Assembly: GCF_963664135.1 (NCBI RefSeq)
Contig: NZ_OY760905.1
Span: 868,001 to 932,000, forward strand
Origin: an uncultured Acetobacterium sp.
GTDB taxonomy: Bacteria; Bacillota; Clostridia; Eubacteriales; Eubacteriaceae
DNA length: 64,000 nucleotides
Direction of reading: 5' to 3'
Positions 1 through 64,000 of this stretch are shown here, piece after piece. Both the position numbers and the translations under genes were made by a program. The notes under the pieces were generated by a model. It was not told where the DNA came from. It saw only the letters and a list, made by a program, of their open reading frames with translations, and ran no database searches. Position 1 is the stretch's first letter. The number at the start of each line of letters is the position of its first letter.

Positions 1-1538
1 GTCTCGATGGTTTTGGCAATTTTTCGAAAGTGGCTGACCGCCGGCAATCTGCCGGTTCCGGGATTAGCGGGAAAAGCCCAGCCGGTGATAGCTCCACCGG
101 AATTGCCGGTAAGCCGCTCAATTGTCAACGGCGTCGAACTGAAGCGGTCTTCAACATGATCGATCCATTCCGGAAAAATGGTTTTATTTAACACTGAAAT
201 AATCGTTTTTTCACACAGGGTTTTAAACGCCCCATACCAACCTGCATCGTCAATGGCTTTGACCAATCGGTAATCCATCAGGGTGCTGACGATCACTCCG
301 GTTTTCCCCTTTGGGGCCAGCGCCGGATCCCGCAGGGCCGGGCAGGAAATCTCGTAGGTGGTCAGAGCCAGATATTCCATGATCCAAGCTTGCAGGGCCG
401 TTTGCTGATCAACTTGAGAGCGGGTGTGATCAGCTAGTACTCTTTGCCAGTTTTCTGACTGGATCGCCGAGAGCCCGGCCTTGCTGGGAGTATAAAAACA
501 ATGGGGGCCGCAGTGGTCACCGAAATAAGGGCGATCCAGATCCACCGCCAGGTAGAGGGTAAAAATGGAATCTCCGCCCCGATTCTGGTTGATCTTTTTT
601 TGCTGTTCAGTAATCCGGTTGTCGGGCTGCTCCAAGTCACCAGCAGCATACAGGGCTTTCATATCTCCACACCAGATCAGTTCGTCATAACCAAAGCTTC
701 GGCCATCCCGGGTTTTGACCATTTTCTTTTTTATGTCGATCTTCGTGATTTCAGTGTCCAGCGCCAGCTCACCTTGATGGGTGGCAATCAAGTCGGTCAT
801 CCGTTTGATCAGCATCCCGGTGCCTCCCAGGGGATAACTATAATCACTATATAAACCGAAATAGCTCAGCGCAAAAAAAGTCGGCATGTTCTCAAAAAAA
901 TGCTGGATAATCACATCGATGAGCGCCTGGTTTTTAGTAAAGCGCAGCAAATAGGCCTCGATGGGTTCATTAAGCTGCTGGGCTTTGCGAATATTCACCT
1001 GATATTTAAGCAACCAGGGCAATAGCGTTTTAAGCAGGTATGCCTTATCGCTGGTGAGATCTTTAAACAGCGGATTTTCAATGCCATAGAGGACATCCAT
1101 ATAACCGGTCACTTTTCTGATTTCGTCGGTAATCGCCGCAATTTCCGATTGATTATTGGGAAATTTCCGGGTCAGCATGGCCCCGTATTCGGTCAGACTT
1201 TCCACCCCTTTTAAAATCATCAGTTCGTCTTCGATTCCGATGGCCACCGGATTTTTGACAAAGTCCATCACAATCCCCAGTTGTGCAAGCATCGGAAAGA
1301 CAATCCCCGAATTTTCAAAGGCTCGGATGCCTGCGTCAAAGGTAAAGCCGTTGCGGGTAAAACTTGCCACCAGGCCCCCGGGTTTTTCGCTTTTTTCACA
1401 GAGCAGGGTGGTATAGCCGGCTTTGGCAGTGTAGGCAGCACTTGTCAAACCGGCAATGCCAGCGCCCACCACAATAATGTCATAGGCGTTCCCGTCTTTC
1501 TTAGCTGGAGTTGCGTCATCTTTTTTAAACTCCTTCAT
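1..1538 (-). CDS. CrtI/phytoene-desaturase-like FAD-dependent oxidoreductase (C-terminus outside window)
   Basis: Read directly from the reverse strand, an open frame runs from an ATG at 1538 (GGAGG ribosome site at 1547-1551) to the window edge, so the C-terminus is missing. The N-terminus has a Rossmann FAD motif GAGIAG (residues 25-30), a ribose-binding acidic residue in LCEKS and the following GG. The rest resembles the amine-oxidase/carotenoid-isomerase superfamily (NAD(P)/FAD-dependent oxidoreductases of the phytoene desaturase type). It lies 15 bp downstream of a second, related flavoprotein gene on the same strand, so the two are almost certainly co-transcribed. No carotenoid synthesis gene is nearby, so carotenoid desaturation is not supported; the substrate is unknown. 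Confidence 0.8.
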   Translation of the reverse strand, partial: MKEFKKDDATPAKKDGNAYDIIVVGAGIAGLTSAAYTAKAGYTTLLCEKSEKPGGLVASFTRNGFTFDAGIRAFENSGIVFPMLAQLGIVMDFVKNPVAIGIEDELMILKGVESLTEYGAMLTRKFPNNQSEIAAITDEIRKVTGYMDVLYGIENPLFKDLTSDKAYLLKTLLPWLLKYQVNIRKAQQLNEPIEAYLLRFTKNQALIDVIIQHFFENMPTFFALSYFGLYSDYSYPLGGTGMLIKRMTDLIATHQGELALDTEITKIDIKKKMVKTRDGRSFGYDELIWCGDMKALYAAGDLEQPDNRITEQQKKINQNRGGDSIFTLYLAVDLDRPYFGDHCGPHCFYTPSKAGLSAIQSENWQRVLADHTRSQVDQQTALQAWIMEYLALTTYEISCPALRDPALAPKGKTGVIVSTLMDYRLVKAIDDAGWYGAFKTLCEKTIISVLNKTIFPEWIDHVEDRFSSTPLTIERLTGNSGGAITGWAFPANPGTGRLPAVSHFRKIAKTIE

Positions 1539-1553
1539 ATCAACCACCTCCAT

Positions 1554-3428
1554 TTACGTCATCAGCCAGTCAATTACGGCCTGGATTTCAACGGGTTTGC
1601 CGTCTCTGGTATTCCAAATGCAGCGGGCTTCGCAAAGACTCAAATCCAGAGGATTTGTTTCCATCAAGATTTGACTCTCTTTTATATAATGCTCCAACTT
1701 CTTTTTTGCCCCGACCTGATTACCCACGGTTACCCGCCGCATGATCCCCCGGATATCGAGATGCGTCCCCTGTGATTCCATTCCGATTGAACATAAAGGA
1801 TTTTCGCAATATTCGCACCGGGAAGCTTTCTGCATCAATGCCCGAATAGCTGCCGGAGCATCCGCATAGAGTTTTTCGGCGGTTACCGGTTTTTCCAGAA
1901 TGCGGACCATGTTCTTCCGACCCGGCCGGTAAACATAAGGGCTCAAGCCGCGTTTCTTTAGCACCGCGTTGGCCGCACTGATCCCCGAAGTGGTTACCGT
2001 GGGCGTGCCGGTGCCCATCACTGTGGATTCGCCGCAACAGAACAGATTATCCCATTCGGTTCGGGTATGGAGACGTTTAAACATGTGCTGACCTAACATT
2101 TGTTTGGGTCCTGCTACAGCGCCGCCATTTTTATTGGTATAACGTTCAATGGTTCGGGGAGTGGCCAATTCGGCATAGTGGATGCCGTCGCTAAATCCCG
2201 GAAACCGTTTTTCCAGTACCTGAATCAACCGGGCTTTTTCGGTTTCCTTTTGCTCCAGATAATTCGATTCATCCCCCAGCTCCCAGTTTTCAAAAGTTGG
2301 CCCAATGGCCATTACAACATGGCTGTCCTGATCACAAAGGGTCTGATCATCCAGACTGGAAATATAAACGGTAACCTCGCTTTCGTCCAAACGGTCCGGG
2401 TTGCCCACCAGCATTTCCACCGGCTGGGTATCCTCCTGAATGACGGCCCGGTCCACCTGGGTATAAAGTACCACACTGGGATAGGTGGGCACCTGCCTGG
2501 CGGCCCAGCGGGCCCGGGCCAGAGTCAGATTTTGCCGGTCAATCAGCTTGCCGTATAAATTCCAAACCGTTCCTGAATAGATCAGGTCTCGGGCCATTAT
2601 TTTTTCGCCACCAATTAGTTCGACCCCAACCGTTTTTTTATCTTTAAAGAGAATCCGTGCGGCCTCTTTTTCCAGCAGCATCACACCATCATTTTCTTCA
2701 ATCACCTTCTCCAGCTTGCCGGGCAGAAAAATGGTAGAACCGGCGGGATAATAGCTGCCGCCGATATGGTTGTCCACAAACATCACCGCTGCCAACACCG
2801 CCGGTGATTCTTCCAGGGTCGCGTAGCAATAGGTTGAAGTAATCTTATCAAAAAATTTAAAAATTTCCGGATCGGTAAAATAGTCGGCTAATAGGCTTCT
2901 AGCGCTTTTATTTAAATATCCCAGAAACTTGGCATAGGAAACCGGATGCTTAATCAGACTTTTCAGGGCCCCCTTGGCCTCGGTTTCATCCGGGGTGGTG
3001 TAATTGGGATTAGCCACCATCACATCACGGTACATTTTTTCCATATCCTGGTAAAACCGCTTGATATAGGCCTGTTCCGATGGAAAAACAGCTCCCAGCG
3101 CCGCGGCAAATTCATTGATATCGTCACCAAAGCAAATTTGGTGGTTTTTAAAATGCATGCAGTAAAGCAGATTGTGCTTGATAACCTCAATCGGTTCCTC
3201 CAGACAATCAAACACAAAGCGGTGGGCATTGAAACCCTTCTCCCCGAAGCCGAACAACATCGCCGCACCAATATCAAAGGTCACTCCATTACGTTTAAAA
3301 ACCCCGCAAGACCCTCCGGGATTATAGCTTTTTTCAACCACTGCAACCTTTAACCCGCTTTTGGCCAATAGACTTCCGGCGGTCAGACCGGATAATCCCC
3401 CACCAATAATAATCGCATCAAATTCCAT
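1554..3428 (-). CDS. CrtI-like FAD-dependent oxidoreductase with C-terminal Fe-S-like domain
   Basis: Phytoene-desaturase-type flavoprotein of 624 residues. The FAD motif GGGLSG is near residue 10-15 and the C-terminal flavin motif reads LFCCGESTVMGTGTPTVTTSG. The last ~87 residues are an addition: CEYCENPLC (Cys 538, 541, 546), an LDIRGIMRR helix, then TNPL...CEARC (Cys 599, 603). That order resembles the double-cluster N-terminal domain of GltD/dihydropyrimidine dehydrogenase, but several of the usual eight cysteines are absent. I chose the ATG at 3428 because GAGGG lies 8 bp upstream; an in-frame ATG at 3452 has no ribosome site. It is first in a two-gene unit with the downstream CrtI-like gene. 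The presumed job is redox chemistry on a hydrophobic or ring substrate with Fe-S electron transfer; this is inference. Confidence 0.8.
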   Translation of the reverse strand: MEFDAIIIGGGLSGLTAGSLLAKSGLKVAVVEKSYNPGGSCGVFKRNGVTFDIGAAMLFGFGEKGFNAHRFVFDCLEEPIEVIKHNLLYCMHFKNHQICFGDDINEFAAALGAVFPSEQAYIKRFYQDMEKMYRDVMVANPNYTTPDETEAKGALKSLIKHPVSYAKFLGYLNKSARSLLADYFTDPEIFKFFDKITSTYCYATLEESPAVLAAVMFVDNHIGGSYYPAGSTIFLPGKLEKVIEENDGVMLLEKEAARILFKDKKTVGVELIGGEKIMARDLIYSGTVWNLYGKLIDRQNLTLARARWAARQVPTYPSVVLYTQVDRAVIQEDTQPVEMLVGNPDRLDESEVTVYISSLDDQTLCDQDSHVVMAIGPTFENWELGDESNYLEQKETEKARLIQVLEKRFPGFSDGIHYAELATPRTIERYTNKNGGAVAGPKQMLGQHMFKRLHTRTEWDNLFCCGESTVMGTGTPTVTTSGISAANAVLKKRGLSPYVYRPGRKNMVRILEKPVTAEKLYADAPAAIRALMQKASRCEYCENPLCSIGMESQGTHLDIRGIMRRVTVGNQVGAKKKLEHYIKESQILMETNPLDLSLCEARCIWNTRDGKPVEIQAVIDWLMT

Positions 3429-3558
3429 TTCCTGTCCCTCTTTTACGCTCATTTTTTTGTTATTTGTTTCTATTCTCTATTCTTACCCAGAATCATTTTA
3501 ATTACGACACGCACTCACCAGTTATTTCTGCATTCGCGATAACAAAAGAAAAATCAAA

Positions 3559-3601
3559 CCAAACAAAGGCGCTTTGTCCTGTACAAAACACCTTTGTTTG
3601 G
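3559..3601 (-). terminator. Rho-independent terminator of the ketopantoate-reductase-like gene
   Basis: Two 19-base arms (3559-3577 and 3583-3601) pair around a 5-base loop. The only two departures from perfect pairing are G-U pairs when read as minus-strand RNA but C-A mismatches on the plus strand, so the hairpin is built for the minus strand. A T-rich run follows on that strand. Confidence 0.75.
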
Positions 3602-3694
3602 ATAAAACAGAATTGATTGAATTTTACACCATATATCGATGGGATCTGATGCTGTCAAAATTTACTTGATAAGCAATTGCTTAATTAAAAAGTT

Positions 3695-4606
3695 TTAATA
3701 CTGGCTTTCTATCGCCTTGATCTCCTCATAAAGATATCCATTCACCGGGGTATCAATCCCATGTTTTGCTCCCAGCCGATTAACTGTTCCGGAAAAGAGC
3801 TCCACTTCGCTAAGTCGTCGGGCTTCCACATCCTGACGCATGGAGGGTTTGCCCTGTGGGCTCAGAGAGTCCACCACCCCCAGCCAGTAGGTGATATCAT
3901 CCCGAGTCAGCACCACTCCTTCTTTTCCGGCCACCGGGATGACCTCGGCCATGGCCGCAATCATCAATTCCCTCAGTTTTCCCGGTTTCTGGACACTGCC
4001 GAAGTTCTCGCCAAAAATCGAGACCACCTGATTGACCCCCACGTTTAACATGAACTTGGCCCAGATCTTCCGATCCATCTGGTTATCAATCTGATAAGCA
4101 ATGCCTGTTTGATCAAAAAATCCCTGTATCCGGTTTATCTTTTCTGATGATTCACCACCATTACGATTACCAAAGCAGATGATCCCCGGATTCGTGTATA
4201 ACAACTGATTGTCCTCTTTCACCGTATCCATCCCCTGGGCCACTGACCAGATCAAGTTTGCTTGCCCAAAGGTATCCCCGATAATGGTTTCACTGGTGAT
4301 ACCGTTCAGTAGTGACATCATGATGGTATCCGGCCCCACATGATTCCGGACTGATTCAATTGCCTCTTCCAGTCCATTAATTTTGACCGCAAAGATAATC
4401 AGATCAGCCAGGTCATTGTCCGTTGGAGCCTGATAATGAAATTCGCAAGCTTCCCCATTGCAGAAAATTCCTTGCGCTCGGTATTTTGCAATCCGCTTTT
4501 GATCCGCAATCACCGAAAAATCTGAGCCGATTTTTTTGGCGAGCTGATGGCCAAAAAGAATGCCTAAAGCTCCCAAGCCAATGACCGATACCTTTTTTAT
4601 TTTCAT
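3695..4606 (-). CDS. 2-dehydropantoate 2-reductase family protein (PanE/ApbA-like)
   Basis: PanE-type NADPH-dependent oxidoreductase of 303 residues; true PanE reduces ketopantoate to pantoate in pantothenate synthesis. The N-terminal nucleotide motif is GLGALG, followed by FAVKINGLEEA and SLLNGI. The C-terminal half has DRKIWAKFMLNVGVNQ, holding the family's conserved lysine and asparagine, and SMRQDVEARRLSEVE with the conserved serine and glutamate. The start is the ATG at 4606 with GAGG 6 bp upstream; a GTG four codons earlier would overlap that ribosome site. The gene stands alone with terminators on both sides. Many PanE paralogues act on other 2-oxo acids and no other pantothenate gene is present, so the substrate is not certain. 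Confidence 0.82.
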   Translation of the reverse strand: MKIKKVSVIGLGALGILFGHQLAKKIGSDFSVIADQKRIAKYRAQGIFCNGEACEFHYQAPTDNDLADLIIFAVKINGLEEAIESVRNHVGPDTIMMSLLNGITSETIIGDTFGQANLIWSVAQGMDTVKEDNQLLYTNPGIICFGNRNGGESSEKINRIQGFFDQTGIAYQIDNQMDRKIWAKFMLNVGVNQVVSIFGENFGSVQKPGKLRELMIAAMAEVIPVAGKEGVVLTRDDITYWLGVVDSLSPQGKPSMRQDVEARRLSEVELFSGTVNRLGAKHGIDTPVNGYLYEEIKAIESQY

Positions 4607-4701
4607 GTACTGCCTCACTTTATGTTTTTATCGAATCCTATTTTTTGAACCACGAATAATTCAGCCTTATTATATTACTAAACTTTTATCGTTTCAATAA
4701 A

Positions 4702-4731
4702 AAACCGACTTCCTTTTGGAAAAGCCGGTTT
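4702..4731 (-). terminator. Terminator of the sulfite-reductase-like gene
   Basis: An AAACCG/CGGTTT-based hairpin with an A-rich run on its left, which becomes a U-tract in minus-strand RNA. It lies about 30 bp past the stop of the upstream gene. Confidence 0.6.
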
Positions 4732-4762
4732 AATTAGACTTAGTTTATGTTTTTAATTGTAT

Positions 4763-5650
4763 TTAATGCCCTAATAGCACGGCTTCAACCGTTTTAAACC
4801 CGATCCGTTCAATGGTCTGAGCAAACCGTTCGCCTGGCAAACCATTTTCCTGATAGAAAATGATAATTCTCTCAATAGTCGCTAAAAGTTCTTCCTGGTC
4901 CGTAAAGAGCCGATTCAGTCCATTTCCCCTGGCCACCTGTTTGCCCCAGCGGCCGCCTATGACAATTTTGTATCCTGTATCACCGCCGGTAACTGCCTGA
5001 AAAGGGCATTTTCCAATGCACATCCCGCAGTTGAGACATGCCTGGGGATTGATAGCGATCTTCTCATCAGCCAATTGAGCAGCCCCAACGGCACAGGCCT
5101 TCGCAACCCCACAGCTTTTGCAGTTCCGGCATTCATCTTGATTAACGACCGGCCGATATTGGCCAATAATACCAACATCATTCAAGTCGGGCTTGACACA
5201 ATTGTTGGGACATCCGCCCACGGCCATTTTAAATTTGTGAGGCAAAACGAGATTTCGCATGCCGGTATAAAAGCGATCATGAATTTCTTTTGAAAGTCCA
5301 AAGGTGTCGATTAACCCGTATTGACAGGTAGTGCCTTTACAGGACATAACCGGACGCACCTTCGTTCCGGTTCCGCCGGTTTCTAATCCGCCTTCTGCCA
5401 GGCAATTTCTGAAGTCATCGATCTGATCAAATGCAATTCCCTGACACTCAATGGTCAGGCGGGTGGTTAATGCCAGATAACCGTTGCCGTATTTTTCTGC
5501 TGCTTCAATAATTTTTTTTGCTTGTTCGATGGTGATTAACCCATTTTCAGTGATCACCCGACCGGAAAAATTATCGGTGCCCTTATTATTTAAAAAACCC
5601 AGTCCCTTGACTCTTTTTTCTTCTTCTTTGCTGATTGTAAGTGTTGCCAA
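4763..5650 (-). CDS. Sulfite/nitrite reductase-like 4Fe-4S protein with two ferredoxin clusters (AsrC/Dsr-like)
   Basis: A 295-residue cytoplasmic redox protein of the short dissimilatory-type sulfite reductase family (AsrC, Fsr C-terminal half, Dsr-LP). Cys104/Cys109 (CKGTTC) and Cys147/Cys151 (CPNNC) form the siroheme-coupled 4Fe-4S ligand set. Two ferredoxin motifs lie between them and the tail: Cys174/177/180/186 and Cys205/208/211/215. There is no AsrA or AsrB neighbour, so electrons must come from a ferredoxin or another donor. Translation appears to begin with TTG at 5650, with a weak ribosome site. A divergent LysR gene 170 bp away is the likely regulator. Sulfite reduction is likely from the family; other siroheme reductions cannot be excluded. 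Confidence 0.83.
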   Translation of the reverse strand: MATLTISKEEEKRVKGLGFLNNKGTDNFSGRVITENGLITIEQAKKIIEAAEKYGNGYLALTTRLTIECQGIAFDQIDDFRNCLAEGGLETGGTGTKVRPVMSCKGTTCQYGLIDTFGLSKEIHDRFYTGMRNLVLPHKFKMAVGGCPNNCVKPDLNDVGIIGQYRPVVNQDECRNCKSCGVAKACAVGAAQLADEKIAINPQACLNCGMCIGKCPFQAVTGGDTGYKIVIGGRWGKQVARGNGLNRLFTDQEELLATIERIIIFYQENGLPGERFAQTIERIGFKTVEAVLLGH

Positions 5651-5716
5651 TTGAATTTCTCAAAAATAGGTCCTATTTGTTTAACTTTCTTCACATTTCA
5701 TGCACATGTTAGTTTT

Positions 5717-5745
5717 AGTATAATGCTTGCTTGTTTATAAGTAAA
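5717..5745 (-). promoter_or_regulatory. Probable SigA promoter of the sulfite-reductase-like gene
   Basis: On the minus strand a TTTACT -35 element and a TATACT -10 element are separated by exactly 17 bases, about 65 bp before the start codon. The AT-rich stretch to the right holds the divergent LysR promoter and probably the LysR binding site, though I see no clean T-N11-A palindrome. Confidence 0.5.
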
Positions 5746-5820
5746 ATGGTATTATTTTATATTATTCATAAATATTATCTATATGTATCAAAAAGGTAAG
5801 CAGATAATGCTGGAGGAAAA

Positions 5821-6738
5821 ATGGATATCCGTCATTTAAAAATATTTATTGCGGTGGAAGAAACCGGATCGATGTCGGCAACGGCCAAGCAATTTTTTGT
5901 CACCCAACCCTCGGTCAGTCAGGTCATCAAAGAATTAGAAACCTATTACAATGTTCTGCTTTTTGAGCGACTGGGTAAACGTCTGTACATCACCGAAGCC
6001 GGAAAACACTTAAGCACCATGGCCCGCATTGTGATCCGTCAGTTTGATGAATTGGAAGAAAACATGTCCGTTGCTGGCCGCAAAGAAGTAGTCCGGATAG
6101 GTGCAACCATCACTGTTGGCGCTTGCCTGCTTTCGTCATTAATGGCTGACTTCAAAAAAAATAACCCGGAGATTGAAAGCTTCAGCTATGTCAATAATAC
6201 CAAGATGATCGAAGAACGTCTCTTGAAAGCGGAGCTGGATATCGGGCTGGTGGAAGGTGAGATAAAACACCCAGATCTGGTCGTTGAGCCGGTTATCGAC
6301 GATTATCTGGTGATTGCCTGCAGCCGTCATCATCGCTTTGCCGGATGTAAGCAGGTAGCAGCCCGAGAATTGGAAAAAGAAGTCTTTGTAATGCGGGAAG
6401 AAGGCAGTGGTACCCGGGAATTATTTATGGACTTTACCCGGACCAACGGTCTTAATCTGAACATTGGCTGGGAAGTGACCGCTCCGGAAATTATCAAATC
6501 GATTGTGATCAAAAACAATTGTCTGGCCGCTATTTCGATTCGATTAGTTGAGGAAGAAGTACAAAATGGGGAAATTTATGTAATCAGGCATCCTGATTCA
6601 ATCTGGAATCGAACCTTTAACCTGGTTTATCATAAAAACAAGCATCTTAGCCCGGGAATGATGGGTTTTATCGATGTTGCCAGAGAATACGGAAATGCTG
6701 GTATTCTAAACGTGGAACCCGCCGGACGGCTCATTTAG
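5821..6738 (+). CDS. LysR-family transcriptional regulator
   Basis: A 305-residue LysR-type regulator. The N-terminal winged helix-turn-helix is typical (MDIRHLKIFIAVEETGSMSA, then QPSVSQVIKELE). The effector-binding domain spans roughly residues 90-295. A GGAGG ribosome site lies just before the ATG. It is transcribed away from the sulfite-reductase-like gene, the classic arrangement of a LysR regulator and its target, so control of that gene by a sulfur compound is a reasonable inference. Confidence 0.88.
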   Translation: MDIRHLKIFIAVEETGSMSATAKQFFVTQPSVSQVIKELETYYNVLLFERLGKRLYITEAGKHLSTMARIVIRQFDELEENMSVAGRKEVVRIGATITVGACLLSSLMADFKKNNPEIESFSYVNNTKMIEERLLKAELDIGLVEGEIKHPDLVVEPVIDDYLVIACSRHHRFAGCKQVAARELEKEVFVMREEGSGTRELFMDFTRTNGLNLNIGWEVTAPEIIKSIVIKNNCLAAISIRLVEEEVQNGEIYVIRHPDSIWNRTFNLVYHKNKHLSPGMMGFIDVAREYGNAGILNVEPAGRLI

Positions 6739-6805
6739 ACAAAAAACAGTTTGACTTCATCGTTATGGGTGTTTAAGCTGTAGACTAAGAATACTGCCAA
6801 CTGCA

Positions 6806-6843
6806 AAAGAGAACTGTAAAACCTTGGTTTTACAGTTCTCTTT
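6806..6843. terminator. Bidirectional terminator between convergent genes
   Basis: A perfect 18-bp stem (6806-6823 with 6826-6843) closes on a 2-base loop. It is A-rich at one end and T-rich at the other, so it can stop both the LysR gene and the leuCD remnant. Confidence 0.85.
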
Positions 6844-6875
6844 CATTTATGCTTATGATTTAACGCCTGACTATT

Positions 6876-7579
6876 TTAGTAATTCTTATCGGCGTAACCA
6901 ACCCAGCCGCCTTCTTTGACCAGGGTTTTATCAAACTCGCCAACTTTGAAGTCGATGGTCTCCGTTTTACCCTCGGCATCGATAATGATCTGATCGCCAT
7001 CGATATCCATGGCCATGGCGACATCTTTGCCGGCATAATCTGTAAAAAACGCATCGATGGTTTCTTTGGGCAGCTCAATGGCAAACATGCCGCAGTTGTA
7101 CATATTCTGTCTGAAGATATGGAAGGCGCAGACGCCTTTTAAAATCCCGACTTCCAGGTCGGTTGTACCAATCCCGGCGGTGAAAGCTCCAAAGGCGCCA
7201 TGGGTACAGGTGTGAGAATCCCCCATGATGATGGTATAACCGGGTCGGACAAATCCTTTTTCGGGAAAAATGGCATGACAGACACCGTTTTTGCCGATAT
7301 CGAAAAAGTCTTTAATCGCATGTCGTCGGGCCCAATCCCGGAGGATTTTTCCCTGTTCTGCGGTTTTTGAGTCCTTAGCTGGTGTCACATGGTCGATCAC
7401 GGCCTTAATCTTGGTCGGATCAAAGACCCGGTCCATACCCCGGGCCATCAGATCGGTAATGGCAAAGGGGGTGGTAATTTCATGACAGAAAACCCGGTCC
7501 AGTTTCAGCACATGTGTATCGGGGAACGGCTCGTCGACCCGGTGTGCATCAAATATTTTTCAGCGATTGTTTTTCCCAT
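6876..7579 (-). pseudogene. Collapsed leuC-leuD fusion remnant (aconitase/3-isopropylmalate dehydratase family)
   Basis: The first part matches the N-terminal third of a LeuC/homoaconitase-type large subunit (HEITTPFAITDLMARG, MGDSHTCTHGAFGAF, TTDLEVGILKGVCAF). Near 7120 it switches in frame to the C-terminal half of the matching small subunit (IFRQNMYNCGMFAIELPKE, then VKEGGWVGYADKNY). About 250 codons of the large subunit, including two cluster cysteines, and the small subunit's N-terminus are gone. A second lesion sits at about 7557: from the ATG at 7579 (GGAG site) the frame reads MGKTIAEK and then shifts, because the A run is one base short of what restores IFDAHRVDEPFPDTHV. The product cannot hold a 4Fe-4S cluster. 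The original substrate (isopropylmalate, dimethylmalate or similar) cannot be told. Confidence 0.85.
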
Positions 7580-7866
7580 TTTATTCTCCTTGTTTTTCCT
7601 TCGTATTGATTGCTTTATTATATAAGAAAGTATACAATTTGTGAAATGAATGTTATTGATCATATCAATTCGTTTTGATGATTACATGTGTTTTGCAACG
7701 ACCCTCCCCATGGGATCTATGGACTCAAGCCGATTTTCTGAGAAATTTGATGGCCTAAGGAAATCTTTAGTGCCGTTTAGATCAATGACTGATACTATTT
7801 TTTGTTTTCATATTCAATGCGAATAATTTGCCAAATTATTTTACTTAACCTCTATCGGTTTAATAA
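7580..7866. other. Non-coding gap upstream of the leuCD remnant
   Basis: This stretch holds the AT-rich promoter area of the leuCD remnant (around 7610-7650). A 40-codon open stretch on the minus strand ends at a stop near 7682-7684. It has protein-like composition (NGTKDFLRPSNFSENR) but no start or ribosome site and matches no family I know. It may be gene debris or chance. Confidence 0.35.
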
Positions 7867-7901
7867 AAAAGTCAGCTTTTCGCAATGAAAAGCTGACTTT
7901 T
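7867..7901 (-). terminator. Terminator of the OYE-type flavoprotein gene
   Basis: A perfect 15-bp stem (7867-7881 with 7887-7901) with a 5-base loop. The A-run on the left gives a U-tract in minus-strand RNA. Confidence 0.85.
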
Positions 7902-7942
7902 GTTTATTTCGTATTCTCTTTAGTTATATTTTATGAATCACC

Positions 7943-9841
7943 TTAATTTATATTCAGTGCAGCGTAGAATCCTTCACGGACAGCGGAGGTGATATTACCC
8001 GGTTTTGTGCAATCCCCGATGATCGTCGTATCCGCTACCAGGCCGGACAATTCCGCAATGACCTGGCAATTGGGTCTGACCCCTAATGACAGAACTACTG
8101 TATCGCAAAGCAAGTCTTCAGTGGTGCCATCTTCTTTTTCGATGACTACACCATCATCCGACACTTCCACCAGCTTCACCTTTTCTCGTAGCAGAACCCC
8201 AGCCTGAGCGGCCATTCCCCGGAGGGTGGCATAGGTCAGAATCCCTGCCAAACCGTTTCGGTCAATTTCATCCACCGTCTGCATATCAATAACCGTTACC
8301 TCGTGCCCCTGATTGACCAAGGTTAGTGCCGTTTCGGTACCAGTTAGGCCGGCCCCGGCCAGAACAACTTTTTTGCCGACAGTCGCTTTGCCCATATCCA
8401 CATCCATAGCCAGCACTACCTTGTCTTTGCTGATTCCCGGCAGCTTGGGAATAATCGGGCTGCTGCCAGTGGCGATGATTAGGGCATCGGGGTTTTCCGC
8501 TTCGATCAGCGCTTTAGTGGCCAAAGTATTTTTGCGAACCTCAATATCCATCATTTTTTCGGTCAGGTTTACGGACCAGTCCAGGTAGCGGCTGACATCA
8601 CCCTTAATCGGATTGGCGGCGGCCGGAATCAAACTGCCTCCCAATTGAGCATTTTTTTCAATGATGATGGGCTGGTGCCCACCAGTGGCCAGCCAGCGAG
8701 CGGCCTCCATACCGGCGCAGCCGCCGCCAATGATGACGACTTTTTTACTGATCTCGGCTTTGGGTATCTCGGTAATTTGCCCTTCGCGGCCGACTAATGG
8801 ATTGACGCTGCAACGGATCGGTTTGGGTGAAGCATGAGGATCCGGGTCCCCGGTGCAGATGCAACAGCGGATACAGGGGCGGATTTCATCGGCAATGCCG
8901 TCTTTTGCCTTGTTGACCAGATCGGGATCGGCAATGAAACCCCGGATCATCGCGACCATATCAGCCTGGCCATTAGCCAAGGCATCTTCAGCCAGTTCCA
9001 TATTAAACGAGCCGACGGTAACCACCGGAATATCCAGTTCTTCCTTAAACTGCTGGGCAAACCGGACGTTGGTGGCCACCGGAATATAAGCCGGCTGGAT
9101 CATCATCCCAATGGTCATCGGATCATAAAGATTTCCCACTGAAACGTGGATCATATCGATTTTATGTTGGATCGATTTAGCAAAGGCCAGGGCGTCTTCC
9201 ACGCCTACTCCACCTGGGGTCAGCTCGTCGCCGCTGATCCGCCATTCGATGGCCATCTCAGTACCAATCCGTTCCCGCACCGCATCGATGAGCTCATTGG
9301 CAAAACGACAGCGGTTTTCCATGGTGTCCCAACCGTATTCATCGGTCCGTTTGTTCATCGCCTGAGAATAGAAATTGGCCACTACATGACCGTGACCACC
9401 ATGAAGCATGACCATATCAAAGCCAGCTTTTTTACAGCGCTCGGCAGCATCGGCAAAATCCTGGATGATGCTTTTGATTTCATCTTTGGTGAAATCTGCT
9501 GGCAGGTGCTCTTCGTCCCGCAGATTCAATTCGATGTTGGCTAGCGCCCCATAACGATGAATGGCATCGGTAAGCTGGAACAAGCCATGAACCACATAGT
9601 TGTCAGACAAATTGATGACGTATTTGGAATGGGCGGCATAGTCTTTGGTAACCGGGCTGTCGCCAACGGTGACAATCCCGGCCCCACCCTTGGCCATGGC
9701 CGCGGTATAGGTAATGAATTCATTGGTGACGTAACCGTCCAGTGATGCTAGCATCGGCTCGGCCGGTGAGACCTCAATTCGGTTTTTGGCGGTGAGTTTT
9801 CCGATTTTCAGCGGTTGAAAAACATGCTCAAAGGCTTGCAT
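7943..9841 (-). CDS. NADH:flavin oxidoreductase / enoate reductase-family iron-sulfur flavoprotein
   Basis: A 632-residue member of the 2,4-dienoyl-CoA reductase / 2-enoate reductase / BaiCD family. These enzymes move electrons from NAD(P)H through FAD and 4Fe-4S to FMN to reduce an activated C=C bond. The N-terminal OYE barrel (1-320) carries HGGHGHVVANF (147-157) and the NKRTDEYGWDTMENRCRF signature. Cysteines 323, 326/327, 329 and 344 supply the cluster. A FAD fold follows (GGGCAG, 372-377), then an NAD fold (AGAGLTGTE, near 495). GAGGAG precedes the ATG at 9841. Its neighbour is the leuCD remnant; both families occur together in some amino-acid or nicotinate fermentation clusters, but that link is only suggestive. 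Substrate unknown. Confidence 0.87.
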   Translation of the reverse strand: MQAFEHVFQPLKIGKLTAKNRIEVSPAEPMLASLDGYVTNEFITYTAAMAKGGAGIVTVGDSPVTKDYAAHSKYVINLSDNYVVHGLFQLTDAIHRYGALANIELNLRDEEHLPADFTKDEIKSIIQDFADAAERCKKAGFDMVMLHGGHGHVVANFYSQAMNKRTDEYGWDTMENRCRFANELIDAVRERIGTEMAIEWRISGDELTPGGVGVEDALAFAKSIQHKIDMIHVSVGNLYDPMTIGMMIQPAYIPVATNVRFAQQFKEELDIPVVTVGSFNMELAEDALANGQADMVAMIRGFIADPDLVNKAKDGIADEIRPCIRCCICTGDPDPHASPKPIRCSVNPLVGREGQITEIPKAEISKKVVIIGGGCAGMEAARWLATGGHQPIIIEKNAQLGGSLIPAAANPIKGDVSRYLDWSVNLTEKMMDIEVRKNTLATKALIEAENPDALIIATGSSPIIPKLPGISKDKVVLAMDVDMGKATVGKKVVLAGAGLTGTETALTLVNQGHEVTVIDMQTVDEIDRNGLAGILTYATLRGMAAQAGVLLREKVKLVEVSDDGVVIEKEDGTTEDLLCDTVVLSLGVRPNCQVIAELSGLVADTTIIGDCTKPGNITSAVREGFYAALNIN

Positions 9842-9951
9842 TGCGATTCTCCTCTTTAATAGATATTTTCACATACTTTCAGTTTGTTAAACCCATCCTA
9901 ACACATGGCAATTTGACTTGTCAATGAACTTATCATGAAGTGATTAAATAA

Positions 9952-9988
9952 AAAAATCCCTATTACCTTTGCAGTAACAGAGATTTTT
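9952..9988 (-). terminator. Terminator of the ATP-grasp gene
   Basis: A 15-bp stem with two mismatches (9952-9966 with 9974-9988), with an A-run on the left acting as a U-tract for the minus strand. Confidence 0.55.
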
Positions 9989-10052
9989 GAAGGTGTTAAT
10001 TTTAGTGACTTTTCCGAACTGTCAGAGTGGCTTTACCGGGTTGCCATTTTAT

Positions 10053-11042
10053 CTAAAACTCCAGCAGATCCAGCACCTTGTCGTCCACATGGCGGTTCTC
10101 GCCGACAAAGGGATAATTGTGGATATGCAGGGCCGGGTTAAAGTTCAGCTCGATGATGCTGTAATTCGTGGCATCGGGTTTTTCGTGAATATCCTTTATG
10201 ATGATATCGGCACCGCAGATCCGGGCACCGACTGCCTGGGCTGCCGCCATTGCAATGGCCTTGTAGTCATCAATAATATTATCGGTAAAATCAAGGCTAT
10301 CCCCGCCGGTACTGATATTGGAGTTTTCCCGGAGAAAGACGGTTTCGCCATTCTCGGGAATGGTCTCGATGGATTTATTCTGCTCACTGAGAAAAGCAAT
10401 TTCAGTTTTCCCTAGTTGGATCTTCTCCAGAGGCGTGACATAGCCCTTCCCCCGCAGCGGATTCCGGTTTTTTTCAGCCACCAACGCTTCAATGGTATGA
10501 ACCCCATCGCCCACCACATTGGCCGGAACCCGGTGGAGAATCCCCACAACCTCATCACCGATCACCAGAAACCGATATTCCTTGCCGAGCACAAATTCTT
10601 CAATCAAGACGGATGTATCATGAGCGAATGCCTGGATCACCGCCGTCCGATAGCAGTTTTCGCATTGGAGATTTTTATGGATAACGATCCCCAGACCAAA
10701 ATTGGAAGATTTGGGCTTGATCACGATATCTTTGCCCCGGAACGCTTGATAATGCACCATCGCTTCCGCCGCCGATTTAACTTTGATCCCCGATGGCACA
10801 TTGATGCCCTTTTCCCGGAGAATTAGCTTGGTGACTTCTTTGTTTTCCATAATTAAGGGGGCAATGTAGCTATCGGCCGATGTCCGAGTCGCCTGTTTGA
10901 TGTATTCGGTCTTACTGCCTTTTTTAAGCCGGATGAAATTATCTTCCCGATCCAAAATATCAACCGCAATGCCCCGCCGCTCGGCGGCATCAATCAGCAT
11001 CGCTGTTGATAATTCCAATCCATCATGATTATTTATAAACAT
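10053..11042 (-). CDS. GshF/GshAB-type glutathione synthetase module, stand-alone ATP-grasp ligase
   Basis: A 329-residue ATP-grasp protein that follows the C-terminal half of bifunctional GshF closely: DREDNFIRL, VIKPKSSNFGLGI, EEFVLGKEYRFLVIGDE, HRVPANVVGDG, ENSNISTGGDSLDFTD, IELNFNPALHIHNYPF. In GshF this half joins gamma-glutamylcysteine to glycine using ATP. The N-terminal ligase half and any separate gshA are absent here. I place the start at the ATG at 11042 because AAGGTGG sits 5 bp upstream. A longer frame starting at 11081 would begin inside a perfect hairpin. It lies 140 bp downstream of hgcB on the same strand, so a low-molecular-weight thiol role next to mercury methylation is possible. 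Cyanophycin-synthetase-like chemistry is an alternative. Confidence 0.82.
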   Translation of the reverse strand: MFINNHDGLELSTAMLIDAAERRGIAVDILDREDNFIRLKKGSKTEYIKQATRTSADSYIAPLIMENKEVTKLILREKGINVPSGIKVKSAAEAMVHYQAFRGKDIVIKPKSSNFGLGIVIHKNLQCENCYRTAVIQAFAHDTSVLIEEFVLGKEYRFLVIGDEVVGILHRVPANVVGDGVHTIEALVAEKNRNPLRGKGYVTPLEKIQLGKTEIAFLSEQNKSIETIPENGETVFLRENSNISTGGDSLDFTDNIIDDYKAIAMAAAQAVGARICGADIIIKDIHEKPDATNYSIIELNFNPALHIHNYPFVGENRHVDDKVLDLLEF

Positions 11043-11056
11043 AGTGACCACCTTCT

Positions 11057-11084
11057 GAAGTGATGAATCCCGGTTCATCACTTC
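11057..11084 (-). promoter_or_regulatory. Perfect 11-bp hairpin in the leader of the ATP-grasp gene
   Basis: Arms GAAGTGATGAA (11057-11067) and TTCATCACTTC (11074-11084) flank a 6-base loop, ending 3 bp from the AAGGTGG ribosome site. There is no T-tract, so it is more likely an operator or leader stem than a terminator. On the minus strand an extended -10 element (TGTGATAAT) lies just upstream at about 11100-11108. Confidence 0.6.
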
Positions 11085-11181
11085 GTTTTAATATAACTTA
11101 TTATCACATTTCCATCACTGCTTTTGACTTAAAGCTGCTACCAGGTCAGAGGATTACAGCTCTGACAATCAGCCTTCTCTG

Positions 11182-11487
11182 CTAACAGCAGGAGCTATCC
11201 GATTCATGACCACCTTCACAATCGCAGCTGGGTTCGGCTCCGGTAAAGATGCTCTTGAGAATAGCCGAAGCGCATCCTACCCCGGTCTTCACGGTAATAG
11301 CGTCAGTGGGACAATTCATGGCACAGGCCCCGCATTCCATGCAGGCATCTTTGTCGCGAATCAGACTCTGACCTTCAAACAATTCAAAGACCAGATGCGG
11401 GCAAACCTCAAGGCAGCGTCGGCACCCGACGCAACGACTTTTTTCCAGATTGAGGGAAACGACATTTTTAAAGTAACGGTTTTTCAT
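11182..11487 (-). CDS. hgcB: HgcB, ferredoxin partner of the mercury methyltransferase
   Basis: A 101-residue 2[4Fe-4S] ferredoxin that supplies electrons to the corrinoid of HgcA in mercury methylation. Two full motifs are visible: CVGCRRCLEVCP and CMECGACAMNCP. The family-specific GVGCASAI segment and a cysteine-rich tail (CDC, then terminal CC) follow; the terminal pair is the feature thought to handle Hg(II). I use the ATG at 11487 (AAGGA 7 bp upstream) rather than an upstream TTG. It begins 32 bp after the hgcA stop on the same strand, the conserved hgcAB order. Ordinary bacterial ferredoxins lack this tail and the GVGCA segment, so the assignment is firm. Confidence 0.93.
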   Translation of the reverse strand: MKNRYFKNVVSLNLEKSRCVGCRRCLEVCPHLVFELFEGQSLIRDKDACMECGACAMNCPTDAITVKTGVGCASAILKSIFTGAEPSCDCEGGHESDSSCC

Positions 11488-11519
11488 ATGTTTTTCCTTT
11501 ATAGAATTAAACAATTCGA

Positions 11520-12713
11520 TTAATACAGGTGATTAATCAAAAGCAGGAGAGCGCCAGCACTGATTGAAAAAAGCAACCCGGGAATCGCAATCCGCATTTC
11601 TTTCTGAACTCCGGAATGTGATGTAAAGGTTGATGACCCGGTAAAGTTCATCGCGTAATAGGCAGCAATGGCCGGAAAGGCCAGCAGATATCCGAACAAG
11701 CCAACCAGAGGAATTCCCAAACTGATCGTCTCATGTTTACTGGCAATGATGGCAAGCGTACCCATCAGACCTAACAGCCAGCCTTTGAAGGCAAACGCTT
11801 TTCCGGGAATAAACGGCAATAAGACTGGGGTCAGCACACAGCCGATTAAAACAGCGCCGATGTATGTCCCCACATCGATAAGACCAAACGGTTCTGTTAC
11901 CACAAAGTTCAACAGGAACACTACCCCGAAAATCATCAGGGACTGCTTGATCGTGCCAACCAGTTCAATGGGGGTCAACACCAGTCGATCATACAGCGTA
12001 AATCTGACGGTTCGCATGCTGTCGGTTGCAACCATGCCAGCCTCGAGAAAGGTTTTAATATCACTGGCTCGGACGGGTCCATAACTGACCCGAAATCCAG
12101 ATTCTTTAAAAACAGCCTGCGCGATTACGCCCGATGCACCTAACTGGGGCAAAATTATGTTGCGCTGCGATACGATTTCCCTTAACCTGGTTTTGTCCAG
12201 TCTTGAGACGATCTCTTTGGTACCGAAGCTTCCTTTTCCGGCGGCACACCAGACATTGATACCATTGGTATCGATGACTAGAATCCACGCGTTCAGCCCG
12301 GTGAGTTCTTTTCGCAAAGCATCAAAAGAAAGTTTGTAATTGCCTGAGACTAGAATCGGCGAATCTTGATCGGGGCTGCCCACACCATAAAAACCGGGAT
12401 TGATTTTATAATTCATTCTGCCGATACCCCAGCGGACTTTCCATCCACCGAGCACATCTTTAAAATTTAATCTGGTAGTAATCTGCGGGACGATTCCGAT
12501 CGGAGTTTCAATTTTCCCGGTAATCCAACGGGCATTTTTATCGATTTCTGAAACAAATTTTCCCGACGGCTGAATCGACGGCGTTTGGCAGCAGGAAGCC
12601 GGCTGGTTGATCGCGTCAGACTCGTTGTCATGACACCCACAAGAGGGCGTCGCTGTTATTACCGCCTCAGGCGAATTTTTTTCACTGGTGCAAGAGCAGT
12701 TCTGATTGTCCAA
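11520..12713 (-). CDS. hgcA: HgcA, corrinoid-dependent mercury methyltransferase
   Basis: A 397-residue membrane corrinoid protein that transfers a methyl group from its cobalamin to Hg(II). The diagnostic cap-helix motif NVWCAAGKGSFGT is present, with Cys156 as the lower axial ligand. The N-terminal corrinoid domain covers about residues 65-235. Five hydrophobic spans follow, roughly 260-395 (IKQSLMIFGVVFLLNFVV first, LLFSISAGALLLLINHLY last). The protein starts with TTG at 12713, with AGGAGGA 8 bp upstream; the nearby ATG is out of frame and too close. Unusually, the first ~45 residues are rich in paired cysteines (Cys6/8, 25/27, 41/42). An operon with hgcB and a well-formed promoter upstream indicate that it is expressed. 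Confidence 0.95.
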   Translation of the reverse strand: MDNQNCSCTSEKNSPEAVITATPSCGCHDNESDAINQPASCCQTPSIQPSGKFVSEIDKNARWITGKIETPIGIVPQITTRLNFKDVLGGWKVRWGIGRMNYKINPGFYGVGSPDQDSPILVSGNYKLSFDALRKELTGLNAWILVIDTNGINVWCAAGKGSFGTKEIVSRLDKTRLREIVSQRNIILPQLGASGVIAQAVFKESGFRVSYGPVRASDIKTFLEAGMVATDSMRTVRFTLYDRLVLTPIELVGTIKQSLMIFGVVFLLNFVVTEPFGLIDVGTYIGAVLIGCVLTPVLLPFIPGKAFAFKGWLLGLMGTLAIIASKHETISLGIPLVGLFGYLLAFPAIAAYYAMNFTGSSTFTSHSGVQKEMRIAIPGLLFSISAGALLLLINHLY

Positions 12714-12751
12714 GGCATATTCCTCCTGTTTTATAACTTACTTCTTGTCAT

Positions 12752-12765
12752 TGAGCACTTGCTCA
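12752..12765. promoter_or_regulatory. Palindrome in the hgcA leader
   Basis: TGAGCACTTGCTCA is an inverted repeat with 6-base arms and a 2-base centre. It lies between the inferred hgcA transcription start and its ribosome site. It could be an operator or a small leader hairpin. Confidence 0.4.
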
Positions 12766-12792
12766 TTTTAGGATTTTATTATTATTCATAAG

Positions 12793-12832
12793 AACATGCT
12801 TATATGTTAGTTGACCGCTATCAGCTTGTCAA
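12793..12832 (-). promoter_or_regulatory. hgcA promoter with overlapping inverted repeat
   Basis: On the minus strand TTGACA (12827-12832), a 17-base spacer and TAACAT (12804-12809) form a near-consensus SigA promoter. The -10 element overlaps an inverted repeat (12793-12797 AACAT with 12804-12808 ATGTT), placed where a repressor would block transcription. ArsR-type regulators are reported with hgcAB in other genomes, but no arsR gene is nearby. Confidence 0.65.
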
Positions 12833-13037
12833 GTCTTTTCAACGAATCGTTTTACTTCATCGGTGTTTTATTCTTAGCTGTCGATATTATCAGCAGCGTC
12901 AATTTATGACATTAATCCTTACATGACCAAGCTTGACAAATTCAATAAAAACGCTTAGCGAGCGTCTCAAAAAGTCTGATCGGTCAGTGTTTTCTAGATA
13001 CATTTAATTTTGATTTCGATTGCAATCCCTTGTTTTA

Positions 13038-13066
13038 TTGACACGATTATTACCACATGTTAACAT
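13038..13066 (+). promoter_or_regulatory. Promoter of the fluoride-responsive operon
   Basis: TTGACA (13038-13043), a 17-base spacer and TAACAT (13061-13066) place the transcription start a few bases before the riboswitch. Confidence 0.75.
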
Positions 13067-13077
13067 TATTTCATAAA

Positions 13078-13125
13078 GGTGATGGAGTTCACCTGAATTG
13101 CTTTACAGCTGATGACTCCTGCAGG
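13078..13125 (+). ncRNA. Fluoride riboswitch (crcB motif)
   Basis: GGTGATGGAGTTCACC, a short linker, then CAGCTGATGACTCCT reproduce the conserved core of the crcB RNA: the GGNGAUGG start, the stem closing before CUGA, and the GCUGAUGnCUCCU end with its pseudoknot. It starts about 5 bases after the predicted transcription start, is followed by an overlapping terminator, and precedes two FluC genes. Fluoride binding should prevent terminator formation and turn the exporters on. Confidence 0.92.
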
Positions 13126-13149
13126 ATTTTTCATTGCTGCAGGTTTTTT
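13118..13149 (+). terminator. Regulated terminator of the fluoride riboswitch
   Basis: CCTGCAG (13118-13124) pairs with CTGCAGG (13137-13143), followed by TTTTTT. The left arm shares bases with the CUCCU end of the riboswitch, giving mutually exclusive folds. Confidence 0.85.
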
Positions 13150-13228
13150 ATTGCCTGAAATAACTAATACCCCTCTATTAAACACCTTCGTGTCTAATTA
13201 TTTTGTCACTTGAGTCAGGAGGACTGTC

Positions 13229-13666
13229 ATGAAAAAATACTATTTTATCGCCGCCGGTGGCGCCATTGGGGCGCTGTTGCGGTTCAAACTTAAAACCTCG
13301 CCGTCACTTTTTCAATCCGGGGACCAGTTGCTGAATCTAGCCTTGACCATTCTGTTAATTAACCTGATTGGGTGCCTGATTCTGGGGATGTTGAATGCGG
13401 TGTTTTCCAAAACCGACCGATTCAGTACTGAGCTGAAACTGGGTCTGACCACCGGATTGGTGGGCGCCTTTACTACCTACTCAACCTTCTGCAAGGCGAG
13501 TATCAATATTCTTGATGCCGGTTATCTGCGGATTTTCTGTTACTACGTGGCCGCATCAATCATTCTCGGATTAGGAGCGGTTTACACTGGTCACCTCATC
13601 GGCCATTATCTGGTGCACCCCGTTGGCAAAAGTCTGGTATCCCGCTTCAGTTTTGATTATAATTAA
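13229..13666 (+). CDS. crcB1: Fluoride ion channel FluC/CrcB, first subunit
   Basis: A 145-residue, four-helix membrane protein of the CrcB/Fluc family, which lets fluoride leave the cell as a dual-topology dimer. It has the GGAIGALLRF start, the conserved asparagine in NLIGC, and TGLVGAFTTYSTFCK, corresponding to the family G-TT-STF motif of the pore. AGGAGG sits 6 bp before the ATG. It is followed 11 bp later by a second, divergent CrcB, a pairing expected for heterodimeric channels in Firmicutes. Expression is under the fluoride riboswitch upstream. Confidence 0.92.
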   Translation: MKKYYFIAAGGAIGALLRFKLKTSPSLFQSGDQLLNLALTILLINLIGCLILGMLNAVFSKTDRFSTELKLGLTTGLVGAFTTYSTFCKASINILDAGYLRIFCYYVAASIILGLGAVYTGHLIGHYLVHPVGKSLVSRFSFDYN

Positions 13667-13677
13667 GGATCCGACTG

Positions 13678-14046
13678 ATGGAAACTTTATGCGTCATCCT
13701 TGGCGGCGCTCTGGGCAGTACCACCCGATATTATCTGGGGAAACGCTTCGCTTCCCGGCATCAGCACATCCCCGTTGGCACCTTTGTCATCAATGTGTCC
13801 GGCGCCTTTCTATTCGGTGTGGTAACTGGTTTAGACATCTCAACGCTTCTTTATGGTTTGTTTGCCGAAGGTTTTCTGGGCGCCTACACAACCTTTTCAA
13901 CTTTTATGTTTGAAGATTTTGTCATGCTGCAGAATAACCGGATCCTCAGCGCCATGATCTATATCATGGCCACGCTGTTATTGGGCTTCCTCGCTTTTTA
14001 TGGCGGATTCCAGCTTTCAACTGCTTTGGCCGGCAACGGCATTTAA
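13678..14046 (+). CDS. crcB2: Fluoride ion channel FluC/CrcB, second subunit
   Basis: A 122-residue CrcB/Fluc family protein with GGALGSTTRYYLG at the N-terminus, the conserved asparagine in FVINVSGAF, and GFLGAYTTFSTFMFED. Four hydrophobic segments span nearly the whole chain. It is translated 11 bp after the first FluC gene and shares its riboswitch. It likely forms an antiparallel heterodimer with the first subunit, which is usual when two short crcB genes are adjacent. A strong terminator follows. Confidence 0.92.
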   Translation: METLCVILGGALGSTTRYYLGKRFASRHQHIPVGTFVINVSGAFLFGVVTGLDISTLLYGLFAEGFLGAYTTFSTFMFEDFVMLQNNRILSAMIYIMATLLLGFLAFYGGFQLSTALAGNGI

Positions 14047-14053
14047 CAACAGC

Positions 14054-14091
14054 AAAAACACATCAAAGTTTTGTGGCTTTGATGTGTTTTT
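14054..14091. terminator. Terminator of the fluC pair, probably bidirectional
   Basis: A 15-bp stem (14054-14068 with 14077-14091) ends in a run of T. Convergent genes lie on either side, and the A-rich left side can serve the minus-strand gene. Confidence 0.85.
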
Positions 14092-14105
14092 TTTAACCTG
14101 GATCC

Positions 14106-16433
14106 TTATCTTGTAGGCGATAAATCAGCTCTGTTCATCGAAAAATAGTAATTTTCAAACGCATCTGGAGATAGCGGCCGACTGAAAAAAAATCCTTGAA
14201 TGAAATCACAGTTATAGTTTTCTAAAAATCTCAGTTGTTCCTCTGTCTCAATCCCTTCGGCAACCACTTGAATATCAAGGCCCTGGATAATGGTAATCAT
14301 TGATTCCACAATCATTTGCTCCCGCTCATCCATGACAATATTACTGATCAGCGAACGATCTAATTTAATAATATCGAGGGGCAGATCTTTCATACAGCCG
14401 AAAGATGAATATCCGGTTCCAAAATCATCCAGGGCCAGTTTTACGCCAATTTTCTTCAAATCCTGAAAAACAGTGATGATTTCTTCGGTGTCCCGAATCA
14501 AAATACTCTCTGTTATTTCAAGCTTGACACTTGCCGGATTGATCCCAGCTGCTCTGATTCTGCCGGCAACCGATTCGGTCAGTTCAGCGCCACGATTTTC
14601 AAACGACAATATCGAGATATTGATACTGACCGTCATATCTGCAATGCCAATTTCCTGCCAATGTTTAATTTTATTGCAAACCTGTTCGATGACCCAGTCG
14701 GTAATCGGTATAATCAGTTTTGTTTTTTCTGCGATGGGGATAAAGTCAAACGGCGGAATTCTGCCAAATTCCTGGTGATTCCAGCGAAGCAGCGCTTCAG
14801 CATGGTTGATCACACCATTCTTAAGATCATAGATGGGCTGATAATGAAGCTCAAATTCATCATTTTCCAGGGCGCATTTCAAATCCTTTTCTAGAATTGC
14901 TTCCCGAGTTCTTGATTGATCCATCTCTGGAACATAGCTGACAATTTTGTTTTTTTCCTTTTTGGCAGCATATAATGCCGTTTCGGCATTTCTGACAGTT
15001 TGTTCGATTTTTTCCAACGCTGATCCAACGCTGATTCCGATGCTGGCGGTCAAATAAAAAAGCTGTTTCGCCGCCATAAACTGTGTCGAAATTGATTTTA
15101 GTATTTCCCTTACCAGTGATTGAACATAAACACATTCAATAGATTCGACAATAATGACAAACTCATCCCCACCATAGCGATAGACTACCCCAATATTGTC
15201 AACCTGCTTTAATATCTTTATTGCCAGTTCCAAAAGCACCCGATCACCTTCCTGATGGCCAAGTGCCTCATTAATTATCCGGAAATTATCGATATTGATA
15301 ATAATAACGGATGCTAAACTTTTTTTATTTTTACTCTCATAAAAGGTATTTGTGAGTGCTTTTCGATTCAATAAGCCAGTCAACTGATCGTGAAAATCGA
15401 TATAATGGAATTCCGCTTCTTTCAGCTTTCTTTCATTAATATTTCGGCTGGAACTGACCACCTCGATCTCATCCAAATTATTGTAACGATATCTTGAAGA
15501 GGTTTCCACCCATACGATCTCGTTATTTTTACAGGGCTGTTGAATCTCTATGATGTAGCGCTTCGGTACCGTTGGATTCTTGACAAACTCCGGCATCGTC
15601 TGGGTAATTTCTTCGATGAAATTTTGGTAACTGTCAAAGATCATGGATTCTTCCAGTCTCTCAGTCATCGCTTCTTCTACGGTGTAACCTCGCAACTCTC
15701 GGATTGATGGGCTGATATAGACGAATTTTCTGGTCGTTACATTGAATACCCAGATAACATCAGCCGTTGTATCCGCCAAAAGGCGATATTTTTCTTCACT
15801 GACAGCAATCAGTGCCTGGGATTCGATGATTTCTCGGGTTTGACTCTCCAAGCCATCATAGATCATATTAAATAAGTAAATTAACACGGTGACACATATC
15901 TGCGCGACGAATGCATTAATCAACCAATTTTTTGCGAACAATTCGATAGGCGTTCCATTGAAGATGCCGTTTCCTAATAAAAAAGTTAACATAATAAAAA
16001 CAATGATATTAATTATAAAAAACCGCTGGTTCTGCTCCTTGTTCAGCAACGATACGGCCAGTACAAAAGTAAATACCACACTGATCATCCCCGCTCCATA
16101 TGGACCCGTATAAACAAGCAACAGGATACTTAAGCAATAGATACTCAAGATGACCAAAAATTTTCTAATATCCATTCTCATTTGTTTTTTGTACACAGCA
16201 ATGGCAATGATTATAAAGATGGCGACCTCAATCCCAGCCAGCGCGAAACTCCCGGCCAGATAAAATAAATACGCACCATAAAGCATAATCGGTCCACCCA
16301 AAACAATCAGAAAAAATGATAACAATGAAAATATTCTGTTTCGCCAAAATTCTAAGCCATACATTCTACTGTTGGCATCGGATTCTTTATAAATCAAGGT
16401 GTTGAAAAATTGATTGATCTTTTTTCTATTCAT
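14106..16433 (-). CDS. Membrane PAS-GGDEF-EAL cyclic-di-GMP protein
   Basis: A 775-residue signalling protein. About six N-terminal membrane spans (roughly 30-200) are followed by a PAS domain (about 215-335), a GGDEF domain with intact RYGGDEF (near 418) and an EAL domain. The EAL motifs EALLRW (near 544), ITESIL, DDFGTGYSS, KLDRSLI and AEGIE are all present, so phosphodiesterase activity is expected. No RxxD inhibitory site precedes GGDEF. The start is the ATG at 16433 with AAGGACG upstream; a longer frame to 16511 would overlap the cupin gene. It follows that cupin gene by 40 bp and is probably co-transcribed with it. The signal sensed is unknown. Confidence 0.88.
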   Translation of the reverse strand: MNRKKINQFFNTLIYKESDANSRMYGLEFWRNRIFSLLSFFLIVLGGPIMLYGAYLFYLAGSFALAGIEVAIFIIIAIAVYKKQMRMDIRKFLVILSIYCLSILLLVYTGPYGAGMISVVFTFVLAVSLLNKEQNQRFFIINIIVFIMLTFLLGNGIFNGTPIELFAKNWLINAFVAQICVTVLIYLFNMIYDGLESQTREIIESQALIAVSEEKYRLLADTTADVIWVFNVTTRKFVYISPSIRELRGYTVEEAMTERLEESMIFDSYQNFIEEITQTMPEFVKNPTVPKRYIIEIQQPCKNNEIVWVETSSRYRYNNLDEIEVVSSSRNINERKLKEAEFHYIDFHDQLTGLLNRKALTNTFYESKNKKSLASVIIINIDNFRIINEALGHQEGDRVLLELAIKILKQVDNIGVVYRYGGDEFVIIVESIECVYVQSLVREILKSISTQFMAAKQLFYLTASIGISVGSALEKIEQTVRNAETALYAAKKEKNKIVSYVPEMDQSRTREAILEKDLKCALENDEFELHYQPIYDLKNGVINHAEALLRWNHQEFGRIPPFDFIPIAEKTKLIIPITDWVIEQVCNKIKHWQEIGIADMTVSINISILSFENRGAELTESVAGRIRAAGINPASVKLEITESILIRDTEEIITVFQDLKKIGVKLALDDFGTGYSSFGCMKDLPLDIIKLDRSLISNIVMDEREQMIVESMITIIQGLDIQVVAEGIETEEQLRFLENYNCDFIQGFFFSRPLSPDAFENYYFSMNRADLSPTR

Positions 16434-16473
16434 AAAGTATCGTCCTTTATATAGAATGCGATATTTTTGATAT

Positions 16474-16797
16474 TTATTCCGGCAATTCTGTCGGTGGCGG
16501 TGCCTTGACAATGATCAACTCTAGAGTTTCCGGGTTAAAATTATTGAGATTCATTTTAGTATGAAAGGGAATCTTTAAAACCGTACCCGCGGGATAGGCA
16601 TAGTAATCCTGATCATCAAGCTGTAGCGAGACAAACCCCCGCACCACCGTCATATACACCGTGGCGTTAGTATAATGCTCGGGAAATCCATCACTCTGAT
16701 TGATAATAATGTGCATATAATGAAGGTTTTCGTCAAGAATTACCTTTTCAACAACTTTTTCATTTCCTCCAGTAAGTTTGAAAATTTGCTCTACCAT
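16474..16797 (-). CDS. Small cupin-domain protein
   Basis: A single-domain cupin of 107 residues. The core has the pattern of a beta-barrel with a turn HYTNATVYMTVVRGFVSLQL and a second strand set DYYAYPAGTVLKIPFHTKMN; the second motif retains a histidine, while the first has only one likely metal-binding histidine. The tail is proline-rich. GGAG lies 9 bp before the ATG. It is the first gene of a probable two-gene unit with the GGDEF-EAL protein, so it may be a small-molecule sensor or an accessory enzyme. Function is not known. Confidence 0.7.
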   Translation of the reverse strand: MVEQIFKLTGGNEKVVEKVILDENLHYMHIIINQSDGFPEHYTNATVYMTVVRGFVSLQLDDQDYYAYPAGTVLKIPFHTKMNLNNFNPETLELIIVKAPPPTELPE

Positions 16798-16946
16798 TTT
16801 AGTTTTCTCCTTTTTTGCATAAAGTTTTGTGTGAATTGCATACTCATCTATTCGTATTTTTATATACCCAATTATACCGGTTTAATCTCACAATTTTTGA
16901 CGTGCGACCAGCTATTTTAGAAAGCTGTTGAAATTTAAAAAAAATA

Positions 16947-16972
16947 GTGACGTCTATATCAATAAACGTCAC
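16947..16972 (-). terminator. Terminator of the HlyC/CorC gene
   Basis: GTGACGT (16947-16953) pairs with ACGTCAC (16966-16972). An A-run on the left gives a U-tract on the minus strand. Confidence 0.65.
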
Positions 16973-17001
16973 CACCTAATTCTTTACTTTGTTATTTAAG
17001 T

Positions 17002-18327
17002 CTAATTATTTTGATCCACATATGCATCCATATCGCCAATATAGACAATTGCCTTTTCAATCCGTTTCTCAGAAACTTCTAGAATCCTGAATTTTAAATG
17101 CCGGTACTCGATTTCCTGAACATCTTCCATGGTGGGAATATTTCCAATCAGGCCGATCAAAAATCCGCTAAAAGTATCATAGTCTTCAATTGGAAAATCG
17201 GTATCCAGCAATTCTTCCAGATCGTCAAGACTGATCATGCCGCTGACTTCATAGGTCTGGTCATCTATCTTTTTAAACTCGATTTCTTCTTCATCGAATT
17301 CATCAAAAATGTTACCAACAATCTCTTCAATCAAATCTTCCATGGTGACAATCCCGGCGGTGCCGCCGTATTCGTCAATCACCACGGCGATGTGGGTCTT
17401 GGCCTTCTGTAGATCCACAAATAATTCATCAATTTTCTTGCCGGTGGAAACATAGTAGGGTTTTCTCATCTTGTGGATGATTTTAAAATCAGCGGTTGAT
17501 GTTTCATTAATCAGAAAAATCAGATCCTTGACATGCAAAATTCCGATAATATTATCCACGGTCCCTTCATAAACAGGGATTCTGGTATATTTTTCATCCT
17601 TGACATAACTGATCAATTCTTCAAGCTCAATCGATGCCGATACACTGAATAAATCGACCCGATGGGTCATAATGTCAGAGACCGTTTTATTGTTAAACTC
17701 AAAAATATTATTGATCATCGTTTTTTCACGTTCGTTGATAGCACCACGTTCTTCACCAACATCCACCATCATTCTGATCTCTTCTTCAGTGACATCGTCA
17801 TCATCCGAATGGGGATCGATGCCCGCCAACCGGACAAAGAAGTTGGTCGAAACGGTCAAGAGCTTCACCACCGGGGCGGTGATTTTTGATAAAACCGATA
17901 GAATCCCCACGGCAAAGAAAGCAATCCCTTCGGATTTTTTCATGGCAATTCGTTTTGGTACCAGTTCTCCCAGAACCAGCGTAAAATATGAAAGAATCAT
18001 GGTAATCACTACCAGGGTGGTGGCTTTTAATACGCCCTCCGAAATCGGGAGGTCATACTGTTTTAAAATCGTCACAATGGGATCGGCAAAGCTCTCAGCT
18101 GCAAAGGCACTGGCCAGAAACCCGGCCAGGGTGATGCCGATTTGAATGGTTGCCAGAAAGCGGCTGGGCTCTCCCAACAGTTTGACCAGTTGTTTGGCTT
18201 TTTTATTGCCATCCTCTGCCATCACTTTGATTTTCGTATCATTTAATGAGATCAGAGCCATTTCTGACGCTGCAAAAAACGCATTTAATAGAACTAATAA
18301 AAATAAAAATAAAATTTGTATAACCAA
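17002..18327 (-). CDS. HlyC/CorC family (CNNM-type) membrane transporter
   Basis: A 441-residue membrane protein with a DUF21 transmembrane domain (about 1-195), two CBS domains (about 210-330) and a C-terminal CorC_HlyC domain (about 350-430). Signature pieces are DIMTHRVDLFSVSA and VVIDEYGGTAGIVTMEDLIEEIVG. Family members export Mg2+ or Co2+ or affect divalent-cation balance; the older hemolysin label is misleading. It starts with TTG at 18327, with AGGAGG 7 bp upstream. It stands alone, divergent from the XRE regulator gene. Confidence 0.88.
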   Translation of the reverse strand: MVIQILFLFLLVLLNAFFAASEMALISLNDTKIKVMAEDGNKKAKQLVKLLGEPSRFLATIQIGITLAGFLASAFAAESFADPIVTILKQYDLPISEGVLKATTLVVITMILSYFTLVLGELVPKRIAMKKSEGIAFFAVGILSVLSKITAPVVKLLTVSTNFFVRLAGIDPHSDDDDVTEEEIRMMVDVGEERGAINEREKTMINNIFEFNNKTVSDIMTHRVDLFSVSASIELEELISYVKDEKYTRIPVYEGTVDNIIGILHVKDLIFLINETSTADFKIIHKMRKPYYVSTGKKIDELFVDLQKAKTHIAVVIDEYGGTAGIVTMEDLIEEIVGNIFDEFDEEEIEFKKIDDQTYEVSGMISLDDLEELLDTDFPIEDYDTFSGFLIGLIGNIPTMEDVQEIEYRHLKFRILEVSEKRIEKAIVYIGDMDAYVDQNN

Positions 18328-18620
18328 TTATAATCCTCCTTATTTAATTACAAAAAAAAGACACAACAATACCCCGTCTTTTGGATATTATGGCCTCAAA
18401 TGATAAAATAAACGATTAAATTGATTAAGATTCGTTCTATCCAGTTTTGTGCGATTTACGCAATTCTCAGCTTCCCCAGGTTCATCATCCATTTTTTTAT
18501 TTCCTTTCGTTTAAAAATCTTACATAGACGTATTTAAATTTACAACATATCTTGATATTTGTCAACTTGATTCGTATTTTTTTACTGTTTAATAAATAGT
18601 ATTCGTGTTGTCTAACCAAA
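18328..18620. other. Divergent intergenic region
   Basis: AT-rich DNA between the HlyC/CorC gene and the XRE regulator. Apart from the ribosome site of the former and the palindromes listed separately, I see no gene or RNA structure. Confidence 0.5.
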
Positions 18621-18657
18621 ATTAATTTTTGATTAAGACAATTAATCAAAAATTAAT
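18621..18657. promoter_or_regulatory. Perfect 16-bp inverted repeat upstream of the XRE regulator
   Basis: ATTAATTTTTGATTAA (18621-18636) and its exact complement (18642-18657) flank a 5-base centre. It is very AT-rich and has no T-run, so it looks like an operator rather than a terminator. Confidence 0.6.
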
Positions 18658-18665
18658 TAACCGTC

Positions 18666-18682
18666 AGTTGATTTAATCAACT
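18666..18682. promoter_or_regulatory. Second palindrome upstream of the XRE regulator
   Basis: AGTTGATT-T-AATCAACT, 8-bp arms around one base, lies 9 bp from the larger inverted repeat and about 65 bp before the XRE start codon. It shares the TTGATT/AATCAA core with that repeat, as expected for paired binding sites of one protein. Confidence 0.6.
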
Positions 18683-18747
18683 AAAATCAACCGCAAATCG
18701 ATTGTGCTTTTCTTCAGATGGTTCTATAATTGGGTTGAGGTGATGAA

Positions 18748-19860
18748 ATGAAAGAAATTAATATTGGCAAAATTATTGTATCCAAGCGTCGGGAGAGGGG
18801 CATTACCCAGGAAGACCTGGCCGCTTATATTGGAGTATCCAAGGCCTCGGTTTCCAAATGGGAAACCGGTCAAAGCTATCCGGATATAACCTTTCTGCCC
18901 CAGCTGGGCGCCTATTTTAATATTAGCATCGATGATCTGATGGGTTATTCACCCCAGCTGACTCCTGAAGATATCAAAGCCCTCTATCATCGGCTGGCTG
19001 ATGATTTTGCAACCAAAGCTTTTACTGAGGTGCTGGCCGAATGTCAGGCGATTATTAAAAAATACTACTCCTGTTTTCCGCTGCTGCTACAAATGGCAGT
19101 GCTTCTGATCAACCACCATATCCTGGCTGACGATGCTGAGAAAGGCCGGGCGATTCTGGAAAATACCGTGAAGCTGTGTCGACGAATCCAGACTGAAAGC
19201 GATGACCGATTTCTGGTTCGGGACGCAATGTCGATGGAAGCTACCAGTTATCTGATGCTCAATCAGCCGTCTCAGGTTATGGCACTAGTGGGTGAAACCG
19301 TTCACCCCTTCCCCACCGATACCGAAATGCTGGCAATGGCTTATCAGATGACCGGTAATCTGGATAAAGCCAAACAGGTACTGCAGATTAGCATGTATCA
19401 GCATCTGCTGTTTCTGGTTTCCACAGCTTCCGCTTATCTGATGCTGAATGCCGGTGATCTCGAACGGGTTGAAATAATTCTGACCCGTACCCTGGGCGTC
19501 GCCGAACTCTATGATCTTGATGCCCTCCACCCCAACACCATGGCCCAGGTTTATTGTGCCGCCGCTCAGGTCTATGCTATCCACGAGGATGCCGACATCG
19601 CGCTTGCTTATCTGGCCGATTATACCCGGGTCTGCGTTTCCGACTTTTTCCCCTACACCCTCCACGGCGACGGCTATTTTGATGCCATCCAGCCCTGGTT
19701 TGAGGATTTTGATCTGGGGGTCGGGGCGCCTCGCAGCGAGGAAGTCATCAAGCAAAGCATGCTGGACGTACTGCTGACCAACCCTCAGTTTGACTTTATT
19801 AAAGCGGATCACCGCTTTGACAATCTGGTTAAGCAATTGAAAGAACATTTGACTATTTAA
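18748..19860 (+). CDS. XRE-family regulator with TPR-like helical C-terminus
   Basis: A 370-residue protein with an N-terminal helix-turn-helix (residues 9-65; RERGITQEDLAAYIGVSKAS, then SVSKWETGQSYPD) and a long all-helical region of TPR character (about 80-360). Such architecture binds DNA through the HTH and a peptide or partner through the repeats. Two palindromes sharing a TTGATT core lie immediately upstream, suggesting autoregulation. A CPBP membrane protease follows 17 bp downstream in the same unit, so the pair may be a regulator/protease module. The signal is unknown. Confidence 0.85.
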   Translation: MKEINIGKIIVSKRRERGITQEDLAAYIGVSKASVSKWETGQSYPDITFLPQLGAYFNISIDDLMGYSPQLTPEDIKALYHRLADDFATKAFTEVLAECQAIIKKYYSCFPLLLQMAVLLINHHILADDAEKGRAILENTVKLCRRIQTESDDRFLVRDAMSMEATSYLMLNQPSQVMALVGETVHPFPTDTEMLAMAYQMTGNLDKAKQVLQISMYQHLLFLVSTASAYLMLNAGDLERVEIILTRTLGVAELYDLDALHPNTMAQVYCAAAQVYAIHEDADIALAYLADYTRVCVSDFFPYTLHGDGYFDAIQPWFEDFDLGVGAPRSEEVIKQSMLDVLLTNPQFDFIKADHRFDNLVKQLKEHLTI

Positions 19861-19877
19861 CTACAAGGAGACAATTA

Positions 19878-20753
19878 ATGAAACGATTAGCAATATTTTT
19901 AGGATTAACTTTTTTTCTGACCTGGACCCTGGAATTCGCACTGATGGCCAATGGTGGGCTATCAAACAGTTACGCAATCTTTGTCCTTTCGGCAGTGATG
20001 TTGATGCCAGCGATTTCAGTGGTGGCCACCCGACTGATCACCCGTGAAGGGTTTAAGGACTTTGGTCTCAAGCCGCATTTCAAAGGCAATGTCCGGTTTT
20101 ATTTGATAGCCTGGTTTGGGCCGGCCCTGCTAATCGCTTTGGGAGCCTTGATTTATTTTCTGCTATTTCCCAGTCAGTTTGACCCCACCATGAGTCAGAT
20201 GGCCGGCATTTATGCGGCTCAAGGTGTATCCCTGCCGGAAGGAAGCCTGTTTACCATCTTCATCACTCAGCTGACATTTGGCATTTTTTTAGGCCCGCTA
20301 CTGAACATCATTACCACCTCCGGTGAAGAAATCGGCTGGCGGGGTTATCTGCTGCCTAAGCTGATGGAAATATACAGCCCCCGGGTTTCGATTGTCATTT
20401 CCGGGATCATCTGGGGTTTATGGCATGCCCCGATCATTGCCATGGGTCATAATTATGGAATTGGGTATCCCACCGCTCCCTGGGGCGGGATTCTGGCGAT
20501 GGTTCTCTTTTGTTTATTTATTGGCTCATTTTTCTCATTGCTGGCAATCCGCACCAAAAGCTTTTTGCCGGCTTCAATCGCCCATGGTTCCCTGAACGGA
20601 TTCGCCGCTATTTCGATCTGGTTTACCCTGGGAACCCCCAGCCCCTTCATCGGTCCCCTGCCTACCGGGATCATCGGTGGTATCGGGCTGATCGTTGTTG
20701 GTGCCATTTGTTTTGTTCTGGTAGGGGGACAAAAACCTACTGAGCCGGAATAA
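19878..20753 (+). CDS. CPBP (CAAX/Abi) family intramembrane metalloprotease
   Basis: A 291-residue membrane protein with about eight hydrophobic spans. The CPBP catalytic motifs are visible: EEIGWRGYLLP (the EExxxR motif), IWGLWHAPI (conserved histidine) and a late N/H motif near HGSLNGFAA. AAGGAG lies a few bases before the ATG. It is co-transcribed with the XRE-TPR regulator. Members of this family process prenylated peptides, bacteriocin immunity factors or other membrane substrates; no bacteriocin-like gene is visible here, so the substrate is open. Confidence 0.87.
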   Translation: MKRLAIFLGLTFFLTWTLEFALMANGGLSNSYAIFVLSAVMLMPAISVVATRLITREGFKDFGLKPHFKGNVRFYLIAWFGPALLIALGALIYFLLFPSQFDPTMSQMAGIYAAQGVSLPEGSLFTIFITQLTFGIFLGPLLNIITTSGEEIGWRGYLLPKLMEIYSPRVSIVISGIIWGLWHAPIIAMGHNYGIGYPTAPWGGILAMVLFCLFIGSFFSLLAIRTKSFLPASIAHGSLNGFAAISIWFTLGTPSPFIGPLPTGIIGGIGLIVVGAICFVLVGGQKPTEPE

Positions 20754-20761
20754 CGCATGAA

Positions 20762-20800
20762 GCCGTCGGTATCCCCATTATTTTCGAGGATACCGACGGC
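20762..20800. terminator. Terminator of the XRE-CPBP operon
   Basis: A perfect 13-bp GC-rich stem (20762-20774 with 20788-20800) followed by TTTTT on the plus strand. Confidence 0.9.
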
Positions 20801-20814
20801 TTTTTATTTTGGGT

Positions 20815-21533
20815 TTTTATTATTATTTCATCGACAGTATTTAAAACTTCAGCATAATGACTTTTATTATGAAAAACAATCTCATCTCGGGTACCCACTT
20901 CCATGATTTCGCCCTAGTTCATTACCGCAATTTTAGTCCCTAATTTGATGGCTTCCTCAATGTCGTGGGTAACAAAGACAATGGTTTTATTCAGGTTTTG
21001 ATAGATCTGGATGATTTCATCCTGGAGCTCCCCCGGTTAATCTGATCCACTGCCCCCAGTGGTTCATCCATCAGGGTAATCTCCGGATCGGCGGCCAGGG
21101 CCCGGGCAATACCTACCCGTTGTTTCTGACCACCGCTTAATTCGTTGGGGTATTTTGTCAGATAATTTTCTTCCAGCCCGACCAGTTGAATCAGCTCCCG
21201 GGTCCGTTTCTTTTTGAAGATCGCGCTGGTCTTTTGAAGATCCAGAGCATAGGCAATATTTTTTCAATGGTCAGATGGGGAAACAGCCCCACCTGCTGAA
21301 TCACATAACCAATGTTTCGTTTCAGGGTAATAGGGTTCCACTTCTTGATCGCTTTACCCTGAATCCGAATTTCTCCACTGTCTTGCTGAATCAAGCCGTT
21401 CATCATTTTTAACAGGGTAGTTTTCCCGCAACCGGAAGGACCGATCAGCACCACAAACTCCCCTTGATCAACAGTCAGGCTTAAATTTCGGATAATCGGC
21501 TTCTTTGCTTCTAACATCCCTAAACTCAATCAT
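20815..21533 (-). pseudogene. Decayed osmoprotectant ABC transporter ATPase (OpuCA/ProV-like)
   Basis: The pieces match a glycine-betaine/choline transporter ATPase: Walker A GPSGCGKTTLLKMMNGL, then [52 protein letters not shown] and VFVTHDIEEAIKLG. The reading frame breaks at least three times: after MIEFRDV near the ATG at 21533, at a T run at 21259-21264 (one base short), and at a C run at 21030-21034 (one base short). It is then closed by an in-frame TAG at 20914-20916 where a glutamine codon is expected. All core ATPase motifs survive in pieces, so inactivation is recent. The C-terminus runs into the neighbouring terminator. Confidence 0.85.
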
Positions 21534-21537
21534 CGGC

Positions 21538-21740
21538 TTATAACAGGCCTTTCACTTTCAAGAATTCGGTCGCAACGTCACCGGCTTCCATGGCCGGCTG
21601 AACATTGGCAGTTCCCCACCAATGCCCATTTTATACGCCACTTTAATCTCAGAGTTTGCTTCGATCAGCTGTACCAGCAGTTCAATAAAAAAATCACTTC
21701 GAGTCTGAAGCAATTCAACTAAATTATTTATGAATTTCAT
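21538..21740 (-). pseudogene. Deletion remnant of an osmoprotectant permease/binding protein
   Basis: It starts like an OpuC-type permease (MKFINNLVELLQTRSDFFIE, ATG at 21740) but jumps after LLVQ into substrate-binding-domain sequence (ANSEIKVAYKMGIGG). After a one-base shift it continues with TANVQPAMEAGDV and ends in ATEFLKVKGLL at a stop (21538-21540). At least two internal deletions and one frameshift are needed to explain this. The stop lies 4 bp before the ATPase remnant's ATG, so the two were one operon. Confidence 0.75.
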
Positions 21741-21819
21741 GGTCACGCCTGTCTCTTTTGATGACAACCGAATGTTTTGAATGTTTCATTGATACCCTAA
21801 AAAAAACGGTTAAAGTAAA

Positions 21820-21841
21820 GGCCTCCACATAAGCAGAGGCC
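21820..21841 (-). terminator. Possible terminator after the first tandem GGDEF-EAL gene
   Basis: GGCCTC (21820-21825) pairs with GAGGCC (21836-21841). The A-rich stretch to the left is interrupted, so the U-tract is weak. Confidence 0.45.
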
Positions 21842-21867
21842 ATTTTGTCGCTGTTCGTCTCGAACTG

Positions 21868-24800
21868 TCACGGTTGGACCATCGATTCTTCATTTAGTAT
21901 CGCTGATCTGATTCCATCCTGCATTTTCTGCTCCATTGTTTCAGCCGTCATTGGCCGGCAACAATAATACCCTTGTACTTCGTCGCAGCCCTTAGACCTG
22001 AGAAATTGAAGCTGATCTTCCGTCTCTACCCCTTCAGCAACCACCCGAAGGCCCAGTTTATCGGCCAGATGGATCATCACCGCAATAATCGATTCGTCTT
22101 TGGGATTCACCCCAATTCCCCGAATAAAAGAATCATCGATTTTAATCCGATCCACTGGCAGATCTTTTAATCGACTCAACGAAGAAAACTCGGTACCGAA
22201 ATCGTCGATACTGATACTCACTCCCAAGGCTTTTAATTGGTGAAGCGTCTGGATCACATCTTGTGATTCTTCCATGGCAATGGTTTCGGTGATTTCCAGC
22301 TCCAGATATTTAGGTTTCAGTCCGGTTTTTTTCAGGCAATGCTTCACTGTCGTTATCAACACTTCGGCACCAAACTGTTCCAGTGACAGATTCACCGCCA
22401 CTGGTACTGGCTTAAATCCCCGATCCTGCCAGGCTTTGTTCTGGGCACAAGCTGTCATCAACGCCCATTCGCCAATGCTGTTGATCAAGCCATTCTGCTC
22501 AGCAAAGGGAATAAATACCCCTGGCGCTATCACTCCCAGTTCCGGGTGGTTCCATCGAAGTAGTGCTTCAATCCCAACGATTGAAAGATTATCGGTATCA
22601 ACCTTGGGCTGATAATGGAGAAATAGCTCTTGTCTTTCCTGGGCCCGATACAGGCTGTTTGTCAGAATCATTTTCTCCCGGACATCCTTTTTCATTACTT
22701 CGGAACAAAAGACTACCTGACCTTTGCCATTTTTTTTAGCATCATACATGGCCAGATCGGCATGTTTGATTAGGGCCTGGACGGTTTCTCCATCTTCCGG
22801 GTAAACCGCTATCCCGCCGCTTCCAGAAATATAAAATTCCTGTTCTCCCAGTTTTACCGGGCGATGGAAAACTGACATCACTTGATTTGCGATATCGACC
22901 AGATCTTTCTTATGGTTCAAATTAGAAACCAGAATCAGAAATTCATCCCCACCAAACCGCGCCATCGAATCGCATTTTCGCAAACTGTCCGACAATCGTC
23001 TGCCGATCCGATTCAGTAAATGATCCCCCCAGTCATGTCCCATAGTATCGTTGACTTCCTTAAATCCATCAATGTCCACAAAGACTACGCCGAGATGGCT
23101 TCCGTTGGCCATCGCCTCATCAATGGACTTTTCCAGCCGCTCATGAAAGAGAATGCGGTTCGGTAGACCGGTAAGGGTGTCATAATAAGCCCGGTTGTGC
23201 ATTTCTTTCTCGTTTTCGACCTTTCCGATGGCATCGGCCAGAATATTGGCCAATACTCTCAGCCGTTCCGGTTCATCCATTCGCCACTCTTTGTTTTTTT
23301 TAATCTGATCAAATCCCAAAAATCCAATGATCTTCTCGCTGCTCTGAATGGGAATGAGAATCAGCGCCGATAATTGGTACTTACTCAATCTTTCCTGCTC
23401 GCACTTCGCTTCAACAGGCAGTTTGTCAATTGATTCCAGATAAACAAGCTGATTGTTCAAGAGCTGTTTGACACACCAGGGAAAAGCTGATTGCTGAATT
23501 TTTCCGTTTTTTTGGACGGAGGGGAAATTCGCTCCAGCCAACCATTCATAGGTATAACAAAACTCTTCCGTTTCGTCAGAAAACATGCCCACATAGGCGC
23601 GATCCGAATTTGTGAATTCCCCACTTGTTTTTAATAAATTCTGTACCTTTTCATCAAAATTACTGGCTGAAACGGACACAAAATGGGTGGTCACCTGGGA
23701 GATCATCTTCTGGAAGCCAATCTGCCGATCATTTTCTTTCAGCCTTTCAATATAGATACGATTGATATAGCCCGCTAAAAGAATCGCAACGCTGCAGATG
23801 AAAAGCCGGGCCAAATAATCCGAACTCCCAATATGTACCCAGTGAGCTGATTTCCATAACCAGATGATCATGCCAGAAATTAAGGTTGCCACTGCAAAAA
23901 GAGCAAACATTTTCTGGCGCTTTAAAACAATAGTGGTCATCATAAAAATAAGCGGCACACACCATATGGTATTGGTCAGATTATACAAAGGTCTAAAGAG
24001 CATCAACGGAATGACAACTGCTATCATCACCGTCATAATCCAGTCCTGATTAATGGTTGATAATCCCGAAAAAGGAAGACTATAAATGCAAAGACCAAAG
24101 GCCAGATTGACAGTGCTGATCAGCATAACCCGCCATAATTCTATTGGCTGAAAGAAGAACTGACAGAGATTCAGGACACTGATAATGATAAAGATAATAG
24201 CAATATATCGAAAAAGCGTTACGTGCGCATTACTACTGAGAATTTCACTGTACTTCACTTTTTTTGTTGCCTCCGGTGGTAACATCAACTTATATTTCCA
24301 AATATCATAGGCAAATGCCATCACCGGAATCAGAATCAGAATCGGCGCAATTGAAGGGATTTTATAGGATAAGATGTTATTTGCCATCATTTCGGAGACC
24401 GTTCCCAAAGCGATCGCAACAGAAAACGCCAGCAGCAGCCAGAAGGCCTGCTGCTGCTTTTGTCGGTCTTGAGATGTGCGATGCCATTTAAAGAGTACCC
24501 CCAGTGTAATCAGCGAAAAACTCAGGTAATAAAGGTTATAAAACATATCCCAGAAATTGTTACTGGGAATATTTCCCCACCCTGCGTCTGTTAGAACCAG
24601 ATTATACTGGGCGTTAGTCAGCTCAGGAAACAGAGCAAAAACAGAAATGGTAATGACTGCTGGCAGATAGATCGCCATCCGTACTTTTAAAGAAAGGAGC
24701 AAAGTCTTATTTTCAGTTAAAATGAGCATAAAATGCAGCATCAGACTGAATGCGATGCCCCAGCCCAATGCAGCAATCCGACGCCAGATCAAAACATTCT

Positions 24801-24981
24801 GAACCTCATTTAGCGAGTTGGACATGGCAAACCCAAAAGACCAGACCGCATAACTCATGCATAACCAGAAAAAAACCTGATTGAGTGCTTCCTTTTTGTT
24901 AAGAAATAAACAAAAAAAACCCAGACAAAGATACAGGATGAAAGTTAAATAAAATAGCATCGATATTTGGATTTGCAGCAT
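21868..24981 (-). CDS. Large membrane GGDEF-EAL cyclic-di-GMP protein with GAF domain (tandem copy A)
   Basis: A 1037-residue protein. The N-terminus resembles the 7TM sensor region of histidine kinases (about 1-245), then a second hydrophobic block (260-410), a GAF domain (about 425-585), GGDEF and EAL. The GGDEF motif RFGGDEF (near 674) is intact and is preceded by RKCD, a good match to the RxxD inhibitory site. The EAL domain has EALLRW (near 803), EITETI, IDDFGTEFSS and AEGVE; the loop-6 motif departs from the usual GTGYSS. It is a paralogue of the next gene, 95 bp upstream on the same strand, with the same domain order throughout. Cyclase activity with product inhibition is expected; phosphodiesterase activity is plausible. 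Confidence 0.87.
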   Translation of the reverse strand: MLQIQISMLFYLTFILYLCLGFFCLFLNKKEALNQVFFWLCMSYAVWSFGFAMSNSLNEVQNVLIWRRIAALGWGIAFSLMLHFMLILTENKTLLLSLKVRMAIYLPAVITISVFALFPELTNAQYNLVLTDAGWGNIPSNNFWDMFYNLYYLSFSLITLGVLFKWHRTSQDRQKQQQAFWLLLAFSVAIALGTVSEMMANNILSYKIPSIAPILILIPVMAFAYDIWKYKLMLPPEATKKVKYSEILSSNAHVTLFRYIAIIFIIISVLNLCQFFFQPIELWRVMLISTVNLAFGLCIYSLPFSGLSTINQDWIMTVMIAVVIPLMLFRPLYNLTNTIWCVPLIFMMTTIVLKRQKMFALFAVATLISGMIIWLWKSAHWVHIGSSDYLARLFICSVAILLAGYINRIYIERLKENDRQIGFQKMISQVTTHFVSVSASNFDEKVQNLLKTSGEFTNSDRAYVGMFSDETEEFCYTYEWLAGANFPSVQKNGKIQQSAFPWCVKQLLNNQLVYLESIDKLPVEAKCEQERLSKYQLSALILIPIQSSEKIIGFLGFDQIKKNKEWRMDEPERLRVLANILADAIGKVENEKEMHNRAYYDTLTGLPNRILFHERLEKSIDEAMANGSHLGVVFVDIDGFKEVNDTMGHDWGDHLLNRIGRRLSDSLRKCDSMARFGGDEFLILVSNLNHKKDLVDIANQVMSVFHRPVKLGEQEFYISGSGGIAVYPEDGETVQALIKHADLAMYDAKKNGKGQVVFCSEVMKKDVREKMILTNSLYRAQERQELFLHYQPKVDTDNLSIVGIEALLRWNHPELGVIAPGVFIPFAEQNGLINSIGEWALMTACAQNKAWQDRGFKPVPVAVNLSLEQFGAEVLITTVKHCLKKTGLKPKYLELEITETIAMEESQDVIQTLHQLKALGVSISIDDFGTEFSSLSRLKDLPVDRIKIDDSFIRGIGVNPKDESIIAVMIHLADKLGLRVVAEGVETEDQLQFLRSKGCDEVQGYYCCRPMTAETMEQKMQDGIRSAILNEESMVQP

Positions 24982-25075
24982 CGTTTATCCTCCATAACAG
25001 TTATCGGAATCGATAATTGGGAAAGCTTTCTCTATGTGATTAAGTCCCATAAACAGGTTTCTTCCGGAATTTTTT

Positions 25076-28000
25076 TTACAAAGAAAAGGGATTCGTTAAA
25101 AATTCCACACCCTTAATGTTTGTTTTTATATTGGTGGCCTGACACTCGTAAATATCTTGGGTAATGGCGTCGGCAGAAATCGGTTTTGAGAAATAAAAAC
25201 CCTGAATTTCATCACAATACTCAGCTTGAAGAAATGCCAGCTGCGCTGCTGTTTCCACGCCTTCGGCAGTCACCTCCAAGCCCAGTTGCCGGGCCAGATG
25301 GATCATCACTGAAATAACCGATTCGTCCCGGGGATTCTTGCCGATTCCCCAGATGAACTGTCGGTCAATTTTAATGCGGTTCACCGGCAGATCTTTAAGC
25401 CGGCTCATTGACGAAAAGGCCGTACCAAAGTTATCAATACTAATAGCTACCCCCAGATTTTTTAATGCATGCAGCTGCCGAATCACATATTGAGAGGTTT
25501 TCATGGCAATGCCCTCGGTGATTTCCAATTCCAGATACCGAGGGTCGAGCCCAGTATCTTCCAGACAGTTCCGGATAATACGCTCCAGATTAGTACTGCG
25601 GAACTGCTCAACCGACAGGTTAACCGCCATCCGCACCGGTTTATAGCCACGATCCTGCCATGCCTTATTCTGAGCACAGGCGGTCTTTAGTACCCATTCG
25701 CCGATACTACTGATTAAACCGCTTTGTTCAGCTAAGGGAATGAAAACCTCCGGAGAAATCAGCCCCCGTTCCGGGTGTTCCCATCGAAGCAGGGCTTCAA
25801 AACCCGTGATCTCGTGACTAATTCCAGAAACCTGGGGTTGATAATGAAGAAACAATTCCTGTTGTTCCAAAGCCCGATATAGACTGTTTGTCAGCGTCAT
25901 TTTTTCCTGCACTGCTTCTTTCATAACACCTGAGCAGTAGGAAATCCGCCCTTTTCCACTTTTTTTAGCAGCGTACATGGCTAAATCAGCATTTTTAATC
26001 AGGGTGTTCACACTTTTGCCATCTCTGGGGTAAACGGCAATCCCGCCACTTCCAGAAACATACAATTCCTGTTCGGCAACCAACATCGGACGATGAAAGA
26101 TCGACATTACTTTTTCTGCGACTTCGTCCAGCTCCTGTTTGTGTGAAAATTGCGGCACCATAATCAGAAACTCGTCGCCGCCAAACCGACCCACCACATC
26201 AGCTTCACCAAGACAATCGGTGAGCCGCTTCCCAATCCGATTGAGCAGCTGATCGCCACAATCATGGCCCAAGGCATCATTGACTTCTTTAAAGCCATCT
26301 AAATCAATAAAGATTACCCCAAGGTTTTTCCCGGTTTTTTTTGACAGATCGATGGCCTGCTCCAGTCGCCGGTAAAACAAAGCCCGATTAGGGATCCCGG
26401 TGAGGGGATCATAATAGGCCAGATAATTCAGTTCATGCTCAGTTTCTACCTTTGCGATAGCATCGGACAGAATGTTGGCCAGGACTCTCAGCCAATCATG
26501 GTCGATGATCCGCAATGCTTTTTGGCTCCGCATCACATCGAATCCAATCAACCCGATAATGCAATGGTTACTTTGGATGGGAATAAGTATCTGCGATCGA
26601 ATTGCTCGATTTTTAAGCCTTAGCCGTTCACCTTCAGCCTCAGTGGGAAGCTGATCGGTGCTGGGAATGTAGACAATCTCATTGGCCAGTATCTTTCCGG
26701 TACTCCAGGTCAGTGCCGATACTCCATTTACACCCTCATCCTTGACGATTGTGATGCCTTCCCGCAGCCATTCATGGGTGTAAAAAATGGTTTCTTCATC
26801 CTTTGAAAAACGACCGACATAGACCCGATCCGTATTGGTAAAATCCCCACTTTTTTTTAGTAAATAATTGACCTTTTCATCAAAATTATTGCGGTTCATG
26901 GTTACAAAATCAGCTGATAATTCGGTTATCATTTTTTGAAATGCGTCCTGTTTAGTGTTTTCGATCAGTCTCAACACATAAATTTGGGTAATGATAATGG
27001 TCAGTCCAATCCCAATTACGTAGAACAGCTGTCGATAAAAATAAAACCGTTTGTCCACCATTAGCCATAAATCAGGCATTAATATCCAAAAAACCACTTC
27101 TATCAGCAGACTTAGGACACCCAGTCCAAAGAAAATGTTCTTATTGTTAAAAATAACAGTGAGCATCATAAAAAATATTGGCACCGGCCAGATAATATTA
27201 CTAAAAGATACATTAAAATGAACCAGCATGACCACTGGCATCAGAATTCCCAAAAATAATCCCAGGGCATTTTCCTGTGACTTGATTGCCTTGAAGAGAT
27301 ATGGAATGCCCATGACAAAGGATCCCATCAGCACCAGAATAAAACTTAACAGCAGCCCGCTTATCCGCGTATCGCCGTTACTGATCCGGCCATAGAAATT
27401 CAGGATACTACCAATTATCATTACGATGCTGATATATTTGAATAGCCTGGTGTGGCTGACGGTACTGAGGATCATCCCTTCCTGGTGTGTTCCACCCTGC
27501 TGCTGAGGAGATAACATCAAACCATATTTATGGATGATATAAAAAATACAGGCTACTGGAATCAGTACCTCTACCGGTGCCATGGACGGAATTTGCCGAT
27601 TGGGCAGGCTAGCCACTACGAAATCGGTAATCGTCCCTAAAAAGAAAGCTGCTCCAAAGGATACCATCAGCAGGATAGCTTTCGTTTGATCAGGCGTGTT
27701 TTTTCTTTTTTTATACCAACGAACCAGCAACATCATCGAAATAAAGGTAAAACTCAGATAATAGCTGATGAACAGCACATCAAACCAGATGTCATCCGCC
27801 TTAGATATCCATCCGGCACTGGTATGGATCATTTGAATATGTCCATTTTCGGGCATGCTAAAAATAAAGAAAGTAACTATATTCAGTAATGCTGGTACAT
27901 AGAGAACCATTACCAACAGCTTGTTTTTATTTGGTAAACTCCAGGGTGCTTTTCTGAGGATAATGATGACATGAAGCAGAATGCTATATGCAACACCCCA

Positions 28001-28222
28001 ACCCAGCACCGAAAACCGTCGCCAGAAAATGGCTTCTTCAGCAGTTCCTGATGAATTGGTGGCGGCCGCCACAAAACTCCAGATGGCAAAACAAAAACAC
28101 AATGCCGCAAACACACGGTTTAGCCGGGCATCTTTATTAAGGGTTAAACTATAGGTTCCAAAAATAACATAGACGACAAATGTAATATAGAGTGTCATGG
28201 ATATGATATTTTGAAGTGTCAT
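25076..28222 (-). CDS. Large membrane GGDEF-EAL protein with degenerate EAL metal site (tandem copy B)
   Basis: A 1048-residue paralogue of the following gene: 7TM-like sensor region, second membrane block, GAF (about 430-590), GGDEF (RFGGDEF near 679) and EAL (EALLRW near 807). Two differences matter. The position of the RxxD inhibitory site reads GEAD, so product inhibition is probably lost. The loop-6 motif reads IDNFGTAFSS near 929, replacing one of the paired metal-binding aspartates of DDFG with asparagine, which should weaken or abolish phosphodiesterase activity. This copy may therefore be mainly a cyclase, or a sensor that uses EAL for binding. It is the promoter-proximal gene of the pair. 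Confidence 0.87.
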   Translation of the reverse strand: MTLQNIISMTLYITFVVYVIFGTYSLTLNKDARLNRVFAALCFCFAIWSFVAAATNSSGTAEEAIFWRRFSVLGWGVAYSILLHVIIILRKAPWSLPNKNKLLVMVLYVPALLNIVTFFIFSMPENGHIQMIHTSAGWISKADDIWFDVLFISYYLSFTFISMMLLVRWYKKRKNTPDQTKAILLMVSFGAAFFLGTITDFVVASLPNRQIPSMAPVEVLIPVACIFYIIHKYGLMLSPQQQGGTHQEGMILSTVSHTRLFKYISIVMIIGSILNFYGRISNGDTRISGLLLSFILVLMGSFVMGIPYLFKAIKSQENALGLFLGILMPVVMLVHFNVSFSNIIWPVPIFFMMLTVIFNNKNIFFGLGVLSLLIEVVFWILMPDLWLMVDKRFYFYRQLFYVIGIGLTIIITQIYVLRLIENTKQDAFQKMITELSADFVTMNRNNFDEKVNYLLKKSGDFTNTDRVYVGRFSKDEETIFYTHEWLREGITIVKDEGVNGVSALTWSTGKILANEIVYIPSTDQLPTEAEGERLRLKNRAIRSQILIPIQSNHCIIGLIGFDVMRSQKALRIIDHDWLRVLANILSDAIAKVETEHELNYLAYYDPLTGIPNRALFYRRLEQAIDLSKKTGKNLGVIFIDLDGFKEVNDALGHDCGDQLLNRIGKRLTDCLGEADVVGRFGGDEFLIMVPQFSHKQELDEVAEKVMSIFHRPMLVAEQELYVSGSGGIAVYPRDGKSVNTLIKNADLAMYAAKKSGKGRISYCSGVMKEAVQEKMTLTNSLYRALEQQELFLHYQPQVSGISHEITGFEALLRWEHPERGLISPEVFIPLAEQSGLISSIGEWVLKTACAQNKAWQDRGYKPVRMAVNLSVEQFRSTNLERIIRNCLEDTGLDPRYLELEITEGIAMKTSQYVIRQLHALKNLGVAISIDNFGTAFSSMSRLKDLPVNRIKIDRQFIWGIGKNPRDESVISVMIHLARQLGLEVTAEGVETAAQLAFLQAEYCDEIQGFYFSKPISADAITQDIYECQATNIKTNIKGVEFLTNPFSL

Positions 28223-28636
28223 TTGCCCTCCTCAATAATAATTGATCGACGTTAATATTTACTATTATACTATTAAGCGGCTGGATAATCAATTGGATCT
28301 TCATCCATTGCTATAACCGGTAATTAAATTACCCTTGCCCTCAAATGGCCACTCCAGACCATTTCTGATCCGATCCCGAGATATTTAGATTACTCATGGG
28401 AAGTACTGAACACTTCAAAAAATTGCTCAGCTGTAGTTTATTTATTAAACGTTCAGATCAATTTAAATCGATTCAAAAACACCTGATAAAATAAATGGCC
28501 TCCCTGGGTGAGGAGACCATTTAGATATTACGATTCAGTTAATTGTATGGTTAGTATCAGTATTTATCCATTTCCATATCATCCAAAACAACTTTTGGTT
28601 GCTGTACCGACGCGTTATCTTCAATCATTGCCAAGA
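28223..28636. other. Intergenic region between pdxA and the GGDEF-EAL pair
   Basis: Contains the ribosome site and probable promoter of the GGDEF-EAL pair, and an imperfect hairpin (28493-28503 with 28512-28522, one mismatch) that may end the pdxA transcript. I see no gene in the rest. Confidence 0.4.
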
Positions 28637-29641
28637 TTATCGATCCAGATTAAAGAAAGGCGCGTACTCCGCCCCCAGGCGAATGGCTTCGATCAAACTC
28701 ACCGGGCTGGCAATGCCCCTGCCAGCAATATCCAGGGCGGTTCCATGATCCACTGATGTTCTGAGGATCGGCATTCCGATAGTAATCGAAATGGTTTTTT
28801 CAAAATCTACCATTTTAGTGGCAATGTGACCCTGATCGTGGTAAAGCGACAAAACCCCGTCATACTTACCTTTTAAGGCAAAATGAAAAACACTATCTGC
28901 GCCAATCGGTCCGTCAATATTAATGCCTCTCTTTTGGGCATCCGCCACTGCTGGCATCACCCCTTCCAGCTCTTCCCTGCCAAAGAGGCCATGTTCGCCA
29001 CTATGAGGGTTAAGACCAGCAATGGCAATGTGAGGATTCTTCACCCCCAAAATTTTTAAGGCTGCCACACTCTGGTCAATAAAGGTAGCGACATTTTCTT
29101 TGGTTACCAGCTCACAGGCTTGCTTTAGGGAAACGTGACGGCTGAGAAAAAACACCCGCAAGTTATGAACCTGAAACATCGTCAAAGGGTTTTTAGTATG
29201 GGTTAACGCTCCCACTATTTCAGTATGGCCAATATAGGGCACCTTGGCAGCTTTCAGCGATTCTTTGTTAATAGCCGTGGTGGTTAACACATCGGCTTTC
29301 TTTCCCAGACAGAGCTTGGTAGCCGCTTCAATATATTCATAGGCCGCTTTTCCCGTCATCGCCTGAACCGTCCCAATTTTGAGATGACTCATGTCGATGT
29401 TATCCAAATCGATCAGATTGAGAACCCCGGGTTTATAGTCACCCTTTTGCGGATCATTAATACTGTTGATGGTCAGTTTTACTTTTGAAAATTCCAGGGC
29501 TTGCTCAAGCACCTTCCGATCCCCCACTACCACCGGTTGGGCAATTGCGTGAACGGTATCATCGGCCAGAGCTTTGACTGTTATTTCAGGACCGATGCCG
29601 GCGGCATCTCCCATGGGGATTACAAGGATTGGTTTTTTCAT
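28637..29641 (-). CDS. pdxA: 4-hydroxythreonine-4-phosphate dehydrogenase family protein (PdxA-like)
   Basis: A 334-residue PdxA-family NAD-dependent dehydrogenase. The N-terminal GDAAGIGPEI and the three metal-binding histidine regions are present: IGHTE, LNPHSGEHG and LYHDQGH. True PdxA oxidises 4-phosphohydroxythreonine in vitamin B6 synthesis; the PdxA2 subgroup acts on erythronate or threonate phosphate with a sugar-acid kinase. No pdxJ and no such kinase gene is nearby, so this cannot be settled here. GGAG precedes the ATG. It starts 13 bp after the stop of a truncated sensor gene on the same strand, so it may be read from an upstream promoter belonging to that decayed unit. Confidence 0.88.
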   Translation of the reverse strand: MKKPILVIPMGDAAGIGPEITVKALADDTVHAIAQPVVVGDRKVLEQALEFSKVKLTINSINDPQKGDYKPGVLNLIDLDNIDMSHLKIGTVQAMTGKAAYEYIEAATKLCLGKKADVLTTTAINKESLKAAKVPYIGHTEIVGALTHTKNPLTMFQVHNLRVFFLSRHVSLKQACELVTKENVATFIDQSVAALKILGVKNPHIAIAGLNPHSGEHGLFGREELEGVMPAVADAQKRGINIDGPIGADSVFHFALKGKYDGVLSLYHDQGHIATKMVDFEKTISITIGMPILRTSVDHGTALDIAGRGIASPVSLIEAIRLGAEYAPFFNLDR

Positions 29642-29654
29642 GTTTTTCTCCTAA

Positions 29655-29891
29655 TTATGTAATATTTTCAGGCAATTGCGAAGGTTCGGTGAGTTGTGAT
29701 CTAACATTATCCCATCTTATTAAAACATTCTTCCAATTGAGTATGATCAATGGGGCGGCTAAAATAATATCTTTAATGAGATAATTATAAATTAATGGCG
29801 TAATTAAAAGACCCACGAGAATCAGCGGGATGGTAATGGAAAGCATGTTATTAATCAGGATAAAATCTCGCAGCTTTTTAATTCGCTTCAT
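29655..29891 (-). pseudogene. Truncated membrane sensor remnant
   Basis: A 78-codon frame starts with a good ribosome site and a typical sensor-protein membrane anchor (KLRDFILINNMLSITIPLIL, then VGLLITPLIYNYLIKDI). It then passes straight into an unrelated-looking tail (NWKNVLIRWDNVRSQL) and stops. Full-length proteins with this start are membrane sensors of several hundred residues, so a large internal deletion is likely. It starts 4 bp after the stop of the binding-protein remnant, implying a former operon. Confidence 0.6.
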
Positions 29892-29894
29892 ACG

Positions 29895-30370
29895 CTACTC
29901 CGCCTTTTTAAATTGACCATCCTTCACAACGCATTCATAAATGGTGCGGTTGCATCCCCTTACTGAATTAATGGTTATTTCGCTTTGTAATCCCTGATAA
30001 GTGGCTTTTTTAATGATCGTACTTTTGATCGCTTCTGGATCATCACTTTTGATCGCTTCTGGATCATCACTGTGGCTTTCTTTTATAGCTTGAAATAAAA
30101 TCATGGCCCCTTCGTAAATATAAACTGAGGCAAATGTCGGTTCAGCACCATATTTGTTCAGATAATCGTCCCGAAATGCAATGTAGGACGGTGTCTGTGA
30201 ATTCGAATCGATGAGACAATGATCATCCTGGTTAAAACAATGTAGGTGGCACTCATGGTTTGGTTAATCATCAACAGCCAACCCGGTTTTTGGATCATTT
30301 TGATCATTTTGATCATCTTTGATAACCACATCCATATCGGGGTTTGAAAATTAAGTAAAGTGTAATAAAA
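29895..30370 (-). pseudogene. Decayed ABC-type (LivJ/type I) substrate-binding protein
   Basis: The C-terminal part is recognisable: TPSYIAFRDDYLNKYGAEPT, YIYEGAMILFQAIKES and TIYECVVKDGQFKKAE. Earlier pieces (DMDVVIKDDQ, NDPKTGLAV) belong to the N-terminal half of the same family, but the long middle is missing and the frame is interrupted by a stop and shifts. An in-frame 24-bp duplication adds an extra SDDPEAIK. The signal peptide region is not recognisable. It probably once delivered a ligand signal to the adjoining sensor. Confidence 0.75.
30021..30068. repeat. Perfect 24-bp tandem duplication in the binding-protein remnant
   Basis: Two identical 24-base units (30021-30044, 30045-30068) encode two copies of SDDPEAIK on the minus strand. 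A smaller GATCAAAAT-type repeat lies upstream near 30296-30316. Confidence 0.9.
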
Positions 30371-30613
30371 GTAGATTCTCAAATTTTATACCCTTTTTTT
30401 AATTCAACAAACCCGAACAGATAACTTGATTTTCTCCTTGTCAGTCAAATTTCTTGTTTAGATCTAATTTATCAGGGTAAAAATTCCGTGTATAAGGCAC
30501 AATTTATCATTTGATCCAATTTCCTATCTCAACTAAACTAAACCTTATCAAATCCTATTCCAAACGACCACTGTATTTAAATATCCATTATTTTGAGACA
30601 AAGGAGAAAAGAA

Positions 30614-33600
30614 ATGAATCAGAAAAAAGGTTTACTCTTCAAAATGTTGCTGTCCATCGGATTGCCAGTTGCGATTATTTTTGCAATTGTTGCCGGCATC
30701 TCTCTTTACGTTGTGAACCAGGCGATAACCAAAATTACCATCAACGAACTATCGGCCCGATCGCAATCGGTCTCTAATGAAATCGATAGCTATTTCACTA
30801 AATATTTGGAGACCGCCAACCAAATGTCTACTAATCCAGAAATTCAAAGCTTATTTAATCAAGTCTCCCCAGGAGTCGGGATCACCTCAACTGCCAATTT
30901 CCCTGAAATTAAGCAGGCCCTGGATAATGTGGTCGCCACCGATCCGGAGAACATTCGGGTTGCCTGGGTTGCCGATGTCGACTCCAGTCAGTTTACCCAA
31001 TCTGATGGTTCATCATCTGACGGCACCTATGATATCAATACGCGTCCCTGGTACCAGGAATTAGTAGCCCAAAAGGCAGTCTTCATTTCCGAACCCTATT
31101 TAGACGTTGTTACCAATCAAATCATTGTGAGTGTGGTCGCCCCGGTATTTAAACCAGGTACCAAAGACTTAGTCGGTGCCACCTGTATAGACGTATCCAT
31201 TGATCGCACCAAAGAAATTATCGCCGAAAATAAAATTGGCGATACCGGCTTTTTTATTGTCTCAACCAATAGTGGTATGGTCTTTGACAATCCCAACCCA
31301 GACTTTAATAATACCCCGCTAGCTGAAACTGACATGTCAAAAAATATCATCGCCGCCTTAACCGAAAAAACACCTGGTGCGATTAGTTACACAATCGGGG
31401 GAATCCAAAGCCAGGGTTATGTAACCGAGATTGGCGATACCGGCTGGGTGCTGGCTACTGGCCTGCCACTGGCGGAATTCAACCAACAATTTAATACTAT
31501 TCAGACCATGATGTTGATTATCTTTGGTTTGGGTCTTTTGGTTATCGTGGGGCTAATCATCATTTCTACCCGCAGCTTTATTCGTCCCATTACGAAGCTG
31601 GCCGAAGCCGCTGATCACTTAGCCCTTGGTGCTGTTGATATTGACTACTCAATGGCTGATGATGCCAAATCAGATGAAATTGGTGAATTAACCAAATCCT
31701 TTGTTAATATGGCCGAAAATATCCGGGATCAGGCCCAAGCCGCCCAAAACATGGCGCTGGGTGATTTATCGATTGATATCCAGCCCAAATCTGAAAATGA
31801 TGTCCTTGGTAATAGTATGGTTTCGATAAAAAAAGCCATTGGCAGCCTAGTTTCTGATACCATCATGTTGTCCGATTCAGCCATTCGCGGCGATTTCACC
31901 AAGCGGGCCGAGGCCAGCAAACATGCCGGAGAGTATGCCAAAGTTATTTCCGGTGTTAACCAGACTCTGGATACCGTAGTAGACAATATGTTCTGGTACG
32001 AAGCGATTATTGACGGCATCCCCTTCCCAGTCCACGTCACCGATATGGATATGAAATGGACCTTTATGAATCGGGCCTTTGAAGATCTAATGATCAAAAA
32101 TGGCGTGATCAAAGACCGTGTTTCCGCCTGTGGCATGGATTGCTTCAATGCCGGAGCCAACATTTGTCAGACTGAAGGCTGCGGGATTAGACGACTGGTT
32201 GATCAGGGTCTTGCTGACTCTTACTTTGAATGGGTTGGTCGCAACAACAAACAGGATACGGCTTATCTCAAAAACAAAAAAGGCGAAAATATTGGCTTCG
32301 TCGAAATCGTCACCGATTTAACCCCCATTATCCGCGTCAGCGATTATACCCATGCCGAAGTCACCCGCCTGGGTGAAAACCTGATCCGTCTGTCAGAAGG
32401 AGATCTGAACTTTGACATGAATATCAGTACCGCCGACGAATATACTCAGGAAGTTAGTGTTCAATTCAATGAAATCAGCAATAGCCTGACCGCTGTTAAA
32501 GAATCCATCGGTGAGATGATCGATGGCGCTGCTATGATAACCAATGCCGTCATTGACGGTAATCTCCAGGCTCGGGCTGATACCAGTAAATTCAACGGTG
32601 CCTGGGAAGAGCTGGTTGGTGGCATGAATGCTATTCTGGACGAGATCAACAAGCCTCTTGGTGAGGTCATGGCGGTTATGGATGCTATTTCTAATGGTAA
32701 TCTTCATGAACGTATCGTCGGAGAATACAAAGGCGATGTTGATGCGCTGAAACAAACTGTCAATACGACTGCCAGCCGTTTAGAAATTGTTGTCAGTGAA
32801 ATTACTGATAAAATACAACAATTGTCAAATGGTAACCTTGATATTGAAAATGCCCGGGAATTCCGGGGTGATTTTATCACCATCTCTAATGCCATCAACG
32901 TAATTATCCAATCGCTTAACGATGTGATGGGCGACATTAATGTCGCCGCCGAACAGGTTGCCTCCGGTTCCGGACAAGTTTCCGCTGGAAGTCAGTCCCT
33001 GGCTCAAGGATCCACCGAACAAGCTAGTTCAGTTCAGGAACTAACCGCCTCCATTGCCGAAATAGCCGACCAGACCAAAAGCAATGCGGTTGACGCCAAT
33101 AAGGCCCGGGAGTTGGCAGACACGGTTAAAGATCACGCTGCTAAGGGCAATGTCCAAATGTCACAAATGCAGAATTCCATGGTGGCCATCAACCAGTCTT
33201 CTGAAGACATTTCAAAAATCATCAAGGTTATTGATGATATCGCCTTCCAGACTAATATTCTAGCCCTCAATGCGGCCGTGGAGGCGGCCCGAGCCGGCCA
33301 GCATGGCAAGGGCTTTGCTGTCGTCGCCGAGGAAGTCCGCAGTCTGGCGGCCCGAAGTGCCGATGCTGCCAAAGAAACCACTGCCTTAATTGAAGGTTCC
33401 ATTGATAAGGTTCAGGAAGGTACCAAGATCGCCGATGACACCGCTGCTGCTCTGGATGACATCGTCACCGGCATCGAAAAAGTCACTACACTGATTGGCA
33501 ATATTGCTGTTGCCTCCAACGAACAGGCATCCGGAATTGCTCAAATTGATACCGGGGTCGAACAGGTGGCTCACGTGGTTCAACAGAACTCCGCCACCGC

Positions 33601-33793
33601 TGAAGAAAGTGCGGCTGCCAGTGAAGAGCTGTCCGGACAGGCTGAGTTGCTTAAACAGTTGGTCGACACCTTTAAGCTGAGAAGCAAAACCAAATCAAAA
33701 GCTGTTTCAGCTCCAAAAAAAGCGAAAGAAACACCATTAACAACCCCTAAACCAAGTATCGATTTGGGTGATTTGGATACCGATAACTATTAA
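30614..33793 (+). CDS. Methyl-accepting chemotaxis protein with Cache, HAMP and cysteine-bearing PAS domain
   Basis: A 1059-residue chemoreceptor. One membrane span (about 10-30), a dCache-type extracellular sensor (about 35-285), a second span (about 300-320), HAMP repeats, a PAS domain (about 465-590), further HAMP-like segments and the signalling domain (tip near 879, [20 protein letters not shown]). The PAS domain holds [20 protein letters not shown] (about 505-525), four cysteines spaced C-x3-C-x7-C-x4-C. AAAGGAG lies 6 bp before the ATG at 30614; an earlier ATG at 30593 has no ribosome site. It is closely related to the next chemoreceptor in the PAS and signalling parts but differs in the sensor. 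Confidence 0.92.
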
Positions 33794-33814
33794 TCCTCAC
33801 CCGCTCTTTCAAAA

Positions 33815-33842
33815 CAGGCGCCATAAAAGGCGTCTGCTTTTA
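33815..33842 (+). terminator. Terminator after the first chemoreceptor
   Basis: CAGGCGCC (33815-33822) pairs with GGCGTCTG (33829-33836), with one mismatch, followed by a short T run. Confidence 0.65.
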
Positions 33843-33930
33843 TCAATTCAGCTAAATTAGTAAACGCAATTGCAAACGAACATACAACCACCCAAATTTT
33901 AAATTCCAGTTAATTACAGATTTTTTTCAC

Positions 33931-33957
33931 TAAAGATATATTCAAATACGTCGATAT
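33931..33957 (+). promoter_or_regulatory. SigD (sigma-28) type promoter of the second chemoreceptor
   Basis: TAAA (33931-33934), a 15-base spacer and GTCGATAT (33950-33957) match the motility/chemotaxis consensus TAAA-N15-GCCGATAT at all but one position. This ties the gene to the flagellar regulon. Confidence 0.65.
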
Positions 33958-34098
33958 GTCAATATGATGGTAAACGATTTCTGTGGAAATAACGGATCTT
34001 ATTTTGTGTGAAAATTTTAAATGCAAATCAATCCATTTCCTCTTAACATCATATATAATTGCCTGTAACACAGGCAACATTCTGAAAGGAGCAACATC

Positions 34099-37000
34099 AT
34101 GAAAGACACACAAACACGAGAACATGAACAGACCGCGGTAAAAATGCGGTTATCCACCAAATTGCTGGCCTTTACCACCCTGCTGCTAGCCGCAGCGATT
34201 CTCACCCTGGGGTTGATTGCCATTAATTTGGGATCAGCCGCCCTGACCAATCAATCAAGTGTTCAAGAGCAGGCTTTTGCTATCGAAGGGGCAGATCATA
34301 TCGGTGCCATTGTCGATCGTAATCTGTCCACCTTAAGTGAAATTGGCTTGCGCGCACGAACAGCCACCATGGATTGGAATACCCAGGTCTCTTCGATATC
34401 CGGAGATGTGGACCGCTTAGGGTATGAGGACATCGGGGTAATGGATATGAATGGCAATGGCAAATATATCAAAGGCGGTCAGGAATTCAAATCGGATGGT
34501 CAATTCTGGTATAAAGAAGGCTTTGCTGGAAAAACATCGATTTCTGATGTAGCCATCAGTAAGGTCACTAAGCAACCAGTTGTCTTTGACATTGCTCCGA
34601 TCATGAATAATGGTCAGGTGGTCGGTCTCCTTGTTGGACGTCGCGAGCCTACTTTTATGAAAGATATCACCAACAGTATGGGTGACGGGGACCGAAAATA
34701 TGGCATGGTGATTAATCAGGATGGTGCGGTGATGGCACATCCCAATGATCAGCTCATCCTGGACCAAACCAACATCTTTACTGAAGTTGAAAACAATGGT
34801 TCTTTAAAAGATTTTGGGCAGGCCATCCAGAAATTAGGAGTGGGACAAATCGGAAGTATTTCATATACTTACAATGGTGATCAAAAGCTTGGCTATACTG
34901 CTCCTGTACCTGGCACCAACTGGACCCTCATCGTCACCGAATTTCAAGATGATGTGCTGGCTCCCATTAATAATTTAAGAAATGCCATTCTGATCGCCTC
35001 GGTTATGATTTTATTAATCGGCGGTCTGGCTACCTTTATTCTGGCTCGAAAAATAACCAAACCGATTATTTCTCTAAATCATATGATCAAAGAAATAACC
35101 CAGGGACATTTGGGAGCACGTCTGGAAGTAGACTCCAAAGATGAGGTCGGCGAAATGACCACCTCTATGAACCAACTGGCCGATGATCTCCAGAATGTGG
35201 TGATCGGTACCATGAACCAGATTGCCAATGGTGATGTGTCTGCAAACATCGAGCTAAGAGATCCCCAGGACGAAATTGCTCCGGCACTGAAACTGACAAC
35301 AGAAACCATTCGAGGTTTGATCTCCGAAGCCACGATGCTTGCTCAGGCTGCCATCAATGGCCAATGGGAAACACGTGGAAATGCCGAAGCGTTTAATGGC
35401 GGTTTCAAAGAAATCGTTGAAGGTGTTAACGCCACCCTGGATACCATAGTGGATAAAATGGTCTGGTATGAAGCTATTATCGATGCCATTCCGTTCCCCA
35501 TTCACGTTACCGATATGGACATGAAATGGACGTTTTTAAATAAACCGTTTGCCGATTTAATGATTGCCAATGGTGTCATCAAAGATCGCAATTCAGCCTG
35601 CGGCATGGACTGCTACAATGCTAATGCCGATATTTGCCGAACCGAAGGCTGCGGGATTCGACGTCTGGTTGATCAGGGCTTAAGCGACAGCTATTTCGAA
35701 TGGGTTGGTCGAAACAACAAGCAAGATACCGCTTATCTTAAAAATAGAAACGGTGAAAATATTGGCTTCGTCGAAGTCGTCACCGACTTAACCCCGATTA
35801 TCCGGGTCAGCACCTATACCAGCAATGAGGTCACCCGCCTTGAAAATAACCTGAGCTGCTTAGCCCAGGGAAATCTGGACTTTGACATGAATATAGGTGA
35901 ACCCGACGAATACACCACCGAGGTCAGCACCCAGTTCCACAAAATTGGTGGAACCTTGGCTGATGTGAGACAATCCATTGGCAATCTGATCGACGATGCC
36001 AGCATGCTCGCTCAGGCCGGGATTGATGGCAAACTGAGTACAAGGGCCGATGCCAGCAAGCATCAAGGCGACTTCGCCAAAATTGTTGATGGTGTTAATG
36101 CTACTCTGGATGCCGTTGTTGCACCAGTGCAGGAAGCTTCTGATACCCTTCAGGAACTTGCCAGAGGCAATCTGAACACCGGTATGGTTGGTAACTACAA
36201 CGGTGATTACACCCAAATTAAAGACGCAATGAACCAGACCGTTGCCTTCCTAAAAAGCTATGTCGATGAAATTGCCAATACCCTGGCCGAAATGGGTAAC
36301 GGTAACCTGGATATGGAAATTACGGCCGAATATCTGGGCGATTTCCAGGCCATTAAAACCGGTCTCAATGGAATCGCCGCCACCCTCAGCGAAACCATGG
36401 CAGAAATTAACGAAGCCGCCGGACAGGTAGAAGCTGGCGCACGACAGATTTCTGATGGTGGACAGGCCTTATCTCAAGGAACTACCGAACAGGCCAGTGC
36501 CATCCAACAGCTCAATGCCTCCATTGAAGAAGTGGCGGGAGAAACGAAAAAGAACGCCTCACATGCCAATGAAGCTAATGAACGGGCCCTGGAGGTTCGC
36601 AGTCACGCCGAGGTTGGCAATGAACAGATGACCAAGATGGTTGCTGCCATGATCGACATTAATGAATCCTCTAAAAGCATTTCGAAAATTATCAAGGTTA
36701 TTGACGATATCGCCTTCCAGACCAACATTCTGGCTCTTAACGCCGCGGTTGAAGCCGCCCGGGCTGGCCAACACGGCAAAGGCTTTGCCGTTGTTGCCGA
36801 AGAAGTCCGATCACTGGCTGCCCGCAGCGCTGAAGCTGCCAAAGAAACCACTGGTCTCATTGAAGGTTCAATTGACAAGGTCGAAGCTGGAACAAAAATT
36901 GCCGATGAAACGGCCGCCAGCTTAGTTGAAATTTTGAATGAAATTGAAAAAGTAACTGGTCTAGTGGGCAACATCGCCCGAGCCTCCAATGAACAAGCCA

Positions 37001-37278
37001 CCGAAATCGCTCAGATCACCCAGGGCATTGAACAGGTTTCCACCGTGGTTCAGACCAACTCCGCCACTGCCGAGGAAAGTGCTGCTGCCAGTGAGGAACT
37101 GTCCGGTCAGGCCGAAATGCTCAAGCAAATGGTTGGTGCTTTCAAGATAAAAAGAAAAGGATCAGCCCCTCGCACGGTGTCACCACAACAAGTAACAAAA
37201 AAAACGGTGGAACCGAGAGATTCTAACCTGACCGCTCCCCGAATTGTTCTAGATGATATGGAAATGGATAAGTACTAA
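34099..37278 (+). CDS. Methyl-accepting chemotaxis protein with single-Cache sensor and cysteine-bearing PAS domain
   Basis: A 1059-residue chemoreceptor with an N-terminal span (about 20-45), a periplasmic-type single Cache sensor (about 55-285), a second span (near 300), HAMP segments, a PAS domain with [20 protein letters not shown] (about 500-520) and a signalling domain ([20 protein letters not shown] near 874). From the PAS domain onward it is nearly the same as the preceding chemoreceptor, while the Cache domain is different, so the two share output and internal sensing but read different external ligands. AAAGGAG precedes the ATG. A SigD-type promoter lies 140 bp upstream. Confidence 0.92.
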
Positions 37279-37355
37279 AACCAGTATAAAGTTGACCTCG
37301 TCTCTTGGCCGCAGCCTTTTCTAGCTGTGTTGGTCGCATTTTATCTGTGAAATCC

Positions 37356-37397
37356 AAACAAAAAACAGGCACCTGTGAGGATGCCTGTTTTTTGTTT
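37356..37397. terminator. Bidirectional terminator between convergent genes
   Basis: A 16-bp stem (37356-37371 with 37382-37397) with A-rich left and T-rich right flanks. It serves the chemoreceptor on the plus strand and the bactofilin-like gene on the minus strand. Confidence 0.85.
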
Positions 37398-37405
37398 AGC
37401 AATAT

Positions 37406-38698
37406 TTATTTAATGGTATCGTCATCATTCAGTTTAATCACTTCGGTTGGTTCCACAACAGCTACTGAATTATCTTCTTTTTCAACTGTTTCATCGATCA
37501 TTAAAATCCCCTCATTTGCTTCTGCCCGTTCATCTTTCAGTTTTTTATTGGTAAACAGCACATTGTAGCAAATAAAGCCCACTCCCACAACATCCAGGAA
37601 CAGGAACACAAGGAAGTTTACAATTGGAATGTATCCCAATATGATGGCAGCGACTGCGATAATCAGAATTGATACAAATGAACTAAGCAGTGGTTTCATT
37701 TTATCATCAAAGAATCGAGTCAGCAGTTTGGAAAAGACCACTGCCGCTACTGGCATTGCCAAGATTGACATGGCGATGATCCCAAGGGTCATTGCTATCC
37801 CAAAAGGCACATAAATAATAAAGGACACAATCAATGCCAATGGTGTCAGAAAAAAGAATCCTGCCCCGATTCCCAATGAAGCTAAAATATGTTTTTTTGC
37901 CAAAATTGAGGTATTGGCATTAAACTCTTTCGTCAGGAATGTGATTAATACCCAGATTACCAGGATAAATGCCAGTTTGGTGATAATGGATAGCAGAATT
38001 GAGCCGACTGATGGTCCCTGATTTTCTTTAATCGTCTGTTCTTCTGTAACCTTTTCCCAATTAACAGCAGGGGCGCTAGCGCCTGGGGATACAATGGCTT
38101 CGTTGGCACTGCGGTTATTGATTGGTCCGGCAATGGTTGCACCACTGTTGATTGCCAGTTGATCCACATCTGTTTCGACAAATCCTTTGACAACGCCATT
38201 AATCGAAACGTTTCCAGCTCCAGCCCGAAGATTTCGTCCCACAGTTCCATCAATGTTTACGTTGGCACCGGCAAGAAAGGCATCTCGGTTGATGTTGGCT
38301 GATTTACTGATGGTCAGATCGGAACAAGCCCCAAATAAATCCCGGACTATTTCACCATTAATGATAACCTGGTTAGCTGCTGTGTAGAGGTTCCCATTGA
38401 TTTTCCCATTGACCGTTACAGTATTACCAGTTGCGAAAACATCGCCGTTGTATTCGCCATCTAAAGTAATCGCATTACCAGCAAAAAAGGTGGTTGTATC
38501 AAACACTGAGTTGGCGGTGATATTTGATCCGGCAAAAGCAAATTCCGCATTTGGAACCGATGGACCTTCGATATTTACATTCCCCGCTGAATCCTCAAAA
38601 CTGCTGACATTCTTATCGGTAGCACCGAAAGCGGTGGACACGGTAAGAAGCAATACCATCATCAACATTAAAACTGACACACTTATTTTTTTAAACAT
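37406..38698 (-). CDS. Exported bactofilin-like polymer-forming protein with C-terminal membrane domain
   Basis: A 430-residue protein with a signal peptide (1-25), a repetitive beta-helix region (about 35-200) and four or more membrane spans (about 230-400), ending in a charged tail. The helix has short repeats such as LDGEYNGDVFATGNTVTVNG and INGNLYTAANQVIINGEI, typical of bactofilins. Bactofilins usually polymerise in the cytoplasm; here the fold is predicted outside, anchored by the following spans. It is the last of a unit with an ECF sigma factor and a small membrane protein, so an envelope-stress or cell-shape role is likely by inference. Confidence 0.75.
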   Translation of the reverse strand: MFKKISVSVLMLMMVLLLTVSTAFGATDKNVSSFEDSAGNVNIEGPSVPNAEFAFAGSNITANSVFDTTTFFAGNAITLDGEYNGDVFATGNTVTVNGKINGNLYTAANQVIINGEIVRDLFGACSDLTISKSANINRDAFLAGANVNIDGTVGRNLRAGAGNVSINGVVKGFVETDVDQLAINSGATIAGPINNRSANEAIVSPGASAPAVNWEKVTEEQTIKENQGPSVGSILLSIITKLAFILVIWVLITFLTKEFNANTSILAKKHILASLGIGAGFFFLTPLALIVSFIIYVPFGIAMTLGIIAMSILAMPVAAVVFSKLLTRFFDDKMKPLLSSFVSILIIAVAAIILGYIPIVNFLVFLFLDVVGVGFICYNVLFTNKKLKDERAEANEGILMIDETVEKEDNSVAVVEPTEVIKLNDDDTIK

Positions 38699-38738
38699 TT
38701 TCTTTCTCCTTCAATTTTTTATATATTAAGCATTAAGC

Positions 38739-39134
38739 TTAACAGAAATGATTCTCATTTTTTAGATGATTAATCATAACTCCTGTTCCGACACAAATAA
38801 CCACAGAAAGTAAAAATGACAAGGCGGTTAAACTGTTTTGGAGCTGGTGAGAATAGCGGATGACAATGCTTGTGAACACCGTAATTACCATTGAATCGCC
38901 GGTTTGGGCAAAGACGATAAATCGCATCACCATAACGGAAAAGGCGATGGACAGAATATAAAACAGGGCAAACAAATCTGAATTCGCGGCAGTTTCCATA
39001 CCGGCCTGCTGGCTGATCCGTTTCATAATATCCAATTTTCGGCTGGTAAATGGAATGGCATTTCCATAGTTTTTCACGGTAGTTTCATTAAAGCCCAGAC
39101 ATGACATCATTTTATCACATTCATTCATTGTCAC
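38739..39134 (-). CDS. Small membrane protein, possible anti-sigma factor
   Basis: A 131-residue protein with two or three hydrophobic segments (about 52-72, 80-95, 100-122) and a short N-terminal cytoplasmic part. Its ATG overlaps the stop of the ECF sigma gene by 4 bp (ATGA type), indicating translational coupling. That arrangement is the usual one for an anti-sigma factor, but I see no zinc-binding H-x3-C-x2-C motif or recognised anti-sigma domain, so the role is inferred from position only. Confidence 0.6.
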   Translation of the reverse strand: MTMNECDKMMSCLGFNETTVKNYGNAIPFTSRKLDIMKRISQQAGMETAANSDLFALFYILSIAFSVMVMRFIVFAQTGDSMVITVFTSIVIRYSHQLQNSLTALSFLLSVVICVGTGVMINHLKNENHFC

Positions 39135-39700
39135 ATTCCTCCTTCATATAGGTTTTTGAGTTTTTTACAGGCCCGGTTCAGCCGGGAAGATAAGGTTCCC
39201 ATCGGGATATTCAAAAATTCACAGATCTTTTTATAGTCCCAGTCATAATAATATCGAAGGATCACCGCCCCTTTGAGTTCGTGGGGCAGCAGATCAAGAG
39301 ATTTTTGAAGCTCACCAAAATCTAATGAATCGATGTTGTCATAACTCAGGGACTCATCAGCAAATAGGCTTTCGCCGTTTTCCTGATCATCCAGATAAAC
39401 CATGGTTTTATTTTTTCTCAATAAATCGAGACTGTTGTTATGAACAATTTTCAGAAACCAGTTTTTAAAACTGCTGTCCAACCGATACTGTTTAATTTTA
39501 GCAAATGCCTTTAAAAAACTTTCCGCCACCACATCCTGTGCATCAAATTCGTTTTTAAGAAGAGAATAAGCATAAACATACGCATATCGCTCATATCGTT
39601 CAACGATCGGTTCGAAATATCCGGAATTTCCGGTTGCGATATACTTCTTGATCAAAGCATCATCCGCTTCCTCTTCTTTATGTTTGTTCAAAAATTCCAC
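39131..39700 (-). CDS. ECF-type RNA polymerase sigma factor
   Basis: A 189-residue sigma-70 family protein of the extracytoplasmic function group. Region 2 (about 20-90) includes YAYVYAYSLLKNEFDAQDVV and FKNWFLKIVHNNSLDLLRK; region 4 (about 125-180) includes LPHELKGAVILRYYYDWDYK and IPMGTLSSRLNRACKKLK. It is first in a unit with a small membrane protein and a bactofilin-like exported protein, which are likely both its regulator and its target. The upstream gap carries no obvious SigA promoter, so autoregulation is plausible. Confidence 0.92.
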   Translation of the reverse strand: MEFLNKHKEEEADDALIKKYIATGNSGYFEPIVERYERYAYVYAYSLLKNEFDAQDVVAESFLKAFAKIKQYRLDSSFKNWFLKIVHNNSLDLLRKNKTMVYLDDQENGESLFADESLSYDNIDSLDFGELQKSLDLLPHELKGAVILRYYYDWDYKKICEFLNIPMGTLSSRLNRACKKLKNLYEGGM

Positions 39701-39805
39701 CTCCGTTTTTTCTGCACATCTATATAACGGCTGAGCTCACGGTTTTCTTCCCATAATTTTTAAAAAAATAAAAGAAATAAAAATTATTGGAAAACTCGCA
39801 AAAAA

Positions 39806-39828
39806 GCACTGGTTTATAACCAGCGCTG
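39806..39828 (-). terminator. Terminator of the lipoprotein gene
   Basis: AGCACTGG (39806-39813) pairs with CCAGCGCT (39821-39828), with one mismatch and an A-run on the left. Confidence 0.6.
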
Positions 39829-39884
39829 AAAATCTTAAATGCATGTCTCTCATAATACTGATTGCTTAAAATTTACAACTGCTG

Positions 39885-40505
39885 CTATAACAGATTATCT
39901 TTAAATTCGGCACTGAGCACCGTGTCGGTATCGGCGTCGAAGGTCACAATCAGGATGGAGCCATCTGTATTGATCCAGGCCAAGGCATAGGCTTCTTTGT
40001 CTTGACTATTAGGAACAACCATCCTGAGCATTTCCACCCCCACACCTATCAGCGCTTTTTTGACATTACTACGGGTCATCCCCTGGCTAATTTTAGCAAC
40101 TTGTTCTTTTGTTACACTGGCATTACTCAGTTCAATGAGTTCCCGGGCCCCAGTGGTGGGAATCAAGACCTTCAAAGTAACTAAATCCTTGGTATTATAA
40201 AACACATTGACTGCGTAGCCTGTGTCAGGATCTACATAAACATAGGAACCTTGAGCTGCAGTATTCCCCGTTGCTCCCAATGCCTTTTCAACATTTTCCT
40301 TTTTATCGTTGATTTCAATCTGGTTATAGAGAGCAAAAATTGGATTGTCGGATACAGCCTCCTGCTTTGAATCACTACTGGATGCCGTTGCACTTTTAGA
40401 TTCTGATGATTGCTCTCCGTTTGATGAACAGCCTGTAATTAGTAACGCTATGCTAAAAAACAGTCCCACAATTAATAGCACCCCGATCGTTTTCCTTTTA
40501 TTCAT
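39885..40505 (-). CDS. Predicted lipoprotein with two SmpA/BLIP-like repeats
   Basis: A 206-residue secreted lipoprotein. The N-terminus has a charged start, a hydrophobic segment and a lipobox LITGC (lipidated Cys near 26), then a serine-rich linker. Two similar units follow, each with an E/I-x-K-E/S-x-V-x-K-A-L-G/I motif (KKENVEKALGATG and MTRSNVKKALIGVG) typical of the small alpha-beta fold of SmpA/OmlA and beta-lactamase-inhibitor-like proteins. It lies alone between terminators. A cell-surface binding role is likely; the partner is unknown. Confidence 0.7.
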   Translation of the reverse strand: MNKRKTIGVLLIVGLFFSIALLITGCSSNGEQSSESKSATASSSDSKQEAVSDNPIFALYNQIEINDKKENVEKALGATGNTAAQGSYVYVDPDTGYAVNVFYNTKDLVTLKVLIPTTGARELIELSNASVTKEQVAKISQGMTRSNVKKALIGVGVEMLRMVVPNSQDKEAYALAWINTDGSILIVTFDADTDTVLSAEFKDNLL

Positions 40506-40666
40506 TAAAGTAGTCCCCTTCCTTTTCGTTCTTAACTTTTTAAGAGATTGAGAGATATTTATGAATTTTATATTTTTCTACCCTCAAATGTCATTTTATA
40601 ACATCATTCAATCCCCTCGATGACATAAACCAATTTTTGAAATCTGTAAATTTGGCATGATAAAAA

Positions 40667-40696
40667 GCAGAAGTAAATTAACAACTTACCATCTGC
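40667..40696 (-). terminator. Possible terminator of the two-span membrane protein gene
   Basis: GCAGA..GTAA pairs with TTAC..TCTGC across 40667-40696, with mismatches, and an A-run lies on the left. Confidence 0.4.
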
Positions 40697-40723
40697 CAGT
40701 TTCTAACCAATGCATGACGCTGT

Positions 40724-41392
40724 TTATTTTTTGTTTAAAAAATTAAATATTTCATCCAGACGACTTTGTACGTCATTAAGTACCTGATTTTCATCCTGAT
40801 TGGTGATCACCGCAAATAATTTTTCGATATCCACATCCCCATAAGCGTCGTTTAATTGCTTATTTAAGAAGGCATTCATAAAACCGTCCACCACAGTTCT
40901 GAGAATGGCTACGTTTTTCTGCAACCCATTAATCATATCTGCTTTTTTCCCACGGTTAATAAAAAAATCCAACTCCATAAGGTTCATCATATAAGGCGAG
41001 CTATGGTAACCTAACCATTCTCTCACCTGTCGATTAAAATCTTTTTCTTCAATCATCAGGTATAGTTTGTCATGGGTCAGCTCTTTAAATTCAATATTAT
41101 CCAGTAACAGCAGCTTGAAATCAATCGTTAATTTTCTTGCTGAATCCCAGATTTCTGCCATAATTCGTCTTCTTTCAGTAGCATAACCTACCACTGCTAC
41201 GATTAGGCTAACCAGTGAACCAGTAAAAATGCCAAATAAAAAGGCATTATAATTATCCAGATTATTAAGGATATGCGTTTTAAATGGATCATTGAGTATG
41301 TTAGGAATCACATCATCGATGGCAAAAATCGCAAAGGCAGACAACACCGTCAGAATCAGGGTAACAATCGTACTGTACTTAAATGTTTTCAT
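40724..41392 (-). CDS. Membrane protein of unknown function
   Basis: A 222-residue protein with two N-terminal membrane spans (about 7-28 and 50-70) and a helical cytoplasmic region of about 145 residues with no recognised domain (VVGYATERRRIMAEIWDSAR onward). It stands alone between terminators. I recognise no family. Confidence 0.65.
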   Translation of the reverse strand: MKTFKYSTIVTLILTVLSAFAIFAIDDVIPNILNDPFKTHILNNLDNYNAFLFGIFTGSLVSLIVAVVGYATERRRIMAEIWDSARKLTIDFKLLLLDNIEFKELTHDKLYLMIEEKDFNRQVREWLGYHSSPYMMNLMELDFFINRGKKADMINGLQKNVAILRTVVDGFMNAFLNKQLNDAYGDVDIEKLFAVITNQDENQVLNDVQSRLDEIFNFLNKK

Positions 41393-41594
41393 CTTCTTCT
41401 CCTCAAACGCTCATTATTTTCTCTCATTATAGCGAAAAACCTGTTTGATGTAAACGAATCTGCCCATAAATACGCCTTCTACTCCTTTTTCTGATTATCT
41501 GAAACACACTTTAAATAAGACCTATACTTCATCAAGTTATTAAGATTCTAGACATCGATGTTCGTTTTAAACCTTTTCTTCCAAAAATAATACA

Positions 41595-41623
41595 GCCAGA
41601 GTCTCAAATGGTAAGACCCTGGC
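41595..41623 (-). terminator. Terminator of the VOC-family gene
   Basis: GCCAGAGTCT (41595-41604) pairs with AGACCCTGGC (41614-41623), with one mismatch. Confidence 0.55.
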
Positions 41624-41668
41624 CAGATTTCTTTCCAAACTAAAACTTTCTTGTAATGACTTTAGGCT

Positions 41669-42079
41669 TCATTCTGCCGATATTTGCCATCCAATGCCAA
41701 ATTTATCGGTTAGCGAACCATAGGCCTTGCTCCAGAAGGTTTCCTGGAGCAACATCTCCACTGACCCTTCTTTACTTAACAAACCAAACAGCCGTTTAAT
41801 TTCTTCCACATCATCATGCACAATGACCAGCGTAATGTTATTGCCTTTTGTAAAAGGCATCCCTGGCGGTACATCAGAAAACATGATGGTGTTCCCATTA
41901 ATATTCAGTTGCGCATTCGCCACAAGTTCCTTAACGTTATCGGACATGGGATAATTTGGGTCTGCCGGCATTTCTCCAAAAGTCATAATCTGAGGTGCCT
42001 CTGCCTTAAATACCTCCGTGTAAAATGCTACTGCTTCTCGACAGTTTCCGGGAAAATTAATATACGGTCCAATTTTCAT
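41669..42079 (-). CDS. VOC-family (PhnB/glyoxalase-like) protein
   Basis: A 136-residue protein of the PhnB/3-demethylubiquinone-methyltransferase-like branch of the vicinal oxygen chelate fold: YINFPGNCREAVAFYTEVFK at the start, INGNTIMFSDVPPG in the middle, and FWSKAYGSLTDKFGIGWQIS at the end. Members of this branch often lack the metal-binding residues and have no known reaction. The gene is monocistronic. Confidence 0.85.
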   Translation of the reverse strand: MKIGPYINFPGNCREAVAFYTEVFKAEAPQIMTFGEMPADPNYPMSDNVKELVANAQLNINGNTIMFSDVPPGMPFTKGNNITLVIVHDDVEEIKRLFGLLSKEGSVEMLLQETFWSKAYGSLTDKFGIGWQISAE

Positions 42080-42191
42080 CTTGTTTCTCCTTCATTTTTG
42101 ATCGGTTCAAATATTTCTGATTCTAGACCTTACATACCCTTTGGCAATGGATTTAAATCATGCTTTTATATTTATTATTCTAATAAAAAAA

Positions 42192-42217
42192 GCATCTGCA
42201 CGATCACGCGCAGATGC
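42192..42217 (-). terminator. Terminator of the P-type ATPase gene
   Basis: GCATCTGC (42192-42199) pairs with GCAGATGC (42210-42217). Eight A residues to the left form the U-tract on the minus strand. Confidence 0.8.
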
Positions 42218-42247
42218 CCATCAAACTAGTCCAATGATATCAAATAA

Positions 42248-44890
42248 TTATACTTCATATTTTCTTTGGAAAAACTTTACGATTTCAACAATTGGTATCA
42301 CCACTACTGCCAGACCCATAGCGGTAAAGTATTCGGTCAGACTGATTGGTTCAAACTCGAAGGCTGCGGCAATCGGTGGGATAAAGATAACCGCGGTTGT
42401 CAGCACCAAAGAAGCTGCCATCGCCAGGAATAAGAATTTGTTCTGGTGCTTCATCTTAAAGATCGATTGGCGTCGGCTTCGCATATTCAGTGAATGGAAC
42501 ATTTCTGCCATCGAAAGCGTCAAGAATGCCATAGTCATGCCATCGGCGCTTTCAGCAATTTCCCACACGCCAGCTTCCATGTAGTGTCCCACAAAATAGG
42601 CAATGATGGTCACCACTGCAACCATAACCCCCTGCCAGATAACATCCACGCCCAGACCCCGGGAGAAAATACCTTCTTTGGATTCTCGAGGCGGGTTTTT
42701 CATGGTATCTGATTCTTCGCCTTCCATCCCTAAAGCAATGGCCGGGAAGGAGTCGGTGATCAGGTTGATCCACAATAAATGGACTGGTTTAAGAATCGTA
42801 AAGCCCAACAGAGTCGCCACAAAAATAGCAATAACTTCTGATAGATTGGATGACAGCAGGAACTGAATGGCCTTGCGGATATTATCGTAGATCCGGCGAC
42901 CTTCCTCCACTGCATTGACAATTGTAGCAAAATTATCGTCTGCTAGTACCATATCAGCGACATTTTTAGTAACATCTGTCCCTGTTATCCCCATTCCAAC
43001 CCCAATGTCGGCGGTTTTAATGGAGGGTGCATCATTGACACCGTCGCCGGTCATGGCGACAATCATGCCTTGATTCTGCCATGCTTTGACAATTCGCACC
43101 TTATGTTCCGGCTGGACCCGAGCATAAACTGAATACTTGCCAATGTCCTGTTTAAGCTGTTCTTCAGAGATTTCGTCCAATTGGGCACCAGTAATCGCTT
43201 CTGACTTATCCTTGATGATGCCTAACTGGCTGGCAATGGCAGCCGCAGTATCGGGATGGTCTCCGGTGATCATCACGGTTCGGATTCCGGCCGACTTACA
43301 TTCGGCAATCGCATCCTTTACTTCTGGACGGATGGGATCAATCATCCCGGTTAAGCCAATGAAACAGAGCTCCTCTTCCAGGTAGGCCGGTGACTGATTC
43401 TCAGGCATAGTTTGCCAATTTCGACTGGCGCCAGCCAGAACCCGCAAGGCCTGATTTGCCAGTTTTTTATTAGCCTGTCTGATTTCTTCACGAATATTAT
43501 CGTTCATTGGCAGTGCTTCATTGCCATCCCAGTAGGTTACACAGCGGGATATTAAAACATCCGGCGCACCCTTGGTGTATTGTTTAAAACTGGCATCTGC
43601 CAGTTGATGAATGGTACTCATCAGCTTTCGGCCGGAATCAAATGGGGCTTCCCCCACTCGTGGCGTTTGAGCCTCCAATTCACCTTTAGACAGACCAAGG
43701 GAAAATCCGTAGTTGACCAAGGCCGCTTCGGTGGGTTCCCCTTCGGCTTTATTTTGATCATTCAAATAGGCATCGCTACAGAGTGCCATGGCCCGACCAA
43801 GCAGATGCTGATCGAAGCCGAAATGATCCACTACCGTCATTTTGTTCTGAGTCAATGTTCCGGTTTTATCGGAACAGATAACCTGGGTACATCCCAGGGT
43901 TTCAACGGCCGTTAACTTACGAATAACTGCTTTTTTCTTGGACATGTTGGTAACGCCAATGGATAAAACAATGGTCACCACCGCTGCCAGTCCTTCAGGA
44001 ATGGCGGCAACTGCCAATGAAACAGCAATCATAAAGGTGTTCAGCACGCCGATACCGGTAATGCCTTCCCCGAGATACAAACGAACCAGACTCAGCGCAA
44101 AGATAACCACACAGATCCCCAGAACCAGCCAGCTCAACACCTTACTCAGCTGATTCAGTTTGATCTGCAATGGGGTCAGGTTTTCTTTTGCCTGGGTAAT
44201 GGCGGTGGCGATTTTACCCATTTCGGTTTGCATCCCGGTGGCAACTACGGTTGCAGTTCCCCGTCCGTATACCACAGCGCTGCCCATGTAAACCATGTTC
44301 TTTCGGTCGCCCAGGGAAATGTCTTTTTGATCCCCCAGATTAAGGGCCGTAATCACTTTTTCTACCGGTACACTTTCTCCGGTTAATGCCGCTTCTTCAA
44401 TTTTCAGGCTGGCACTTTCTAATAACCTGGCATCGGCTGGGATGGAATCGCCGGCTTCGAGTAGAATGATATCGCCAATGACCAGATCTTCTGTTTTAAT
44501 CTCCTGAATTTTGCCATCCCGCATCACCCGGGTGGTGGCGGCCGAAATGGCCTGGAGTGCTTCGATGGCTTTTTCAGCCTTGCTTTCCTGATAAACGCCT
44601 AAAACCGAGTTGATGATAACCACTGCCATAATAATGATGACATCTGCAAATGATTCGCCTGAATATGCGGCGGTAATCCCTGAAATAATCGCAGCGGCTA
44701 TTAAGATCACAATCATTGGGTCCTTTAACTGATTAAAGAGCCGCACCACCACTGAATCTTTTTTAGCTTCGTCCAGTTTGTTCTTGCCATTTTCTTTAAG
44801 CCTGGCACCAGCTTCCGCATCGGAGAGCCCATCTCTCCCGGAGTTTAACTCCTTCAGGACTTCTTCCGAAGTCTGTAAATACTGTTTCAT
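42248..44890 (-). CDS. P-type cation-translocating ATPase (Ca2+-ATPase family, probably exporting Mn2+)
   Basis: An 880-residue P2-type ATPase of the SERCA/PMCA-like bacterial group. It has the N-terminal cation ATPase domain (1-70), the TGES actuator motif, PEGLAAVVT in the fourth membrane helix (near 297), the phosphorylation site DKTGTLTQNK (near 340), the KGAPD nucleotide-binding motif, MTGDGVNDAP in the hinge, and six C-terminal membrane helices. The family moves Ca2+ or Mn2+ out of the cytoplasm. The leader carries a yybP-ykoY riboswitch, which senses Mn2+, so Mn2+ export is the favoured role. The gene stands alone with its own promoter, riboswitch and terminators. Confidence 0.92.
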   Translation of the reverse strand: MKQYLQTSEEVLKELNSGRDGLSDAEAGARLKENGKNKLDEAKKDSVVVRLFNQLKDPMIVILIAAAIISGITAAYSGESFADVIIIMAVVIINSVLGVYQESKAEKAIEALQAISAATTRVMRDGKIQEIKTEDLVIGDIILLEAGDSIPADARLLESASLKIEEAALTGESVPVEKVITALNLGDQKDISLGDRKNMVYMGSAVVYGRGTATVVATGMQTEMGKIATAITQAKENLTPLQIKLNQLSKVLSWLVLGICVVIFALSLVRLYLGEGITGIGVLNTFMIAVSLAVAAIPEGLAAVVTIVLSIGVTNMSKKKAVIRKLTAVETLGCTQVICSDKTGTLTQNKMTVVDHFGFDQHLLGRAMALCSDAYLNDQNKAEGEPTEAALVNYGFSLGLSKGELEAQTPRVGEAPFDSGRKLMSTIHQLADASFKQYTKGAPDVLISRCVTYWDGNEALPMNDNIREEIRQANKKLANQALRVLAGASRNWQTMPENQSPAYLEEELCFIGLTGMIDPIRPEVKDAIAECKSAGIRTVMITGDHPDTAAAIASQLGIIKDKSEAITGAQLDEISEEQLKQDIGKYSVYARVQPEHKVRIVKAWQNQGMIVAMTGDGVNDAPSIKTADIGVGMGITGTDVTKNVADMVLADDNFATIVNAVEEGRRIYDNIRKAIQFLLSSNLSEVIAIFVATLLGFTILKPVHLLWINLITDSFPAIALGMEGEESDTMKNPPRESKEGIFSRGLGVDVIWQGVMVAVVTIIAYFVGHYMEAGVWEIAESADGMTMAFLTLSMAEMFHSLNMRSRRQSIFKMKHQNKFLFLAMAASLVLTTAVIFIPPIAAAFEFEPISLTEYFTAMGLAVVVIPIVEIVKFFQRKYEV

Positions 44891-44979
44891 CCAAATCCTC
44901 CTTCAAGTCAACATCTAATAGGTAATAATCTGTTTAAATAAAACAATAACACCTAAATTAACCGCAAAAAATAAAAAAT

Positions 44980-45000
44980 CCAAGCGCTTACTGCACTTGG
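44980..45000 (-). terminator. Regulated terminator downstream of the Mn riboswitch
   Basis: CCAAGCGC (44980-44987) pairs with GCACTTGG (44993-45000), one mismatch, with an A-rich stretch on its left giving a long U-tract on the minus strand. A TGTAC/GTACA hairpin lies between it and the riboswitch and may take part in switching. Confidence 0.75.
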
Positions 45001-45033
45001 AAAAAAAATAACCCAAGTACAGAAAAACTGTAC

Positions 45034-45117
45034 ATGAGTCTCACTCATTAAGATAAGCCAGGTATTTCTACCATGCATGTTGACTTATCACGCTGATCGC
45101 GCAAATTACTCCCTCAT
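45034..45117 (-). ncRNA. yybP-ykoY (Mn2+) riboswitch
   Basis: Read on the minus strand, P1 is ATGAG (45113-45117) with CTCAT (45034-45038). Directly inside are GGAGTA on the 5' side and GAGTGAGA on the 3' side, matching the family's GGGGAGUA and GCGAGA elements. A middle helix GATAAG...CTTATC contains GTCAACAT and a GAAA-loop hairpin (GGTAGAAATACC) followed by TGGC, the same order as in characterised members. It starts within a few bases of the predicted transcription start and is followed by a terminator and a cation ATPase gene. Confidence 0.82.
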
Positions 45118-45126
45118 AACAACTAT

Positions 45127-45169
45127 ATTTTACCCTACAGCATTATATTTGTCAATATAATGCTGTAGG
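45127..45169 (-). promoter_or_regulatory. Promoter of the Mn-riboswitch operon inside a perfect 36-bp palindrome
   Basis: On the minus strand TTGACA (45150-45155), a 17-base spacer and TAAAAT (45127-45132) form a promoter aimed at the riboswitch. The -35 element is the centre of a palindrome with perfect 16-bp arms, 45134-45149 and 45154-45169. No T-run follows, so it is unlikely to be only a terminator of the protease gene; an operator for a repressor is more likely. Confidence 0.7.
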
Positions 45170-45180
45170 AAAAATTTATG

Positions 45181-47322
45181 TTAATTGTTTTCAATAAATG
45201 GTTTGGCTGTCGGACCGGGTGCAGCTGAACCGGTTGGTTGCACTTTGATCTCAATTCCTTCCAAGCGGTAACCAAATCCGGCAGTTCCAGCTTCAGCACC
45301 ATTCTTGGCCCAGTCCATCCAGCCCACATTCTGGGCATGGACCCGATAATACACATCAAACTGGTCTGCATCAGCGCCGGTCAGCCGGATCTTAATGGCT
45401 TCCAGTCGCAGACCTTCCCCGGAGGTTCCGCTCATGATTCCATTGCTTCTTAAATCTTGCCAGCCGACATTTTGCACATGGGTAGCGTATTCAATACCCA
45501 AATCATAATCTGAACTATCAACCTTAATTTCAATGCCTTCCAGCCGCAGTGATTCTCCTGATGTGCCACTCATAAGGCCATTGCTCTTCCAAACCTGCCA
45601 TCCCACATTCTGGACGTGGGTGCGGTAGAGACAATCCGCAGGTAGTCCTGAACCCTCAATTGCCACGATATAGGTAACGGTCTTACCATTAATGGTGATG
45701 GTCAGTTCCTGATTTGCATCAACTTGAGAGCTGTCAAAGCCAGTGATGTTTTGAGTTGCTACCGTTTCTTTTCTGGTTGCGCCGTCGCTATAGGTTCCGG
45801 TTACCTCCAGGCCACTGATATCCAGGGCTTCGCCTATTTTATAGGTCAGTTTTGTTGCCGGTTGAGTAATTGCGATATTCTCCAGAAGCGTGGCTTCACC
45901 AGTAAAGGCTTTAATACAGATATTGCCATCATCCTTTGCTGAAACATCATACCAGCCGCCGCTGCCAGTCCGACTCATCAAGCTTTCGCCGGGATTAGCG
46001 CTGGCGGCACTGCTGTTATTTACAATCGGACTTTCAACCGGAACTGAATCATCGGTTCCCGGGGTATTGTATTTTATCACCACCGCAAATTTCTGTCCAG
46101 CAACCAGCCCCACAGGATTATTCAAATTAATAGTGTAATACCCTCCTCGTTGGAATGTCACTGTTTGTGTCGTCTTTAACGTGCCGCTGGTTGGTGCCCC
46201 ATCATTAACATTGGTATAGACATTAATTTCAAGGGTCGTATTCGGAGCTAATGCATAGGTGCTGACAGCGGTTAAATCTTCGCTGGCAGCAGCGGTAAAG
46301 ATATTCGCGCCCCAGACCGTGTTGCTGCTGTCCCGATAGCCCCGTGCCGAGGTATCACCCAGGGGATCATACTGATAAACCCGGTTATAGTTATCGGTCG
46401 CTTCTGCACTATGAAAAGCAGTTACATTACTGCCAGCATAGGTGTCGTAATAAGACATGTAGAAGTAGCCGCCATCGCCCCAATCCGATCCCCAACTATT
46501 ACGAATGATCCAGGCCCCATTACCGGGAGGCGAATTGACGAAATTGCTGCGCGAATAATTATCATCCCAGCCTACGATCGCAACATCATGATCGGTGTAA
46601 TCATCACCATCGTAATAAAGCGCGGAGGTACTGCTGTTAAAATAACGCGCATCGTCAAGCGCTCCCGAATACATGGATGTGTAAAGCGCCCCGCCATCCA
46701 TTAGCGCCTGCTTGATGGCCGCAGCTGATTCGGGAATATATTCCACTCCCTGAACATGGTATGCTGCTGATAATCCGGATTTTTTTGCTGTCCCATAAGG
46801 ATCGCTGCTTTCATTAACCGGACCGCTCCAACGCGCCAGATAAGCGGTAGCCATGGAATAATTACCCCCATCATCCGGGGTTCCATCAAAACCATTGTTC
46901 CACATCAAGTTATTTTCTGAAAAATCAACGACTTTGTCTTTTTCAACATAGGATTCCAACGAAGCCAAACTGGCAAAAGCCCAGCAACTGCCGTAGTCAC
47001 CCTGATCACGAATGGCACTGATCCGGCCGGTTGTCCGCAAATCAAAGGTCGCCGGAAAACTTGCTGATCCAGTAATGTCTGTATCAGCGGTACCTTCAAA
47101 ACGCTGTAATGTTGGCGGAATATAACCCCGGGAATGGCCGTTTACGGTTGCGGTATTCAGAGTTCCCGACTGGAGCGCATCCAGATATTGAACAAAAGCT
47201 GGATTTAAAGGGGCTGTTGTCGGCACATCAGTTTCTTCTGCCCAAGCCCCCGCTGGGGTCAAAACTGCCAGCAAAAAGCTGACCAGCAAAACAGACAGTG
47301 TTTTCTTCAAACTCTTTTTCAT
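45181..47322 (-). CDS. Secreted papain-like (C1A) cysteine protease with Ig-like domain and three ChW repeats
   Basis: A 713-residue exported protein with a signal peptide (1-28; VLTPAGAWA). The C1A protease domain (about 85-310) has RDQGDYGSCWAFAS with the catalytic cysteine near 111, DHDVAIVGWDD with the histidine near 244, and RNSWGSDWG with the asparagine near 272. A lectin-like beta domain (about 315-465), a bacterial Ig-like domain (about 470-545) and three ChW repeats (about 550-700; each HVQNVGW/HAQNVGW followed by SGTSGE/AGTAGF and RLEGIEIKV-type ends) follow. ChW repeats are a clostridial surface/extracellular module. The start is the ATG at 47322 because the alternative GTG abuts the ribosome site. 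It probably degrades extracellular protein or peptides. Confidence 0.9.
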   Translation of the reverse strand: MKKSLKKTLSVLLVSFLLAVLTPAGAWAEETDVPTTAPLNPAFVQYLDALQSGTLNTATVNGHSRGYIPPTLQRFEGTADTDITGSASFPATFDLRTTGRISAIRDQGDYGSCWAFASLASLESYVEKDKVVDFSENNLMWNNGFDGTPDDGGNYSMATAYLARWSGPVNESSDPYGTAKKSGLSAAYHVQGVEYIPESAAAIKQALMDGGALYTSMYSGALDDARYFNSSTSALYYDGDDYTDHDVAIVGWDDNYSRSNFVNSPPGNGAWIIRNSWGSDWGDGGYFYMSYYDTYAGSNVTAFHSAEATDNYNRVYQYDPLGDTSARGYRDSSNTVWGANIFTAAASEDLTAVSTYALAPNTTLEINVYTNVNDGAPTSGTLKTTQTVTFQRGGYYTINLNNPVGLVAGQKFAVVIKYNTPGTDDSVPVESPIVNNSSAASANPGESLMSRTGSGGWYDVSAKDDGNICIKAFTGEATLLENIAITQPATKLTYKIGEALDISGLEVTGTYSDGATRKETVATQNITGFDSSQVDANQELTITINGKTVTYIVAIEGSGLPADCLYRTHVQNVGWQVWKSNGLMSGTSGESLRLEGIEIKVDSSDYDLGIEYATHVQNVGWQDLRSNGIMSGTSGEGLRLEAIKIRLTGADADQFDVYYRVHAQNVGWMDWAKNGAEAGTAGFGYRLEGIEIKVQPTGSAAPGPTAKPFIENN

Positions 47323-47395
47323 ATTCACTCCTTCTCACTACATGATTATTGTCATTTGCGAAATTAAAAAACATCGAACAAAGGTTAGTTCCTGT

Positions 47396-47596
47396 TTAGT
47401 TTCCGGATTCGATCTTATCCAGCAAATCGTTGAATTTTTCTGTGAGGGTATCCACATTAGTTTTCAGTTCGTCATCTCCCGGGGTACAATTACCGGGGAA
47501 ACCGTAGATCCGACCGCTGCCTACCTCCTTTAACAAAAAATGGATGTCGGCAATTTCCTGTTGATATTTTGACTTGATATCGATTACATTTTTCAT
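47396..47596 (-). CDS. Small conserved-looking protein of unknown function
   Basis: A 66-residue, largely helical and acidic protein with a short loop GFPGNCTPGDDEL carrying a single cysteine. GAGGG lies upstream of the ATG. It is 70 bp upstream of the protease gene on the same strand and may be co-transcribed with it. No family recognised. Confidence 0.5.
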   Translation of the reverse strand: MKNVIDIKSKYQQEIADIHFLLKEVGSGRIYGFPGNCTPGDDELKTNVDTLTEKFNDLLDKIESGN

Positions 47597-47737
47597 TCTT
47601 AACCCTCGCGTTTTAAATGATATTCTCCAACTCTTTCAATTATTTTGTTTTATACCAATTTTTTTTTAAATAATTCAAATTGATTGGAAGTTTCTAAACT
47701 ATTTTGATATTTTCAATCACTACTTTGTCAAATCGAT

Positions 47738-49636
47738 CTACATCACTTCCCGGATCACATCGTATTTAGCATCATCACTTTCCACAAAGCCCTCCACTGG
47801 AGACTTGATGTTTGGTGCTTTCACATATTCAACAAAGGCCTGTTTTAATAGATCACCGAATTCTTTTGGCAGTTTCGTATTTACTGCAATCGCATCCTTG
47901 GGGATGTCTGGGGTTTTAGCAATGATCATTAACTCAGCCACATTAACACCGTTTTTTTCCGCCTCTTCCAAGGCTTCGTTATAGGTAGCTCCGGCATCAT
48001 ATTCCCGGGACAACACCGCTTTAATCACACTGTCATGACTCCCCAGATAAGCAGTCTTACCAAAAATTGTCTTGGGATTCAGGCCCTCGGATTTAATACT
48101 ATGCTGGGCGTAGAGATATCCCGAGGCGCTACCTTCATCCACATAGGCGAAGTTTCGACCGTTTAATCCACTCAAATTGGTAATTCCGCTGTCTTTTCGG
48201 GTGATAATACAGCCATTGTAAGATACCTTTCCATAAACTCTTGGGGTTACCAATGGTTCGATACCGATTTTTTCATGGGCGTTGACATAGGCAAAAGGCG
48301 AGAACCAGGCGACGTCAATGATGCCTTCCTTCATGCCTTCACTCAAGGCATCATAATCCTTGACGATCATGGTTCGAACCTTATAGCCGATTTTTTTGAA
48401 AACGCCATTTAAGATGGGTACATACATCGTTTTGATGTTTTCCGGTGAGGTAAAGGGATTAATTCCAAAAATGATTTCATTTTTATTTTTATTTTTGGCA
48501 GTGAGTTTCTGAACATTGCTGGCCATTTCTGAAAGCTTCGTACAATAATCCAACAACTCAATGTTCTTTGATTTTTGAGTCACAATCGTGCTAATGGTAT
48601 CGGTTGTTACCCGGTGAGTAGTGTCCACCGCATCGGATACCTTGGAAACAGACGACTGAATGCCCTTGGAAGTATCCACCTGTAGGCTGGAAATCTCTTT
48701 GATTTCATTCATGGAGTGGTTTAACTCGATGAGTACTTTTTGAATTTCTTCGATGACATCCCCGGATTTCTGGGCGGCATTTTCAATATCTCTGGTTCTG
48801 ATTGTACATCGTTCAATGGCTTTATTGGAACGATCCACTTCCACAATGACCTGATTGACAATCTGTTCGATTTCTGTTGCAAAGGTCGCGGTACTGTCGG
48901 ACAGCCGTTTAATTTCTTCGGCCACCACCGAAAACCCTTTGCCGGCCGCGCCTGCCCGGGCGGCCTCAATACTGGCATTCAGAGCCAAGAGATTAGTTTG
49001 GCGGGAAATATCCTTGATATAGTCCACAAACTTGCTAATCTGCTTGGACGAGCCATCCAGCTCTGTATTAATACCAGAGGCCTGCTTCACCCCATCAATG
49101 AGATCCATTAGCAGATCTGAGATGCTTTCGATGGTGGACCGATTCTCGTTGAGCATATCAACCGACTGACTGGAGTTTTCTTCAATTCTGACAATATTCC
49201 CCTGTAGCTTGTTGGATACCTCGGTAAAATTATTGATATCCGAGTTGATTTCATAGGTGCTGGCGGCATTTTCCTCGCTGAGTTTGGCAATTTCATCAGC
49301 TTGGGCTACGATGGTATTAAAAACCTTGACATTTTCTTCGGAAAACCAGCTCAACTTTTTAATATCAAAGTCCATGGTCTCAAGCAGTGAAAAAAGCTCG
49401 CTGTTCATATTATCTTTTTCTTCTTCATCCGCCGGCTTGTCTTTTTCGGCCATGATTTTCAAGATTTCCAGCATATCATGCATAGTGGCCTTGTTTTCAT
49501 TTAACAGCTCCACCGACATGGCCGAGTTTGCCTCAAGGGCCATGATATTACTTCGCAGATCCTCCGAGGATTGAGCAACCATACTGTTCTCACTGTCGAC
49601 GTTGTCCCAGATGCGTTCACTTTTTTGTTCTTCCAT
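47738..49636 (-). CDS. Soluble chemoreceptor-like protein fused to a PhnD-type substrate-binding domain
   Basis: A 632-residue protein with no membrane span or signal peptide. The N-terminal ~390 residues are a coiled-coil methyl-accepting signalling region with the conserved tip ([20 protein letters not shown] near 215). From about 395 to 620 it is a phosphate/phosphite/phosphonate-type binding domain ([71 protein letters not shown]). Such domains normally lie outside the cell in ABC transporters; here it must act in the cytoplasm, probably as the ligand sensor of a cytoplasmic receptor array. The M29 aminopeptidase gene ends 35 bp upstream, so they may be co-transcribed. Confidence 0.85.
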
Positions 49637-49670
49637 TTTCTATCTCCGTTCTTGAATTTATGATTAAGGC

Positions 49671-50900
49671 TTACGCCCAGTTACCGTTTTTAAAAACCGG
49701 AATTTCCTGACCGTCTTTGGTAATGCCGATAATTTCCAGATCACTGGTGCCAATCATAAAATCCACATGGGTATCTGACTGATTTCCACCGGCGGCAATC
49801 AGTTCTTCCTTGGACATTTCGCCCCCGCCCTTGATGGTAGTGGGATAACATTCCCCCAGGGCAAAATGACAGGAGGCATTTTCATCAAACAGGGTATCGT
49901 AGAAAAGAATGCCGGTGTTAGAAATCGGTGAATCAAAGGGAACCAAAGCAATTTCTCCCAAGCTTCGGGAACCGGCATCTGTTTCAATCAAAATTTTGAG
50001 ATATTCTTCGCCCTTATCCGCATGAAAATCGGTTACCTTACCGTCGTGGAAAGTCAGACTGAAATTCTCAATGAGGTTTCCCTGATAGGACAGCGGCAGG
50101 GATGAAACCAGGGTACCTTCCGCCCGATTACAGTCTGGGGCAGTGAAGATTTCCTCAGTGGGCATATTGGCAAAAAAATAGATTTGATCCGGCGTTAATT
50201 CGCCGCCACCTTCCCAGATATGATCTTTCTGCAGCCCCACCGAAAAATCGGTACCAATGCTGTTGCGATAACGCATGGCATCAAAATGGGCATCATTGAG
50301 GATGCGACATTTTTCAGCCAGAAAGGCTTTGTGATCGTTCCAGGCCTTGACCGCGTCATCTTCACTAATGCGCACCGCATCAAAGATAGCTTCCCAGAGT
50401 TTGGCCATGGCCTCTTCCTCATAAAGTTCCGGAAAGACCTTACGGGCCCATTTAGCTTCGGGCACTGCCGCCACACACCACTGAAATTCACTGTTCATCA
50501 TCTTTTTATAATAGGGTTCAAAGGCTTTAGCAGATGCTTTGCTGCTGGTCTGCAGTTTTTCGCTTTCCACCCCTTTATAGGCTTCCGGGTCATTTCCAAC
50601 GATAGAAATCACTGCCGCTTTATTCTCGGCATAGTAGTTTCGGGATTCGGCCAGCCAGTTGGGGATATTCCCCAAAACATCCAGACCCACGTTATCAAAA
50701 CGAAGGCGGCTGGTTTTGACATCGTTCCAGAAGACGATTACATCCTTTGCACCGGCTTTATAGGCCTCACCGACAATCATCCGTCCAAATTCAAAATTCT
50801 CAACCGAACAATTCACCACTGTCAGCTGATCCTGCTGAACATTGGCCCCAGTTCGGACGATCAGTCGGGCATACTCCCGTAGTTTTTCCATATGGTCCAT
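49671..50900 (-). CDS. M29-family metallo-aminopeptidase (AmpS/PepS-like)
   Basis: A 409-residue member of the M29 family, which removes N-terminal residues from peptides using two metal ions. The metal-ligand regions are visible: FTAPDCNRAEGTLVSSLPL, NTGILFYDTLFDENASCHFA with ALGECYP, and NQSDTHVDFMIGTSDLEIIG. GAGG lies 7 bp before the ATG at 50900. It precedes the chemoreceptor/PhnD fusion gene by 35 bp and follows butyrate kinase by 130 bp. Confidence 0.88.
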   Translation of the reverse strand: MDHMEKLREYARLIVRTGANVQQDQLTVVNCSVENFEFGRMIVGEAYKAGAKDVIVFWNDVKTSRLRFDNVGLDVLGNIPNWLAESRNYYAENKAAVISIVGNDPEAYKGVESEKLQTSSKASAKAFEPYYKKMMNSEFQWCVAAVPEAKWARKVFPELYEEEAMAKLWEAIFDAVRISEDDAVKAWNDHKAFLAEKCRILNDAHFDAMRYRNSIGTDFSVGLQKDHIWEGGGELTPDQIYFFANMPTEEIFTAPDCNRAEGTLVSSLPLSYQGNLIENFSLTFHDGKVTDFHADKGEEYLKILIETDAGSRSLGEIALVPFDSPISNTGILFYDTLFDENASCHFALGECYPTTIKGGGEMSKEELIAAGGNQSDTHVDFMIGTSDLEIIGITKDGQEIPVFKNGNWA

Positions 50901-51030
50901 TATTAGTCCTCGTTTTCTTTGGCATTTTTGTCGAATTACTTTGCTTAAAATTATATCACGTTCATGAGATAATGAAACAAGAAAAATTTGTGAAGCTGCT
51001 GCAACTTATATTTAAACCGGGATCAATTTG

Positions 51031-52110
51031 TCAGTGGTTAGGGTAACTAAAAAGATGCGGTGCTTCTGCGCCTCTTAACAACCTTAACCCACCCAAAGCC
51101 AGGGCTTCCATTTCGTTTTCTCCGGGCAAACATTTGACCGGTGCCAGAAAGGCAATGTACTCTTTAATTATGTTGGTGAGCTTTTCGGAATAAGCCATCC
51201 CGCCGGTAAGGATAATCCCGTCGAGCTCACCTTTTAATACCACCGCAATTTCGCCGATGCCTTTAGCAATCTGATAAGCTTGGGCTTCATAGACTTGCTT
51301 GGCCTTGTCATCCCCCGCCAAAATCCGTTTTTCAATTTCTCGGATATCACCAGTGCCCAGGTGCCCTTTTAAGCCACCCTGACCACGGATTTTTTTGAGC
51401 AGTTCGGTTTTCTGATAATGTTTGTCATAAATCAGATCTACCAGTGGAAACAGAGGCACACTCCCCGACCGTTCCGGCGAAAAAGGGCCGGTATCATCGG
51501 ATATTACATCGATGATCCGTCCCTTTTGATGGGCACTGATTGAAATCCCCCCGCCAAGATGGGCAATCACCAGATTCAGCGCAGTGTAGCTTGTACCCAT
51601 TTCTTTAGCATATTTTCTGCCCATTGCCTTACTGTTTAAAACATGACAAAGGCTTTTTCGCTGAATCTCAGGAAAGCCGGTAATCCTGGCGATATCGACC
51701 ATTTCATCGGCCGAAACCGCATCGTAAATGAAGGCCGGGATCCCCAGCGGTCCCGCAATAGCATCTGCCAGCAGGGCACCCAGATTGGCGGCATGGGGCG
51801 AAAGATTGCCGGCTAATATCAGGTCTTTCATGGCCTGATTGACAACATAGCCACCAGCGTGAACAGGTGGCAGCAACCCACCTCGGCCCACTACTGCTGA
51901 TAGTTTATTGAGATCAAATTGTCGAGCGGTCAGGATTTCCAGCACTGTCTTCTTTCTGAAGTCAAACTGGTCATTAATCGTTGGAAAGGCCTCTCGAACT
52001 GCGCTAGCATGTTCAACCGACTGAGTAAACACCTCGGTTTCATTTTCAAAAACACCGATTTTTGTGGAGGTTGAACCGGGATTGATGGTTAAAATAAAAT
52101 AATTCTTCAT
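51031..52110 (-). CDS. buk: Butyrate kinase
   Basis: A 359-residue acetate/butyrate-kinase-fold enzyme that converts butyryl phosphate and ADP to butyrate and ATP, or acts on a branched-chain acyl phosphate. Motifs are ILTINPGSTSTKIGVF, GRGGLLPPVHAGGYVVNQAM, VIAHLGGGISISAHQKGRI and IILTGGMAYSEKL. The length and the PVHAGGY segment favour Buk over acetate kinase (about 400 residues). No phosphotransbutyrylase (ptb) gene adjoins it, which is unusual. GAAGGAG precedes the ATG. A broken cyclase gene ends 11 bp upstream. Confidence 0.9.
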   Translation of the reverse strand: MKNYFILTINPGSTSTKIGVFENETEVFTQSVEHASAVREAFPTINDQFDFRKKTVLEILTARQFDLNKLSAVVGRGGLLPPVHAGGYVVNQAMKDLILAGNLSPHAANLGALLADAIAGPLGIPAFIYDAVSADEMVDIARITGFPEIQRKSLCHVLNSKAMGRKYAKEMGTSYTALNLVIAHLGGGISISAHQKGRIIDVISDDTGPFSPERSGSVPLFPLVDLIYDKHYQKTELLKKIRGQGGLKGHLGTGDIREIEKRILAGDDKAKQVYEAQAYQIAKGIGEIAVVLKGELDGIILTGGMAYSEKLTNIIKEYIAFLAPVKCLPGENEMEALALGGLRLLRGAEAPHLFSYPNH

Positions 52111-52121
52111 CTATTTCTCCT

Positions 52122-53179
52122 TCAATACAACTCATGCGATGGATAAATCAGGCAACCATTCCCACCCTGACGCTTGACCTCATACATAGCAAAGTCAGCC
52201 TTATTAATCAGCATATCGGCATCGGTACCGTCTTCCGGGAAGAGACTGATACCAATGCTGGCACCAATTTTAATTTGGTTTTCTTTGAAACAAAAAGGTG
52301 GCTCTAACGCATCTAAAACAGAATGGGCAGTTTTGACAGAATCCCCGGAATCCTTCAGGTTCCGGTGAATAATGATAAACTCATCGCCGCCGATACGATT
52401 GATGGTATCGGTTGAATGAATAATATTTCGTAGTCGCAGTGCCACCATTTTAAGGATGTAATCCCCAGCTTCATGACCGTAACGATCATTGGCACTTTTA
52501 AAATAGTCCAGATCGATAAAAAGAATCGCAAATCTTTCATTCTGATCTTTAATCAGGTTTTCAAGATCTTCCAGCATTTTTCTGCGATTGAACAATCCGG
52601 TAAGGGTATCATAATAGATAAGGTGACGGATCTATTCTACGGCCAGTTGCCGTTCTTTTATTTCAAAAGTGAGTTTTGCATTGGTTTCTTGTAATTCCCG
52701 GGTATTCTTCTTTTGGATGGCTGCTATTTTGTTTCTTTCGGAAACATCATGCAAAAGGATCAGAATTCCCAAGATATCAGGTACTCCGAAACTAACTCAA
52801 AAGAAATGGACATCATCTTATATTTATTAATCGCATACCAGATACCTGCCATTCCAATTAAAAGCGTCACCACGCCATAAGGATACACTATAAATCCCAG
52901 TGAGAGCAAAACGTTATCGGTTAATAAGCCCAGACATACCGTAATCAGACTGGTTATTAAAATTATTTTTAACTGTTTTTTGACGCGGTTTTTATGTGAC
53001 CTTCTCATTTTGATAAATATGATAACCAGACTGATCAAAATAATAGAAGTATCATAAATCCTAACTACCGTTCCGATCGGGGTCAGTGGATATAAATTAT
53101 CTGCAAAGCCAATTGGCAATAAAACAGATACATAATACTGCAAATAAAAGTGTCTGAACTTTATCCCATTCCCAGATCA
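52122..53179 (-). pseudogene. Broken membrane diguanylate cyclase (7TM sensor, PAS lost, GGDEF)
   Basis: Pieces on the minus strand add up to a 7TM histidine-kinase-type sensor (PLTPIGTVVRIYDTSIILIS, then YAINKYKMMSISFELVSEY), a linker (DILGILILLHDVSERNKIAA) and a GGDEF domain (DTLTGLFNRRKMLED, RIGGDEF). A likely start (ATG 53179, GAGG site) is out of frame with the sensor. The frame shifts after SEYL, where a PAS domain is missing, and an in-frame TAG follows LAVE just before the GGDEF domain (about 52632-52634). The GGDEF part alone has an open frame of 157 codons with intact catalytic residues but no RxxD site; residual translation is possible but it would lack its sensor. Confidence 0.8.
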
Positions 53180-53471
53180 TTGTATCCTCTTTTTGTGTCT
53201 GTATTTCTTCAGTTTATTGTAAACTCTTTCGTCACTTTATGCAAATTTTATGTACAACTACCCTTCCCGGCAGCTGACACCTTAGAAATCAGTACTTTAG
53301 CATACATCCGCCCAAGTGAATTAACACGTTTAATTTACGAACATATCTGACTTATTATTAAATTATCCTATAAATCGTTTGTCCGCTGCTGTTCCGGGTA
53401 TACTAAAATTGATAGGCAACTCATGACTTACTTGAATTTGAAGAATAATTTGAGAAAGGATTTGCAGACAA
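53180..53471. other. Gap upstream of the giant gene
   Basis: Contains the left direct repeat (listed separately). Read on the minus strand this repeat encodes a worn ArsA C-terminus. To its right is AT-rich DNA with an AAAGGA 11 bp before the giant gene's GTG. I see no clear promoter. Confidence 0.4.
53204..53263. repeat. Left copy of ~60-bp degenerate direct repeat flanking the giant gene
   Basis: It shares TTCTTCAGTTTATTGTAA and TATGCAAATTTTAT, with similar bases between and after, with 62468-62526 in the same orientation. On the minus strand it reads G-stop-LYIKFA-stop, a decayed match to the GQLHIKFA-stop end of the intact ArsA gene. Confidence 0.7.
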
Positions 53472-56400
53472 GTGGATACGTATATACAAATAATAATGTC
53501 AGCCAGCGTACTGATTCTCGCTATTTTCTTATTTTTGTGGATTACTTTAAAACGATCGCAACGACCGCCCAAATTAAAATTAAAGGATGCCTTTTTGTCA
53601 TGCGATGAACTGGATCTATACAGGCGCGGCGATGCTGATTATCCCGGTTCATTAAAGAAGAAACTGATCAAGTCTCCGTTTAAGCGGATGAATAAAAATT
53701 TCAGGGTTATTCTCCGTACCTACCGTAGCCTCAATAATGAGGTACGCGCAAAATCTGCGGTTCCGCCAGCATCGGAGTGGCTGCTCGACAATTTTTATAT
53801 CATCGAAGAAGAGGTCCAACACATCCGCCGGGATTCAACCAAAAAAAGTTTTATGAGTCTGCCCATTCTCTGGTCGGGGAAGTTAGTGGGTCACTCGCGA
53901 ATCTACGGCGTGCTCTATGATCTTGTTAATAACACCAATGGTCTGATTGATGATAAAAAACTGACTGATCATCTCAAACACTACCAGACCCAGTGTGTCC
54001 TATTCAACCGCGAACTAATGTCCATCCCCCCCCTGATGACAATGGCGCTGCTAGAAAACATCAGAACGATCTGTGATACCATTGACGCCACCCAAACGGA
54101 GTGGCACGCCGCTGATGACGTATTTCATCAATGGCTGGATATTGGCGATCTGGATACAGAAAAAATAGTCGACCTGATCCAGGATAATCTGCACCAGATG
54201 AAAACTGTCAGTCCGACATTCATTGACCATTTATTTTATCATCTCAGACGCTCCGGACGAAGCTATGCCGGTATTTTACACGCTATGGATCAGGAACTGG
54301 AAAAACGCGGGCTGACCACAGAACAGATTATCCAGGAAGAACACAACACCCAATCGGTGATGGCACTGACCTTAGGTAATTATATCACAACACTGAGTTA
54401 TTTTCTGTCACTGGATTGGTCCGAACTCTTTGATTCAGTCAGCGTTGTCGAAAAAGTCCTGCGGCAGGATCCTGATTATACGTATCCGATGATGGACGCA
54501 GCCTCTCGGATCTACTATCGCGGCAAGGTGGAAGAACTGGCCGTTATCTGCGAAGTTTCTGAACTTCGCATTGCTGAGCTGGCCATAGCACTGGCCAAAC
54601 AAGCCAGCACAGTCGACGATGAAAGCTGTTCCCCCAATGCTAATCTGCCGGCGACATGCCATGTGGGTTACTACATCATTGGCAATGGCGTCCTTCAGCT
54701 GGAAAAATCGGTGGGTAAAACCAATGGCCATTCTCCCCAAAAACCGGGACTCTCGGTCAGAAAACCCGGCATGGTCTATATTGGATCAATCGGGCTGACC
54801 TCATCAGTTCTGATTGCTGCCACTTTGGGCTGTTCACTTTTGGTAACCGGCGCCGATCAGTGGTACCTGTTGCTACTGCTTTTTTTAGGGATTATCATTC
54901 CCTTTTCGGAAATTGCCATGGAGGTGGTCAACTGGATTGTTTGCCGAACCCTTAAACCGGCATTTTTTCCCCGCTTTGACCTTGAAGCCGGCATTCCTAA
55001 AAGTTTGAGCACGATTATTGCCATCCCCACCCTACTACCTGATGAAAAACGCGCCAGAGAACTTCTCCAAACGCTGGAAAACCACTATATCTCCAACCGT
55101 GAAGACAACCTATACTTTGTTCTAATCGGCGCTTTCAGCGATTCCAATCAGCCGCGAGTCGCCGATGAAGACCGCATTATTGAAACCACCTTAGCCGGAA
55201 TTCAGGAACTAAATCGACGCTACAGCAAATCATTCGGGGACCGCTTTTATTTTTTCCATCGCCGCAGTCAGTTCAGCCCCGAAAACAACCTGTGGTTCGG
55301 CTGGGAAAGAAAACGCGGGGCCCTGATTGAATTCAATGATCTGGTTTTGGGCTCGGATGACACCAGCTTTGTTCATGCCTCCGCCATTGCGCCGCCTTTT
55401 GCGGATGTGAAATACGTTATCACCCTGGACAACGATACGCTGCTGCCCATGGGGATGGCTAAAAAAATGATTGCCACCATGGCCCACCCGATGCAGCGAC
55501 CGGTCATCGACCCAAAACGGAATGTTGTCATTGCCGGCTTTGGTATTTTACAGCCTAGTATTGATGTTGAAAATGAGAGTGCCAACCGGTCCCTGTTTTC
55601 ACGGATTTTCACCGGGAAAGTTGGGATGGACTTTTATGCCAACGCTATTTCTGATGCCTATCAGGATCTTTTTGGTGAAGGCATCTTTGTCGGCAAGGGC
55701 ATTTATGATTTAAGAGTCTTTCAGCAGGTACTAAAAGATGCCGTTCCTGATAACACCATTCTCAGCCATGATCTTCTCGAAGGCTCATATCTGCGCACCG
55801 GTCTGGTCTCTGATCTAAAACTGATCGACTCCCATCCCCTTGGTTATAATTCCTATAAAAAAAGACTGCATCGGTGGGTCCGGGGCGATTGGCAGTTAAT
55901 CAAATTACTAAACCGGACGGTGAAAAACCGCGAAGGTAAAAGAATCCCCAATCCGCTGTCTTGGCTGTCGCGCTGGAAAATTTTTGATAACCTGAGAAGA
56001 AGCCTGCTGGCACCGGCGCTGATGTTCTTTACTTTTTTAAGTTTCACGATCCTGCCATTGAGTCTTTACCTCTGGCTTGGTGTCTTTCTGATCACCCTGT
56101 TGACGCCATTGATCATGACCGGGATTGGCTATATCACAGCCATCGGACTTAAAACCGGACGAATCAGACATTATACCCCGATCATACGAGGACTGAAAGC
56201 CGTCTTTCTGCAATTTCTGCTGACCTTGGTTTTTTTCGCCGATCATGCCTGGCAGATGATTCATGCCATTTCCGTCACCCTGGTACGGGTGTTCATTACC
56301 CAAAAAAACCTGCTGCTCTGGGTCACCTCGGATGATCTTGAAAAGTTTCAGAATAACTCGTTAACCAGCTATGTCTTGAGCCTGAAATCATCTCTTTTTC

Positions 56401-59400
56401 AGGCCGCCTTACTGGTTCTGCTGACCCTGATCTGCCGACCTGAATCCATCGGCCTGGCCATCATTTTTGCGTTGGTCTGGGCAGCCGCCCCGGTGATCGC
56501 TTTTGAGGTCAGCAAAGATAGGCGTCACGCAGCGGCTGCTCTGCCCGAAAAAGATATTTATGAGCTAAAACGCATCGCCCGAAAAACCTGGCGTTACTTT
56601 GAAGAATTCACCAATAACCGGGGCAATTTTCTGCCGCCGGACAACTACCAGGAAGATCCTCCCAAAGGCATTGCTTACCGGACCTCGCCAACTAATATTG
56701 GACTGGGACTGCTGGCCATCTTAACGGCTAGGGATTTTGGCTATATTGGCACCCATCGGATGATCGATCTGCTCGAAAGAACCATTGGCACTATGGAGTC
56801 GCTGGAAAAATGGCATGGCCATTTGTATAATTGGTACCAGATCAAAACGCTCAAACCGCTGCGGCCAACCTATGTGTCAACCGTCGACAGTGGCAATCTG
56901 CTCTGTTATCTAACAACCCTGAAACAAGGACTGACAGAATATCTGCATCAGCCCGTTGTCGATGCGTCATTCTTTAGCGGCATCAAAGACACCTTGAACT
57001 GTGCCGAAAAAAAAGGCTATCGAACCTATGAGCAGATTTTTTCCAAAGAACTGCTCAGACCGGATCAGACTGTGGATCTGTTTCAATGGAATGCCTCCTT
57101 AAATGAACTAATCGCGGGAAAAGGACTGGAGGATATCGAAGCAAACGACTGGCGCTTTAAAATTGAAAAAATGCTGTGGATGTATAAAAAAGAGCTAACC
57201 AAATGGATGCCGTGGATTGAGCTGTTTAATGTCATTCCCCCGGAATTGTATGAAAATGACCAGGACGGTTCCATTGCCCATCAAATCGCCGCCGCCACAG
57301 CAACACTTAACCAGAGCTATACCCTTTGGGATCTGCCCGGAATTTACAAAGGCGTTGTCAAGTCGATGGCTGAATTGGCCGACATCCTACCCTGTGAGGA
57401 TACTGAAACCCGGAAAACAGTCGATGCCTGGTTTGAAAAACTTGATGCTGAACTTAAAAAAGCAGTCAGATCCATTAATCTCTTTAAAAAAAGGTACAAA
57501 CTCCTGATCAAACGAATTGATGATTTATCCAATGCCATGGACTTTACGCCCCTGTATGACAAGAAAAAAGATTTATTCAGCATCGGCTTTAACGTTGATG
57601 ACATGAAACTGAGCAACTCCTATTATGACCTGCTGGCTTCGGAATCCCGTCAGGTCAGCTATATCTGCATTGCCAAAGGCATGGTCCCGGCGCTTCACTG
57701 GTATAAACTAAACCGCGCCCTGACCAGTGTGGATCGCCACGTCGGTCTGATTTCCTGGACCGGTACCATGTTTGAATATTTAATGCCGCTGCTGGTATTA
57801 AAAAACTATCCCAATACTTTATGGAATGAAACCTATTCCTTTGTCCTTGAGAGTCAAAAAATATATGGCCGACGACTGCGTATTCCCTGGGGAATTTCAG
57901 AATCGGGGTATAATTTAGTTGACAAAGACAATGATTATCAATACCGGGCTTTCGGAGTGCCATGGCTGGGCCTGAAACGCGGACTGGTCGAAGATTCGGT
58001 GGTTGCTCCCTATGCGACCTTTCTGGCGCTGCTGGTAAATCCAAAAGAAGCGCTAAAAAATATCCGCCATTTAAAAGCCGAGGGAATGGAAGGCGCCTAT
58101 GGTTACTATGAGGCTGCTGATTATACCCCGGAACGGTTGCCCTTTCAGACCAAGCGGACCATTGTAAAAAGCTTCATGGCCCATCATCAGGGAATGAGTC
58201 TGATGGCGCTTAACAATACCCTCCACAGCAATATCATGCAAAACCGCTTTCATGCCGATCCCGAAATGCATGCTGCCCGGCTACTGCTTCAGGAAAAGGT
58301 ATCGACCAATTTAATTTTTACAAAGTCGACCAAGGAAAAGGTGGAAAAGACCCGCGGCATCATGGCTGTAAAAAGAAATACCTACCGGGTTTTCAAGCAG
58401 CCAAACCCCAAACTGCCAAAGGCACATATTCTTTCAAATGGTAATTATTCGGTACTGATCACGGATCGCGGCACCGGCTACAGCAAGAGCAAGATTGCCT
58501 CGATTACGCGTTGGCGGGAAGACAGTACCCTGGATCCCTACGGAACCTTTTTTTACCTACGCAACACCGAAACCAACCAGGTCTGGTCTGCCACCTATGC
58601 CCCGTTGAACCAAATGCCCGATGATTACGAGGTTGTTTTCACCTCCGATAAGGCCATGTATAACCGTCATGACGATATGATCGAAACCAAAACCGAAGTC
58701 GTGGTAGCCTCAGATGATAATGTCGAAATTCGCCGGATCTCCCTAAAAAACCGCGGCGATAAAACCTGCACCATTGAACTTACCAGCTATCTGGAAGCAG
58801 TCCTGGCCGATCAGCGTTCGGATGTCGCCCATCCGGCTTTCAGCAACCTTTTTGTTGAAACCAGTTATCAGAAAAGCCGCAAGTGTATCATTGCCAACCG
58901 GCGCCCCCGGTCCGAAAATGAAGAACTGATGTGGATGGCCAATGCCGTTGTTCATAAATGTGACATCATCGGCGATATTCAATATGAGACGGATCGGCTG
59001 AAATTTCTGGGCCGCGGCAATAATCCGCACAGTATCCCCATTGATCACTTGGAAAAACCCCTGAGCAATACCATCGGTCCGGTTTTGGACCCGGTGATGA
59101 GCCTACGGCTGCGTTTCCGCATCGAACCCAATAAGCTAGTGCAATTTTCATTTTTGACGGCCGTCAGCGACAATCGCGAAAACCTGCTGGATCAGATCGA
59201 TCGGCATGCCACTTTTGAGGCAGTAGAACAAACCTTCTTTCTTGCCGTGACCCGCGGTCAGGTGGAATCAGAATACCTGGATATGGATACAACCGAAATT
59301 GAACTTTACCAGAATCTGATTTCGGATATCATTTTTATCAGTCCGCTGCGCCGAAATAAACAGGAACTGATCCTGAAAAACACCAAGGGTCAGTCAGCCC

Positions 59401-62249
59401 TGTGGAAATATGGTATTTCCGGAGATCTCCCGATCGTTTTTCTGGCAATTAACCAAACCAATCAGATGGGTATCCTGTATGAGATCCTCCGCGCCCATGA
59501 TTACTGGCGGACTATGGATCTGCGCGTTGATCTGGTCATTCTGACCGATGAAGAATATAATTATTCACTGCCCCTCCATCAGCTGATCATCGATTATGTG
59601 CTGGCCAGTCAGTCCGATGATGCCGTTCATCGCACCGGGGATGTCTTTATTCTGGACAAAAACAAGCTATCCCCGGATGATCTCTACCTGTTTTACGGCA
59701 TTTCCCGGATTATCCTATCCGGTGACGCTGGCACCCTAGCCGAACAGACCCAAACCATTAAGAACGAGCCGCCGCTGCCCCGAAAAATATTTTCAAAAAC
59801 AGAGCGCGCGTTTCCCATTATGCCAGCGGCGCTGCCCGACCTTTTATACGAAAATGGGTTGGGCGGATTTAATCGTCGGGGCAACGAATATCTGATTCAC
59901 CTGGATCCGGGTGATGTGACCCCCGCGCCCTGGATCAACGTTATTGCCAATCCCCAGTTTGGCTTTACGGTTTCCGAATCCGGCTCCGGCTATGTCTGGT
60001 CGAAAAACAGCCGCGAAAATAAAATCACCCCCTGGTCCAACGATGCTGTTTCTGACCCGCCCGGGGAAATTATCTATCTTCAGGATGATCAGACCGGCGC
60101 TTTATGGACTGCCACCGCCCTGCCCATCCGCGAAGATTCACCTTACCGCGCCACCCATGGATTTGGCTACTCCTGTTTTGAACACAGCAGCCATGGCATT
60201 GCCCAGCAGCTCACCATGCATGTGCCGGTGCACGACCCGGTGAAACTGAGCATTCTCAGCCTGAAAAACCAGATGCCTGAACCGCGGGAATTAACGCTGA
60301 CCTATTATCTGCGCCCGGTTTTAGGCGTCAGCGATCAGGTCACCGCCATCCATCTCCGATCAAGTCTTGAAAATTCACAGACCCTGGTGATCAGAAATCC
60401 GTTTAATGAGGAGTTTCCCGAGGACCTTTGCTTTATGGACTCGTCACTGCCGGTGAGTTCCTTCACCGGCGACCGCAAAACATTTTTTGGCAAAGGCCAT
60501 CTCGGTGCACCCGCAGCCTTGTGCCGGGAAGCACTTTCCGGGCTGTTGGGGATCGGCTATGATCCTTGCGGTGCCATTCAGGTAAAGGTTACCCTTGAGG
60601 CTAATGCTGAGGAAGAGATCGTTTTTGTACTCGGTATGGCTGACTCTTATGAGGAGCTTAAGCGACTCACCGCAATCTACACAAATCCCGAAAAGGCCCA
60701 AGCCTCCCTAGCCGAGGCCAAGGCATTCTGGCAGGAAAAAATGGCGGTAATAACCGTTACAACCCCCGCTCCGGCCATGAACCTGCTGTTAAACGGCTGG
60801 CTTCAGTATCAGGTCATTGCCTGCCGGCTGTGGGCCCGATCGGCATTTTATCAGTCTGGCGGTGCTTTCGGCTTCAGAGACCAATTACAGGATTGTTTGG
60901 CAATTGCCTCGATGTGGCCGGAACTGTCCCGAAAACAAATTCTGCTTCACGCCAGCCATCAGTATCCCGAAGGTGATGTTCAGCATTGGTGGCATGAGCC
61001 CCAAGGCAAAGGAACCCGAACCCATTTTTCCGATGACCGGTTATGGCTGCCCTATGTGACCGCCGAATACATCCGCATCACCGGCGACATTGGGATCCTA
61101 AACGAAACAATCGGCTTTCTTGATGAGCCCTTATTGACCGAATATGAGGATGAACGCTATGGGTCGCCGCGGCTATCAACTGCCAGATCCTCCCTCTACG
61201 ACCATTGCCTGCGGGCGCTTGACATTTCCTTAAAATTCGGCGCTCATGGCCTGCCGCTGATGGGCTCCGGCGATTGGAACGACGGCATGAATACGGTTGG
61301 CAATAAAGGGCTGGGCGAAAGTGTCTGGCTGGGGTGGTTTTTACTGTCCACCCTGGAAAGCTTTGCTCCACTTTGCCAAAAAATGGATGAGCCGCAAAAA
61401 GCATCCAACTATTTGCTGATCCGCGAGAAGATCCGCGTCGCCATTGAAAAAAATGCCTGGGATGGCAGCTGGTACCGCCGCGCCTATTTTGATAACGGCC
61501 AGGCTCTGGGTTCGATGAAAAATGATGAATGTAAAATCGATTCCCTGGCCCAAAGCTGGTCGATTATCTCCGGTGCCGGCAATAAAGCCCGTTCGTTAAG
61601 CGCCATGCAAGCCGTCGAAACATTTCTGATCTCCCGGGAAGAAGGACTGATCAAGCTGCTGACCCCGCCCTTTGATCAGTCAGACCTGGAACCGGGTTAT
61701 ATCAAGGGATACATTCCGGGCGTCCGGGAAAACGGCGGCCAGTATACCCATGCCGCGGCCTGGGTGATTATTGCATATGCCAAACTGGGCGATGGCAACA
61801 AAGCCTTTGAACTCTTTGAGCTCGTCAATCCGGTGAACCACACCACTAACCGCGCCGATTGCAACCGCTATAAGGTGGAGCCCTATGTGCTGGCCGCCGA
61901 TGTCTATTCGACTCACCCCCACACTGGCCGGGGCGGTTGGACATGGTACACCGGCGCCGCCGGCTGGATCTACCGGGCCGGGCTGGAGTCCATTCTGGGC
62001 TTCAAAAAGAACGGCAATACCATCAGTTTTGATCCCTGCATTCCCGCCGACTGGCCAGCATACCAGTTAACCTATCAACACCAGCACACCCGCTATGAAA
62101 TCACCGTAAAAAACCCCACTGGCGTAACCAATGGGGTTGTGGAAATTCGTGTCGATGGTCAAACAGTAGCCGATAATTTGCTTCATCTGGATGATGACGG
62201 CGGCACCCATACCGTTGACGCGACTATTTTGCCAGTCAATCTGGGCTAA
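53472..62249 (+). CDS. Cyclic beta-1,2-glucan synthase-like protein (GT84 + glucoamylase-like + GH94)
   Basis: A 2925-residue membrane protein of the NdvB/Cgs type. Order: an N-terminal span (about 8-25), a helical region, membrane spans (about 437-495), a glycosyltransferase domain (about 515-810) with TLDNDTLLP (near 653), LSHDLLEG and HRWVRGDWQL (near 800), more spans (about 850-1010), a glucoamylase-like domain (about 1030-1590; YRTSPTNIGLGLL near 1068, HHQGMSLMALNN near 1569), then carbohydrate-binding and GH94 phosphorylase-like parts (GLGGFNRRGNEY near 2126, FRDQLQDCLAI near 2468, GSGDWNDGMNTVG near 2597). In proteobacteria such enzymes make and trim beta-1,2-glucan from UDP-glucose. 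The start is GTG at 53472 with AAAGGA 11 bp upstream, slightly long. It stands alone; the product in this organism is inferred. Confidence 0.88.
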   Translation: MDTYIQIIMSASVLILAIFLFLWITLKRSQRPPKLKLKDAFLSCDELDLYRRGDADYPGSLKKKLIKSPFKRMNKNFRVILRTYRSLNNEVRAKSAVPPASEWLLDNFYIIEEEVQHIRRDSTKKSFMSLPILWSGKLVGHSRIYGVLYDLVNNTNGLIDDKKLTDHLKHYQTQCVLFNRELMSIPPLMTMALLENIRTICDTIDATQTEWHAADDVFHQWLDIGDLDTEKIVDLIQDNLHQMKTVSPTFIDHLFYHLRRSGRSYAGILHAMDQELEKRGLTTEQIIQEEHNTQSVMALTLGNYITTLSYFLSLDWSELFDSVSVVEKVLRQDPDYTYPMMDAASRIYYRGKVEELAVICEVSELRIAELAIALAKQASTVDDESCSPNANLPATCHVGYYIIGNGVLQLEKSVGKTNGHSPQKPGLSVRKPGMVYIGSIGLTSSVLIAATLGCSLLVTGADQWYLLLLLFLGIIIPFSEIAMEVVNWIVCRTLKPAFFPRFDLEAGIPKSLSTIIAIPTLLPDEKRARELLQTLENHYISNREDNLYFVLIGAFSDSNQPRVADEDRIIETTLAGIQELNRRYSKSFGDRFYFFHRRSQFSPENNLWFGWERKRGALIEFNDLVLGSDDTSFVHASAIAPPFADVKYVITLDNDTLLPMGMAKKMIATMAHPMQRPVIDPKRNVVIAGFGILQPSIDVENESANRSLFSRIFTGKVGMDFYANAISDAYQDLFGEGIFVGKGIYDLRVFQQVLKDAVPDNTILSHDLLEGSYLRTGLVSDLKLIDSHPLGYNSYKKRLHRWVRGDWQLIKLLNRTVKNREGKRIPNPLSWLSRWKIFDNLRRSLLAPALMFFTFLSFTILPLSLYLWLGVFLITLLTPLIMTGIGYITAIGLKTGRIRHYTPIIRGLKAVFLQFLLTLVFFADHAWQMIHAISVTLVRVFITQKNLLLWVTSDDLEKFQNNSLTSYVLSLKSSLFQAALLVLLTLICRPESIGLAIIFALVWAAAPVIAFEVSKDRRHAAAALPEKDIYELKRIARKTWRYFEEFTNNRGNFLPPDNYQEDPPKGIAYRTSPTNIGLGLLAILTARDFGYIGTHRMIDLLERTIGTMESLEKWHGHLYNWYQIKTLKPLRPTYVSTVDSGNLLCYLTTLKQGLTEYLHQPVVDASFFSGIKDTLNCAEKKGYRTYEQIFSKELLRPDQTVDLFQWNASLNELIAGKGLEDIEANDWRFKIEKMLWMYKKELTKWMPWIELFNVIPPELYENDQDGSIAHQIAAATATLNQSYTLWDLPGIYKGVVKSMAELADILPCEDTETRKTVDAWFEKLDAELKKAVRSINLFKKRYKLLIKRIDDLSNAMDFTPLYDKKKDLFSIGFNVDDMKLSNSYYDLLASESRQVSYICIAKGMVPALHWYKLNRALTSVDRHVGLISWTGTMFEYLMPLLVLKNYPNTLWNETYSFVLESQKIYGRRLRIPWGISESGYNLVDKDNDYQYRAFGVPWLGLKRGLVEDSVVAPYATFLALLVNPKEALKNIRHLKAEGMEGAYGYYEAADYTPERLPFQTKRTIVKSFMAHHQGMSLMALNNTLHSNIMQNRFHADPEMHAARLLLQEKVSTNLIFTKSTKEKVEKTRGIMAVKRNTYRVFKQPNPKLPKAHILSNGNYSVLITDRGTGYSKSKIASITRWREDSTLDPYGTFFYLRNTETNQVWSATYAPLNQMPDDYEVVFTSDKAMYNRHDDMIETKTEVVVASDDNVEIRRISLKNRGDKTCTIELTSYLEAVLADQRSDVAHPAFSNLFVETSYQKSRKCIIANRRPRSENEELMWMANAVVHKCDIIGDIQYETDRLKFLGRGNNPHSIPIDHLEKPLSNTIGPVLDPVMSLRLRFRIEPNKLVQFSFLTAVSDNRENLLDQIDRHATFEAVEQTFFLAVTRGQVESEYLDMDTTEIELYQNLISDIIFISPLRRNKQELILKNTKGQSALWKYGISGDLPIVFLAINQTNQMGILYEILRAHDYWRTMDLRVDLVILTDEEYNYSLPLHQLIIDYVLASQSDDAVHRTGDVFILDKNKLSPDDLYLFYGISRIILSGDAGTLAEQTQTIKNEPPLPRKIFSKTERAFPIMPAALPDLLYENGLGGFNRRGNEYLIHLDPGDVTPAPWINVIANPQFGFTVSESGSGYVWSKNSRENKITPWSNDAVSDPPGEIIYLQDDQTGALWTATALPIREDSPYRATHGFGYSCFEHSSHGIAQQLTMHVPVHDPVKLSILSLKNQMPEPRELTLTYYLRPVLGVSDQVTAIHLRSSLENSQTLVIRNPFNEEFPEDLCFMDSSLPVSSFTGDRKTFFGKGHLGAPAALCREALSGLLGIGYDPCGAIQVKVTLEANAEEEIVFVLGMADSYEELKRLTAIYTNPEKAQASLAEAKAFWQEKMAVITVTTPAPAMNLLLNGWLQYQVIACRLWARSAFYQSGGAFGFRDQLQDCLAIASMWPELSRKQILLHASHQYPEGDVQHWWHEPQGKGTRTHFSDDRLWLPYVTAEYIRITGDIGILNETIGFLDEPLLTEYEDERYGSPRLSTARSSLYDHCLRALDISLKFGAHGLPLMGSGDWNDGMNTVGNKGLGESVWLGWFLLSTLESFAPLCQKMDEPQKASNYLLIREKIRVAIEKNAWDGSWYRRAYFDNGQALGSMKNDECKIDSLAQSWSIISGAGNKARSLSAMQAVETFLISREEGLIKLLTPPFDQSDLEPGYIKGYIPGVRENGGQYTHAAAWVIIAYAKLGDGNKAFELFELVNPVNHTTNRADCNRYKVEPYVLAADVYSTHPHTGRGGWTWYTGAAGWIYRAGLESILGFKKNGNTISFDPCIPADWPAYQLTYQHQHTRYEITVKNPTGVTNGVVEIRVDGQTVADNLLHLDDDGGTHTVDATILPVNLG

Positions 62250-62376
62250 ATGCATCGCATCTTTATCCGGCTTCCCCCTGACCAGGAAAATTTTCCTTGA
62301 AAAAGCATCTTTAGCGGCTGAGGGTTATTGATTTCAATTGAGATCAGCCCTTAGCTTTTAGCCGGTAATCAGATCA

Positions 62377-62500
62377 TCAGATCCCATCGAGACTTAATAA
62401 TTTCAGCAGCTGTTCATTGTCTGGCGCGGTGATCCCCAGATCATGGAATCCCTGATTTTGCCAGTAATTCTTCAGTTTATTGTAACCTTTTACCCCGCCT
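62377..62500 (-). other. Possible C-terminal gene remnant next to ArsA
   Basis: A frame shifted relative to ArsA reads YNKLKNYWQNQGFHDLGITA, then PDNEQLLKLLSLDGI and a stop at 62377-62379. It has protein-like composition but no start codon or ribosome site. The same YNKLK start appears beside the left direct repeat. It may be debris of a gene that once followed arsA. Confidence 0.3.
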
Positions 62501-62526
62501 ATGCAAATTTTATATGTAACTGCCCT
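62468..62526. repeat. Right copy of ~60-bp degenerate direct repeat flanking the giant gene
   Basis: Matches 53204-53263 in the same orientation. It covers the last codons of the intact ArsA gene and its immediate 3' flank. Confidence 0.7.
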
Positions 62527-63659
62527 GCTTCGTATCGGGCACTTTGAACAGCTTTATTGCGCAGCACATCCGGCAGGGTAAAACACCGTTTTTCATTTTT
62601 AATCTGGATCATTAGCTCATTGCCTTTTTGTCCCATTTCCATATCGGCTTTATCAGCAAAGGGAATATTTAAGATAAAAGCGTAGCCATTATCATCCTTT
62701 TTTACCTCAAAGATGGTATCGTTGAATAAAACCGCGGCGGGATCGGTTGCGCCAAAAATCTGTTGGGCCGCTTCTAAGAGGATGGTTTCGGTTGCCAGTT
62801 CTTTATCCAGCAGCATCAGTGTGAAAACCGGCACCTGGGAAAAACTCTCCCGAATTTCTTTGAGCCCTTCCTCCTGAAGATTAATCCATTTGCTGAAATA
62901 GCCATCCAGTGCTTTCGGCGGATAGACCTTGTTGACAATCACTGCGTCGATGTTGTAGTTATATAAATGCAGATAGGTGAAATTTCGTTTGGCTTCCTTA
63001 ATGACAATCCGTTCCGGAGTGGTAACGATGCGGATGCTGAGGATTTCCTTGTTGGTCATAATCGCCTGAAGCCGATAGAGTTTTTCATTAAGTTGTTCCA
63101 CATCATCAAAGACATTGTCCTCAGGCATGGGAATTTTCATAACTTTTTCGACCATCGGTCCAGCAATTTTAGCCGCCTTTTTTTTCATCGGTAGCACTGT
63201 TTTAATCATGTTGCCAAACATTTCCGGAAACTTCAACAGCGACAGGGTCTCCCCGGTAGGAGCGCAGTCGACAATTAACACATCATACTCGTTTTCTTCA
63301 TAAATAGTGATGATTTTAAACAGTGAAAATAACTCCTCCAACCCGGGAAAAACCAACAGTTCCTCAGCTTCGATTCCCCCTTCGGCCCGGGCAGTCAGCA
63401 ATTCTTTGAGATAGCTTTTCATATTCCCCCAGGCCAGTTCACCTTCAATAATAGCATCAACTTCCAGTCCCCAAAGATTTCCGGCTATTTGAACCGGCGT
63501 ATTTTGAAGCTTTACTCCAAATGAATCTGAAAAGCTATGGGCCTGATCAGTACTCATAATCAAAACGCTTTTGCCGTCCTGGGCCAGTTTCACCGCCGTT
63601 GCTGCCGCCACACTGGTTTTCCCCACACCGCCCTTGCCGGTATATAAAATGATTCTCAT
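62499..63659 (-). CDS. ArsA/GET3-family ATPase with C-terminal HSP20-like domain
   Basis: A 386-residue soluble ATPase of the ArsA family. It has the deviant P-loop YTGKGGVGKTSVAAA (residues 6-20), switch I MSTDQAHSFSDSFG, and switch II DCAPTGETLSLLKFPEM. The last ~65 residues (NIPFADKADMEMGQKGNELM through GQLHIKFA) form the HSP20-like domain found in non-classical ArsA proteins of anaerobes and phototrophs. There is no ArsB, ArsD or ArsR neighbour and it is a single half, so a role as a client-binding or metal-linked ATPase is more likely than classical arsenite pumping. A gene running off the window lies 200 bp upstream on the same strand. Confidence 0.87.
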   Translation of the reverse strand: MRIILYTGKGGVGKTSVAAATAVKLAQDGKSVLIMSTDQAHSFSDSFGVKLQNTPVQIAGNLWGLEVDAIIEGELAWGNMKSYLKELLTARAEGGIEAEELLVFPGLEELFSLFKIITIYEENEYDVLIVDCAPTGETLSLLKFPEMFGNMIKTVLPMKKKAAKIAGPMVEKVMKIPMPEDNVFDDVEQLNEKLYRLQAIMTNKEILSIRIVTTPERIVIKEAKRNFTYLHLYNYNIDAVIVNKVYPPKALDGYFSKWINLQEEGLKEIRESFSQVPVFTLMLLDKELATETILLEAAQQIFGATDPAAVLFNDTIFEVKKDDNGYAFILNIPFADKADMEMGQKGNELMIQIKNEKRCFTLPDVLRNKAVQSARYEAGQLHIKFA

Positions 63660-63719
63660 GATCTACTCCCTTTTTTTATTCACATTTATCAACTGCTTAC
63701 ATAAATGAAATTGTAACTT

Positions 63720-63828
63720 GCTTTGTTGTCTGGTTACTTCAAATAATTTTTCCACTAGGTCGGACAACATTTTCTTGTGCTGTTCGCCTAGGTGTTACAA
63801 AATTTTTTATGAAACCAGACAACTAAGC
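63720..63828. repeat. ~109-bp imperfect palindromic element
   Basis: Outer arms GCTTTGTTGTCTGGTT (63720-63735) and AACCAGACAACTAAGC (63813-63828) pair with one mismatch. Inner arms CACTAGGTCGGACAACA and TGCTGTTCGCCTAGGTG also pair with few differences, and the AT-rich DNA between the two sets is similar when reverse-complemented. Almost the whole stretch therefore folds on itself. It has the look of a MITE-like or structured-RNA element. Confidence 0.6.
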
Positions 63829-63860
63829 TCACCACAGTGTGTTTTTAATATTTGATTCAA

Positions 63861-64000
63861 CTAACCGATGGTGACTTTTTTGACCTTTTTCTCACTGTCA
63901 TTTTCGTTCGTTTTTTCTTTTTCGGCGGCATTGACCGCGCTGCTCACACCAACCGCCCATTCCTTCACCAGATCAACGATCATCCCTTGGACTTCTTTTT
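63861..64000 (-). CDS. C-terminal end of an unidentified protein (partial)
   Basis: The minus-strand frame is open from the window edge to a TAG at 63861-63863, giving 45 residues. They are helical (MIVDLVKEWAVGVSSAVNAA) with a highly charged lysine/glutamate tail ending VKKVTIG. This could be the tail of a gene co-transcribed with the ArsA ATPase, but too little is present to name it. Confidence 0.5.
   Translation of the reverse strand, partial: KEVQGMIVDLVKEWAVGVSSAVNAAEKEKTNENDSEKKVKKVTIG

Follow-up and report, generated by a model that had tools for sequence, protein, structure and literature searches.

The stretch of DNA analysed here (the window, 64,000 nucleotides) comes from a genome of an uncultured Acetobacterium sp. 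that consists of one contig of 4,084,676 bases. It carries the mercury-methylation genes hgcA and hgcB on its minus strand, flanked by an ATP-grasp gene on one side and a divergent crcB pair on the other:

10053..11081, minus strand: ATP-grasp ligase, like the C-terminal part of GshAB (NF002688, 474.5 bits, profile positions 426-751)
11182..11487, minus strand: hgcB, encoding a dicluster ferredoxin of 101 aa, with a likely ATG start at 11487 and a TAG stop (NF040864, 4Fe-4S domains)
11520..12713, minus strand: hgcA, 397 aa, TTG start (NF040863, PF03599, cap motif, hydropathy); its product has an N-terminal Cys tail, a corrinoid-binding domain with cap-helix Cys156, and a C-terminal membrane domain
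12552..12713, minus strand: Cys-rich N-terminal tail of HgcA, residues 1-54, with Cys 6, 8, 25, 27, 41 and 42
12804..12832, minus strand: likely hgcA promoter, TTGACA-17 nt-TAACAT, 91-119 nt upstream of hgcA (consensus scan)
13069..13128, plus strand: fluoride riboswitch of the crcB pair, not of hgcAB (RF01734, 54.5 bits, gathering threshold 34)
13229..14046, plus strand: crcB pair (fluoride exporter), divergent from hgcA (PF02537, 74.9 and 90.8 bits)

A sequence-only reading of this DNA had described an intact, adjacent hgcAB pair, and both frames are indeed open at this place, with hgcB directly downstream of hgcA. The cap-helix motif it named in HgcA, NVWCAAGK, is present as GINVWCAAGKGSFG; its cysteine, Cys156, is invariant across all 38 aligned HgcA sequences (38 chosen from 76). 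The two CxxCxxC...CP cluster motifs of HgcB are likewise found (CVGCRRCLEVCP and CMECGACAMNCP), as are GVGCA and then a C-terminal CDC...SCC tail with terminal SCC. Ribosome sites had been assigned to both genes. That of hgcA stands, with AGGAGG 8 nt upstream of the TTG start, whereas that of hgcB depends on which start is chosen. The open frame of hgcB reaches TTG 11514 (11182-11514, minus strand, 110 aa), 5 nt past the HgcA stop, where there is no comparable ribosome site, but the in-frame ATG at 11487 is preceded by AAAGGAAAAACAT (AAAGGA). We therefore regard ATG 11487 as the likely start of HgcB, which widens the gap between the genes from 5 nt (open frames) to 32 nt and gives a protein of 101 aa, near the length of most Bacillota homologues (97-102 aa). 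In a 19-residue hydropathy scan of HgcA, all maxima above 1.2 lie after residue 244, and no stretch starting within residues 1-200 exceeds 1.08; the NF040863 match takes in the membrane part too, running from position 1 to position 323 of the 325-position profile. The claimed C-terminal membrane domain is thus present. Its exact number of spans, given earlier as five, is plausible: ten overlapping hydropathy stretches, merged by eye, give about five spans near residues 250-283, 284-302, 306-324, 332-350 and 375-393.

The family assignment was assessed with profile models and phylogenies. The equivalog model for HgcA, NF040863, scored 451.3 bits against a cut-off of 275 (E 1.7e-135), and that for HgcB, NF040864, scored 124 bits against a cut-off of 99 (E 1.6e-36). 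PF03599, a domain common to HgcA and the corrinoid iron-sulfur protein (CFeSP), matched the window HgcA at 46.6 bits (cut-off 24.8), while PRK04165, the model for acetyl-CoA synthase gamma, reached 71.1 bits, below its cut-off of 306. The shared corrinoid-binding domain, which HgcA has in common with the CFeSP large subunit (AcsC/CdhE), raises the question of whether a CFeSP or CdhD-type protein of the Wood-Ljungdahl pathway has been misread as HgcA; a PDB profile search matched four sequences, all CFeSP chains, and these were the only PDB relatives found. However, CFeSP has no membrane domain and a different partner, and the one chain whose alignment was examined, 2h9a_A, has no Cys at the cap position. 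The window protein, in contrast, has both a membrane domain and the cap Cys, and its gene adjoins hgcB. The same genome also encodes its own CFeSP large subunit elsewhere (a 454-aa frame), which is 26% identical to HgcA over residues 102-223.

The tree proposed in the sequence-only reading, HgcA against a CdhD-type outgroup, points the same way. It was built from 77 sequences, comprising 70 main-clade HgcA, three distant HgcA-like proteins (L100, L101 and L103) and four CFeSP large subunits as outgroup; L052, L097 and L102 were omitted, as were two entries treated as duplicates: L003 of L029, with which it shares a contig, and L005 of L030. The window protein groups with HgcA and not with CFeSP: it joins L029 and L030 at 100, inside a set of 22 mostly Bacillota HgcA sequences (SH-aLRT 95), and long starred branches divide HgcA from CFeSP. 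The separate CFeSP branch is itself long, and the point at which it attaches is uncertain, since several long branches come together there. In a more careful tree of 37 sequences, the three Acetobacterium-group proteins form a clade at 100/100 within 24 sequences at 98/93. As far as sequence goes, a CdhD-type identity is refuted, the chance of such a misreading is negligible, and the pair is confirmed as a real HgcA and HgcB.

A subtler alternative is that the pair belongs to an HgcAB-like corrinoid/ferredoxin system that acts on a substrate other than mercury, as fused HgcAB-like proteins may, and makes no methylmercury. To our knowledge the natural purpose of HgcAB is unsettled, which we count in favor of this alternative, and HgcA does belong to a wider family: the distant proteins L100, L101 and L103 fall below the HgcA cut-off and score comparably on the HgcAB-like fusion model, NF043039. 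The fusions and the CpaM-linked forms resemble the window pair in combining a corrinoid domain with a ferredoxin, but they are single fused chains or methyltransferase-linked. The window HgcA, in contrast, scores 451 bits on the HgcA model and 195.3 on the fusion model, below the latter's cut-off of 285; it is encoded by a gene separate from hgcB, all the HgcB tail cysteines are present, and it lies inside the main clade of 70 sequences, apart from the distant ones. We consider a non-mercury substrate improbable on this evidence. In the window's own genome, no CpaM (NF043040) exceeded the cut-off of 180 bits (best 83 bits among 23 weak matches), and the MerB profile PF03243 had no match, in a search whose control matched nowhere either.

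The closest known systems are those of other Bacillota, among them Ruminiclostridium cellobioparum, Acetivibrio straminisolvens, and Pelotomaculum and Gracilibacter bins, at 54-61% identity. They share with the window the cap-helix motif, the membrane domain and an adjacent HgcB with a terminal CC (no HgcB was found for L033), and a CC pair in the HgcA tail occurs in 20 of 24 Bacillota sequences, the window included. Their surroundings differ: an ArsR-family gene adjoins hgcA in many of them, with ArsC-like or transporter genes close by in some, whereas in the Acetobacterium carriers the pair adjoins the ATP-grasp gene, with crcB on the opposite side. According to PMC7305189, HgcAB of ND132 resembles the window pair in its cap-helix Cys (Cys93 there), its dicluster HgcB with an extra Cys, and its C-terminal Cys pair; it differs in that the model of its corrinoid-binding domain starts at residue 15, so the annotated protein has space for a short tail at most.

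The host had been described as an acetogen-like Firmicute, which agrees with the nearest named record, Acetobacterium sp. bin S2.10 (L029, 90% identity); the next HgcA relative is 'HGW-Firmicutes-4' (L030, genome G006) at 79%. The L029 contig is the exact reverse complement of contig C293 of genome G009, which is labelled as conspecific with the genome of the window. The acetogens of the genus Acetobacterium are well studied, can be cultivated and use H2/CO2, and the separate CFeSP large subunit in the window's genome is as expected of an acetogen. An HgcA over the cut-off is found in 3 of 19 genomes of the genus, 3 of 40 of the family and 5 of 67 of the order (3 of 26 genera); among the 14 genus genomes with completeness of 90% or more and contamination of 5% or less, the window's own is the only carrier. 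The order's remaining two carriers, G057 and G058, fall in a different HgcA subclade (8 sequences at 98/96, within 14 at 100/100), so the Acetobacterium pair was not simply inherited along the order. No HgcA match was found on plasmids in 72,556 records, a result with which transfer remains compatible.

The position of the pair is shared among carriers, and its content varies among relatives. The ATP-grasp gene lies on the hgcB side in all three Acetobacterium carriers. In the window and in G006, hgcAB sits between this gene and crcB, with extra small open reading frames in G006; in G009 only the ATP-grasp side is visible, as the contig ends there. Six non-carriers have both neighbors within 7 kb of each other and the slot filled by other genes, including a P-loop protein of about 560 aa (dynamin-like by eye) in G018, G004, G016, G002 and G015 and a protein of about 290 aa in G013, also present in G016. 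In other non-carriers these searches placed the neighbors at distant sites or on separate contigs, or recovered one of them or none. The ATP-grasp tree pairs carrier G006 with non-carrier G004 as sisters, and likewise carriers G000 and G009 with non-carrier G018; both this tree and the CrcB1 tree require at least two changes to account for the presence of hgcAB. Relative to G006, hgcA (dS 0.53) and hgcB (0.50) have diverged less at synonymous sites than four flanking genes (0.76, 1.31, 0.97 and 1.66), but this does not hold relative to G009 (0.18 and 0.30, against flanks of 0.22, 0.25, 0.05, 0.01 and 0.10). Exchange of hgcAB at this slot is possible from these values.

This patchy distribution invites the view that hgcAB was acquired and is now decaying or silent, occupying an unstable slot by chance. 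In favor of this view are its absence from most genomes of the genus (present in 3 of 19), the variable slot content, and the lack of the pair in G018 and G004, the sisters of carriers. Regulation adds a further point. Within 3.5 kb, 25 of 76 hgcA loci (the window counted among them) have a member of one similarity group, and the six members tested all belong to the ArsR family (HTH_5) and all lie directly upstream of hgcA; further recurring groups are MarR (two members tested, 6 loci), LMWPc (one tested, 9 loci) and SBF (one tested, 7 loci). The ArsR neighborhood is already known, since passages of PMC7438021 report ars-gene links and ArsR-like regulators at hgcAB. No gene of the ArsR group was found near the window pair or the L030 copy, the two carriers where this could be checked (the L029 contig ends 24 nt upstream), so control may differ in Acetobacterium or the pair may be silent.

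Against decay, the three hgcAB copies contain no stops or frameshifts, and both genes are under purifying selection over their whole length: dN/dS is 0.25 for hgcA against each of two relatives (L029 and L030) and 0.05 and 0.09 for hgcB (110-codon frame). Shine-Dalgarno sites are also present, and a promoter-like stretch is kept between divergent carriers. The promoter consensus scan is weak alone (8 sites in the region, against 4.3 expected, sd 2.0), but 34 nt around the candidate recur in G006 with an 85% match (E 0.004), about as far upstream of hgcA there. The palindrome TGAGCA-AG-TGCTCA, also upstream of hgcA, was not found in G006 and is not claimed as an operator. Taken with the intact frames, we judge a decaying or silent pair quite unlikely.

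We next consider the N-terminal tail of HgcA, which in the window contains the motifs CSC, CGC and SCC, the last providing the Cys41-Cys42 pair, with no TGA there. Between the window, L029 and L030, all six Cys columns of the tail are identical, compared with 19 of 47 other columns (Fisher p 0.008, a post hoc test on essentially two lineages). For the tail alone, dN/dS is 1.46 against L029, with very few changes, and 0.36 against L030; thus only the tail cysteines, and not the whole tail, look constrained. We surveyed 73 HgcA or HgcA-like proteins with the cap motif (the window and 72 other loci; L052, L100 and L102 were omitted for lack of a motif match). With the best-supported start, CC occurs in the tail of 36 of the 73, compared with 9 of 377 neighboring open reading frames (p 1.6e-24, uncorrected for kinship). 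The controls were ATG-started frames of at least 180 aa, scored over their first 60 residues, and HgcA tails vary in length with a mean of 50; limiting HgcA to the first 60 residues leaves CC in 34 of 73, and allowing any start raises the count to 38, as L051 and L069 gain CC from an upstream start. At least two cysteines are found in 37 of 73 HgcA tails and 79 of 377 controls. On the HgcA tree, CC in the tail requires at least 11 changes.

Many sequences that lack CC have an in-frame Cys-TGA in its place. This occurs 104-106 codons before the cap motif in 19 of the 37 sequences without CC; neither of the two other reading frames shows it in any of the 37, and none of the 36 sequences with CC has it. 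In L065, L073 and L094 a TGA at 103-106 codons comes after G, S or T instead; in L095 and L098 a TGA lies at 101 and 110 codons, outside any such context, and the other sequences without CC have no TGA. Together the CC and Cys-TGA (CU-type) forms account for 55 of 73 HgcA or HgcA-like proteins. When ten CC and ten Cys-TGA sequences, chosen for the purpose, were aligned with U set as C, every TGA position fell in the column of Cys42. CU HgcA and the window protein would thus have a Cys pair motif in common, realized in the window as CC. A reading in which Desulfobacterales-type HgcA lack the tail was rejected, as the frame continues upstream through the in-frame TGA. In line with selenocysteine, selB exceeded the cut-off in 19 of 22 TGA-type genomes and in 13 of 28 others among the 50 searched (Fisher p 0.007, uncorrected for kinship, the TGA-type sequences being largely one lineage), or in 12 of 24 when only genomes with CC sequences are compared (p 0.012). 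The three TGA-type genomes below the cut-off are G073, with no match, G076, with two pieces, and G082, with a piece at a contig end. As a check for a SECIS element, 48-nt folds after the TGA gave a mean z of -0.98 over 22 sequences (about -3.0 to +0.57); many sequences of one group share GGCUCAG(U/G)UGAGCC after the TGA, weak by energy alone.

A review from 2026 (PMC13188914) lists HgcA (NF040863) as a selenoprotein with the motif CU, crediting Haft & Gwadz 2023, and HgcB with GVGU. The Sec form of HgcA is thus already known; its probable placement in the N-terminal tail, which comes from the present analysis and not from the review passage, and the generality of CC/CU are what our alignments would add. 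In the literature searched, as far as its accessible portions extend, we found no account of an N-terminal Cys pair in HgcA.

The hgcAB pair is reportedly needed for mercury methylation in anaerobes. In the window the genes are intact and every residue that the family requires is present. From the evidence above, we consider it most likely, with a probability of roughly 0.88, that hgcAB, which a minority of Acetobacterium hold, is functional here and lets the host methylate Hg(II). We infer that the genes are expressed and the reaction takes place in the Acetobacterium host, and predict from the sequence that this organism may form methylmercury. HgcB would pass electrons to the HgcA corrinoid, yielding Co(I); a methyl donor, S-adenosylmethionine (SAM) according to ND132 biochemistry, would then give methyl-Co(III), held by Cys156 as the lower ligand; the methyl group would be transferred to Hg(II) carried in by thiols; and methylmercury would leave via the HgcB cysteines (GVGC and the terminal CC). 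PMC11588087 reports that the donor methylating Co(I)-HgcAB of ND132 is SAM and not methyl-THF, and PMC7305189 describes methyl transfer to thiol-bound Hg(II) and release by the HgcB cysteines. Genes do not guarantee activity: 8 of 9 tested hgcAB methanogens exceeded controls (PMC5893877).

The kind of gene pair is already known, and the window adds a new member to it. We found no report of hgcAB in Acetobacterium in the open literature searched, where passages on hgcAB and Eubacteriaceae likewise yielded no Acetobacterium claim; the genus may already be listed elsewhere, such as in the Hg-MATE database. PMC8017159 places Eubacteriaceae among the families with a positive relation to mercury methylation in periphyton; this is consistent with hgcAB in Acetobacterium but proves nothing. 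A carrier with a complete genome and a CFeSP offers a testable link between acetogenesis and mercury methylation, and an acetogen host poses the question of whether SAM or the methyl branch of the Wood-Ljungdahl pathway supplies the methyl group.

The CC/CU pair, for its part, poses a specific question on how mercury reaches cobalt. In PMC7305189, a double mutant of the HgcB Cys tail lost 95% of activity, and a disordered Cys tail is called apparently unique to HgcB. The HgcA tail of the window may be a comparable arm, bearing thiols here and a selenol elsewhere, that handles mercury. More generally, we propose, at somewhat less than even odds, that in most HgcA the CC or CU in a flexible N-terminal tail acts as a second arm for mercury, across from the known arm formed by the C-terminal cysteines of HgcB. 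One arm would bring Hg(II) to methyl-cobalt, and the other would take methylmercury away. If this two-arm reading is true, many HgcA proteins are annotated too short, without their N-terminal arm.

An association between CC in the HgcA tail and CC in the HgcB tail was not supported (Fisher p 0.27): among the 58 of 73 loci with an HgcB found, CC is present in both tails in 29, in HgcB only in 20, in HgcA only in 3 and in neither in 6, and this HgcB set is incomplete, as an HgcB-like frame lies downstream in 11 further loci where none had been found before. A shared origin of the two tails was likewise rejected, with 264, 211 and 253 of 2000 shuffles reaching the score for L030, L031 and L032, respectively (no HgcB was found for L033); for the window (10 of 2000 shuffles) and for L029 (14 of 2000), the likeness of the HgcA N-terminal tail to the HgcB C-terminal tail is suggestive.

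The hgcAB pair lies on the minus strand of the window, in a slot bounded by an ATP-grasp gene and crcB.

Features bordering hgcAB in the window
10053-11081, free-standing ATP-grasp protein similar to the C-terminal portion of the bifunctional enzyme GshAB
13069-14046, crcB pair oriented divergently from hgcA and preceded by a fluoride riboswitch (RF01734)

The ATP-grasp protein scores 474.5 bits against the GshAB model, passing its cut-off of 425, and a 790-aa frame elsewhere in the same genome contains a stretch 50% identical to it. In five Acetobacterium genomes that lack hgcAB (slot regions L144, L145, L147, L149, and L150), the slot is occupied by a P-loop protein of ~560 aa that carries GQFKRGKTSFIN and appears dynamin-like by eye; the interval may therefore be an insertion hotspot. 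In another carrier, G006, an additional ORF of ~122 aa, DUF1232-like by eye, is found between the ATP-grasp gene and hgcB (L146:5842-6210) and is absent from the window.

Among the loci of HgcA homologues compared with the window, ArsR-family genes recur adjoining hgcAB (L031, L037, L041, L051, L081, and L091, among others), as do MarR, ArsC-like, and transporter genes at fewer loci. Links between hgcAB and ars genes have already been described in PMC7438021.

At 19 loci, we observed an in-frame Cys-TGA upstream of hgcA, 104-106 codons ahead of the HgcA cap motif.

Loci with Cys-TGA upstream of hgcA (n = 19)
L053, L057, L058, L059, L060, L063, L064, L068, L074, L076, L083-L088, L090, L096, L099

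Judged from sequence, the HgcA proteins of these loci appear to be selenocysteine-type, and the usual open frame would begin too late.

On a Thorarchaeota contig (L100:5263-7335), one 578-aa frame joins a CpaM-like SAM methyltransferase to an HgcA-like corrinoid/membrane protein with the motif INVWCAARG, and is followed by an HgcB-like ferredoxin with the C-terminal end CCG. This fusion is of interest because SAM is reported as the methyl donor for HgcAB in PMC11588087.

Elsewhere in the window, positions 4763-5650 encode a single-chain sulfite/nitrite-reductase-like protein with ferredoxin motifs, which resembles DsrB and AsrC and falls below the cut-off of every NCBIfam model among the best 25 of its 38 matches.
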